A DNA stretch of 39,012 nucleotides, from assembly GCA_003105035.1 (NCBI GenBank), contig PQAL01000042.1, positions 1 to 39,012 on the forward strand, written 5' to 3'. Positions 1 to 39,012 of the stretch are shown here, in pieces (position 1 is the stretch's first letter; each line of letters starts with the position of its first letter). Made by a program: the position numbers and the translations under genes. The notes below the pieces were generated by a model that was not told the DNA's origin, searched no databases, and was given only the letters and a program-made list of their open reading frames with translations. The stretch comes from Anaerolineales bacterium. Lineage in GTDB: Bacteria > Chloroflexota > Anaerolineae > Anaerolineales > UBA4823.

Positions 1-41
1 CTATTTTTTAGGGTTCAGATCAAAGCCAGCGCAGGCTCTTA

Positions 42-707
42 TTGGGTATGGGCGGTCTATCCGGCCTGACCCAGGGGCAGTTCGCTGCTATCCTGGCTCA
101 TGAATACGGGCATTTTTCCAACCGCGATACGGCCGGCGGTGACCTGGCGCACCAGGTTTATGCATCGCTGAATAGCATGGCTTACCAGCTTATCCGCAGT
201 GGTTCGGCGAAATTTTATAACCCGGTGTGGTTATTCATCCTCGGCTACCAGCGTATCTTCCTGCGCGTCACCCTGGGTGCCTCACGCCTCCAGGAGGTAT
301 TGGCAGATCGCTATGCGGCAGCTGCCTATGGGAGTGCAAATTTTATCGAGGGACTGAAAACCTATATTCGCCAGAGCATTGCCTTCCCGTTGCTGGCCGA
401 TTCTGAGCTTAAAGCTGCCTTCGAAGCTAACCGTTTAATTGCCAACCTGTATGACCTGCCCATGCGGGCAGACCTGGAGGAAGCCCTCGACCTCAAATAT
501 GAAGAAGCCATGACCCGCATGACCTCCAAATATGATTCTCACCCCGCTCCCCAGGAGCGTATCCGCTTGGTTGAAAACCTTCACATCCCTGATCCACCCG
601 TGGACGAAAATATCAGCCAGGCGCTGGGCTTATTCCGCAATCCGGAACAGCTCCAGGAGGAGATGACTGCCGAGATAAACAGGCTGGTTATCAAAAAAGG
701 GAAGTGA
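42..707 (+). CDS. M48-family zinc metalloprotease, 5'-truncated or broken
   Basis: This is the C-terminal part of a membrane-bound M48 (HtpX/Ste24-type) protease. Counting from the TTG at 42, the zinc motif HEYGH is at residues 20-24 and the third ligand is probably Glu85 in LQEVLADRYAA. A hydrophobic stretch at about 58-78 is a likely membrane segment. M48 proteins normally have N-terminal membrane helices before HEXXH, and those are missing. The family-like reading (RRLLLGMGGL) continues upstream of the TTG, but an in-frame TAG at 9-11 closes the frame. The real N-terminus is therefore lost by a nonsense or frameshift change, or by an assembly error close to the window edge. The family call is firm; the start and the integrity of the gene are not. 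Confidence 0.75.
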   Translation: MGMGGLSGLTQGQFAAILAHEYGHFSNRDTAGGDLAHQVYASLNSMAYQLIRSGSAKFYNPVWLFILGYQRIFLRVTLGASRLQEVLADRYAAAAYGSANFIEGLKTYIRQSIAFPLLADSELKAAFEANRLIANLYDLPMRADLEEALDLKYEEAMTRMTSKYDSHPAPQERIRLVENLHIPDPPVDENISQALGLFRNPEQLQEEMTAEINRLVIKKGK

Positions 708-760
708 TCACCTTATCGTGTTCCCTTCCCCGTCTGAACTATTCAGGCTATGATTAGCAC

Positions 761-1462
761 ATGGATGACAATACCTTCGAATGCCCTAATTGTGGCGCTG
801 CTATTTACCCCGAGGTGACCCGCTGCCCAGCTTGCGGGCACAATATGTATCCTCTGGAAGATGAAAAAGCGCAGGTTGAAAAGCCCGCCCCAACCTGGCT
901 GGCTTTGACCGGTGCCCTGGCTATCGGTTGGATGATCGCGGCTGGGATTGCCATGCTAACCAACTTTGTTGTGGCTGCATTCGTTAGCCCCAAATTCATC
1001 AGCGCCCTGGGCAAGGCAATCCTGCTTTTAGCCGGCCCATTTGGGGCGCTGGTGGGTGCTTACGTGGCTACCAGCCTGTTCAAGCAACGCTACCGCTTGA
1101 TTGGAGGGCTGGTAGGCACCCTGGCCCTGCCGGCATTGGTGCTGTTCGCCACCTATTGGGTCGAGGTCACTCCGGCTGTGCTCTTCAGCCCGCTTGCGAT
1201 CCTGGTCGGTTTCGTCACCATCCTGGCAGGCGTGGTTGGAGGTTGGATAAGCGAAACTTTCGCTCCGGGGAGTGACTGGAAAGAAAGATGGCGCGTGCAC
1301 GGCATGGAAGACCTGCTCTACCAAGAATTGCTGCGAAAAGTACGCTTCAATGGGGGTACAGCTGACCGCCTGATCGAATACGAGCGTTACGTAGATCCGA
1401 ATGCCACCCGCCTTAAGCTGATCCAGAACGCCATTGAGCGCCTGGATCGCGATAATCGCTGA
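761..1462 (+). CDS. zinc-ribbon multi-pass membrane protein
   Basis: A 233-residue protein of unknown function. A double-CXXC zinc ribbon (Cys8, Cys11, Cys22, Cys25) opens it, followed by four hydrophobic segments at about 46-72, 82-105, 112-132 and 138-165. A charged C-terminal tail of about 65 residues, rich in Arg, Glu and Tyr, is probably cytoplasmic. Zinc-ribbon-plus-TM proteins are common in Chloroflexota and often sit next to membrane proteases, as here (54 bp after the M48 gene). No substrate can be inferred. The ribosome binding site is weak, but the start directly before the zinc ribbon fits. Confidence 0.75.
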   Translation: MDDNTFECPNCGAAIYPEVTRCPACGHNMYPLEDEKAQVEKPAPTWLALTGALAIGWMIAAGIAMLTNFVVAAFVSPKFISALGKAILLLAGPFGALVGAYVATSLFKQRYRLIGGLVGTLALPALVLFATYWVEVTPAVLFSPLAILVGFVTILAGVVGGWISETFAPGSDWKERWRVHGMEDLLYQELLRKVRFNGGTADRLIEYERYVDPNATRLKLIQNAIERLDRDNR

Positions 1463-1560
1463 AGTGTCGGTTTGCATGCCATGAGATTTGGAATGAACAA
1501 GTCATCCATAAATTGTGAAATATATAATATATACGATGTTGATGTAAGACTATAGCAGAC

Positions 1561-1695
1561 TGTCATTGCGGGGGAGCGTTATTTGTGACCGAAGCAATCT
1601 TCAATGAGGAGAGCTATCCGATTAACCTACAAGTGCCTGGATAATTATCCTTGAAAAAGGAAGATTGCTACGGCTAAACCCGCCTCGCAATGGCA
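1561..1695. repeat. MITE-like repeat, family TGTCATTGCG, copy A
   Basis: The left end TGTCATTGCGGGG (from 1561) and the right end CCTCGCAATGGCA (to 1695) are imperfect terminal inverted repeats. Inside lie GAAGCAATCTTC and its inverted partner GGAAGATTGCT, so the transcript would fold back. Related copies occur near 22.5 kb and twice at 29.5-29.8 kb. It fills the gap of about 300 bp between the two convergent genes that end at 1462 and 1764. No coding potential was seen. Confidence 0.7.
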
Positions 1696-1763
1696 AAATT
1701 TGGAGAATTTTTCTCTTATTTTCAGCTGCTAGCTATCGCTCACTGAATGTTGCTCGAAAAATG

Positions 1764-3146
1764 CTATAACTTCTCGATGATCAATAATCGTGTAGGCTTG
1801 GACAGGTTGACCACCAACCACAACAGGCACAGCAGGATCAGGATGACATCGATCAACAGCAGGTTGAACGCCCCGAAGGCATTCACAAAATTCTGTAAAT
1901 TTGTCAGGATGAGCTGCAACACTCCAGATTGGAAAATTTGCAACCGGCTCAGCAAGGGGAAACCGCCAATGATAACCCAGCCGATCAGCGCGATCACCAA
2001 CAGTGATAGCAAAGGCGGGAGGATTTTGTCGTTGAGCGGGAAGCTTTGCTCCCGCCGCGCGAAACCCGCCCCCATGCGTAACTCCAGGGCTGAAAGGGCC
2101 TCATCGCGCACCTCGGGTGAGGCGAACGAGATTTGGTGCGTAGCGATTCTCTCATCTTGCCGATAGGCAATCTCCAGCATGCTCCGCTCAGGATTGGTGC
2201 TCAACCGGATGATGTTTTCCAGCTTGATCGGTGCGGCATTCTCGCCCAGCAGCTCGCGAGACATCTTCTGCTGATCGAACATTCCGAAGATAAGGGGGAT
2301 ATCGCTGGCTGCCGGGCTGGCCACGATGATTGACTTGCTGCCCAGGATCACCAGACGGTCGGTTCTCAGCTTCGGGTTGTCCCACAGCAGGGGTTCGGGT
2401 TCGAACAGATCAGTTTCAGCGTCTTCACCGGCGGCAAAGGCTCCCATACCCAGCTGGGGTTCGGAGCTGACCTTGAAATCATCGGAAACAGCCTCCGTTG
2501 CCTGATCGGAAGGTTTCTTGCTTATTCCCACGAGCTCATCGAGTAGCCTGGCTTCCTTTTCTTCATCGGACAAACCTGGCCCTGCCTCACCGGCTGGATG
2601 CTCCTCCAGCCAGCTCAGATCTGTATCCGGTAGCGGCAAGGCAGCCTTCTCTGGGTTGCTGACCGTCTCGAAAATCCTCTCGATCGTCTTGTCTGGCTCT
2701 TCCGAGTCGACCGCCCAATCAAACGTAGCTGGTAATTTAGACACCCGACTGGCTTTGTCCGCCGTCTGGTTCACGTAGGTCATGTTCTCAAATGCCTGGA
2801 ATTCTACATCCTCTTCAGTCCAGGTGAAGGGAGGGGTGTAAGGAGGTGCCTTAGCGGTTCCAGGTGGGACCACCGGCTTGTAACGTTCGCCCTTCACAAC
2901 CGACCCGAGAGGTGAAGTATCGAGCCTCATCAGGGCGATGCTGGCTGCTTCGTTCTTGGGGTTGATTAACAATACCCTTTGCAAACACGTGCGCTTGAGC
3001 TTGACGTCGTCCACCACCTCAGACATCATCATCCAAGCCCCTTCATTATGAGGATTCTGGACAAGTGCCTGTGCCAGCAGTTGCTTGGTTTGGGTGATAT
3101 CCCCTCTTTGCCTGGCTTCCATGGCTTGTAGTAAGAGTTCAGCCAT
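1764..3146 (-). CDS. TPR-repeat protein with acidic linker and two C-terminal TM helices
   Basis: A 460-residue protein of unknown role. Residues 1-75 look like two TPR units (QAMEARQRGDITQTKQLLAQAL, then INPKNEAASIALMRL). A Pro/Asp/Glu-rich linker covers about 85-235. A folded beta-rich segment at about 245-350 may be PH-like. Two membrane helices at about 372-398 and 428-452 end the protein, so it is probably C-terminally anchored with the TPR part in the cytoplasm. The start is supported by AAGGAG seven bases before the ATG. It is transcribed divergently from the YcxB-like gene. The architecture is clear; the function is unknown. Confidence 0.75.
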   Translation of the reverse strand: MAELLLQAMEARQRGDITQTKQLLAQALVQNPHNEGAWMMMSEVVDDVKLKRTCLQRVLLINPKNEAASIALMRLDTSPLGSVVKGERYKPVVPPGTAKAPPYTPPFTWTEEDVEFQAFENMTYVNQTADKASRVSKLPATFDWAVDSEEPDKTIERIFETVSNPEKAALPLPDTDLSWLEEHPAGEAGPGLSDEEKEARLLDELVGISKKPSDQATEAVSDDFKVSSEPQLGMGAFAAGEDAETDLFEPEPLLWDNPKLRTDRLVILGSKSIIVASPAASDIPLIFGMFDQQKMSRELLGENAAPIKLENIIRLSTNPERSMLEIAYRQDERIATHQISFASPEVRDEALSALELRMGAGFARREQSFPLNDKILPPLLSLLVIALIGWVIIGGFPLLSRLQIFQSGVLQLILTNLQNFVNAFGAFNLLLIDVILILLCLLWLVVNLSKPTRLLIIEKL

Positions 3147-3281
3147 TCTGTGCTCCTTGCGTTAGTTTAATTATAACCGAAGCACAAGTTAGTCGCTCAC
3201 ACCAGGAGATAAAGCATGCATTCGCATATTTATCTCTCCATATGTCGTTTATAATGGATTGACCTGCTACGGAGAGAGAAC

Positions 3282-3794
3282 ATGGACCAAACCCAAACCC
3301 TTACCCTTCACTATACTCCCGAAAAGAACGATTATATCCAGGTGTTGCGTATTTTCTTCCTGCACCAGACGGGCTCACGCATCAGCCTGGGTTTCCTGGT
3401 GATCATATTTGTGTACATGCTTTACAATGTTGCCACCTCGGCGGTAACTGTCTCCATTTTTGAGATCATCTTGTTGCTGTTCCCACCCGTCTTTGTTGCC
3501 TACATCTTGTTCGTCCAACCCAGGGGTATAGCAGATAAAGCCATGGCTAACGAACAGCTGGCAGCGGAGACTACCTGGGAGCTGGGTGAGCAGGGAGTCG
3601 ATATCTCGACCAGCTTCGGCTCCACTCACCTGAATTGGGAAGATTTTTCCCGCATGGTCACCACCAAGGAATATTACCTTCTGCTGATCAAAGGGAATCA
3701 ACGCACCTTCCGCTTCTTGCCTCGCAAGGTGTTTACTTCTCCTCAAGAACAAGATACCTTCCTTAGCTTGGTGACAGGCCACCTGAAAAAGTAA
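3282..3794 (+). CDS. YcxB-like membrane protein
   Basis: A 170-residue protein with an N-terminal beta strand (TLTLHYTPEKNDYIQVLR), two membrane helices at about 33-50 and 58-80, and a C-terminal soluble part. The C-terminal pattern (WELGEQGVDISTSFGSTHLNWEDFSRM, then YYLLLIKGNQRTFRFLPRKVF) is the typical YcxB-like C-terminal domain. The function of the family is not known. A GGAGAGAG ribosome binding site precedes the ATG, and a TATAAT at 3250-3255 is a possible -10 box without a good -35. The APH-fold gene follows after 21 bp and may be cotranscribed. Confidence 0.75.
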   Translation: MDQTQTLTLHYTPEKNDYIQVLRIFFLHQTGSRISLGFLVIIFVYMLYNVATSAVTVSIFEIILLLFPPVFVAYILFVQPRGIADKAMANEQLAAETTWELGEQGVDISTSFGSTHLNWEDFSRMVTTKEYYLLLIKGNQRTFRFLPRKVFTSPQEQDTFLSLVTGHLKK

Positions 3795-3815
3795 TATCAC
3801 CCGTCTGGGTGCTAC

Positions 3816-4850
3816 ATGTCACCGGCTATCCCCGCGGAACTGTCTTCTAGCCTGGCCTACTACTCTGCACACTTCATGGACCGGGTAGTGTGGGAGTTAC
3901 CCGTACGCTGGGTATGCAACCAGCATGGGCTTGATTGCCAGCTCATTGAAGCTGGCCTACCAGGCACTTACCCCACCTTCATCGTCAGGACTGCTCTTAA
4001 CCAATCCGTGGTGATCAAGTTCTTCGGACCGCTTTATGATGGTTATCAGGCTTGCCAGCTTGAGCACAGCATGGGGAACTTCCTGGCAGGACATACCCTG
4101 CCGGTTCGATCGCCCCTCATCCTGGCAGCTGGGCAGCTGGATACCCAATGGAGCTACCTGGTCTTCGAAGGCATCCCTGGCACCAGCATCGGGCAAGCGC
4201 GGGGGAGGTTGGCCGAACATGCCTGGGTCAATGTGGCAAGCTTGTTGGGAGTGTTCATGCGGGCCTTGCATGATCTCACGGCTGACTGCCCAGGCGCCTT
4301 ATCCACTCTGCGAGACAGTGACGATAGGGGTAATTTTGCGGCATTTTTACGCACTCAAAAAGAGCGTTGCCTTGCGAATCATAGAAAATGGAATGATCTT
4401 CCCAGTCACCTGCTGGAGCAGGTGGGTGATTACCTCTTGCCTGTCGATCAGCTGGTCGAGCTTGCCTCTCCTCCGCACCTGATTCATGCTGACCTGACCG
4501 CTGACCACCTGTTGGGGAGGGTCATTGAGCGCTCTGGTTCAGCCACCGACCCTGCTGGCGGCGATTGGGAAAACCTGGCGGTGATCGATTGGGGGGACGT
4601 GCGCTTCGGCAATATCCTCTACGAGCTGGTGGCCCTGCAAGTGGATATGTTTCGTGGGAATACCCGCTTGTTGAAAATCTGCCTCGAAGCATATGGTCTG
4701 CCAGGTTTTTACCAGCACGAGTTTCCCCGCAAAGCGTTGAGCATGCTCCTGCTGCACCAGTTCCCTATGCCTGCCTGGGTTTATGCTGGTCAGACCAGCA
4801 ACCATTCATTGGATGAGCTGGCAGAACACCTTTTTGGCACCGTGGATTAA
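3816..4850 (+). CDS. APH-family phosphotransferase
   Basis: A 344-residue protein with the aminoglycoside phosphotransferase/kinase-like fold. Visible landmarks are the ATP-anchoring lysine in VVIKFFG (Lys68), the catalytic loop HADLTADHLL (His224, Asp226) and the metal-binding aspartate in VIDWGD (Asp258). The family phosphorylates small molecules (aminoglycosides, choline, homoserine, sugars) or takes part in other kinase reactions, and the substrate cannot be read from the sequence. The position of the catalytic Asn is occupied by His231 (HADLTADH), which departs from the usual HxDxxxxN. The ribosome binding site is weak; the spacing suggests coupling to the YcxB-like gene. Confidence 0.8.
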   Translation: MSPAIPAELSSSLAYYSAHFMDRVVWELPVRWVCNQHGLDCQLIEAGLPGTYPTFIVRTALNQSVVIKFFGPLYDGYQACQLEHSMGNFLAGHTLPVRSPLILAAGQLDTQWSYLVFEGIPGTSIGQARGRLAEHAWVNVASLLGVFMRALHDLTADCPGALSTLRDSDDRGNFAAFLRTQKERCLANHRKWNDLPSHLLEQVGDYLLPVDQLVELASPPHLIHADLTADHLLGRVIERSGSATDPAGGDWENLAVIDWGDVRFGNILYELVALQVDMFRGNTRLLKICLEAYGLPGFYQHEFPRKALSMLLLHQFPMPAWVYAGQTSNHSLDELAEHLFGTVD

Positions 4851-5111
4851 CCCTGGCGCTGGCTTGTAGATAACAAATTCTCCAGGATCGTAAAACGTAA
4901 CAGATCGTTGAGTCTGAGTATTCGTTTGCACCTTTGGTGATCGAATGTCGAAGGACGTCTCGGTCTACCCCAAGTTATTCATCAGTCAGCATACTTGCGG
5001 ATAATCTTCTCATGGTATATGATTTCGTTAACAGGCAAGATCCGATATTATTTTCATTATTATGACGGAGTGATACCTTCAAACTTTGCTTTTTGATAGA
5101 CTAACCTACCC

Positions 5112-5537
5112 ATGAACCGACCTACGCTTCCCAAACGTGTTATTAGCGCCCCGCAGGTGGGCGATAAGACTGCCTTCACCCGCACGCTTACCGAAGCGGA
5201 TGTGGCCCTTTTCATCGGTACCACCTGGGATGTGAACCCCTTGCACACCGATGAAGTGTATTGCAGTGCCACACCGTTCAAGCACCGCATCGTGCCGGGG
5301 TTGCTCACCGCTGCCTTGCTCACCCACATGGGTGGGTTGTGGGCTTTCCTGGCCACTTCGATGGACTTTAAATTCCTGGCTCCGGTGTACGTCGGTGACA
5401 GTATCACTGCCCAGGCGGAGGTGGCAGAAGTCGATGCCGAATCAGGGGCGGTGCTGCTGCACTGCACCTGCACCAACCAGCACGGTGTTCAGGTATTGGC
5501 TGCCAATGTGCGCGGTTTTCCGGGGAAATTTGAGTGA
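5112..5537 (+). CDS. MaoC-like (R)-specific enoyl-CoA hydratase
   Basis: A 141-residue hot-dog-fold protein matching the MaoC/PhaJ type. The hydratase-2 motif is visible as DVNPLH (Asp40, His45), followed by the RIVPGLL segment that corresponds to the conserved glycine-rich helix of the family. PhaJ-like enzymes hydrate trans-2-enoyl-CoA to (R)-3-hydroxyacyl-CoA, linking beta-oxidation to other pools. The length is normal for single-domain forms. Its stop overlaps the GTG start of the downstream lipoprotein, so the two are translationally coupled although no functional link is obvious. The 261 bp before it show no clear gene or promoter. Confidence 0.85.
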   Translation: MNRPTLPKRVISAPQVGDKTAFTRTLTEADVALFIGTTWDVNPLHTDEVYCSATPFKHRIVPGLLTAALLTHMGGLWAFLATSMDFKFLAPVYVGDSITAQAEVAEVDAESGAVLLHCTCTNQHGVQVLAANVRGFPGKFE

Positions 5538-6202
5538 GACCCCGTATCTTGCTGTTCCTGTTGCCCATCCTGCTGGCTGCCTGTTCCGGCTCAGGTGCCG
5601 AGCAAGTTCCCACCAGCCAGCTGCCCAGCCCGGCGCGGTACGCCCTGACTATGACTGACCTGCCGGATGTGGGCGTGCCCTGGCAACAGTCATATAGCCA
5701 GACCTCCAGCGATAAAGGCTATAAATGGACATATCAGGCCTATCAGGCCATCCAACCTGCCGAGGTTGAAAACCAGCTTGATTCGGTATATGCCATCAAT
5801 AACGATGTGATCCTCTACGAGGTGGATATGAGCCGGGAGGATTTGCCCGCTCCACCTGTATCGTTAGGCAGCATCCAGGGTGTGGAGTGGAAGCCTGCCA
5901 CCCAGCTCCACCAGGTGGGTGATAAATCAGCCGTCTGGAAGACCACCCTGGGTGACCTGCTTACCCCGGTTTGGTGGCTTGAGTTCTACCAGGGGCATGC
6001 TTACGTACGTCTCTCCATGTTTGGCTTCCCCGACCAGATCGCTCCCACGCTGATCTATGACCTGGCCGATATCGTAGCCGCCCGGTTGCCTGCCAACCTG
6101 GAAGAGCTGAAGCAGGATGCCAGCGGAGGGCCAGTCGCTCCGCCTGCCGGAAGTGTAACCCCGAGTAGTGTAGTGCTTCCCACCGCGTCTGCCACCCCGT
6201 AA
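5534..6202 (+). CDS. lipoprotein of unknown function
   Basis: A 222-residue protein with a clear lipoprotein signal peptide: Arg near the N-terminus, a Leu/Ile/Phe core and the lipobox LAAC with Cys17. The mature part is mostly beta-like and ends with a Pro/Ser/Thr/Ala-rich tail. The GTG start overlaps the stop of the MaoC gene in a GTGA arrangement. I recognise no catalytic motif. It is the last host gene before the minus-strand phage cassette and faces it tail to tail across a terminator. Confidence 0.8.
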   Translation: MRPRILLFLLPILLAACSGSGAEQVPTSQLPSPARYALTMTDLPDVGVPWQQSYSQTSSDKGYKWTYQAYQAIQPAEVENQLDSVYAINNDVILYEVDMSREDLPAPPVSLGSIQGVEWKPATQLHQVGDKSAVWKTTLGDLLTPVWWLEFYQGHAYVRLSMFGFPDQIAPTLIYDLADIVAARLPANLEELKQDASGGPVAPPAGSVTPSSVVLPTASATP

Positions 6203-6240
6203 TCGGCCGATTGTTCCCAACGGTCTCATTAAAGTCCTGC

Positions 6241-6277
6241 TTTTAAGAAAAAGCCGGCAGCGATCTACGCTGCCGGC
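6241..6277 (-). terminator. Rho-independent terminator of the phage cassette
   Basis: GCCGGCAGCG (6253-6262) and CGCTGCCGGC (6268-6277) form a perfect 10-bp stem with a 5-nt loop. On the minus strand the stem is followed by TTTTTCTTAAAAG. It lies 17 bp past the last cassette gene and marks the 3' end of the long minus-strand operon. On the plus strand there is no T-run, although the hairpin could still affect the lipoprotein transcript. Confidence 0.85.
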
Positions 6278-6293
6278 GGGGATGCCGGCCGAT

Positions 6294-6596
6294 CTAAGCC
6301 GTGGGGTGATGATGCCAAATGGATACGTAAACATCAGCGCTCGATATCAGCCACAATCCATTATGGAACCTGGGAGAGTAGCGATCATTGAAGAGCACGA
6401 TCACTGGAGCATTGGCACACACCATCACTTCAAAGACCTTGGGCCCATCGGGTGGACCAACGCCGGCATAGTCATATAACGTGCAGGCACCAGAGGTGGT
6501 ACTGGTGGAGCTGACCATCACTCCAGCCACATGACCCTTACCGGCATACACCTGCAAATCTTGATCGGGGGTATAGATATCTAATAGATCTGCCAT
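6294..6596 (-). CDS. small beta-rich virion-like protein
   Basis: A 100-residue protein, last gene of the cassette. Its pattern (VYAGKGHVAGVMVSSTST, an alternating LYDYAG strand, then KVFEVMVCANAPVIV and FHNGLWLIS) resembles small beta-sandwich proteins found near phage head or neck genes. The start overlaps the stop of the adaptor gene by an ATGA, so it is translationally coupled. It could be a decoration, neck or base protein. The gene is real by context and coupling; the role is a guess. Confidence 0.6.
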   Translation of the reverse strand: MADLLDIYTPDQDLQVYAGKGHVAGVMVSSTSTTSGACTLYDYAGVGPPDGPKVFEVMVCANAPVIVLFNDRYSPRFHNGLWLISSADVYVSIWHHHPTA

Positions 6597-7282
6597 CAGT
6601 ACACCCTGTCATACTTATCCACGGTCTTGTGCGCTGAGACGATGGAGTTGGTCAGCTGATGGTGGGCGTCTGCCACCATCTTCTGGTACTGATCTTCGAT
6701 CCTGCGCACCATCTCGGTGAGCTGATACACCAGGTTGGTATGGGCGGTGGGATCCCGCATGATGTAACCCAGGCGTTCACGATAGGCCCGGCACATGACA
6801 TTGGTGATCAGGATGGCTTCATATTCATCGGGTACCGTGATGAAACACTCAGCACTATCTGTCATGTTGGTATCGTGGTTGGCCAGGTATTGGGTATAGA
6901 TGTGAGCTGAGGCAGCCACACTACCTGAGATATACATTAACCATCCTTTACCAGTGGCATAGTCATGATCAATGTCATAGAAACCTGCTGCGTCATAGAA
7001 ATCAGGATCCAGCCTGTTCTTGCGCACCAGGTATTCTGGTGGCTGCTGGCTGATGGGGTACTCTACGCTGATCACTTCCCTAAAGTCATCGGGAAGCGCA
7101 TAGCTATACACTATACTTCCGCCATTGGTATGATCATCCTTCATCGGTCGCAAGATCGGGAAGGTGCGGATAGCTTCCTTGCACCAGGGGAGCATGATGG
7201 TAGTGCGTGACCAGGTTTCAGCATTGGTGTCACCCAAGGCCACCAGGCAATCGGTGAGTAATTGTTGGAATGAAATAGACAT
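6596..7282 (-). CDS. phage adaptor / head-completion protein (SU10-adaptor-like)
   Basis: A 228-residue, mainly helical protein with the layout of SU10-type adaptors: an N-terminal helix (SFQQLLTDCLVALGDTNAETWS), a helix with conserved polar positions (LPWCKEAIRTFPILRP), a strand segment (YALPDDFREVISVEYP) and a C-terminal helical bundle rich in Arg, Glu and Gln. Such proteins bind under the portal and prepare the capsid vertex for a tail or plug. The start is supported by GGAGGTGCT directly upstream. It is the only recognisable connector gene, so whatever joins this capsid must dock here. Confidence 0.6.
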   Translation of the reverse strand: MSISFQQLLTDCLVALGDTNAETWSRTTIMLPWCKEAIRTFPILRPMKDDHTNGGSIVYSYALPDDFREVISVEYPISQQPPEYLVRKNRLDPDFYDAAGFYDIDHDYATGKGWLMYISGSVAASAHIYTQYLANHDTNMTDSAECFITVPDEYEAILITNVMCRAYRERLGYIMRDPTAHTNLVYQLTEMVRRIEDQYQKMVADAHHQLTNSIVSAHKTVDKYDRVY

Positions 7283-7290
7283 AGCACCTC

Positions 7291-8511
7291 CTAGATCAGC
7301 GCCAGGACACGATCAGCGATCTTGCGCAGGCCGGCTGCGGTGGGATGCACACCATCACTGGTATCACTCTGCAAGATCCATGGGTCGGTATGTGTATCCC
7401 AGCAGATCACATTGTCACTTTCAGCGCAGGCATCTGCGATGGCAGCTCGGATGTTGTCTTTGGGCTTCTCCGGTCCTGCCACTGCATCATCCCAGCAGGG
7501 CAGCACGTTCAGATAATAGATCCTGGCATTGGTGTTGAGTAATCTCAACCTGTAAAGTTGATCAATTACTTCCTGCTTAAGCACATCCATATCACCTTCG
7601 TCATCATCATTGGCACCCAAGGCGACCACCATCAGCTTGGCGTAGTCAGCCACGGTCGAAGAAACCTGGCTCTCCAAACTGGCCATGATCGAATTACCGC
7701 CCACGGAATGATTGATCAGCAGGTAGGGCTCAGCTGCTTCACAGGACACGATCTGTGCCCAATAGGGCACGGAATATGGCGCTGAGATGCTGTCGCCGAT
7801 CACGCCGAAATTACCTGCATGCGATATATTCTGGACATCACCTGCGGTGGCTACCTTATTCAAGAGCAACACATCACAGATGTGCCCACTATGGGCCCAA
7901 TAGGCACCATACGATCCGATCGACCTGACGGCAGGCACACCTGCAAAGGCACCAAGAAAAGTAGCATCGGTATACTGCAGGCTGCCATTCAAATACAACT
8001 TACAGGAACCACCGGCCTTGGACCAGGTGTGCACGAAGTTGGTCCAGACTTCTTCACTGTCATAGACCAACCCACCACCATCCCAGGTGCCCCCATTGAT
8101 GTTGAGCATGCGCAGGGTATGATCGGCGGAGTTGACGTTCATGGTGATCTTGTTATTGGCATCCACTGACAGGTAGAACTGGGCATGATTGTTAGCATCG
8201 GCAAAGAACCCGGCAGCGAAGCGTACCCACAAAGACAGCGTACCTTCATCTCCACTGAACTTACTGGAGATATCGGGCAGAGATACTTCTGAGTTATTGC
8301 CATTGAAGAGCGGGGCCAGGTCGCCGTGATGGTCGGCGAGATTGGCCAGGGATACATTTCCATACGTTCCATTAAAGCCATTCGGTCCATGATCATAGGC
8401 CGTGGCGCCGGCGGTCTCATGCAAGGGCCAATAGCCAACGATATTCGAGCGGAACATACCCACGATCTTCTCTGTGTAAGGTATGCCCCTGGAACGCATG
8501 CTCATCGTCAT
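7291..8511 (-). CDS. LamG-domain / SGNH-hydrolase surface protein
   Basis: A 406-residue two-domain protein. Residues of about 20-225 form a LamG/concanavalin-like jelly roll (VGYWPLHETAG, LSLWVRF, KLYLNGSLQ). Residues of about 233-406 form an SGNH/GDSL hydrolase with the GDS nucleophile (Ser241), the GAND block (Asn301) and the DGVH pair (Asp386, His389). LamG domains bind glycans and SGNH enzymes remove acyl groups, so it is probably a virion-surface or receptor-modifying esterase. The chosen ATG at 8511 overlaps the previous stop (ATGA), although the frame is open slightly further. No signal peptide is present, which fits assembly into a particle rather than secretion. Confidence 0.8.
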   Translation of the reverse strand: MTMSMRSRGIPYTEKIVGMFRSNIVGYWPLHETAGATAYDHGPNGFNGTYGNVSLANLADHHGDLAPLFNGNNSEVSLPDISSKFSGDEGTLSLWVRFAAGFFADANNHAQFYLSVDANNKITMNVNSADHTLRMLNINGGTWDGGGLVYDSEEVWTNFVHTWSKAGGSCKLYLNGSLQYTDATFLGAFAGVPAVRSIGSYGAYWAHSGHICDVLLLNKVATAGDVQNISHAGNFGVIGDSISAPYSVPYWAQIVSCEAAEPYLLINHSVGGNSIMASLESQVSSTVADYAKLMVVALGANDDDEGDMDVLKQEVIDQLYRLRLLNTNARIYYLNVLPCWDDAVAGPEKPKDNIRAAIADACAESDNVICWDTHTDPWILQSDTSDGVHPTAAGLRKIADRVLALI

Positions 8512-8873
8512 TGTTCGAGCCAGCGGATGGTTGCCACCAGGCAACCAGTGAGCGCATTGGCGCCGGCCACGGCTATGGTGAGCTGCCCATGCACGGGGAT
8601 CAGGTCATACAGGCCAGTATCCACGGCAGCTCCATCACAGGTCTGCTTGCGGGGCGCCAGCCAAATATCCGTTGCATTGTTGGACTTGACCAAAAGATTA
8701 CCAAACACACTATCACTGATGGTCACATCGGTGGTGGCTGGCGCACTGGCATGATAATTGAGAAACACATCCAGCAACAAGCCATTGATCGGAATGGTGG
8801 TACCACTGCCGGTGGCTGCGCCATCTCCGCCGGTGGTGGTAATGGTGACTGTCTCTTGCGAAATTTGGTTCAT
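8508..8873 (-). CDS. small beta-rich virion-like protein
   Basis: A 121-residue protein, rich in Thr, Gly, Ala and beta-branched residues (TVTITTTGGDGAATGSGTT), with an alternating hydrophobic pattern typical of small phage capsid or neck proteins with a jelly-roll fold. GGAAGGTGTT precedes the ATG. It overlaps the LamG-SGNH gene by four bases and may serve as its anchor on the particle. No specific family is recognised, so the virion role is inferred from location. Confidence 0.6.
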   Translation of the reverse strand: MNQISQETVTITTTGGDGAATGSGTTIPINGLLLDVFLNYHASAPATTDVTISDSVFGNLLVKSNNATDIWLAPRKQTCDGAAVDTGLYDLIPVHGQLTIAVAGANALTGCLVATIRWLEQ

Positions 8874-8886
8874 AACACCTTCCTTC

Positions 8887-8915
8887 TGTGGGGAGGGTTA
8901 GGACCCCTCCCCACA
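8887..8915. promoter_or_regulatory. strong intra-operon hairpin
   Basis: TGTGGGGAGGG (8887-8897) pairs perfectly with CCCTCCCCACA (8905-8915) across a 7-nt loop. It lies in the 65-bp gap between two small capsid-region genes and lacks a T-run. It is likely an mRNA-stabilising or processing hairpin, or a weak attenuator, that separates the abundant capsid messages from later genes. Confidence 0.55.
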
Positions 8916-8938
8916 TCGAGAGAAATGGGATCACCTCC

Positions 8939-9154
8939 TTATCGGTCAGGGATGATCGTAAATTTTCCGTTCACTCGCTTGACTACACTGCCCTTCCGGT
9001 CACCTTCGAAGTGAACATGCCAGGAAAAGGCCTGCGAGCTGATAACGAAGTAAGGTCGATTAACGCCTAGCTCAGCCAGGATCAGCGCTAATTTTTCAGC
9101 TGAGCCTGGTGATGGCACAACTGACTTTGGGGCAACCATGGCTGTCTTGGTCAT
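8939..9154 (-). CDS. small hypothetical phage protein
   Basis: A 71-residue basic protein (MTKTAMVAPKSVVPSPGSAEKL, then a strand-rich VNRPYFVISS and GSVVKRVNGKFTIIPDR). It lies two bases after the decoration-like gene in the same direction. A GGATAG sequence precedes the ATG. No family is recognised. Its place between the decoration-like and beta-rich genes suggests a minor head protein, but this is only context. Confidence 0.5.
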   Translation of the reverse strand: MTKTAMVAPKSVVPSPGSAEKLALILAELGVNRPYFVISSQAFSWHVHFEGDRKGSVVKRVNGKFTIIPDR

Positions 9155-9156
9155 CT

Positions 9157-9516
9157 CTATCCTTTCATGAAACCGAGCACCAGGGTAAAGTCCTGGGCTG
9201 CTGTGCCACCGGCACCATCGTAATCCAGGGCAACGGCGATGATGGTGCCAGCTGCGATGTGGGGAAACACATCCCCCTCAAACTCGGTATCGGCATCGAC
9301 CAGGGCGGGTGTACCACTGTCACCGACATCCAGGTCCTTGACATAAGCTTCGGCTGAGCTGGAGCTACCAACATCGAGGATGCCATTACTGGCATTGGAA
9401 GCCACGGCACTGACAAACACCAGGCTGCAATCGAAAGGCAAGCTGAATTTGATGGCCTGATTGGCAGCCAGGGTGCCTGGGGTGTGGTGGGTAAGCGTAA
9501 AGAAATCACCTAACAT
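9157..9516 (-). CDS. head-decoration-like protein
   Basis: A 119-residue protein rich in Ala, Gly, Asp, Ser and Val. It follows the major capsid gene directly, which is the usual place for decoration or stabilisation proteins. The sequence (LTHHTPGTLAANQAIKFS, FVSAVASNASNG, AGTIIAVALDYDG, QDFTLVLGFMKG) reads as an eight-stranded beta fold. The ATG at 9516 is chosen because AAGGAG stands just upstream; an alternative upstream start lacks this. The call rests on gene order and composition, not on a recognised family. Confidence 0.6.
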   Translation of the reverse strand: MLGDFFTLTHHTPGTLAANQAIKFSLPFDCSLVFVSAVASNASNGILDVGSSSSAEAYVKDLDVGDSGTPALVDADTEFEGDVFPHIAAGTIIAVALDYDGAGGTAAQDFTLVLGFMKG

Positions 9517-9531
9517 AGTATTCTCCTTTTC

Positions 9532-9603
9532 CTTCCTCCAGAGTGGGGAGGACACCCTGGAGGAAGTGTGAAATGGTCCTAATCGCTGATTAGGCCGATT
9601 AGG
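9532..9603. promoter_or_regulatory. paired hairpins after the capsid gene
   Basis: CTTCCTCCAG (9532-9541) and CTGGAGGAAG (9557-9566) form a 10-bp stem with a 15-nt loop. Next to it CCTAATC (9578-9584) can pair with either of two GATTAGG copies (9588-9594 and 9597-9603), giving two alternative stems. They lie between the capsid stop and the decoration-like gene. No T-run follows, so RNA processing or stability control of capsid stoichiometry is more likely than full termination. Confidence 0.5.
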
Positions 9604-9608
9604 TAAGC

Positions 9609-11492
9609 TTAAGCACCGGCAACAACACGGTTACCAATGCCCCTGTAAGTTGCAACACCGTAGGCCCAACGATCACGGATCTTGATGGGCAGGGTGTCAT
9701 TGGTGAACAGCAATCCACTGGATGGATCGGTCACCGAATACAGCTGGGGAGCCGGGTGGCTATTGCCACCAGGGTTGTCACCGTAGGCCATGCAGATCAC
9801 GGGGAAGATGCGTGGGTCAACGATGTAGCCCCAATTGGTGGTATCGGTCCAATCGGGCACGGCGACCACCACGGGCCGTGGATCACCAGGGCGATCCTGG
9901 GCATACGGGTTCACATCATTGTTGGGTGTGGCGGGGTATCCGCCAGGGCCGGCACCCATGCCGAACATGATCAAGGCACTGTCATACAGGTCCACGGGTA
10001 CGAGCAGGAACTTGGGCCACAGGACCTGGCGCTTGGCGGAGCCGAGTTCGGCCTGTTTGGCACATTCGATCCGTGCAGCTGCCCAGGCCGAAATAGCCAG
10101 GGCCGTGGTGGCATAGTTACCATGGGAATTATCACTCTTGAATAACTCCTTGCTGTCCTGGGCCAGGGTTGGACCTTGACCAGAGGCGGTGGTAAAGATG
10201 CTGGCAATTGCAGCTGAGCGAGTGCGGATGGCGCTGATCGTCAATGCTTTCGGAATGGCCTGCAACCGGTCAATTTCTGAGTTACGCAGCATCTTATCCG
10301 TGATGCCAACATACCCTCCGTACTTGGTGAAGGCGGAGGTCTCTTTCGTGTCGATCACGCTGAGCTCAGTGTAGGCAGCTCCTTCGGCGACAACCGGCAG
10401 GTTGGTCACACCACCGAACTGCAGCCACTGCATATCCTGCAGGGATCCATCCGTGGCCTGCACGGCCACGATGGGCTCATACCAACGATAGGCGGTCAGG
10501 TTGGTGTAGAGCTCCAGCACGACCTTGTTCATGGCGTTGACGGCCAGGTCTGCCAACGTGGTGGTGTTGGCATTGGCGAAGGCAACATGCGAGGGATCGA
10601 AAGCACCTCGCATCTCAACGTCACCGGTCACTGCACGGTAAAGTGCATCCGATCTGCGCAGCTCGGGCGGGGGCAGCTTGGCGCCTTGGGCGCCAAACAA
10701 CCAATCGAAATAACCCTGGAACTGCTCCAACCCCGTGGGGCCAACACTGAGCTGCTGCCCCCGCGGTGGGTTGGCTCCGATCTGGATCACACCATCTTCC
10801 AGCTTACGGGTAAGCGTGGCAACCTGGCTCTCCAGCTCGGAAATCTTGAATAATAAGTTATCTTCCATATCTTTGTCATCTCCTTCTTTCATTAATCTGG
10901 TAAATTCTTCATCGGTGAATAAGGCCTTTATATCTTCATCGGTGATCTGAAATAATCCATCTGGATTGAGAGCGGGCTCGTCAACGATGTCGGCTGCGTA
11001 TAACGAAGTGATACGTGCCACGGGATATTTGTCGGTGGCACTGGCGGGTCTCCCGCCGGTAGCCGGCACCTCATTCCCATCTGCTGTGGGCCATACCCGC
11101 TCCAGGTCAACGACCACGCTGACACCGAAAGCACCAGGATCTTCCCTGGCCAGCTCCAGCACATACTGACCAAGATCACCTGCGGGTGACTTGTGAGCTG
11201 CTCTGCTGATAAACAGGTCCGCTACTAATTTGTGGTTATCCACTCTAAAGTTGCGGAAACGACCGAGGTACTTACCCAATCCGTCATTGAATGGATCGGG
11301 ATGGGTGAACCTGGACTTGATGCCATTGGCCTTGCCCTCGGCGATCTGCTGCAGCTGGAACAGGCTGTGATCATCGAACAAGAGCCGATGGCCGAGTGCT
11401 TCTCCGGTGGTGGCTACGCTTACGCCGAGGATGGCATCGTCGCCAATGGCCCCACTGAACGGGATGGGTTGAATACGTAGCCTTTCTGGCAT
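9609..11492 (-). CDS. fused prohead protease, scaffold and major capsid protein
   Basis: A 627-residue polyprotein. Residues 1-185 look like a phage head-maturation protease (Mu I/S78-related): the probable catalytic His64 in SRFTHPDP, Ser125 in AFGVSVVV, and the DIVDEPALNPDGLF block typical of these enzymes. Residues of about 185-245 are acidic and coiled-coil-like (DNLLFKISELESQVATLTRKL), as in a scaffold. Residues of about 245-627 have the length and Gly/Ala-rich character of an HK97-fold capsid protein. Phages normally split these functions over two or three genes; here one frame runs through without interruption. The strong AAAGGAGG site before the ATG fits a highly expressed capsid gene. 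Confidence 0.8.
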   Translation of the reverse strand: MPERLRIQPIPFSGAIGDDAILGVSVATTGEALGHRLLFDDHSLFQLQQIAEGKANGIKSRFTHPDPFNDGLGKYLGRFRNFRVDNHKLVADLFISRAAHKSPAGDLGQYVLELAREDPGAFGVSVVVDLERVWPTADGNEVPATGGRPASATDKYPVARITSLYAADIVDEPALNPDGLFQITDEDIKALFTDEEFTRLMKEGDDKDMEDNLLFKISELESQVATLTRKLEDGVIQIGANPPRGQQLSVGPTGLEQFQGYFDWLFGAQGAKLPPPELRRSDALYRAVTGDVEMRGAFDPSHVAFANANTTTLADLAVNAMNKVVLELYTNLTAYRWYEPIVAVQATDGSLQDMQWLQFGGVTNLPVVAEGAAYTELSVIDTKETSAFTKYGGYVGITDKMLRNSEIDRLQAIPKALTISAIRTRSAAIASIFTTASGQGPTLAQDSKELFKSDNSHGNYATTALAISAWAAARIECAKQAELGSAKRQVLWPKFLLVPVDLYDSALIMFGMGAGPGGYPATPNNDVNPYAQDRPGDPRPVVVAVPDWTDTTNWGYIVDPRIFPVICMAYGDNPGGNSHPAPQLYSVTDPSSGLLFTNDTLPIKIRDRWAYGVATYRGIGNRVVAGA

Positions 11493-11825
11493 TTACTCTA
11501 CCTCCTTTTCTTCTGGCACCTGCCGAGTGATCTTGGTGTACTTGATGGTCGCCTTGGTGGTAGGTGGGAAACGGTCAGTAACGAATGAGTAAATACCGCT
11601 GGCACCTAAACCGACTGCAATTCCAAAAAAGGCTACATCGATGTACGGCTGCGCCGGCACGTAAAGCTCCCGGGCTTTGTAAATCAGGCCGAAAGCAATA
11701 CCTACCAACATGGCAATAAGCATGAGCTTATTTCCGGAGATCCCAAATTTCTTGATGAACTCCACGACACCCAACACGATCAACGCCAGGGTCACCGGAT
11801 TGACAATAAAATTACCTATATCCAT
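11493..11825 (-). CDS. holin-like small membrane protein
   Basis: A 110-residue protein with three hydrophobic segments at about 9-25, 33-48 and 63-82 and a basic/acidic C-terminal tail (TRQVPEEKEVE). This fits a class I phage holin, which would let the GH25 lysozyme reach the cell wall. The ATG at 11825 is chosen because AAGGAG stands upstream; two codons further a GTG is possible. Its stop abuts the capsid gene. A structural membrane protein is an alternative, since it sits between portal and capsid genes rather than in a lysis cassette. Confidence 0.6.
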   Translation of the reverse strand: MDIGNFIVNPVTLALIVLGVVEFIKKFGISGNKLMLIAMLVGIAFGLIYKARELYVPAQPYIDVAFFGIAVGLGASGIYSFVTDRFPPTTKATIKYTKITRQVPEEKEVE

Positions 11826-11837
11826 ACGCACTCTCCT

Positions 11838-11957
11838 TCATTGGTCTTTTCTGACTTGATAAAATATGGTCAAGGCGAAGATCAACAACGCCAGGCCGGC
11901 ACACACATAAAAAACCGCTGCAGCAAGATCGGGCAATTCTTGTACAAGATCACACAT
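11838..11957 (-). CDS. 39-residue single-TM phage protein
   Basis: A small protein starting MCDLVQEL with one long hydrophobic helix (AAAVFYVCAGLALLIFALTIFY) and the charged tail QVRKDQ. The start is decided by AGGAGG seven bases upstream; it overlaps the last eight bases of the portal gene. Size and topology fit a pinholin or holin accessory protein. A longer reading in the same frame lacks a ribosome binding site and overlaps the portal extensively, so it was not used. Confidence 0.55.
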   Translation of the reverse strand: MCDLVQELPDLAAAVFYVCAGLALLIFALTIFYQVRKDQ

Positions 11958-13329
11958 TGGGTCCTCCTGGCTGATTACCAGGCATAAACATGGGTTCGAT
12001 AGGATCACTCTTGGCTTCGGAGATGATCTTGTCCAGCACATCATCTTCCTGGGGCTCGCCAGCAAACTTGAGCATCAGGTCCATGGCGATCTTGTGAAGT
12101 GTAGGCGACTTACCCAGCAGGGTATTCTGCAAGGTGGCGAAGCCCATCGAGAGGGCACTGGCTGCATCAGCCAGCAAACTGTTATCCCGTAAACTCACAT
12201 CGGGAAGATCTGGCTTGAACAGCTGCTCATAATCGGTCTGGACCAGGGCCGGCTGAGCTGCAATCTCTACCGCCCGCAGGTAAGCCTGGTACAAAATATC
12301 CTCCAACATCCAGACAAAATATTGTTGTCTTTTCTGCAGGAAGCGTTCTGGAGGGCCTTGCATGGCTTCGGCAGTGGCCAGGTTCACATCTCCGCCTTCA
12401 CCGCGCCAGTGGGGTGGCAGGCCTGCGCCGGCATCGATCATGGTGCGCACGGCCTTCATGTCATGGCCGGCGTCAGCACCACGCAGGCTGGGGGTGATGG
12501 TTTCCCATGTTTCACTTTCATCCTTTACCACGATCGATCCGCTCTCGGGTGGGGATCCGTACTGTGTGCTTTTACTTTCCACTTTATTACTCGGGACCGT
12601 GACAAGATACAAAAATGCTCGGGCTGCCCAATGCAATCTGACCCGATCTTCGAGCATCCTCGAATAACGTAACAACCAGGGGATGATCGTGGTCAGATCA
12701 CTCTCACCCATCAAGGCCCCGATCGGCCGGTTGACGGCATAATGCAGCATGATGGCGTCAGCCATGGGTGCATCGGGATGATCGGGGGAGAGCCATTTCC
12801 TGGGATCATACTCACCGGCCGGCGGGGTTTCCCAATAGACCAACTCAGTTTCCCAATCATTCTGAGCGGTCTCAATCTTCTGGATCTGGTCTTTGGTGAC
12901 GAAGCGAATATAACTCATGCCGTCTATGCTGTTTCTAAACAACAGCACAAATAGATCACCGGACCGGCTGAGCTCCTCCATCATGGGCACCAGGCGTAGG
13001 GCCATCCTATTCTTACGATGGTTCCAAAACTCCTTGATGAACTGATCCAGGGCAGCATCCTCGGAGCTGAGCTCGATGCCGGTGCCCACCACGAAGTTGA
13101 CCGTGGTGTTGATGATGCGCCAGGCCATGGGGTTCTTGCGCCAGGCAGTCAGGCTGTCAGTGTAAAGCTCCTGGATCTCGGTCCAGGTACGATCATGTTT
13201 ACGCCCACTGATGGTCTGCCAGTGATCATCGCTGGCCAGGTTCGGGCTGAGTGATACACTCGTGGTGTAACCTGGGCCATCAAAGCTTTCAGCTGTAAAC
13301 AACCTGGTAAAGATATCTCTAACGTTCAT
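11950..13329 (-). CDS. phage portal protein
   Basis: A 459-residue portal-type protein. The stem/wing features are visible: WRKNPMAWRIINTTVNFVVGTGIEL near the N-terminus, the helical ELSRSGDLFVLLFRN segment, and a C-terminal part with the GLPPHWRGEGGDVNLATAEAM motif (phospho-independent, typical of lambda/HK97-like portals) and a long helix (RFLQKRQQYFVWMLEDILYQAYLRAVEI). The portal forms the dodecameric ring through which terminase pumps DNA. The ATG at 13329 has GGAGGTG upstream and overlaps the end of the lysozyme gene by 11 bases. The length is normal and no defects were seen. Confidence 0.8.
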   Translation of the reverse strand: MNVRDIFTRLFTAESFDGPGYTTSVSLSPNLASDDHWQTISGRKHDRTWTEIQELYTDSLTAWRKNPMAWRIINTTVNFVVGTGIELSSEDAALDQFIKEFWNHRKNRMALRLVPMMEELSRSGDLFVLLFRNSIDGMSYIRFVTKDQIQKIETAQNDWETELVYWETPPAGEYDPRKWLSPDHPDAPMADAIMLHYAVNRPIGALMGESDLTTIIPWLLRYSRMLEDRVRLHWAARAFLYLVTVPSNKVESKSTQYGSPPESGSIVVKDESETWETITPSLRGADAGHDMKAVRTMIDAGAGLPPHWRGEGGDVNLATAEAMQGPPERFLQKRQQYFVWMLEDILYQAYLRAVEIAAQPALVQTDYEQLFKPDLPDVSLRDNSLLADAASALSMGFATLQNTLLGKSPTLHKIAMDLMLKFAGEPQEDDVLDKIISEAKSDPIEPMFMPGNQPGGPNV

Positions 13330-14167
13330 TGAGCACCTCCATATATCGGTATCCATTCCGCTCGATGGCGGTCCAACCCCGGCGGTGCTTCACCCAGCAA
13401 TCCGGTCCACCCAGCTCAACGCACTCCACGATCTCACCGCGGTTCAAGTGACCGATCTCAGCTGCCTTCATATCGGGTCGAGCTCGAATATGCAGGGCGT
13501 TGAACTGGGAGCGCAGGCGCAGCCTGGGCTGGGGTGGATCGAGCGGGCGGTAATTTCCAAACCACTGACGCATAGCTTTCAGGTTGCCATTGAACCAGTT
13601 ACCATCGGCAGTCTCACTGCAGCCTGGGAACCAGAACCGATCGGTAAACTGCCAGATCTTGAAGTTGTTAAATCCGATCGGGATGGATGGAGAGCGGGCC
13701 GTGGTGTAATGGGCTACGATCAAGTCTGTAGTGAAGGCCCAATCGGGAGCTGGGCTGGTAACATGTTCATTCCAAAAGCCGGCACTGGTGTAGATGGCTA
13801 CGTTGGGTCCATGCAGCCTGGCATGAAGATAGAGAATAAACGCTCGAATATCTTTCATGTACTCGCTCTTGGATTTCTTGGGGGCTTCCTCCAGATCGAG
13901 GATCAGCACAGGATAGTCACCTCCACTGGCCTGGTAGAAAACTTCGGCTTGCTCTTCTGGATCGGCGGAGGGCTTGTAATAGTGATAACAACTGTGTGGG
14001 ATGCCTGCTTCCTGGCAGCCCTGCTTGTTGGACTTGAATAGGTCATCGACAAAATTCAACCCTTCGGTGCACTTGTAATATGCGAAGGGGATGTATTGGG
14101 AGGCTATGGACCAATCGATCATGCCTTCCCAATGGGATACGTCAACGCCAAAAGTGTATTGGTTCAT
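13319..14167 (-). CDS. GH25 muramidase (endolysin) with C-terminal SH3-like domain
   Basis: A 282-residue lysozyme of the GH25 (Chalaropsis) family. The start DVSHWEG (Asp9), the substrate strand YYKCTEG and the catalytic DLEE (Asp91, Glu93) are visible. The C-terminal 65 residues (FNALHIRARPDMKAAEIGHLNRGEIVECVE, CWVKHRRGWTAIE) form an SH3b cell-wall-binding domain. No signal peptide is present, so export would need a holin. The ATG overlaps the stop of the large terminase gene (ATGA). Finding the endolysin between the terminase and portal genes is unusual, since lysis genes normally follow the tail genes. Confidence 0.88.
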   Translation of the reverse strand: MNQYTFGVDVSHWEGMIDWSIASQYIPFAYYKCTEGLNFVDDLFKSNKQGCQEAGIPHSCYHYYKPSADPEEQAEVFYQASGGDYPVLILDLEEAPKKSKSEYMKDIRAFILYLHARLHGPNVAIYTSAGFWNEHVTSPAPDWAFTTDLIVAHYTTARSPSIPIGFNNFKIWQFTDRFWFPGCSETADGNWFNGNLKAMRQWFGNYRPLDPPQPRLRLRSQFNALHIRARPDMKAAEIGHLNRGEIVECVELGGPDCWVKHRRGWTAIERNGYRYMEVLNER

Positions 14168-15669
14168 GTGAATTTCAGCTCCTCCAAGATGTCACGCACC
14201 TGGATCACCTGGCTATCCCCCGTGCCCCAGGTTTCATCATCCAGCAGGCTGATCAACGCAGCTGAGATTACCAGGTCATCGTGCATGAGCTCCCCATCAC
14301 TCACATCACGGGTGCCATCGGGTACACCCCACTTCATGAGCTTGCCAGGTCCATCCTTGATCTGATACTGACAATACTCCAGCTGCTTATTCATGGCACT
14401 GTCGAATGGATAATATTCTTTATACCGGCCGGTCTCTACGGTGGCCAGGAAGGTCCAACCTAGATCGGATTTGCTGGTCTGGCTGAACTCGAAGGGTAGC
14501 ACTTTTGTGCCAATCTTGTCAGCCAGGAAGCCGGCCAGGCCTGCTCCTACACCGGTGGCGTCAATGATCACCTTGACCGGTGACCACAACGTATTGAGAC
14601 CTACGATCGTTGAATACAACATGCTATGCTTGACGCCGATCCAGGTTAAGCGGTTGACCGCCTTGTAGATCGGCTTGCTGGCCAGGTCACTATCTTTGGG
14701 CAGCTCCAGCTCGAAGATGGTCAGGACCGTGCTATCTCGTCTTGGGTTGCTAAGCTGTGTGCTATCGTCAACCACGGTTTCATCCTGTCCTGCCACGTCA
14801 ATGGTAAAAGCATAGATGTGTCCAGGTATGGGAGCGTTTTGTCTGCTGTGCGATCCAACCATGAGGGCACGGCGGGCCAGGGGAAACATACCGCCTTCAC
14901 TGTCAATCTCCTCGGAAAAGTATTGGGTCCTCACCAACGGGTTATTTCTACCCAGCTTGATCACCTGGTCATCGACAAACTTTTTATAAGCCGGTACCTC
15001 GGCGCCCACATCATCGGCGGTGAGCACCCATGTACGGCGTATGCCGTCCGCCTGCTCCAGCAGGCGAGCTGCCCTGAGCTCACGGGCGAGCAAGGTGCGG
15101 GAGGTCCAGGCTGTGCCCCAAAACACACGGGTGGCATTGGTGGAGGCTGCCATGGGTGCGATCTCCTTATCCCACTTGCTGATCTCTACGTCCTGGGCTT
15201 CGTCACATTCCAGTAGTAGGCTGGCGGTGGCGCCCACGATCGAGCTGGTGGGAGATCCGCTGAGAAAATGGATCATAGCTGTGCCCACCTGGTAGATATA
15301 ACCGGATCGCTTTTTCCAGCGGTCGCGGCAGATCAGGTTACGCTTGATGACCCGTTCCAGGCGGCGCATGGCGTTTAATGATTGGGGTTTCCAGGTGGGA
15401 GATACCTTCACGATTTCAGCCTGTTCCACGCTGCACAGGCTTAACAGGTAGGCTTCGATGTGGGCTTGCAGCTCGTTCTTGCCCGATTGGCGTGGGAACA
15501 TGACCACGAACGTAAGCCCCTTGCCCTGGATGGCCGATTCAGTGATTGTCCTGGCTACCTGTTGTTGGTAGCTGCGCAGCCTGAGGCCTCCGGCTTCAAT
15601 GCAAAAGCGGTTCACGTCGCGCAAGATTTCCTTGCATGTTTCAACCAGGCCTTCGCCATCGGGGTTCAT
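14164..15669 (-). CDS. terminase large subunit
   Basis: A 501-residue DNA-packaging motor. The ATPase part has a Walker A variant FPRQSGKN (residues 58-65) and Walker B LLLECDE (151-157). The nuclease part has the acidic residues Asp291 (FTIDVAGQ), Asp370 (IIDATG) and Asp464/Asp465 (MHDDLVIS), as in RNase-H-fold terminases. The protein is complete and all key residues are present, so it could be active. It overlaps the XhlA-like gene upstream and the lysozyme downstream by four bases each, in strict translational coupling. Confidence 0.88.
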   Translation of the reverse strand: MNPDGEGLVETCKEILRDVNRFCIEAGGLRLRSYQQQVARTITESAIQGKGLTFVVMFPRQSGKNELQAHIEAYLLSLCSVEQAEIVKVSPTWKPQSLNAMRRLERVIKRNLICRDRWKKRSGYIYQVGTAMIHFLSGSPTSSIVGATASLLLECDEAQDVEISKWDKEIAPMAASTNATRVFWGTAWTSRTLLARELRAARLLEQADGIRRTWVLTADDVGAEVPAYKKFVDDQVIKLGRNNPLVRTQYFSEEIDSEGGMFPLARRALMVGSHSRQNAPIPGHIYAFTIDVAGQDETVVDDSTQLSNPRRDSTVLTIFELELPKDSDLASKPIYKAVNRLTWIGVKHSMLYSTIVGLNTLWSPVKVIIDATGVGAGLAGFLADKIGTKVLPFEFSQTSKSDLGWTFLATVETGRYKEYYPFDSAMNKQLEYCQYQIKDGPGKLMKWGVPDGTRDVSDGELMHDDLVISAALISLLDDETWGTGDSQVIQVRDILEELKFT

Positions 15670-15953
15670 GGCACCAGCAGGATACGCACCAGCTCGATCA
15701 GCGAGAGCAACCCGCCGCCAGCGGCCAGGCTCACCAGCAGCTTAAATTGGGTGGCGCTCTCAGTCAGCTCACGCAGGCGTTTCTCGTAGTCGGCAGCCTG
15801 GGTTTCTAGGCTTTGTAAGCGCAACAGGTAGACCTGTGCGATGTGCTCCTGCTCGGCGCGTGTCGCGGCTAGGTCTGCCTTGATCAAATCCAGGGTGTGC
15901 CCCAGCTGTTCAGAGATAAGTCGGGAGTTTGCATCATTCAATTCGTTTGTCAT
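15666..15953 (-). CDS. XhlA-like coiled-coil membrane protein
   Basis: A 95-residue protein with a long amphipathic coiled coil (residues of about 5-68) and one C-terminal hydrophobic segment (FKLLVSLAAGGGLLSLIELVRILLV). This is the layout of hemolysin XhlA-type phage proteins, which assist holin-mediated lysis in Bacillus phages. It overlaps the terminase start by four bases. No good ribosome binding site stands before the ATG. A 135-bp gap with no recognised feature separates it from the preceding small gene. Confidence 0.6.
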   Translation of the reverse strand: MTNELNDANSRLISEQLGHTLDLIKADLAATRAEQEHIAQVYLLRLQSLETQAADYEKRLRELTESATQFKLLVSLAAGGGLLSLIELVRILLVP

Positions 15954-16088
15954 TTCAATTGGGCTGCTTTAAACTAACAAGGAAGAAATGAATTGATTGT
16001 TATATTGCCTGAGTTGCCTGGCTAAGGTTGATCGATTAACAGATCCGGTTGTTTGCTGACAGCTGAAACCTGATCACTGATAGCTGTA

Positions 16089-16361
16089 TTAATCCCGATC
16101 CAATCCCCATTCGCGACGCAGCTCGCGGATGGCCGTGTCCACCGCCTGGGCAAAGTAATTTTGCGTAGGGCAGTTGCGCCGCTCACGGCAGGTGAGGCAG
16201 CGCTGGGTGGACCGGCGTAAGCGCCTGACCGCCCGGTGCAGGTCGTGAGCTTTGTCCAGCACGCTTCGGGCTTCGCTCAGGATCGGGCAGGTTGGGTTGG
16301 GCAGGCCGGGGGTGATAGGTCGGGATCCCACCTGGAGTGGCTTGGGTTGATTGTTTTTCAT
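16089..16361 (-). CDS. Cys-rich small phage protein
   Basis: A 90-residue basic protein with four cysteines (Cys25, Cys55, Cys58, Cys64) in an Arg-rich helix-loop region (RRLRRSTQRCLTCRERRNCP). This could bind zinc or an iron-sulfur cluster and may contact DNA or RNA. The ATG has AAGGAG upstream and overlaps the stop of the TerS-like gene in an ATGA. No family is recognised. A packaging accessory or late regulator is possible, but the sequence gives no direct proof. Confidence 0.55.
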   Translation of the reverse strand: MKNNQPKPLQVGSRPITPGLPNPTCPILSEARSVLDKAHDLHRAVRRLRRSTQRCLTCRERRNCPTQNYFAQAVDTAIRELRREWGLDRD

Positions 16362-16711
16362 CGTTTACTCCTTAGTTCAGCGTTCACTTGTTGGATGGCA
16401 AGCGAGATCTCATCTGCCAGTCCACCATTCTGTTCAGTCAGGTTTTTCTGAGTCCGCAGCAGGCTTGCCAATCTGCCGGCAGCCGCTCCCAGGGCATCCA
16501 ACACCCGCGTGGCCTCCCGCAGGTCGTCTATGCCATCGGATAGCTCCATCGTGCGGCGTATCATCACCCTTAGCAAGGTGATCTCGGGTTCCAGGTTGGC
16601 TGGGGTATCACTCGCCAGGTCTGAAGTCTCTGCGTTGTGGAACAGGCGTGAATAAAAGCCGTTTTTTAGTGCGTTCAGGTTACCTTTCGGGGCACCGCGG
16701 GGGTTGGTCAT
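16358..16711 (-). CDS. small terminase-like protein
   Basis: A 117-residue protein, first gene of the cassette. It opens with GAPKGNLNALKNGFYSRLF, a basic motif common at the N-terminus of small-terminase-like proteins and phage-associated DNA-binding proteins. Helical segments with heptad-like leucines follow. The position before the large terminase supports a TerS role (DNA recognition for packaging). Ribosome binding is by AGAAGGAT just upstream of the ATG. Some proteins with this N-terminal motif belong to mobile elements of other kinds, so the role is likely but not certain. Confidence 0.6.
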   Translation of the reverse strand: MTNPRGAPKGNLNALKNGFYSRLFHNAETSDLASDTPANLEPEITLLRVMIRRTMELSDGIDDLREATRVLDALGAAAGRLASLLRTQKNLTEQNGGLADEISLAIQQVNAELRSKR

Positions 16712-16776
16712 ATCCTTCTATCCTTAATATCCTTTTGTAGGGGAAGGTCGGTCTCGGGTAATCGAATATTTCTCCA

Positions 16777-16871
16777 TGTAGGGGTGGGTCTTCGACGAGG
16801 ATTCCGAGGGGGTTAATGCCATGGAGTTGTACTTATCAACGATTCGATCGCACGCTGGCGACCCACCCCTA
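16777..16871. repeat. REPIN-like element, copy 1 (95 bp)
   Basis: GTAGGGGTGGGTC (16777-16789) and GACCCACCCCTAC (16859-16871) are perfect 13-bp inverted ends enclosing 69 bp. The distance between the outer bases is 95 bp, the same as in copies at 17973, 18381 and 24952. The left end continues with TTCGACGAGG, related to the CGTCGAAGACCC inner border of the other copies. Confidence 0.75.
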
Positions 16872-16889
16872 CGATTACGCCCGTCGGAT

Positions 16890-17050
16890 GAACCCCTGGC
16901 ACGGGAGGTCGAGGATGTTACAGTGCCTTGGTTCCCTGGCAGGGGAGGCGCCGGATCGGACCAGGCAGCATGCGGGGCTGCCCTTTGGCGTTAAAAGAAT
17001 TGGCACGGGTGAGCGGAGGTCTTACTCCGCATTGCCCGTGCCAGGGGTTC
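16890..17050. repeat. 161-bp segment bounded by 16-bp perfect inverted repeats
   Basis: GAACCCCTGGCACGGG at 16890-16905 is the exact reverse complement of CCCGTGCCAGGGGTTC at 17035-17050. Inside the right part is a nested hairpin (17001-17043). The whole segment lies in the leader of the phage cassette. It could be a small inverted-repeat element, a folded RNA leader or a binding site. The sequence does not decide between these. Confidence 0.55.
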
Positions 17051-17057
17051 TGTGGAC

Positions 17058-17085
17058 ATTATAGCACATATGTTCTATTCTACAA
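17058..17085 (-). promoter_or_regulatory. putative promoter of the phage cassette
   Basis: On the minus strand TTGTAG (17085-17080) and TATAAT (17063-17058) are separated by 16 bp. The -10 is perfect and the -35 matches 4 of 6. Transcription would start near 17050 and run through the leader into the TerS-like gene. No repressor gene lies nearby. Confidence 0.45.
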
Positions 17086-17367
17086 GAGGGTTATGGATCT
17101 TTTAAGATTTCTCATCTTGCCTGGATTTGCAGAAAAAACACCCGAATTTATCTAATTCGCTTATAAGTTACCATATTTCCGAGCATAGGTTTCTTGAAGC
17201 TGCATTGCCTGCCAGTGTGGATACCACGAACATTTCATGCATAACTACGCCTGTGAAATAAGATAATAATAGTCGGAAAATGGTGTTACAATCATAGGAG
17301 ATATTCTTATGATTATTGGCACCGCTGATGTAGCGGGAGGGTTTTTTGTTCAAGGGAGGAAAATAAT

Positions 17368-17562
17368 ATGGGTATCATTCTGAACATCATTGCTGCTGTT
17401 CTCATCCTCGTGGGTGGTGTGTGGATCTTGCAGGGAGTCAATATCCTGCCTGGCAGCATCATGACCGGGCAGAGTCAATGGGCCCTGTATGGAGGGATTG
17501 CCGCCCTGGCAGGTTTGGTCTTGCTGGTGCTGGCGAACCGAAAAAAGTCACCCTCGCCATAA
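17368..17562 (+). CDS. small two-TM membrane protein
   Basis: A 64-residue protein with two hydrophobic helices (about 3-25 and 38-57) joined by the conserved-looking loop LPGSIMTGQSQWALYG and ended by a basic tail (NRKKSPSP). The same architecture, with LPGS and MTG motifs, recurs in short hypothetical membrane proteins of Actinobacteria and Chloroflexota; the function is unknown. AAGGGAGGAAAATAAT before the ATG is a strong ribosome binding site. It is the first host-like gene right of the phage cassette. Confidence 0.75.
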   Translation: MGIILNIIAAVLILVGGVWILQGVNILPGSIMTGQSQWALYGGIAALAGLVLLVLANRKKSPSP

Positions 17563-17632
17563 CGAGGTATGGTTGGGGCATAATTGCGAGGATAGTAACC
17601 TGGTCACCTGCACGTTTTTTATGCAATCCATC

Positions 17633-17725
17633 GTAGGGGCAGGTCGTTAGTGCGTACTGAGGTGTGACCATAGAGAGCCTCTGTCTCTGGCGGGATTGGA
17701 TTTCCCGTCGAAGACCTGCCCCTAG
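17633..17725. repeat. REPIN-like element, copy 2 (93 bp)
   Basis: GTAGGGGCAGGTC (17633-17645) and GACCTGCCCCTAG (17713-17725) form inverted ends with 12 paired bases. The right end is preceded by CCCGTCGAA, as in the other copies. It lies just after the 3' end of the transposase gene. About 20 bp to its left is ACCTGGTCACCTGCACG (17598-17614), which recurs exactly at 36079-36095. Confidence 0.75.
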
Positions 17726-17732
17726 ATTGCCC

Positions 17733-18344
17733 TCATACCTTATATTCCTTGTCCTCCATCCAGTGCCGGGGATTGTCGATAATATACGCACGTAAAGCAT
17801 CCAATTCGCGCTGGTTTCGAACAATCCGCTCGTAATAATTCCTTTGCCACACTGCACAGCCTGTGGTTCCCCGGATATTGTTGATCCTGCGTGCAGAATC
17901 TGATTTTAACGAGCGGATTAATTCCGATAAGGCATAGCGTTTCCCTTTGTAGGGGCGGGAAACCTGCCCGTTGTAGGGGCGGGTCTTCAACAGGTTATCT
18001 GTTACCGATTGATCCACCAGATCAAACTTATCAGCTGCTTGATGACTAGCCGATGACCCGCCCCTACCGATTGCTTCGTTGATAACAATTATTCCGTGAA
18101 AATGGTTTGGCATGATTACTGAAAAGTCCAAAGTGATATTCAGAAATCGATGTGGCAGCTGCCCCCAAACTTTCTGAGCGATTTCCCCGCACAAGCTGAG
18201 CTTCATCATATCACCCACGACTTCCCCGAACAGATTCAATCGGTCCATCGTCACTAACGTAACAAAATAAGCCCCTGGCGATGAATAATCGTATCCCTTT
18301 AGCCGGATCGACCGCCGCAGATGGAAACGTTGATCGTATCTCAT
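17733..18344 (-). CDS. REP-associated tyrosine transposase (RAYT, Y1/IS200-like)
   Basis: A 203-residue single-strand transposase of the TnpA-REP type. The HUH motif is MPNHFHG (His81, His83), and the catalytic tyrosine lies in the NYYERIVRN segment (Tyr170 or Tyr171); the C-terminal NPRHWMED is typical of RAYTs. RAYTs are thought to mobilise REP/REPIN palindromes. Here REPIN-like elements flank the gene on both sides. Residues of about 93-124, plus a further repeat end at about 129-132, are encoded by such an element inserted in frame between the HUH motif and the ALSELIRSLKS block. The frame stays open, so the enzyme may still be made. Confidence 0.85.
   Translation of the reverse strand: MRYDQRFHLRRSIRLKGYDYSSPGAYFVTLVTMDRLNLFGEVVGDMMKLSLCGEIAQKVWGQLPHRFLNITLDFSVIMPNHFHGIIVINEAIGRGGSSASHQAADKFDLVDQSVTDNLLKTRPYNGQVSRPYKGKRYALSELIRSLKSDSARRINNIRGTTGCAVWQRNYYERIVRNQRELDALRAYIIDNPRHWMEDKEYKV
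17973..18067. repeat. REPIN-like element, copy 3 (95 bp), inside the RAYT gene
   Basis: GTAGGGGCGGGTC (17973-17985) and GACCCGCCCCTAC (18055-18067) are perfect 13-bp inverted ends, 95 bp overall. An extra half copy GTAGGGGCGGG stands at 17949-17959. Read through the RAYT frame the ends give the peptides GRGG and TRPYNG / SRPYKG. The element adds coding sequence without breaking the frame. Confidence 0.85.
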
Positions 18345-18380
18345 ATCGCAATTTTACCCCTTCCACCAGCGCATCCTTTT

Positions 18381-18475
18381 GTTGGAGTGGGTCGCCAGTG
18401 GTAAATTCAGGCAGTGATAAGAATGACTCAATGGCTTTCTGGATATCAGATCACCCGTCGAAGACCCGCCCCTGC
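18381..18475. repeat. REPIN-like element, copy 5' of RAYT (95 bp, left end degenerate)
   Basis: The right end GACCCGCCCCTGC (18463-18475), with CCCGTCGAA before it, is clear. The left end GTTGGAGTGGGTC (18381-18393) matches the consensus end at 10 of 13 positions. The exact 95-bp span, equal to the other copies, supports it as a decayed member. It lies just upstream of the transposase start. Confidence 0.65.
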
Positions 18476-18504
18476 TTCGCCTTTACCCACGATGCGCACT
18501 AAAT

Positions 18505-18536
18505 CGGATAATTATTATCCGGAATGATGATATAAT
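18505..18536 (+). promoter_or_regulatory. possible promoter with 17-bp palindromic operator
   Basis: CGGATAATTATTATCCG (18505-18521) is a perfect palindrome about a central T. Nine bases further is TATAAT (18531-18536), a good -10 box. The palindrome covers the place where a -35 would be, so a dimeric regulator could block or replace -35 contacts. The next gene starts at 18613. No -35 consensus was seen. Confidence 0.4.
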
Positions 18537-18612
18537 TCCTTTCTATAGGGGCAAAGCATCCTTGCATGGGGGTGTTCCCTATGAGGATGGCCCCACGAAA
18601 GGAGATTCTCAT

Positions 18613-19035
18613 ATGAAGCTCAGGACCTTTTTGATAATCAATGCTGTCGTAGCAGTGATTGTTGGTATCATTCTGGTCCTCATTCCACGGACGGTCGTTC
18701 GTTGGTTCGGCCTGCCCGCCGAAACCGGCATGGATATCGACAACCAGTTCTACGGATCTGAGCTGATACTGATGGGCCTGGTCTGTTGGTTTGCCCGTAA
18801 CATCATGGAAGCCAAATATCAGCGGGGAATCACTGCAGCTTTCACCATCGCCAACCTGATCAGTTTCGTCCTGGCAGTTATCGCTCAGGTCAATCGCACC
18901 TTCAACGCACTGGGCTGGATCGCGGTGATAGCCTACCTTGTTCTTACGCTGGTGTATGGATATTACTATTTCACCATACCCGCCCAGGTGTCGGAGCTAC
19001 AGCCGATGGAACAACATTCTGAAACAGTCCATTAG
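18613..19035 (+). CDS. four-TM membrane protein of unknown function
   Basis: A 140-residue protein with four hydrophobic segments at about 5-23, 45-60, 70-90 and 98-118. A soluble loop with VVRWFGLPAETG lies between the first two. The C-terminus (SELQPMEQHSETVH) is polar. The ATG at 18613 follows AAAGGAG at good distance; an upstream ATG at 18565 lacks one. I recognise no family with certainty. It ends just before a strong bidirectional terminator that separates it from the TetR-ABC operon. Confidence 0.7.
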   Translation: MKLRTFLIINAVVAVIVGIILVLIPRTVVRWFGLPAETGMDIDNQFYGSELILMGLVCWFARNIMEAKYQRGITAAFTIANLISFVLAVIAQVNRTFNALGWIAVIAYLVLTLVYGYYYFTIPAQVSELQPMEQHSETVH

Positions 19036-19050
19036 GCAAATGGCATTAAA

Positions 19051-19086
19051 AACCTCACAGGCCTCCTGGCCTGTGAGGTTTTTTTT
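19051..19086 (+). terminator. Rho-independent terminator
   Basis: AACCTCACAGGCC (19051-19063) and GGCCTGTGAGGTT (19068-19080) form a perfect 13-bp stem with a TCCT loop, followed by a run of eight T. An A-run before the stem makes it able to act on both strands. It closes the gene that ends at 19035. Confidence 0.9.
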
Positions 19087-19089
19087 AAC

Positions 19090-19118
19090 TTGACAACCCT
19101 TATCTTCCAGCATATAAT
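19090..19118 (+). promoter_or_regulatory. consensus sigma-70-type promoter of the TetR-ABC operon
   Basis: TTGACA (19090-19095) and TATAAT (19113-19118) are both perfect and separated by 17 bp. The transcription start should fall near 19125, directly at the left edge of the operator palindrome. This is the best promoter in the window. Confidence 0.85.
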
Positions 19119-19124
19119 TTCCAA

Positions 19125-19149
19125 TAATAAACCGACCGTCGGTTTATTA
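19125..19149. promoter_or_regulatory. TetR-type operator, 25-bp perfect palindrome
   Basis: TAATAAACCGAC (19125-19136), a central C, and GTCGGTTTATTA (19138-19149) are exact inverted arms of 12 bp. The core ACCGACCGTCGGT is typical of TetR-family operators. It covers the predicted transcription start and lies 10 bp before the tetR-like ATG, so binding would block its own transcription and that of the downstream ABC genes. Confidence 0.8.
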
Positions 19150-19159
19150 AAGAGCGTGA

Positions 19160-19867
19160 ATGGCCCGTATTGTCAATCCCGAAGAACATGAAATGCGCCG
19201 TGCCGAGATCCTTGGTGCGGCCGAGCGTTTGATCTATACCAGAGGCTATGAGCAGGTGTCTATCCAGGATATCCTGCGAGAGCTGAAGATCTCCAAGGGG
19301 GCTTTTTATCATTATTTCGATTCCAAGCAGGCCTTGCTTGAAGCCATTATCGAACGCATGGCCAGCCAGGTGCTCCAGCTGCTGCAACCCATCCTCCAGG
19401 ACGAGCACCTTTCAGCTCCAGAAAAGCTGCGTTGTGTGTTTGATGCCGCCTCGCGTTGGAAGACCGACCGCAAGGAGGTGCTGTTATCCATGATCAGCGT
19501 CTGGTATGCTGACGAGAACGCCATCCTGCGTCACAAAGCCCAGGCAGCTTTGCTGCCCCCGATTGCAGACATCATAACAAGCATTATTCGCCAGGGGGTT
19601 GGTGAAGGTCAATTCCACACAGCTTTCCCCGACCAGGCCAGTACCATCCTTTTTGCATTGCTGCAGAGCTTTGGTGATAGCCTCGTCAAGATGCTCGTAC
19701 AGCCGGAGCCTGCACCCGAGAGCTTGCCTCGCCTGGAAGCCCTGTCTGCCTCCCATCAAGATGCTGTGGAAAGCATCCTTGGTGCCAGGCCGGGTTCGTT
19801 ACCCCTGTTTGATACGTCGATATTGAGAGAGTGGTTTCCCCTTTCTTCAGATAACATAAATCACTAA
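19160..19867 (+). CDS. TetR-family repressor of the ABC exporter
   Basis: A 235-residue TetR/AcrR-type regulator. The N-terminal helix-turn-helix is clear (residues of about 32-60: SIQDILRELKISKGAFYHYFDSK). The C-terminal part is helical and would bind an unknown ligand; it is somewhat longer than average. The ATG has no strong ribosome binding site and the 5' leader is only about 35 nt. An exact palindromic operator overlaps its own transcription start. The ABC genes follow after 12 bp, so the repressor probably controls all four genes and responds to a compound the exporter removes. Confidence 0.88.
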   Translation: MARIVNPEEHEMRRAEILGAAERLIYTRGYEQVSIQDILRELKISKGAFYHYFDSKQALLEAIIERMASQVLQLLQPILQDEHLSAPEKLRCVFDAASRWKTDRKEVLLSMISVWYADENAILRHKAQAALLPPIADIITSIIRQGVGEGQFHTAFPDQASTILFALLQSFGDSLVKMLVQPEPAPESLPRLEALSASHQDAVESILGARPGSLPLFDTSILREWFPLSSDNINH

Positions 19868-19879
19868 AGGAGCTGCACT

Positions 19880-20752
19880 ATGAGCGTCATCGAAGTAAAC
19901 AAGCTGACCAAGTACTACGGAAAATCCCGCGGGATTGTGGATGTATCCTTCAACGTGGACCAGGGAGAGATCTTCGGCTTCATTGGGCCCAATGGGGCCG
20001 GGAAGTCCACTACCATTCGCCTGCTGCTTTCACTGATCCATCCCACCAGTGGCAGTGGCAAGGTGTTCGGTCTGGATGTTACTACCCATGGCCCTGAGAT
20101 TCGCCGCGATATCGGCTACCTGCCTTCCGAGGTCTATTATTATGAGGGGATGAAGGTCAAAGACCTGTTGAAATACTCAGCCAGTTTTTATGCCTGTGAC
20201 TGCACCCAACGCATGAATGAGCTGGCTGACTTGATGGAGCTCGAGATGAATCGCCGCATCAACGATCTTTCCTACGGCAATAAGAAGAAAGTTGGGATTG
20301 TGCAGGGTTTGCTGCACAGCCCTAAACTGCTCTTCCTGGACGAGCCCACCGCCGGCCTCGACCCACTCATGCAGCGCAAGTTCTTCGATCTGATCCGCGA
20401 GGAAAACAAGCGTGGGGTGACGGTGTTCTTCTCCTCGCACATCCTGGGCGAAGTGCAGCGCCTGTGCAACCGGGTGGGCATCATCCGCGAAGGCAAGATC
20501 GCCGAAATCTCCGATATCCGTACCTTGCAGCAGAACAACTACAAGAAGGTGCGCGTGGAAGCGGCTGGTCTGGACGCTGCCGCTTTTGATCTCCCCGGCG
20601 TGACCAACCTGCAGACTGAAGATAGTGCGGTGTATTTCTTCTTCAAGGGCGATATCAACCTCGTGATGCAGAAGGTCAGTTCGATCCAGGTCAGCGATGT
20701 GATCATCGAGGAACCGACCCTGGAAGAGATCTTCATGCACTACTATGAATAG
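19880..20752 (+). CDS. ABC transporter ATP-binding protein (ABC-2 exporter type)
   Basis: A 290-residue nucleotide-binding subunit. Walker A is GPNGAGKST (36-44), the signature is LSYGNKKK (130-137, a variant of LSGGQ common in ABC-2 systems) and Walker B is LLFLDEPTAGLD (150-161). The switch histidine is in FFSSHILGE. The C-terminal extension of about 70 residues is typical of drug, antibiotic or lipid exporters (DrrA/CcmA group). AAAGGAGCTGCACT precedes the ATG. Partner permeases follow immediately. Substrate unknown. Confidence 0.92.
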   Translation: MSVIEVNKLTKYYGKSRGIVDVSFNVDQGEIFGFIGPNGAGKSTTIRLLLSLIHPTSGSGKVFGLDVTTHGPEIRRDIGYLPSEVYYYEGMKVKDLLKYSASFYACDCTQRMNELADLMELEMNRRINDLSYGNKKKVGIVQGLLHSPKLLFLDEPTAGLDPLMQRKFFDLIREENKRGVTVFFSSHILGEVQRLCNRVGIIREGKIAEISDIRTLQQNNYKKVRVEAAGLDAAAFDLPGVTNLQTEDSAVYFFFKGDINLVMQKVSSIQVSDVIIEEPTLEEIFMHYYE

Positions 20753-20761
20753 GTGGTGATC

Positions 20762-21571
20762 ATGAGCGCAACGATCTACAAACATGAGTTTCTCGCCCGG
20801 CTGAAATCGGTGCTTATCTGGTCGGTAGCGATGGTGCTGCTCCTGCTCGTATTTTTCTCGATCTTCCCGTCTTTTTCCAGCCAGGCGGCTTTGTTGAATG
20901 AAATGCTAGCCAAGTTCCCACCCCAGCTGCTGGAAGCGTTCGGGATGACCCACATCGATCTGGCTAGTATCCTGGGCTATTTCGCTTTCCTGTTCACTTT
21001 CGTCCAGCTCTGTCTGGCTATCCAGGCAGCCAATTATGGGGTTGGCCTGGTCTCGGTGGAAGAGACAGAATTGACTGCCGACTTCCTGATGACGAAACCC
21101 GTCAGCCGGTTGCAGGTGATGAACAGCAAGCTGTTGGCCGCCCTCTCCAGCCTGCTCTTCACCGACGTGATCGTCTGGGCGAGTACCTTTATCAGCATTT
21201 ATGCATTTAATGTTGGCAACAGCTTCGATGCAGGCAGGTTGGTGCTGATCCTGGTCAGCCTGCTAATCTTGCAGCTATTTTTCTTGAGCGTAGGGCTGGT
21301 GATCTCACTGCTGGTCAGGCGTGTACGCAGTGTAACGCCTTACGGGCTTGGGCTGGCTTTCGCTGCCTATATCATCAATGGTTTCAGTGGGATTTTTGGC
21401 GATGTTAAGCTCGAGTACATTACGCCTTTCAAACACCTGGATCCGTCTTATATCGTCCAGAACGGGGCCTTCAATACCCCCCTGGTATTGCTCAACCTGG
21501 CGGTCAGCCTGATTGCCCTGGCGATTAGTTACTGGCTGTACCTTCGCCGGGATATCCACGCAGTGTCTTGA
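20762..21571 (+). CDS. ABC-2 type permease, first subunit
   Basis: A 269-residue membrane protein with about six helices (about 17-40, 70-90, 115-138, 150-172, 180-205, 238-258). It has the ABC-2 layout with a long extracellular loop after the first helix (FPSFSSQAALLNEMLAKFPPQLLEAFGM) and the FLMTKPVSRLQVMNSKLLA coupling helix. The ATG at 20762 with AGGTGG upstream is preferred over a GTG nine bases earlier. It starts 9 bp after the ATPase gene and pairs with the next permease as a probable heterodimer. Confidence 0.88.
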   Translation: MSATIYKHEFLARLKSVLIWSVAMVLLLLVFFSIFPSFSSQAALLNEMLAKFPPQLLEAFGMTHIDLASILGYFAFLFTFVQLCLAIQAANYGVGLVSVEETELTADFLMTKPVSRLQVMNSKLLAALSSLLFTDVIVWASTFISIYAFNVGNSFDAGRLVLILVSLLILQLFFLSVGLVISLLVRRVRSVTPYGLGLAFAAYIINGFSGIFGDVKLEYITPFKHLDPSYIVQNGAFNTPLVLLNLAVSLIALAISYWLYLRRDIHAVS

Positions 21572-21595
21572 GCGATTGCCTGAAGGAGTTTATGT

Positions 21596-22390
21596 ATGAA
21601 CATCTTTTTTCGTGAGCTCAAAGCGAATGTTAAGTCGTTGATCATCTGGTCGATAGTCATTGGCATGTTCACCATCGTAGGCTCGGCCAAGTTCTCAGCC
21701 TATGCCAACAACCCCGAAATGCTGAAAGTGTTGGATGCGATGCCAAAGGCGATAATCGATGCCATGAGTCTGCAGGCTTTCAACCTGACTACCGTGACCG
21801 GGTTTTACGGGATTATGTTTGTCTATTTCGGATTGATGGGTGCGATGGCTGCCGGCCTGTGGGGTACCGATATGATCTCCAAGGAGGAGCGCGATAAGAC
21901 GGTTGAGTTTTCACTGGTGCTACCGGTCTCGCGCAGCCGCGTGATCACCGCCAAGGCGATGGCGGCTTTGATCAACTGCATCGTGCTTGTGCTGGTCACC
22001 TGGGCGATCTCAATCCTGGCCGCCCGTAGCTACGCTCCCGACATGAGCTTCTATAGCTTCTTACGTCTCGAGATGATGGCAATGTTCCTGATTGAGCTGA
22101 TCTTCCTGGCGATCGGTATCATGCTGGGGGCCGTGATGAAGCAGTACCGTCTCTCGGGGACGATCGCGGTGGCGCTTATCCTGGTGACCTATTTCTTCTC
22201 GATTATTACCGTAATGCAAGAGAAACTGGATTTTCTCAAATATCTAACCCCGTTCAAGTATTTCGATCCAGCAGTATTCTTGAACAGCCATACGCTGGAT
22301 GGTACCTACCTGGCGATTTCAGCCGGCATCATCGTGGTGTGCCTGGTGGCTGCCTACCTGGTCTACAACCGCCGGGATTTGTATATATAG
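21596..22390 (+). CDS. ABC-2 type permease, second subunit
   Basis: A 264-residue membrane protein with the same plan as the preceding one: N-terminal helix after FFRELKANVKSLIIW, an external loop (AYANNPEMLKVLDAMPKAIIDAM), the coupling segment FSLVLPVSRSRVITAKAMA, and a C-terminal pair of helices ending in YNRRDLYI. AAGGAGTTTATGT precedes the ATG. The two permeases are clear paralogues. A strong terminator 19 bp beyond the stop ends the operon of four genes. Confidence 0.88.
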   Translation: MNIFFRELKANVKSLIIWSIVIGMFTIVGSAKFSAYANNPEMLKVLDAMPKAIIDAMSLQAFNLTTVTGFYGIMFVYFGLMGAMAAGLWGTDMISKEERDKTVEFSLVLPVSRSRVITAKAMAALINCIVLVLVTWAISILAARSYAPDMSFYSFLRLEMMAMFLIELIFLAIGIMLGAVMKQYRLSGTIAVALILVTYFFSIITVMQEKLDFLKYLTPFKYFDPAVFLNSHTLDGTYLAISAGIIVVCLVAAYLVYNRRDLYI

Positions 22391-22408
22391 CCTGTTTCCC
22401 TTTTAATT

Positions 22409-22453
22409 GGGCACGATCACCTGCTTCGACAGGCGTGATCGTGCCCTTTTTTT
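22409..22453 (+). terminator. Rho-independent terminator of the ABC operon
   Basis: GGGCACGATCAC (22409-22420) and GTGATCGTGCCC (22435-22446) form a perfect 12-bp stem with a 14-nt loop that can itself pair (CTG/CAG), followed by seven T. Confidence 0.9.
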
Positions 22454-22517
22454 GTCATCGCGGCCAACCCCGCTGGTTATCGGGATAGGAAGGAGGTCAT
22501 TTTTTTGACCGACTGAT

Positions 22518-22643
22518 GAAGCAATCTTCCTCTTGCCATTCTGTGCTGGAAGATACATGAATATATGTTACTCACGATCGTCACTTGAAGATCCTGGCAT
22601 AGCCCACCGGGCAGGTGCTTCGGCGAAAACCGCGTTGCAATGT
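22518..22643. repeat. MITE-like repeat, family TGTCATTGCG, copy B (decayed left end)
   Basis: GAAGCAATCTTCC (from 22518), the internal block GAAGATCCTGGC (22587-22598) with its CCACCGGGCAGGTGCTTCGG continuation, and the right end GCGTTGCAATGTC match the copies at 29.5-29.8 kb. The left terminal TGTCATTGCG is not recognisable. It fills most of the 434-bp gap after the ABC operon; a TATAAT at 22777-22782 is a possible -10 box of the next gene. Confidence 0.65.
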
Positions 22644-22824
22644 CTCTATATTATCATTGCGTAAACCCTGCATATCTCAGCGTCCCCAAAATCGACTCCC
22701 AGTCGTAAACATTCAGCCTGGCTGCATGATAAGAGGCTTACTCACCGATCTTACACAGGTTTTTTGCATATAAGGGTATAATATTTTTCTTGAAATCGTG
22801 CATGTTCGGAGGGAGGGATACTCC

Positions 22825-23475
22825 ATGCTAACGCTATACGAAGAACTTCTGCTGATTACTATCCATGAAGATAAAGGCATTTTCATCCGCGACGCCGTCG
22901 AACCGCTTAAACCCGGCCTGATAGGGGCCCTGCTGGCTGAACTGGCCTTTGCGAATAAGATCACCATCACCAGCAACCACCGCTTAAAGCTTGCGGATAG
23001 CTCACCAACCACCGATCCGCTATTGGATAGCATGATCGAGAAGCTGAAGGAATCTGAGAAGGACCGGAAATTTGGCTACTGGATCACCAGCTTGAACCCC
23101 AAGCCTGAGAAATTGCAAAAGCAAATTACTGCCAGCCTGGTCCAGAAGGAAATTCTCACCCAGGAAGATGACCGCCTGGGATGGGTCGTTCCTTCCCATT
23201 TTCACCCGGAAGTCAAAGCCACCACCAAGTACTCGGTCATCAAGCTGCTGCGTGGCATCGTCCTGGCTCAGGAAGAAGCCCACCCTAGAGAGATCGCCTT
23301 TCTCAGCCTGCTCAGCGCATGTGATCTGTTGGGTCTGGTGTTTTTACGTGATGAACGCAAGGCTGCCAGCCAGAAAATAAATGAGTTGGTGGTGTTCCAT
23401 GCCATGCAAAACCCCACCCTTGACATCATTCAGGAGATTGACGCAGCCATTGCCTCCGTGGTGGAAGAGGATTAG
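22825..23475 (+). CDS. GPP34 (GOLPH3-like) family protein
   Basis: A 216-residue protein matching the GPP34 family: TLYEELLLITIHEDKG at the N-terminus, the ALLAELAFANKITI helix, the TTDPLLDSMIEKLKES segment and the C-terminal LLRGIVLAQ and SLLSACDLL helices. The eukaryotic member GOLPH3 binds phosphatidylinositol-4-phosphate on Golgi membranes. Bacterial members have no assigned role but may bind membranes. The ATG at 22825 follows GGAGGGAGGG; a GTG 27 bases earlier is less likely. A terminator closes the gene. Confidence 0.85.
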   Translation: MLTLYEELLLITIHEDKGIFIRDAVEPLKPGLIGALLAELAFANKITITSNHRLKLADSSPTTDPLLDSMIEKLKESEKDRKFGYWITSLNPKPEKLQKQITASLVQKEILTQEDDRLGWVVPSHFHPEVKATTKYSVIKLLRGIVLAQEEAHPREIAFLSLLSACDLLGLVFLRDERKAASQKINELVVFHAMQNPTLDIIQEIDAAIASVVEED

Positions 23476-23497
23476 CTGTCCATTCGGTAATCTACCC

Positions 23498-23532
23498 GGC
23501 CTGGCAGGTGAATAACACCTGGCAGGCCTTTT
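23498..23532 (+). terminator. Rho-independent terminator after the GPP34 gene
   Basis: GGCCTGGCAGGTG (23498-23510) and CACCTGGCAGGCC (23516-23528) pair with one G-G mismatch across the loop AATAA, followed by TTTT. Confidence 0.75.
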
Positions 23533-23609
23533 GTTATCCGGATGGTATAATATGAAATCGGACAAGAATCGTCCTGTTATGGTTGCCGGGTTTGCCCAGG
23601 GGAGAAAAA

Positions 23610-23684
23610 ATGATTAACCATACTCAACGCTATATCACCAAGAATGAACGTGAAATCACAGTTATCTCAGTGGAGGAAAAATGA
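23610..23684 (+). CDS. 24-residue leader peptide coupled to dinB
   Basis: A short frame starting MINHTQRYITKNE and ending in VISVEEK. GGGGAGAAAAA directly before the ATG is a good ribosome binding site. The stop TGA overlaps the ATG of the DinB gene (ATGA), and the DinB ribosome binding site (GTGGAGGAAA) lies inside it. This spacing suggests translational coupling or a leader-peptide control. No family; the reading is too short to test by composition. Confidence 0.5.
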   Translation: MINHTQRYITKNEREITVISVEEK

Positions 23685-24148
23685 TACCTTTCTTTACCGC
23701 CCTTTCAGATCGTTTTCATGAGCTGCACAGCGAGGTGCTGCGCGACCTGGAGGTGCTTCCCGACCTGGCCCTGGATTGGAAGCCTGGCAGTGAGATGAAC
23801 TCTATCGCCGTCATCATTATGCACCTGACTGGTGCAGAACGATTTTTAATCGGCGATGTGATCATGGGGGAGCCTTCCAATCGCAACCGCGATGATGAGT
23901 TCAAGGCAGCCGGGCTGGCTCGTAAGCAGCTGGTGGATCGCTTGAATCAAACCGAAATCTACCTCAATACCGCTTTCGAAAGATTGAGCCTGGATGACTT
24001 ACAAGCCCAGCGATTGCACCCTCGCCATGGTGATCAGGTGTCGGTATCATGGGCCCTGTTGCATGCCCTGGAACATGCTGCCACCCACGTCGGCCACATC
24101 CAGCTGACCGTGCAGCTATGGCAGCAACGGACGGTCGGAGAGTCCTAG
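23681..24148 (+). CDS. DinB-family metalloprotein
   Basis: A 155-residue four-helix-bundle protein of the DinB/DUF664 type. The metal-binding histidines are His48 (IIMHLTGAERF) and two from the C-terminal HALEHAATHVGH stretch (His128, His132, His136, His139 are candidates). Bacterial members include thiol-dependent transferases (bacillithiol and mycothiol S-transferases) as well as damage-induced proteins of unknown activity. It follows a 24-residue leader frame and is followed after two bases by a HEAT-repeat gene, so the three are probably one transcript. Confidence 0.85.
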   Translation: MIPFFTALSDRFHELHSEVLRDLEVLPDLALDWKPGSEMNSIAVIIMHLTGAERFLIGDVIMGEPSNRNRDDEFKAAGLARKQLVDRLNQTEIYLNTAFERLSLDDLQAQRLHPRHGDQVSVSWALLHALEHAATHVGHIQLTVQLWQQRTVGES

Positions 24149-24150
24149 GC

Positions 24151-24780
24151 ATGTCACTTTTGTCCCAGCTGTCATCCCAGGTGGGCGACCGCAGCGAAGC
24201 CTCCAACCTGCGGGTTGTCGGCCTTTGCCTGGAGGACCCCATCTTATTGAAAGAGATTAACCTCGGCCTGGCTGAAGATGACCCAGCCCTGCTGGGCGAT
24301 TGTGCTGAAGTTATAACCAAGGTTGCAGAGACCGATCCCGCGTTGGTCGTCCCGTACGCGGCTGCCCTATCGGTCTTGCTGCTTCACCCGAACACGCGCG
24401 TGCGATGGGAAGCCACACACGCCATTGCCCTCATTGCTGGGCTTGTCCCTGCCATGCTGAGCGCCTTAATGCCCATCCTGGTTCGTATGCTGCGCGAAGA
24501 CCAGAGCGTCATCGTCCGCGACCACGCCGTGGATGCGCTTGGGAACTACGCTGCTACCGGTGCCCATGCTTCTGAGTGCGTTTACCCTTACCTGCTCGAA
24601 GGACTGACCCTGTGGGACGGCAAGCAGGCTGGCCACGCCTTGCATGGCCTGGCAAAGGCCGCTCACTACCTGCCTGCCAGGCAGGCTGAGCTGATTGAGA
24701 TCGCCAATATCTATTCATATTCTGATCGCCCTGTCATTGCTAAATCTGCTAAAGAGCTTTTCAAAGCCGTCACCTCATAA
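24151..24780 (+). CDS. HEAT-repeat protein
   Basis: A 209-residue all-helical protein with four to five HEAT-like repeats. Clear units include DPALLGDCAEVITKVAETDP, NTRVRWEATHAIALIAGLVP and QSVIVRDHAVDALGNYAATG. HEAT proteins serve as scaffolds or DNA/protein binders; bacterial AlkD-type HEAT proteins are DNA glycosylases, but their typical catalytic residues cannot be shown here. The ATG at 24151 is taken because it lies two bases after the dinB stop, with CGGAG upstream; a longer reading would overlap dinB by 100 bp. Cotranscription with dinB suggests a stress-related role. Confidence 0.7.
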   Translation: MSLLSQLSSQVGDRSEASNLRVVGLCLEDPILLKEINLGLAEDDPALLGDCAEVITKVAETDPALVVPYAAALSVLLLHPNTRVRWEATHAIALIAGLVPAMLSALMPILVRMLREDQSVIVRDHAVDALGNYAATGAHASECVYPYLLEGLTLWDGKQAGHALHGLAKAAHYLPARQAELIEIANIYSYSDRPVIAKSAKELFKAVTS

Positions 24781-24834
24781 TTTTGCAGCCTCATGAGCCT
24801 GAATGACAGATTCCATCCGCCGCACCAACATTTT

Positions 24835-24892
24835 GTAGGGGCGTAGGAGAGGAATCCTTCCAACCTCCAACAGAAACCTCTCTCCTACGCCC
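24835..24892. repeat. variant palindrome with GTAGGGGCGTAGGAGAG ends
   Basis: GGGCGTAGGAGAG (24839-24851) is inverted as CTCTCCTACGCCC (24880-24892). The left end begins GTAGGGGC, as in the REPIN-like family, but the rest differs and the element is only 58 bp. It may be a separate subfamily or a recombined copy. Confidence 0.6.
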
Positions 24893-24951
24893 AATATATC
24901 AGCCTCTAGTATGTCCTCGTGAAAAAGCACAAGCCTCCTGTCTCTCCACGT

Positions 24952-25046
24952 GTAGGGGCGGGTCACCTATTTTTATTCGAGGTGTTTGCAATAAAGGCAC
25001 AATGGCACCTTCGATATTCGACGACCCGTCGAAGACCCGCCCCTAC
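24952..25046. repeat. REPIN-like element, copy 4 (95 bp)
   Basis: GTAGGGGCGGGTC (24952-24964) and GACCCGCCCCTAC (25034-25046) are perfect inverted ends, 95 bp overall. The inner right border CCCGTCGAA is present. It lies 6.6 kb from the transposase, in the gap before the peptidase gene. The 515-bp gap holds this, the variant palindrome and a promoter; no gene. Confidence 0.85.
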
Positions 25047-25167
25047 TCGAAAACCCTCTCGCACACTCAGTCACTCATCACCTCTGCCCCCTGGTTTGCG
25101 TTGTGAAAAGGGTGTAAGGCTTGCGCCCAATGTGGAATTCTACTACTCAGACTTCCATCCAACTTGC

Positions 25168-25195
25168 TTGACATCTCCCCGTCAGCGGGTATAGT
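25168..25195 (+). promoter_or_regulatory. promoter of the M1 peptidase gene
   Basis: TTGACA (25168-25173) and TATAGT (25190-25195) are separated by 16 bp. The start of transcription would be near 25202, leaving a leader of about 95 nt before the ATG at 25296. No operator is obvious. Confidence 0.6.
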
Positions 25196-25295
25196 TTACG
25201 TGAACCTGAATGCTCCTGAAAGCGTAATTTTTGTAAACCAATATTCTTTCAGCTGAATCCGTTAATCTGATCATTACAACCCTCAAGGATGATAT

Positions 25296-27050
25296 ATGGA
25301 CAGAAAATTGTTGCCAGCCGCGATCATTTTCGTCTGGGTGCTTCTCACCGGGTGCAGCTCGGTGGCTCGCAATCAAGCAACGCCCGCCATCACCTCTACA
25401 CCAATTCCTGAGCAACCTTATAGCACCATGAGCTCACAGCCATCGCATGGCCTGGCCGGCGGTGATTCGATCGGTGACGCCTATATCCCCAGCATAGGCA
25501 ATACCGGCTACGACGTACTGCAATATGACCTGGATATCCAATTTTCAGGTTCGATCGACGCCATCACCGCGACTGTGACCGTGTCCTCGGTTGTCACCCT
25601 CGACGATCTGGGGCGGTTCAGCCTGGATTTTACCGGTTACCAGGTGGATAGCGTGCAGGCAGGCAACCAATATGTGCCTTTTTTCCGGGATGCTGGAAAG
25701 CTGTATATCGATTTGCCGAAAGCCCTTTCAAAAGGTGAGCAACTGGTCACCCGGGTGGCCTACCACGGACCAGCTATCCCGCAGGATTCGCAATTCATCA
25801 ACCTCGGCGGCCTGGGCTTCCACGTGATTGAAGGAAACAACCTCACCTATGCCTTTGGGGAGCCTGATGGGGCACATGCCTGGTTCCCCTGCAACGATCA
25901 CCCCCTGGATAAGGCCGAATACCGTTTCAGCCTGACGGTGCCGAAGGGCTTTACCGCGGTCGCCAATGGCACCTTGCTGCAGACCACCAGCAAAGATGAC
26001 CGCCAGGTGTTCAACTGGTTGGCAAAAGATCCCATGGTAACCTACCTGGCGACTGTGGTGGTGGGCAAGTATGAGCGCCTGGACAAGCCAGCAGTCGGGG
26101 AGGTGAAGATTCGCCATTATGTGCTTGAAGGAGATTTTAATTACTCCGACAAGTTAAATGATACCCGGGATATACTTGAGTATTACTCTGACCTGATTGG
26201 CCCGTATCCCTTTAGCGAGTTCGGTTTCATCATCATTCGCACCAGTGATGACGTGGCACAATTCGCTGAGGAGACCCAGACCATCGTAATGGTCGATCGC
26301 GGCTATATGCTAAGTGAATCAGCCGTGGGAGTGCTGGCCCACGAGCTGGCCCACCACTGGTTTGGCGATTCAGTCAGCTTGGCCAATTGGAACGAAGTGT
26401 GGCTCAAGGAAGGCATGGCGACCTATTTGATGGTGCGCTGGTTGGATCACCAGGGTTACGTTGGCTTACAGGCGCTGATGGCTGATCTGGAAAACGTCCT
26501 GGTTACCAATGCAGCTAATCTAAACCAGCCACTCAACCAGCCTTTGCCTTCCACGATGTATGGGCCGAACACCTATGACAAGGGTGCCTGGGTCTATTAC
26601 ATGCTCAGCCAGCAAATGGGCGAGCCGGCCTTCACCACCTTCTTACGCGAGTACTACAAGCGTTTTGCAGATGGAAATGCATCCACGGTCGAAGTACAAG
26701 AGCTGGCAGAGGAGGTCAGTGGGTTGGATTTGTCTACTTTCTTCCAGGAGTGGGTTTATGGTTCGGGTAACCCTGATTTGCATGTCAGCTGGGCCACCCT
26801 TCCCGAGGGAGTGGCTGTGCAGGTCTGCCAGGCAGGTGGCGGGCAGGTATTCAGCGTGCCGCTGGAGATCAAGTTAGCGGCAGCGGATGGCACTTCCCAA
26901 CAAGAGGTAATTCCGCTGGACGAAGGTCAGGAGCAGGTCACATACAGCGTACCGTTCACAGTAACCGAGCTGCAGGTCGACCCCGATCAGAAGCTGCTGG
27001 CAGGTACCACCGTATCTCAGGTGGATGCATTATCGGCCTGTGCCCCCTGA
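25296..27050 (+). CDS. M1-family metallopeptidase lipoprotein
   Basis: A 584-residue gluzincin. A lipoprotein signal ends in the lipobox LTGC (Cys20), so the enzyme is exported and anchored by lipid. The N-terminal beta domain is visible, then the catalytic domain with HELAH (349-353), Glu372 eighteen residues on (HEXXH-X18-E) and the TYDKGAWVYYML stretch with the supporting tyrosine. The usual GAMEN exopeptidase motif is not present; the equivalent place reads AQFAEETQ (321-328). It may therefore differ in N-terminal recognition. The C-terminal ARM-like domain of classical M1 enzymes is replaced by a short beta domain. Confidence 0.9.
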   Translation: MDRKLLPAAIIFVWVLLTGCSSVARNQATPAITSTPIPEQPYSTMSSQPSHGLAGGDSIGDAYIPSIGNTGYDVLQYDLDIQFSGSIDAITATVTVSSVVTLDDLGRFSLDFTGYQVDSVQAGNQYVPFFRDAGKLYIDLPKALSKGEQLVTRVAYHGPAIPQDSQFINLGGLGFHVIEGNNLTYAFGEPDGAHAWFPCNDHPLDKAEYRFSLTVPKGFTAVANGTLLQTTSKDDRQVFNWLAKDPMVTYLATVVVGKYERLDKPAVGEVKIRHYVLEGDFNYSDKLNDTRDILEYYSDLIGPYPFSEFGFIIIRTSDDVAQFAEETQTIVMVDRGYMLSESAVGVLAHELAHHWFGDSVSLANWNEVWLKEGMATYLMVRWLDHQGYVGLQALMADLENVLVTNAANLNQPLNQPLPSTMYGPNTYDKGAWVYYMLSQQMGEPAFTTFLREYYKRFADGNASTVEVQELAEEVSGLDLSTFFQEWVYGSGNPDLHVSWATLPEGVAVQVCQAGGGQVFSVPLEIKLAAADGTSQQEVIPLDEGQEQVTYSVPFTVTELQVDPDQKLLAGTTVSQVDALSACAP

Positions 27051-27163
27051 ATACCTAATCGTCTGGTTATCAGAAGAAATCGTAAAAATTCTCATGATGG
27101 CAATGACATCTTAATTGTGATGATCAGCACCATAAATCCAACGAATTTTCGTTATGGTGATTG

Positions 27164-27631
27164 TCAATCAAGCTCATCTTCCTGTGGGGCATTTGACAAT
27201 GAATTCAATGCCTCGAACCTTCGCTCGTACTCTTTGTTATGGAAGGTTAGTTTTCCATCCGAATTAAGGATCGCCGGGCGTAGCGGTTCGAGCACAAATT
27301 TACCGAACACGAACTGGAAGCCGCGTTCCAGGATGATCAAAAAGACGATCGTTAACCACGCTACATTGATCTCGACCGAGAACCACGCGATACCAAAAAT
27401 AAGAATTGAGAAAACGAGAATGCCCAATAAATAGTTGAGGATCGTTTTATTGCGATACCTTCGTTTACAATCTCCACAGATTGGAAATTCCAATACATAC
27501 TTCTGTGTGAGCCGATCCTTGCGGACCACCTTTTTTACCCTGTATTTTCCATCGCCAATCGCAGTGTTGCAATAGCAGCACTCAAACGGGACCTTAATTG
27601 CGCGCTCATCGAACCATTGAACAGACTGCAT
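27164..27631 (-). CDS. membrane protein with two Cys pairs
   Basis: A 155-residue protein of unknown function. The N-terminal soluble part carries CCYC and ICGDC pairs, as in a zinc ribbon split by about 35 residues. Two hydrophobic segments follow at about 66-84 and 89-108, then a charged C-terminus with NAPQEDELD. It is transcribed towards the peptidase gene (convergent, no clear terminator between them). A recognised family is not apparent. The gap before it in the direction of transcription holds no further gene. Confidence 0.65.
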   Translation of the reverse strand: MQSVQWFDERAIKVPFECCYCNTAIGDGKYRVKKVVRKDRLTQKYVLEFPICGDCKRRYRNKTILNYLLGILVFSILIFGIAWFSVEINVAWLTIVFLIILERGFQFVFGKFVLEPLRPAILNSDGKLTFHNKEYERRFEALNSLSNAPQEDELD

Positions 27632-27707
27632 CCTTTCACCTCATCGCCTACGCTCACAAGGAGAGAGAATTGGTCTTCGCCCTATACTATAAGTGGTCTG
27701 GATGGTT

Positions 27708-28583
27708 CTAATACATTTCCCTGGCATTGCGGGGAAGGCTACGCACATGCAGCAGGTGGGCACTCACCCGCTCATCATCGCCAAATGGGTAGGTGAGGCC
27801 GAAGTGCTCTGCCAGCGGAATGGCAATCCGCCGGAACAGCTCCCCCATGGCGAGCAGCGCATCCCAGGTATGACCATAATCGCCATCTGAATAGGTTTGC
27901 AGCAGCAGCTGCCACAGCTCAGGTTCAAGGTACTTCTCGAGGTACTTGCCCATCTTGCCGGGGAACACCTTGTTTCCGGTCTGCATGCCCACATACCAGT
28001 ACAGCATCTTTATTAGCTGCTCGCGCATATACAGGTCCAGAATGTGTTTGGCGTACACGATTTCCCACCGCCACAACCCCTTGGCCACGTAAGGGTTCAC
28101 CCACCAGAACTCATTGGTGCAGTCGAAATACTGTTTGGCAGTCGGTGGCCTGGGTATGTAACCCGAATCGCTGGGCGGGGGGTATATCGGCAGGAGGCCG
28201 TCTTTGTCCAGCAAGGTTAAAGTCAGGCTATCTTCTTCCAGTTTGTCAAGCTTGCCCACCGGCAGCAGGCTCAAGTCGATGCGGTTCCCATCCATGAACT
28301 GCATCAGATAGCAGTATGAATCCTTGTCCTTTGGGTCAGGGGGCGGGTCTGACATTTCATCCGGCAGTTGCAAGACCATCAGCTCACCGAACATCTTGAT
28401 CCAGCCGGGGTTGGCCAGGAAGCTATCTTTCTCGGTCACCACGTAAATAACGTCATAGTCCTGGAAAAAGTCCTTGGGGGCGTTGGGGTTGACGCGTGAG
28501 CCGTTCATAATCACTGCCCGCACACGTTCATCATTGCGGGCAGTGGTAATGATCAGGTCAAGCATTTCTTGTTCGCTACGCAT
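27708..28583 (-). CDS. AAD(6)-like nucleotidyltransferase
   Basis: A 291-residue protein of the streptomycin/aminoglycoside 6-adenylyltransferase family. The nucleotidyltransferase core is visible: AVIMNGSRVNPNAP with the GS motif and FFQDYDVIYVV with the paired acidic residues. The rest of the protein is the helical C-terminal domain usual for the family. The ATG at 28583 follows GAGGAATATC; a TTG four codons earlier is possible. The family in Firmicutes modifies streptomycin, but environmental members often have unknown substrates. It could be a resistance gene; the sequence does not show that it confers resistance. Confidence 0.85.
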   Translation of the reverse strand: MRSEQEMLDLIITTARNDERVRAVIMNGSRVNPNAPKDFFQDYDVIYVVTEKDSFLANPGWIKMFGELMVLQLPDEMSDPPPDPKDKDSYCYLMQFMDGNRIDLSLLPVGKLDKLEEDSLTLTLLDKDGLLPIYPPPSDSGYIPRPPTAKQYFDCTNEFWWVNPYVAKGLWRWEIVYAKHILDLYMREQLIKMLYWYVGMQTGNKVFPGKMGKYLEKYLEPELWQLLLQTYSDGDYGHTWDALLAMGELFRRIAIPLAEHFGLTYPFGDDERVSAHLLHVRSLPRNAREMY

Positions 28584-28701
28584 GATATTCCTCAATCCGA
28601 TGGAATTAATGGCTGGGTGTATGGATTATCTCATAATCCACATGTGAATGTTTATCTACTTTCCACGATACACGCATTCATTCCTGAAAAGACCATACTT
28701 C

Positions 28702-29358
28702 TCATTTTATCGTAAACATCCCCAAGTAGAACAGCAGGAATCCGACCGTATCAACGATGCCATGGGTGAGGATGGGTAGCCATAGATTTTCGCCGGATAG
28801 CAGATACAGCACCCCGAGCAGCAGCCCTGCCAGGAAGGTATCGGCGACCCCGGTGACACCCTGGTAGATGTGTGCTGCCCCGAAAGCCAGCGAGCTGACG
28901 AGTAAGGCAGCCACAATTCCGGTCCGTTTCGTGCCGAACAAGTCGGTCAGCCGGTTCAAGAAGTATCCCCTGAAGAACATTTCCTCGATGAAAGCCGCTT
29001 CCGTCCAGGTGAGCGCCAGCAATAAGATCAGTGCTGGCAGGCTGCCTTGCACAAAGCTGAATTGAGACAGGTCGATGGATTGCCCCGTCAGGCGCTCGAG
29101 CAAAGGGCCGATGATAAGGATGTCCAGGAGTTGGTAACTCACGCCGATCAGCACTGCCAGCCCGATCGTAATGCCCCAATTGCTGGGACGCCGCAAGCCC
29201 ACATCCCGCCACTTCAGATGGCGCAGGCGCAAGGAACCCCAGCCCACCAGGAACAGGGGTACGACGGGCAGGGGGAACAACCCGCGCACAGTACTGTAAC
29301 CGCACACCGCCAGCAGCAGGATTTCGAGCGCAAGGAGTAAAGTGCGTTTCAAGGTCAT
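28702..29358 (-). CDS. CPBP-family intramembrane metalloprotease
   Basis: A 218-residue membrane protein with about seven helices. The CPBP/Abi motifs are present: EEMFFRGYF (EExxxR), FGAAHIYQG with its histidine, and LTHGIVDT with the second conserved histidine. The family includes CAAX-type proteases and bacteriocin self-immunity proteins; the role here is unknown. No operon partner is obvious. The gap to its right is filled with MITE-like repeats. Confidence 0.85.
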   Translation of the reverse strand: MTLKRTLLLALEILLLAVCGYSTVRGLFPLPVVPLFLVGWGSLRLRHLKWRDVGLRRPSNWGITIGLAVLIGVSYQLLDILIIGPLLERLTGQSIDLSQFSFVQGSLPALILLLALTWTEAAFIEEMFFRGYFLNRLTDLFGTKRTGIVAALLVSSLAFGAAHIYQGVTGVADTFLAGLLLGVLYLLSGENLWLPILTHGIVDTVGFLLFYLGMFTIK

Positions 29359-29466
29359 TTCAGTTCATACGTCTAACGAAATTTCGGATACCTACTCGTG
29401 TATTATATTGCTATACTGGAAGTAATGTATTTTGTCGAGTCATATACTCTCGCCAAGACATTCTAC

Positions 29467-29621
29467 TGTCATTGCGAGGAGCGATCTAGGCGACGAAGCA
29501 ATCTTTCTATAACCACTCTGTGTTCATACATTCGTAAATGTAGGTTGAACAACTATTTTATTGAAGATCCCGGCATAGCCCACCGGGCGGGGGCTTCGGC
29601 AAAAATTGCCTCGCCATGACA
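29467..29621. repeat. MITE-like repeat, family TGTCATTGCG, copy C
   Basis: The left end TGTCATTGCGAGGAGCG (29467-29483) and the right end GCCTCGCCATGACA (to 29621) are imperfect inverted repeats. Inside are GACGAAGCAATCTTTC and the hairpin block GAAGATCCCGGC (29563-29574) continuing into CCACCGGGCGGGGGCTTCGG. Confidence 0.8.
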
Positions 29622-29627
29622 CTGGAC

Positions 29628-29813
29628 TGTCATTGCGAATGGTTTGGTGCTCTTCCAAACCAGAAGCAATCTTCCCCAAACACTTTTGCGCAACTCGACC
29701 CTACATGCAGCTTGAGCTTGCCTGTAAATTGAAGATCCCGGCAAAGCCCACCGGGCAGGTGCTTCGGCAAAACCCGCTTTCCATGGAAAATCACCATGGA
29801 TTCCGCAATGACC
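29628..29813. repeat. MITE-like repeat, family TGTCATTGCG, copy D
   Basis: Follows copy C after six bases. TGTCATTGCGAATGG (from 29628) and TTCCGCAATGACC (to 29813) are the inverted ends. It contains CAGAAGCAATCTTCC and the same internal block GAAGATCCCGGC (from 29731). The tandem arrangement fills the 469-bp gap between the CPBP and SDR genes. The end lies only 15 bp from the SDR stop. Confidence 0.8.
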
Positions 29814-29827
29814 CTTGGATTTTTTCC

Positions 29828-30682
29828 TCAATAAGTCCACACCGGCTGGGTGCCATCATTATCAGTAAAGCCGTACTCCCGCGCCAGCTTCCCCGAGATC
29901 AATGCCTGGCCACTCTTTTGCATCACCTTTTTGTCGCATGCCAGGGCAACCACAGCCTTGCCGATGTAGAACGGGGTCTCCGAATAAGCGAAGAACCGAT
30001 CATGTTGGACAGCTTCCTTCCAGTTCGCTTCTGTAACTCCGAAGTGATCCAGCATCTCTTCCGAGCGCAGGAAACCTGGCGTCAGGGCGATAACTGCGAT
30101 CTTGTGTTGGTGTAGTTGCTTCGCCAACGATTGTGCCAAGCGGATGTTGGTGGCCTTTTCCAGGTCATAATAAAAGTTAAATTCGCGTATCTCGTTACCG
30201 GTGCCATCCGTCACTTCGACTACCAACCCACCTCCATGTTCGACCATCAGCGGGATGCCATAATAACTGGTGATGATATGGGATAGCGACCCATTCTCCA
30301 GCAGCTTGAGGCCCTTCTCGAGTGAGTGCTCCAGGAAGGGTTTAAATTCCAGGTTGGCATCACCCGTCAGGTCATTGACCAGCACATCCAACCGGCCGCT
30401 TTGTTCCTGCCTCACTTGCTCAAACAGCCGTTTGACCTGTTCGGGGTCAGAATGGTCAACCCGCACGGATATTCCCACGCCACCTCTCCCTGTTACCATC
30501 TCCGAAGTCTCTTCGATGGTTTCCGTACGGTTTTTGTCGGATGGCTGATTTCTGATTGACCGGCCAGTACAGTAAACCGTAGCACCAGCTTCGCCCAGCA
30601 TGCAGGCGATTCCCCGACCGGCTCCCCGTGTCGCCCCGGCGACCACGGCTACCTTTCCTTTGAGTTTTCCTGTGAATTCCAT
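29828..30682 (-). CDS. SDR-family oxidoreductase
   Basis: A 284-residue short-chain dehydrogenase/reductase. The NAD(P) site is GKVAVVAGATRGAGRG near the N-terminus, with an Arg after the second strand (YCTGRS) that favours NADP. The catalytic YxxxK is Tyr-Asp-Leu-Glu-Lys in FNFYYDLEKATN. The ATG at 30682 gives the normal N-terminal length, although the best purine-rich site (GAAGGGG) lies further upstream, so a start 12 codons earlier is possible. Substrate unknown. Confidence 0.85.
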   Translation of the reverse strand: MEFTGKLKGKVAVVAGATRGAGRGIACMLGEAGATVYCTGRSIRNQPSDKNRTETIEETSEMVTGRGGVGISVRVDHSDPEQVKRLFEQVRQEQSGRLDVLVNDLTGDANLEFKPFLEHSLEKGLKLLENGSLSHIITSYYGIPLMVEHGGGLVVEVTDGTGNEIREFNFYYDLEKATNIRLAQSLAKQLHQHKIAVIALTPGFLRSEEMLDHFGVTEANWKEAVQHDRFFAYSETPFYIGKAVVALACDKKVMQKSGQALISGKLAREYGFTDNDGTQPVWTY

Positions 30683-30800
30683 GTCGAGTAGTATGACCCC
30701 TTCCGCATTGGCTATCAAGCCTGAGTAGCAAGTAGCTGCTCACTGTTCGATTTTTGTTGAGCCGGTAAGTGCCCGAGATACTGTTGATTGTGATATTCAG

Positions 30801-31667
30801 CTATCCGCCGGCTTGGCCTCCAGCTGGTAAGGGAGCGTCACGTTCCGGAAATGCCAGCACTACCACGCCGGCGACAGCCATCCCTAATCCAATGACCGCT
30901 GGTAGCAAGAGCCCTTGCCCGTTCGATACAGTCTCCCCGAAAACGGTCGCCCCCAGCAGAGTGCTAGCAATAAGCGTGGTGGCGTTGCTGGCAGCCATGG
31001 CTGGGGCCAGGTATCCGGCTTTTAGACCCGATTGTTGCATTGCAAACCCCACCAAAGCCGAGATGATCAACCCATACGTTGTCCAGCTGGTCAGCAGGTA
31101 GGCTACTCCGTTTCCAAGCTGATTGACGAACACCTTGGTCACCGCAGCCTGGAAGGCGTAGCATAATCCTGCTGCGGTTGCAAATAAGGCTGCAGACATG
31201 GTACCGCGTCGCTTGCGGGCTTGGCTAGCCAACAGAATGATGATGACTGCGATAGATAAACCGGAAACCAGCCACGCTGAAGCATCTGGTTGATCGATGC
31301 CGCCTTGTGGCTGACCGATGCCCAGGAAGACAATGATCCCGAGCAATGTAGCTAACGCACCGATGATTGAGCGGCGTCCGACCCTCTGATCTGTCAGGCG
31401 CGCACCCAAGGGAAGAGCGAACACCAGGCTGAGAGCGCACAGGCTTTGGACGATTACCAGGCTGCCATCCACCAGTGCGGCTGCTTGCAGAATCCACCCC
31501 ATCACCTGAAGCATGCCACCTGCCAACCATATCGGTTTGTGCAGGATCTCTCCCAGAAAACGGGGATCACCTTCTACGGCTTTGGTCTGTAGGGTGCCTT
31601 TTTGTTGAAGGACTGAGCCAAGGGCAAATGATAGCGCAGATAATAGGGCAAGCAGGTAGGGTGACAT
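30801..31667 (-). CDS. DMT-superfamily (EamA-like) transporter
   Basis: A 288-residue membrane protein with nine to ten hydrophobic segments arranged as two similar halves. The N-terminus (LLALLSALSFALGSVLQQKGTLQTKA) and the SLVIVQSLCALSLVFALPLGARL block fit bacterial DMT permeases of the EamA/NIPA-like group. The C-terminal half repeats the pattern (LAPAMAASNATTLIASTLLGATVFGE). It probably moves a small metabolite or cation. A stretch of about 265 bp to its right holds no gene or clear signal. Confidence 0.8.
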   Translation of the reverse strand: MSPYLLALLSALSFALGSVLQQKGTLQTKAVEGDPRFLGEILHKPIWLAGGMLQVMGWILQAAALVDGSLVIVQSLCALSLVFALPLGARLTDQRVGRRSIIGALATLLGIIVFLGIGQPQGGIDQPDASAWLVSGLSIAVIIILLASQARKRRGTMSAALFATAAGLCYAFQAAVTKVFVNQLGNGVAYLLTSWTTYGLIISALVGFAMQQSGLKAGYLAPAMAASNATTLIASTLLGATVFGETVSNGQGLLLPAVIGLGMAVAGVVVLAFPERDAPLPAGGQAGG

Positions 31668-31934
31668 TATAACCTCACATCATCTGCACGATAACCACCA
31701 GTCAGTTACCGACAAATTAACCGGAAATTGACCTTGATGGGTATTAATCGCTAACATTATCGCAACCCGGTATACAGGCAGGGTTCATTTTCATCTTGCC
31801 GAATTATAATCTACGCCCTCTGGTGGCTGTTAATATTTACTGTGTCTCAATCAGGCTTGATTTTCCTTCTGCTTCACAACTGCTTAGCTAAAACCATCAC
31901 CCGCTGTGCGCGTGGAACGATGCAGGATTGTACG

Positions 31935-32738
31935 TTAATTGTCGATTGGCAGCGACATAGAAAAATTGCGCACTGCAGCCGCGAATTCAACAGGGCGTGC
32001 CGCATAGGTCGCATGTCCTGCGCCGGTGATTTCGACAAGGCGGCAATCACGAATTGAATCAGCCACGATTTTTGCAATTTCTGTGAACCACGCGGTGCTG
32101 TTAGATCCATACATCACCAGGCAAGGACGATTAATTTTCCCTAGGTCTGCGGTGGTGAGCTGGTACAGCGGTTGCTGCAAGTCGGCCAGCATTGCCGTCA
32201 GGTTTGCGCGATAAATTCGTTTACGGTCATCAGAAGCACGCCCCCAAAAATCCGGATCGATGATGTTGAAAAAAGCGTCTACCGCAGTCTGTGGCTGGTC
32301 ACTTGCTAATGCCTTTTCAACTGCTGGTTTAACCTGTGACATAAAATCAGCCATTAAGGATGGTGATAATGCAAACACTGGTGGTTCGGATAAAGCTGCA
32401 CCACGAACTAGCTTGGGGTAGCGGCGAAGCACATCGATCGCGATGCGCGCTCCTCCGCTCGATCCGACGAGGATCACCGGATCAAGATGCAGCTGCTTAA
32501 TCAATTCGGCTGCATCGTCCGCGTGCAGCTCGACCGACTCGGGGATGCCATTTGTCTTCGCGCTGCGTGTATGTCCCCGTCGATCGTATGCCACACAGCG
32601 AAATGCACTGCTAAGCTGCTGCATTTGGTCATTCCATACATCCGCATAACCTGCCATGCCGTGAATAAATAGTATAGAAGGACCTTCGCCTATTTCTTCA
32701 AAGTACAGGGTTGTACCATTGATATTGATAGTTGACAT
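31935..32738 (-). CDS. alpha/beta-fold hydrolase
   Basis: A 267-residue single-domain hydrolase. The oxyanion-hole motif is FIHGMAG (His26-Gly27), the nucleophile elbow is VGSSGG (Ser94 in GxSxG), and the catalytic histidine is His232 in GAGHAT. The usual acidic residue after strand six is not obvious: the LVMYGSNS turn offers Ser or Asn. The acid may be supplied elsewhere, or activity may be altered. No signal peptide. The gene is flanked on its 5' side by a repeat-rich region. Confidence 0.85.
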   Translation of the reverse strand: MSTININGTTLYFEEIGEGPSILFIHGMAGYADVWNDQMQQLSSAFRCVAYDRRGHTRSAKTNGIPESVELHADDAAELIKQLHLDPVILVGSSGGARIAIDVLRRYPKLVRGAALSEPPVFALSPSLMADFMSQVKPAVEKALASDQPQTAVDAFFNIIDPDFWGRASDDRKRIYRANLTAMLADLQQPLYQLTTADLGKINRPCLVMYGSNSTAWFTEIAKIVADSIRDCRLVEITGAGHATYAARPVEFAAAVRNFSMSLPIDN

Positions 32739-33378
32739 TCATGCTCCTTATTTGGTATCAAGCCATTTTGCTTGGTGGGTGGACGCCGTCCGCCCCTACA
32801 GCTTTTTTTCCTTCTTGACCAGACCCCCATACCCATAAAGTATAAAGAATATGGCATACCTATGGGTAGCTTACTATTATTCTCCCAGCCTCCTTTTTCT
32901 CCCCTCAGAACTAACATCAAAAAGATAGGCTTGGTGATCCTATTTATGCTGTATTACTCAATACGGTGGCGACGCCTATGGTCAGCGATAAAATCTCGAA
33001 AGATTTCCACCCTATTTAGAGACATATTTTATCATAAAAGGCATATTTATTGATGCAGACTGGGAGACGGGTCAATCTTTTTGGTTCAACCTCAATAAGG
33101 AGTTGACAACTCCCCCATTTTTTTTGTAAAAGGGGGGAGATAGGGTTTCATAAATGTATTATGTGTGGAGTCGGCATTGAGCTTGATATTGAGAAGCACG
33201 ATGCAATTCGGCAATACCATAAACCACACTGGCCTAACCTGCAATTTCTCCATACGTCAGCAGTGCCTCTATAAATATCTGCATTGATCTGCATGCATCT
33301 GCGGTTTGATTATTACGTTCAGTACTCATCTGTGCCAAAAATCAACTTATGGTAGTGACTCGCGTTTGCTTCCGAGCG
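32739..33378. other. 640-bp repeat-rich intergenic region
   Basis: Between the hydrolase and RHH genes, on the minus strand, there is no credible gene. It holds a half REPIN-like end GTCCGCCCCTAC (near 32788-32800, with GGTGGGTGGAC opposite), an A/T-rich stretch, the hairpin CTCCCCC/GGGGGAG (33110-33139) preceded by TTGACA, and ATATCTGCATTGATCTGC at 33275-33309, related to a copy at 35183-35214. Confidence 0.6.
33110..33139. repeat. CTCCCCC hairpin, related to one at 36025-36063
   Basis: CTCCCCCAT is followed after a T/A-rich loop by GGGGGGAGAT. A similar but perfect pair ATCTCCCCCAT/ATGGGGGAGAT lies at 36025-36063. Both sit in intergenic gaps and may be terminator-like or members of a small repeat family. 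Confidence 0.5.
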
Positions 33379-33765
33379 CTACTCCATCCTTCCTTCGATG
33401 GCTGCTTTGACTACATCGCTCGCCAGGAAGACGCCGCGCACCTGGATGTTTTCCACCACTTCGGCTGCCAGTTCTGGGGTGATATCACCCTGGAAGTGAA
33501 GCAGGCCTACGACAGCGATCTTCAAGCGTTCGTTCTTCTGCTTGAAGCGCTCAAGGTCAGCTCGATTGTAGGAGAGGACCCCCACGACATATGAATGCCG
33601 GGTGACCGATTGCTGGATCTCCAGGCTGTGTTTCTCAAGCTGGCCTCGGATGGCGGTGCGGATGAAATCGGTGCGGTTTGAGTACAAGCCTTCCTGCACC
33701 AGCAGGTCGATCTTACCCAGGTCAACCGCCGCCATATTAATGGTAATTTTTTCTGTGTCAGGCAT
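33379..33765 (-). CDS. ribbon-helix-helix transcriptional regulator
   Basis: A 128-residue protein with an N-terminal CopG/MetJ-like RHH domain: the beta strand KITINMAAVDLGKIDLL, the first helix LGKIDLLVQEGLY and the second helix SNRTDFIRTAIRGQLEKH. The C-terminal part (residues of about 57-125) is a small alpha/beta domain that may sense a ligand. It starts 11 bp after the double-GNAT gene and is in the same transcript. The probable targets are the GGATGG-containing palindromes upstream of that gene, giving autoregulation. Confidence 0.8.
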   Translation of the reverse strand: MPDTEKITINMAAVDLGKIDLLVQEGLYSNRTDFIRTAIRGQLEKHSLEIQQSVTRHSYVVGVLSYNRADLERFKQKNERLKIAVVGLLHFQGDITPELAAEVVENIQVRGVFLASDVVKAAIEGRME

Positions 33766-33776
33766 TGCACTTCTCC

Positions 33777-34826
33777 TTATTTGTGCTGCTCAAGATAGGC
33801 AAGCACATGATCGAGCTCCACCTGCCAGAGTGCGTTGGCCATATATGGCTTGAATCCCAGCTCATTGTTAATTTTCAGCATGGCGGCATTGCTATCTGCA
33901 TTGCCCGTACGAATATACTTCACCTGTGGTCGATCTATCAGCACCTTGTTAAGCATGGCAGCTTTCAGCCAGCGCCCCAGGCCTCTATTCCGGTACTCTG
34001 GAAAAACACCGGTCATGTCCTGGTACAGGATCTCCGGGCGGTTGGGGTGCCACCTGGTTTCGGTGTAGCCAGCGAATTTTCCAGTGGATTTCTCCAGGAT
34101 GTAAAACGTCCAGCGCTGGTTACCGCGTGCAAAGATCATCTGCTCCTGTTGGCGCAGCTGTTCAGGGGTCAGGTGGAATTCTTCAATTTCAAGGTCGCCG
34201 AAGGGCTGTTGGTTGGTAAGCTCAACCAGCTGGGAAATGGCTACCAACTGATCTTCTGGATAAGGACCTTCCCACAACCCCAACATGAATTCCGAAAGCA
34301 GCATATTCCCTCGTGCGAGCCATTTTGCAAGCAGATCCTGGTCGAGCTCGGCGATCTTTAGCTGATTTATGTGCCCTACCAGGCCTTTTTGAGCTCCCAG
34401 GCGTGTCATAAATGCTTCTCCAGCAGGGATGCGATCATAACTCTCCGAAAGCAGCAACCGTCGCTTTTCAGACTGGGCCGCATGGGTGATTAGCTCCAGG
34501 ATATGCCGCCCCAAGCCCTGGCGCCGGAAGTCTGGACAAACGCTGATGTCAAACTGCGCCAGGTGCCTGTTTTCTTCCATATTCAGCATCTGTACCATCC
34601 CCATAGCAATTATTTCGTCGCTTCCCTTCTGCTTCGTTGTCCAGATCTTGACTTCCACATAGGAGGGCAGGTTGTGTAATTCGTTCATGGTCTCATCCAG
34701 GGCGATAGGGGGGTCATCGGGCAGGCGCTCACGGCGCATCAGGTTTATATGCCTGTTCAAGGCTGCATATTCTTCCTGGGTAGCTCCTTTGATGTCAAAT
34801 AATTGGATTGAATAGGTTGTCTGCAT
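33777..34826 (-). CDS. double-domain GNAT acetyltransferase
   Basis: A 349-residue protein with two GNAT folds. The first acetyl-CoA site is visible as CPDFRRQGLGRHIL (an RxxGxG/A type loop) and the second as FPEYRNRGLGRWLKAAML. The C-terminal NADSNAAMLKINNELGFKPY is the typical GNAT end. Such tandem GNATs resemble mycothiol synthase-like and other small-molecule acetyltransferases. It is the first gene of a two-gene operon with the RHH regulator and has a strong minus-strand promoter with operators. It shares architecture with the gene at 37277-38275. Confidence 0.85.
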   Translation of the reverse strand: MQTTYSIQLFDIKGATQEEYAALNRHINLMRRERLPDDPPIALDETMNELHNLPSYVEVKIWTTKQKGSDEIIAMGMVQMLNMEENRHLAQFDISVCPDFRRQGLGRHILELITHAAQSEKRRLLLSESYDRIPAGEAFMTRLGAQKGLVGHINQLKIAELDQDLLAKWLARGNMLLSEFMLGLWEGPYPEDQLVAISQLVELTNQQPFGDLEIEEFHLTPEQLRQQEQMIFARGNQRWTFYILEKSTGKFAGYTETRWHPNRPEILYQDMTGVFPEYRNRGLGRWLKAAMLNKVLIDRPQVKYIRTGNADSNAAMLKINNELGFKPYMANALWQVELDHVLAYLEQHK

Positions 34827-34839
34827 GGCTTCTCCTTGC

Positions 34840-34936
34840 CATCCATGTGGATGTTATTCGGATGGTATATGGATTGTAGACGATATTTATCCTTTTGTCA
34901 AGGGAAAAAACATCCATATACCATCCAATTGGATGG
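34840..34936 (-). promoter_or_regulatory. promoter with array of GGATGG operators (GNAT-RHH operon)
   Basis: On the minus strand TTGACA (34901-34896) and TACAAT (34878-34873) are separated by 17 bp. Operator-like sites: GGATGGTATATGGAT (34860-34874) overlaps the -10, its exact inverse ATCCATATACCATCC (34912-34926) lies upstream of the -35, CCATCCAATTGGATGG (34921-34936) is a perfect 16-bp palindrome, and CATCCATGTGGATG (34840-34853) is in the leader. Multiple short half-sites fit RHH binding. Confidence 0.75.
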
Positions 34937-35262
34937 TGATTTGTGGGAAAGTCTTGCGGTTGGGTCGATCTGGAATTCGTGTAATCTGTATTGTGGGCAT
35001 TAGTTCGCCCGAAATCCAATTTCGGTATTAAATCTCCTCCCCAATTTTCGTTCATTGAATATGGGGATGGCAGGCGGGGGTGTCTGGTTTCGCAACACCA
35101 ATTACCTTGCACGATTTGTCAGTAAAACAAACCCCACGGTCTCAGCCTATGACTTTTATGTTTTACTGCAGTTTTATTTAGATATCCGTGTTTATCTGTG
35201 TGCATCTGTGGTAAAAAAATAGTATTGTGTGTCCATTCGCAGATCGTCTTCAAACCGCTTTC
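34937..35262. other. intergenic stretch with a dispersed ATCTGTG-type repeat
   Basis: No gene seen. It carries ATATCCGTGTTTATCTGTGT (35183 onward, to about 35214), related to the copy at 33275-33309, and a shorter fragment near 34978. The pattern is like non-coding repeats common to many bacterial genomes. Confidence 0.5.
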
Positions 35263-35928
35263 CTAAATGCTGGCACTTACTTGCCTCTGGGAAACGACCT
35301 GCCTCTGTGCTGCTTTAAAATACGCCAACAGGCTGATGCTCAGCACCGCCGCGAAGAAGCACCAGACTGAAGGAAAACTTGGCATCTGCTCCAGGTACAA
35401 CCCGGCTGCACAGCTGGCTACCACGCCGACCCCGAACAGCACCAGTCCTTTACGGCTCGATATGAGTAAAGGAACCGTCACTGCGATGAGATAAGCCGGC
35501 CCAAGGTTCCAAATCGAAGCCACCTGGTAAGACAGGTTGCAGGTGTAAACCGACACCGCTACAGGGGTCTGGATCATGCCCACCAGGTAATTCACCCCCA
35601 CTGCCAGGCCGACTGCCTGGCAGAGCAGGATGGCAATGCGCCGCTTTGGGCAAGTTTCCATTCGGTAGGCAGCAAAGGGGATATAGATCGGCCAGAGTAC
35701 ATAGGCAATCAGCACATACAGGGTGATTGCAGCCGTTTCGAGTGACCCCAATCCTGGTTCATCCTGCGACAACCAGATGCAACCCTCAATAAATTGGTGT
35801 GTGGCAAATATGGCTGGGATGGCCGCCAATGGCAGGCTGCCGTGTTCCTTTGGCGTCCGTGCAATCGCTACGCTGGTGGCGATCAGTACCCCGCTGGCGA
35901 TGAAGCTGGCTTCTGCTGAATAGCACAT
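35263..35928 (-). CDS. DUF6629-like seven-TM membrane protein
   Basis: A 221-residue membrane protein with about seven hydrophobic segments. The N-terminus MCYSAEASFIASGVL, the FATHQFIEGCIWL segment and the YVLWPIYIPFAAYRME loop fit the DUF6629 family, whose function is unknown. The start at 35928 is chosen because GAGGAGAGTGCT precedes it; a longer reading of ten codons has no such site. A single-gene unit; no neighbour suggests a role. Confidence 0.75.
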   Translation of the reverse strand: MCYSAEASFIASGVLIATSVAIARTPKEHGSLPLAAIPAIFATHQFIEGCIWLSQDEPGLGSLETAAITLYVLIAYVLWPIYIPFAAYRMETCPKRRIAILLCQAVGLAVGVNYLVGMIQTPVAVSVYTCNLSYQVASIWNLGPAYLIAVTVPLLISSRKGLVLFGVGVVASCAAGLYLEQMPSFPSVWCFFAAVLSISLLAYFKAAQRQVVSQRQVSASI

Positions 35929-36321
35929 AGCACTCTCCTCTGCTGCTAGGTCAGCCAACTTTTACTATACAGATTTATTTCCGCAGAGTCAAGCACCAAC
36001 TATCGTAATGTTACCCCGTCTTACATCTCCCCCATGTTTCGCTCTTCGATATATGGGGGAGATTGGGTTCATCTAGCCACCTGGTCACCTGCACGATCGT
36101 TGTGCGGCACGATCTTTGTGCGGTATCCACTCTATGCGGCACACTGCCTGCATGACCTATGCGCGAGGTTTTCGTGCGCAGGGAGAGTTGGATCTTGTAA
36201 GAGAAGGTCATTTGCTTAACTCAACCCGTGGTTGCGAATACGAGGACGAGCCTAATTATGCTAAAGATCACAAAGGGCAGTGAGCTTGCTGTTATATCTC
36301 CATCGGTTCTTCTTTAGGTGT
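35929..36321. other. 393-bp intergenic region with hairpin and short repeat
   Basis: No gene is supported. It contains the perfect pair ATCTCCCCCAT (36025-36035) and ATGGGGGAGAT (36053-36063), and ACCTGGTCACCTGCACG (36079-36095), identical to 17598-17614 next to the RAYT gene. GTGCGGCACGATC and TTTGTGCGG nearby are direct repeats. Confidence 0.55.
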
Positions 36322-37185
36322 TTATCCTTTGAAAATTGGTTGGATGTCATACTCTGCCACGAGTGACTCCATCTCGGCATCGGAAGGCCGTTGCTCAAAG
36401 ATGCTGGCTGCTCGAAGAATTTTGGGTAGGAGCTGTATATCCCCCGCGGTGATTAGAAAGCAATCGGTCAGACCAAGCACCCAGTGCACCGATTTTTGGA
36501 TCGCATCTTCGGTGACCAGTGGCTCATAAAAGTAGGTGTTGAATGTTTTCAGTTGATCATTCCATGGTCCGCGCGCAATCGATTTTATGGTCTGAACAGC
36601 AACCTTCCGCTTCCTGCATGTAGTAATCAGATCGGCAAAATCAGCAGCATACGCAGGTATCTTCATTTGCCGATAGCTATAGGGTAGCATGACTGAATCA
36701 AAGTCGTAGCGCTCGAGGCTGCGCTTGTGCATGGCTGGTGTCTGGTTGCTGTGACCAGTCACACCCAGGTGTCGCACCTTACCTTGCTCGCGTGCTGAAA
36801 TCAAGACCTCCAGGGCTCCCTCTGTCCCCATTGTGTCTTCCCAACCCTTCATATTAGTGAGTCCATGCAGCTGCAAAAGGTCAATCGAATCCACCCCCAA
36901 TGTTTGCAGTGAATTGTTCAGGTCAGCCAACGCTCCATGATGGGTTCGTTTGCGAGTTTTCGTGGCCAGAAAGAAAGCCTGCCTGTGTTTCTTCATCCAG
37001 GTTCCAATCAACTTCTCAGCATTCCCATACATGGGTGCTGTGTCAATGTGGTTGATGCCATATTCCATTAGGAGCTCTACTACCTGGTCAGCTTCCTTCT
37101 GGGAAGCTGTAGATAAGGCCCATGAGCCGAATATGACCCGTGAGCTTATGTGACCAGTGCGTCCGAAGGCAGCTTTTGGTATCAT
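36322..37185 (-). CDS. aldo/keto reductase
   Basis: A 287-residue (alpha/beta)8 oxidoreductase. The catalytic tetrad is readable as Asp48 (NHIDTAPMYG), Tyr53, Lys76 (LATKTRKR) and His107 (LQLHGL). The VIFGSWALS strand and the HLGVTGHSNQ segment match the family. It reduces aldehydes or ketones with NADPH, substrate unknown. The ATG at 37185 follows AGGAGGGAATA; the frame is open 28 codons further without a good start. It lies 91 bp from the second double-GNAT gene. Confidence 0.9.
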   Translation of the reverse strand: MIPKAAFGRTGHISSRVIFGSWALSTASQKEADQVVELLMEYGINHIDTAPMYGNAEKLIGTWMKKHRQAFFLATKTRKRTHHGALADLNNSLQTLGVDSIDLLQLHGLTNMKGWEDTMGTEGALEVLISAREQGKVRHLGVTGHSNQTPAMHKRSLERYDFDSVMLPYSYRQMKIPAYAADFADLITTCRKRKVAVQTIKSIARGPWNDQLKTFNTYFYEPLVTEDAIQKSVHWVLGLTDCFLITAGDIQLLPKILRAASIFEQRPSDAEMESLVAEYDIQPIFKG

Positions 37186-37276
37186 TATTCCCTCCTGAAA
37201 GTCTGCTTTAGAATCTCGAGTATTGTGGGTTGGGTAGCGCAGCCTGTTCGTGGCTGCGAAACCCAACAATCATGTT

Positions 37277-38275
37277 CTAGAGCTTTTTGCGGAACAGCGT
37301 ATCTTTTTTAGCCACCTGGAAACCGCAACTCTCATATAACGTGACCACATTACTGGTACTATCAGTGTCAGCCACCAGTGCTGATTCGGTCATCCCAGCC
37401 TCTCTTTGGGCTTTCAGGCTCAGGCTGATCAATGCCCGCGCCAGGCCACGCCTGCGCCACGGGCGAATTACCCCAATACCTTCCGTGTAGCCCCGCAGCC
37501 GCTTGAATTGCTGGTTCTCCTGGTGGTGGATATAGGTTAACACGGTACCTGCTACTTCCCCAGTGACTACGTCCCACGCCACCTGCCATAGCTCCGGTTG
37601 AAACAGCTCACCGAGCAACCAATCCTGATAGTCCTGCTCTGTCAGCTCGTGGTGACCCCATTCATCGCGGCTTGTCTCTGCAATTGCCTTCCAAATGGCC
37701 CGGTAGTGGTCAGGTTCTGCCATGCGCACTTCCAATCCTTCAGGCAGCGGGTATTCAATGATATTTTCCAAGGAGGGTCGCACCATGCTGTAAAAATGGC
37801 GCACCGGTTCGTAACCAGCGTGCTCCAGCATAACCTTCGTGCCTGTCTGGTGCTGGCTAACGTTCACCTGGAATACCTTCTCCAGCTCAGCCGGGTGGGC
37901 GCTGGCAACCTTCCTCAGGCGGTTTTCCATCTCCCTGAGCAAAGCGGTGCCGATGCCCTTACGGCGCCACTCAGGCACCAGGAAACCATTCTGGGCATAC
38001 ACGCGCACACCGTTTTCGCCTTCCTCCCACCAGCCACGTGTGTATCCCACCATGGCGCCGTCCACTTCTCCGATGAGCAGGTCGCGCTGGGGGTTGCAGT
38101 TGCTCAGGTGCTGGAAAGCCTTGGCGATGTCTTTTGCGCTCACCTGGCGCTCCACCTTGTCGGCCATTCCACTGGCGGTCAGCACGCGGGCGATCTGGGG
38201 ATAGTCTGCTTCGCCATTAAAAGTTCGAAATTTTAGCCCCGGGATTTGAGGAGCGTAATCAAACGAGTTTGTCAT
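37277..38275 (-). CDS. double-domain GNAT acetyltransferase
   Basis: A 332-residue tandem GNAT. The first acetyl-CoA loop is VPEWRRKGIGTALLREME, the second RPWRRRGLARALISLSL. It is similar in plan to the protein at 33777-34826. The ATG at 38275 has AGAGGTGAAT upstream and lies two bases past the end of the methyltransferase gene, so the two are cotranscribed. A small-molecule N-acetyltransferase is most likely; the partner methyltransferase may act on the same compound. Confidence 0.85.
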   Translation of the reverse strand: MTNSFDYAPQIPGLKFRTFNGEADYPQIARVLTASGMADKVERQVSAKDIAKAFQHLSNCNPQRDLLIGEVDGAMVGYTRGWWEEGENGVRVYAQNGFLVPEWRRKGIGTALLREMENRLRKVASAHPAELEKVFQVNVSQHQTGTKVMLEHAGYEPVRHFYSMVRPSLENIIEYPLPEGLEVRMAEPDHYRAIWKAIAETSRDEWGHHELTEQDYQDWLLGELFQPELWQVAWDVVTGEVAGTVLTYIHHQENQQFKRLRGYTEGIGVIRPWRRRGLARALISLSLKAQREAGMTESALVADTDSTSNVVTLYESCGFQVAKKDTLFRKKL

Positions 38276-38277
38276 AT

Positions 38278-39003
38278 TCACCTCTTAAGCGCACGCAGGC
38301 ACATGAAACCAGGCCTGTGCATTAATTCTTCATAGTCTTCAGGATCAGCCTGCCTGAACTTCTCCGTCGGCAGTGGCTCAAGCAGCCTGTCCAGGGTGAA
38401 ACCTGCTTTGATGAGCAGGTTGAGCACTTCGCTCAGCGGCCGCCGATAGGATGGCATAACCACCTGTTTGCCAAATCCCGTGGAGTTGTACTCCACACGC
38501 TCGGTGTGGAAGTAATTGCTCGTCTGGCGGTGAGCGTCGAATTCCTGGTGCGGATGACCGATGGAAAATATTAGCTTGCCGCCCGTACGCAGCAAGCGGT
38601 GAAATTCTCTGAATGCCGTGGCCCAATCCAGCACATAGTCCATTGCCAGTGCGCTCAATACGATATCGAAGGAACCGTCATCCAGGAAGTCCAGCGGGTA
38701 TTCCAGGTTAGCCTGTCGCACAGTGGCTTTGCCAGCCAGTCGCTGCCGGGCAAGCCTGATCATCTTGAGGTTGGCATCCACAGCCACCACCCGGGCGCCT
38801 TGCTCGACCAGCCATTCGGCGTAAACGCCAGGACCGCAACCGGCGTCCAGCACGCGTTTCCCGGTCACCTCGCCCAGCAGAGATAGCGTCGCTGGGTGCT
38901 CATAATAGGCATTGTGGGGTTTGATGTCGATGATGCGGGCAAATTCCTCCGCGATCTGGTTATAGGCATGCTGGGCGATGGGTGGTTTTCTTCTCGAACC
39001 CAT
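38278..39003 (-). CDS. class I SAM-dependent methyltransferase
   Basis: A 241-residue methyltransferase. Motif I is VLDAGCGPG (51-59), followed by the acidic end of strand two (VVAVDANLKMI) and DIVLSALAMDYVLDW for motif post II. Substrate unknown; the overall plan is UbiE/BioC-like. The ATG at 39003 leaves a normal N-terminus, but the window ends nine bases further and the frame is open there, so a longer start cannot be excluded. It is the first gene of a pair with the GNAT. Confidence 0.85.
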   Translation of the reverse strand: MGSRRKPPIAQHAYNQIAEEFARIIDIKPHNAYYEHPATLSLLGEVTGKRVLDAGCGPGVYAEWLVEQGARVVAVDANLKMIRLARQRLAGKATVRQANLEYPLDFLDDGSFDIVLSALAMDYVLDWATAFREFHRLLRTGGKLIFSIGHPHQEFDAHRQTSNYFHTERVEYNSTGFGKQVVMPSYRRPLSEVLNLLIKAGFTLDRLLEPLPTEKFRQADPEDYEELMHRPGFMCLRALKR

Positions 39004-39012
39004 ATTGCGATC

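Follow-up and report, generated by a model that had tools for sequence, protein, structure and literature searches.

The window analysed here is a stretch of 39,012 nucleotides, positions 1 to 39,012 of the contig C42 of an Anaerolineales genome. It contains a transposase gene of the RAYT (TnpA_REP) type accompanied by five hairpin elements of nearly constant length, named E1 to E5. The host had been taken from the letters alone for a probable member of the Chloroflexota, and this was borne out by a GTDB-style classification, in which it shares its family with an Anaerolineales MAG; Anaerolineales belong to the Chloroflexota. A prophage-like head and packaging block occupies positions 9609-16711 on the minus strand, with genes for the terminase small subunit (16358-16711) and large subunit, an endolysin-like protein, a portal and a head protease, and E1 lies just outside this block. 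The features of the RAYT locus are as follows.

16778-16872, plus strand: E1, 95 bp; arms paired at 13/13 positions, with a compensated T/A change; fold z-score -4.06
17633-17725, minus strand: E2, 93 bp, ending 7 bp past the RAYT stop codon; arms paired at 12/13, with a compensated A/T change; fold z-score -4.01
17733-18344, minus strand: RAYT/TnpA_REP gene, 203 amino acids; HUH-Y1 transposase of the MPNHxH...WQRNYYEH...YIxxNP type
17784-17786, minus strand: codon of the catalytic tyrosine Y187 (YIIDNP), from the alignment, positioned by hand
17949-17972, plus strand: second, partial foot and hairpin, GTAGGGGCGGG-AAA-CCTGCCC, adjoining E3 and also inside the RAYT frame
17973-18067, plus strand: E3, 95 bp, inside the RAYT frame; arms paired at 13/13; fold z-score -6.35; covariance-model E-value 2.2e-16
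18096-18104, minus strand: HUH motif H81-F82-H83, from the alignment, codon positions by hand
18381-18475, minus strand: E4, 95 bp, 37 bp upstream of the RAYT start; arms degenerate, paired at 9/13; fold z-score -1.97
24952-25046, minus strand: E5, 95 bp, between genes ending at 24780 and starting at 25296; arms paired at 13/13; fold z-score -5.53

The identification of the gene as a RAYT, already proposed in the earlier note, is confirmed by a match to the Y1_Tnp profile (26.8 bits for a cut-off of 23, E 5.9e-6) and by the predicted structure of the protein (built from 71 sequences, mean pLDDT 82.9), whose best solved match is 4er8, the E. coli RAYT with its REP hairpin (E 9.5e-6, TM-score 0.49/0.59, 15% identity). 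The NCBIfam model NF047646 (REP_Tyr_transpos) gave 51.1 bits, below its cut-off of 80, and stays below this cut-off for all RAYTs of the source genome, while a sequence search of the PDB with the RAYT returned an unrelated match only (E 0.12). The HUH motif and a single catalytic tyrosine are found within the Y1 fold. H81, H83, W166, Q167, N191 and P192 are invariant in the 71 aligned sequences, and Y187 nearly so. Among 150 relatives, at least 70 possess a RAYT relative at E <=1e-10, the closest being about 50% identical among the matches listed.

In the predicted structure, the HUH strand (residues 81-88) and the next helix (139-158) are joined by a low-confidence loop. Mean pLDDT over blocks of ten residues is 45-55 for residues 91-130, against 94-98 for residues 21-90 and 141-200, and this loop is predicted to be disordered. 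E3 encodes approximately residues 93-124 and thus falls between the HUH and tyrosine motifs. L230, L236 and L239 have loops of 120 nt, whereas that of the RAYT in the window measures 246 nt from the HUH motif to the tryptophan; the 126 additional nucleotides are accounted for by E3 and by 31 nt that carry the second partial hairpin, the foot of which is GTAGGGGCGGGAAA. The elements had been described previously as surrounding the RAYT, which is accurate for the copies that flank the gene but overlooks that E3 belongs to its reading frame.

These properties are those of the subclass 2.4 REPtrons as described by Quentin et al. (2018, PMC6006769). The motifs NH[IFV]H, WQ and Y-I-x-N-N-P of this subclass occur here as NHFH, WQ and YIIDNP, with D instead of N in the fourth place of the last one, and the variable insertion between strand 3 and helix C is found at the same site in the predicted structure. 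GT[AG]G elements are present within 1 kb and within the gene, and have a double foot. By its fold, its motifs and its insertion site, the RAYT of the window fits TnpA_REP subclass 2.4 (Bertels group 4). The E. coli TnpA_REP, in spite of being the best solved fold for the model, differs from it by the low identity given above, by the absence of the hairpin-encoded loop and by the bulged stem of its REP.

All five elements with inverted ends reported in the window are real. They consist of inverted GTAG...CTAC arms of the GTAGGGGCGGGTC type and measure 93-95 bp. The coordinates first given for E2, E3, E4 and E5 were correct, and those of E1 were off by one, the element starting at 16778. The inner border TTCGACGGG (CCCGTCGAA), thought to be common to all of them, is exact in E2, E4 and E5 only; E1 carries TTCGACGAG and E3 carries TTCAACAGG. 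Two further copies, E6 and E7, located elsewhere in the genome and presented below, have fold z-scores of -4.86 and -4.64, each element being folded singly. Taken one by one, six of the seven elements fold better than all of 200 shuffles, E4 being the weak one. Over the 95-bp copies E1, E3, E4, E5 and E6, the cores have a mean gapless identity of 0.48 versus 0.26 in shuffles (0/2000 reach this value), and the two arms have identities of 0.94 and 0.89. Such figures point to a single ancestor from which the ends were kept and the middle drifted at constant length, and the degenerate arms of E4 indicate that element copies decay.

Conserved pairing of this kind could also be expected from RNA-level hairpins (attenuators, terminators or mRNA stabilisers) selected for their effect on expression, the RAYT being then a bystander. 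The compensated changes that keep the arms of E1 and E2 paired, the folding of six elements out of seven beyond all their shuffles, and the end of E2 just past the RAYT stop codon would all agree with such a role. However, none of the four terminator-like sites detected corresponds to a 13-bp arm hairpin, their number hardly departs from the mean of 3.0 obtained with shuffles, and the coding sequences of RAYTs from many phyla contain these same arms, which track the RAYT. This explanation is therefore very unlikely. One of the terminator-like sites, a short one, is situated within the E2 core at 17680-17694. The length, the terminal inverted repeats and the diverged cores would equally suit decayed MITEs that derive from a DD(E/D) insertion sequence without relation to the RAYT and lie near it by chance. 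Against this origin stand the GTAG feet, the cognate copies found inside RAYT genes and the recurrence of the same design at two other RAYTs of the genome, on contigs C5 and C25, which render it very improbable.

The single ends of the elements were folded separately as well, over 34 nt and with RNA parameters. The left ends reach -3.4 to -8.3 kcal/mol and the right ends -1.6 to -8.1 kcal/mol, compared with -15.0 to -19.3 kcal/mol for three REPIN-like ends from relatives. A strong REP hairpin is thus absent from either single end of the 95-bp element by this 34-nt folding, and recognition must accordingly use the long hairpin or differ from that of the RAYTs studied so far.

At the scale of the genome (4.45 Mb), the exact 13-mer of the arms occurs nine times, always on C42 or C20, for a chance expectation of about 0.13 (calculated by hand from length alone with equal base use). 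Eight of these nine occurrences form four inverted pairs spanning 95, 95, 95 and 94 bp, and such pairs revealed E6 (C20:81-175) and E7 (C42:81805-81898). With one mismatch the total of 18 equals that of a reversed-pattern control, so that only exact, paired copies are informative. The genome-wide abundance anticipated for this 13-mer did not materialize, while the anticipated spacing preference (95/94 bp) and the link to the RAYT hold. A covariance model built from E1-E7 gave 17 rows at no fewer than 11 distinct places (eight strong and three weak), a lower bound since 150 of 746 first-pass candidates were scored. The places beyond E1-E7 are listed here.

C42:112148-112240: strong place, E 7.6e-7
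C42:90803-90897: weak place, E 0.0015; arms paired at 6/13
C33:161839-161929: weak place, E 0.0016; arms paired at 5/13
C42:110852-110948: weak place, E 0.0066; arms paired at 9/13

Nine of these places, at least 11 in all, are on C42, one is at the start of C20 and one elsewhere, on C33. The contig of the window has 126,671 bases, which is 2.85% of the genome, and nine places out of 11 on it would correspond to p ~7e-13 (hand calculation) if the places were independent, an independence that local duplication would break. The location of the elements on C42 and C20, in a genome with an estimated contamination of 4.08%, raised the possibility that C42 was mis-binned; composition gave no sign of it, although by this measure alone mis-binning may still have occurred. 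For 20-kb pieces, five from C42 and two from C20, the correlation with the other contigs is 0.885-0.921 (one piece gave no value), and the other contigs give 0.826-0.924. Among 150 relatives of the same family or order, searched with stricter filters, the full 95-bp member was seen in the source genome only; model matches at E <=0.001 were 29-61 bp long and came from 10 genomes. The 95-bp family is therefore low-copy and regional, and its copy number and confinement are its least expected features.

A second repeat family, with arms GGGGCGAAGCATTCG, was observed in the same genome, at 13 places with at most one mismatch (control 0), eight of them on C42. It occurs at positions 233-247 of C20 (L160), around 81 kb, 111-116 kb and 126.6 kb of C42, and near 161.7 kb of C33 (L201), and lies within about 600 bp of five of the 11 places counted above for the 95-bp elements. 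No RAYT carrying the GGGGCGAAGCATTCG hairpin was seen in the source genome; a similar hairpin is found inside the RAYTs of L054 and L072. The contig C20 (L160) begins with the last 23 bases of C42 (L159) and repeats its last 81 bases slightly further on. This overlap places E6 probably just beyond the end of C42, and the junction, at which elements of both repeat families are repeated, is probably an assembly break in a repeat array.

The source genome holds two more RAYTs that had escaped the earlier note, each with its own, different hairpins. The C5 RAYT (191 amino acids, 48% identical to that of C42) is accompanied by hairpins of about 60 bp on both its downstream and its upstream side and bears another one in its frame, at the same place as in the RAYT of the window. 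All five genome copies of its exact foot TAGGGGCGYAGGG fall between C5:214850 and 215607, that is within 758 bp, and 15 matches are obtained with one mismatch versus 6 in the control. The C25 RAYT carries the 35-bp palindrome GTTGTAGAGACGTCCCACTGGGACGTCTCTACAAC at the same in-gene place. An in-gene hairpin is therefore common to the anatomy of the three RAYTs.

This anatomy was studied over a wider set of RAYT genes, taken from 100 stretches with relatives of the same order and from the best 80 of 270 loci from many phyla. Homologous frames numbered 114 and 83 respectively; the two motifs occurred together in a single frame in 71 and 76 of them, giving 146 genes after removal of one duplicate; the frames without both motifs (43/114 and 7/83), possibly including broken genes, were left out. 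Y[IVL]xxNP is present in 136/146 genes and WQ in 143/146, the latter partly by construction of the selection. The loop between the HUH motif and the tryptophan contains an exact GTAGGG foot in 111 of the 146 genes and feet on both strands in 81, with a spacing that is mostly 28 or 29 bp (40/81). In the first set of 71, the density of feet is 9.0 per kb in the loops versus 0.59 per kb around them. Perfect arms of at least 11 bases were found in 76 of 133 loops (the 13 others being too short to use), against 0/133 upstream segments, 3/133 downstream segments and 0/133 codon-shuffled loops. The feet are absent from the TAG-reading frame (0/124 forward feet), an observation set aside as evidence because the loops came from stop-free frames, which makes it a selection effect.

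For 25 of 56 genes, the in-gene foot is also found again in the 3-kb surroundings of the gene itself, the average for the surroundings of other genes being 5.2%; no such recurrence is seen for the 31 remaining genes. The sequence of the in-gene arm correlates with the identity of the core protein (Mantel r 0.293 over 109 genes, 0/2000 permutations; r 0.278 over 68 genes after dereplication at 60%, 0/2000 permutations), a correlation of which shared descent alone can yield a part, since the arm sits in the same gene as the protein. Two additional patterns were observed in these loops. Hairpin halves or the encoded peptide (PNELPL and VGATGH repeats) are multiplied in tandem in the RAYTs of L091, L065, L081, L141 and L086. 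The four RAYTs of L213, L214, L215 and L225, from deltaproteobacterial records, have in common an element inside the gene that measures 109 bp in each of them; its ends are conserved and its middle differs, which is the same pattern as in the 95-bp family.

The confinement seen around the RAYT of the window can be compared with the situation in relatives. Of the three RAYTs of the closed genome G131, two account for all exact copies of their foot (4/4 and 4/4) and the third for 1/4; the broad pattern gives 25 matches versus 23 in a control, so that only the sub-families at the RAYTs are meaningful there. Over nine genomes covered in full for their double-foot places, 10/66 of these places were at a RAYT gene among the matches listed (counted by eye): 2/15 in G063, 2/2 in G140, 0/15 in G116, 0/12 in G082, 0/5 in G058, 3/6 in G130, 2/9 in G093, 1/1 in G029 and 0/1 in G012. 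In G063, G116 and G082 the double-foot elements are spread over the genome, and confinement is thus not general. RAYT genes are strong hotspots, yet dispersal occurs, which puts the confinement of the window type at one end of a range. The dispersed elements of G063, seen on several contigs, measure 51-53 bp, one of them being inside a RAYT, and their arms change in a paired way (GCTCGGC/GCCGAGC, GCACAGC/GCTGTGC, GCTCAGC/GCTGAGC).

Hairpins situated right at both ends of the gene, on C42 as well as on C5, together with the two complete sets of feet at RAYTs of G131, raise the question of an IS-like unit in which the RAYT and its flanking hairpins move as one, the scattered elements being internal deletions of it. 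Nevertheless, the three RAYTs of the source genome are different genes with different hairpins, as the low identity between the C42 and C5 proteins illustrates; none of them was detected a second time in the genome; and low identity between class 2 copies within genomes is likewise reported by Quentin et al. (PMC6006769). Joint movement of this sort appears unlikely.

With respect to the described systems, the closest kind is, as judged from sequence, the REPtron of subclass 2.4, whose REPs have a double foot and in some cases lie within the RAYT gene itself. For this subclass, Quentin et al. (PMC6006769) report REPs with a double foot as well as REPs inserted in frame between the HuH and Y motifs, and call this unique to it. 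The window has this very arrangement, with GTAG...CTAC elements of the double-foot kind beside the gene and, between these two motifs, within it; the in-gene copy measures 95 bp here, unlike the 28-29 bp that is common in the loops surveyed above. In the portion of that account available to us, Chloroflexota are not singled out. Di Nocera et al. (2013, PMC3733652) reported GTAG repeats in Chloroflexi among other phyla, REPs located within reading frames, and RAYTs of which some are bordered by long TIRs, three traits with a counterpart in the window; the TIRs of these TIRtrons are mostly unrelated to the GTAG repeats, whereas the arms described here begin with GTAG. No REP literature naming Anaerolineae was found, and no publication treating Chloroflexi or Chloroflexota together with RAYTs was found by title or opening of the abstract.

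The resemblance to REPINs is only partial. In REPINs the spacers are less conserved than the REPs, length and hairpin are critical and compensatory changes are common (Bertels and Rainey 2011, PMC3116915). The 95-bp elements possess the corresponding long hairpin of two inverted conserved ends, with a less conserved spacer of kept length, compensated changes and one family per RAYT. They depart from REPINs by their single ends, which do not form a REP with a hairpin of its own, and by their number and distribution, namely at least 11 places, nine on one contig, rather than the tens to hundreds of dispersed copies of REPINs. RAYTs flanked by inverted REPs, usually present in more than 100 copies per genome and co-evolving with them, were reported by Nunvar et al. 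(2010, PMC2817692). The nine exact 13-mers and the small number of model places led to the rejection of a genome-wide REPIN population. The complete REPIN-RAYT system put forward in the earlier note is therefore sustained for the RAYT, the hairpins of near-constant length, the conserved ends, the compensated arms and the variable cores, but not for the abundance of the 13-mer nor for ends with REP hairpins of their own.

The locus is very probably a REPtron, in which a domesticated HUH/tyrosine RAYT of subclass 2.4 goes with a dedicated low-copy family of REPIN-like 95-bp elements that have a double foot. By analogy with characterised RAYTs, the enzyme probably moves the 95-bp hairpin element: GTAG is at the 5' foot on both strands, copies lie upstream, downstream and inside the gene, and the catalytic motifs are intact. 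Recognition and cleavage of GTAG hairpins are reported for groups 2 and 3 only (PMC8266576). On the model of these enzymes, the element would fold when its DNA is single-stranded, for instance on the lagging strand; the RAYT would read the GTAG foot and the stem; and its tyrosine (Y187) would cut next to the hairpin and join or copy the element elsewhere. Since both strands carry a foot, either one could serve. Most new copies would have landed near their source, leading to a regional cluster, and the in-gene copy may have survived because it keeps the frame and falls in the loop predicted to be disordered.

A bolder proposal, which we regard as doubtful although conceivable, is that the in-gene hairpin is a kept copy rather than a tolerated accident, that subclass 2.4 genes carry their own substrate and that their families stay small and regional around the gene. 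Enzyme and substrate would then be inseparable by transfer or loss, each gene would keep the record of its own enzyme-substrate pair, such that the recognition code of these enzymes could be read across phyla, and families such as that of the window would be small regional sets instead of genome-wide REP populations.

The arrangement itself is already described in other bacteria, and the locus is a well-marked new example from Anaerolineales. It extends an experimentally untouched subclass to the Chloroflexota through a well-resolved case, in which one genome combines three RAYTs with three different families of hairpins. As the in-gene arm tracks the protein, the genes of this subclass constitute a list of protein-hairpin pairs for the study of RAYT/REP specificity and co-evolution, and the existence of a regional, low-copy family calls into question the assumption that RAYT-linked repeats spread genome-wide.
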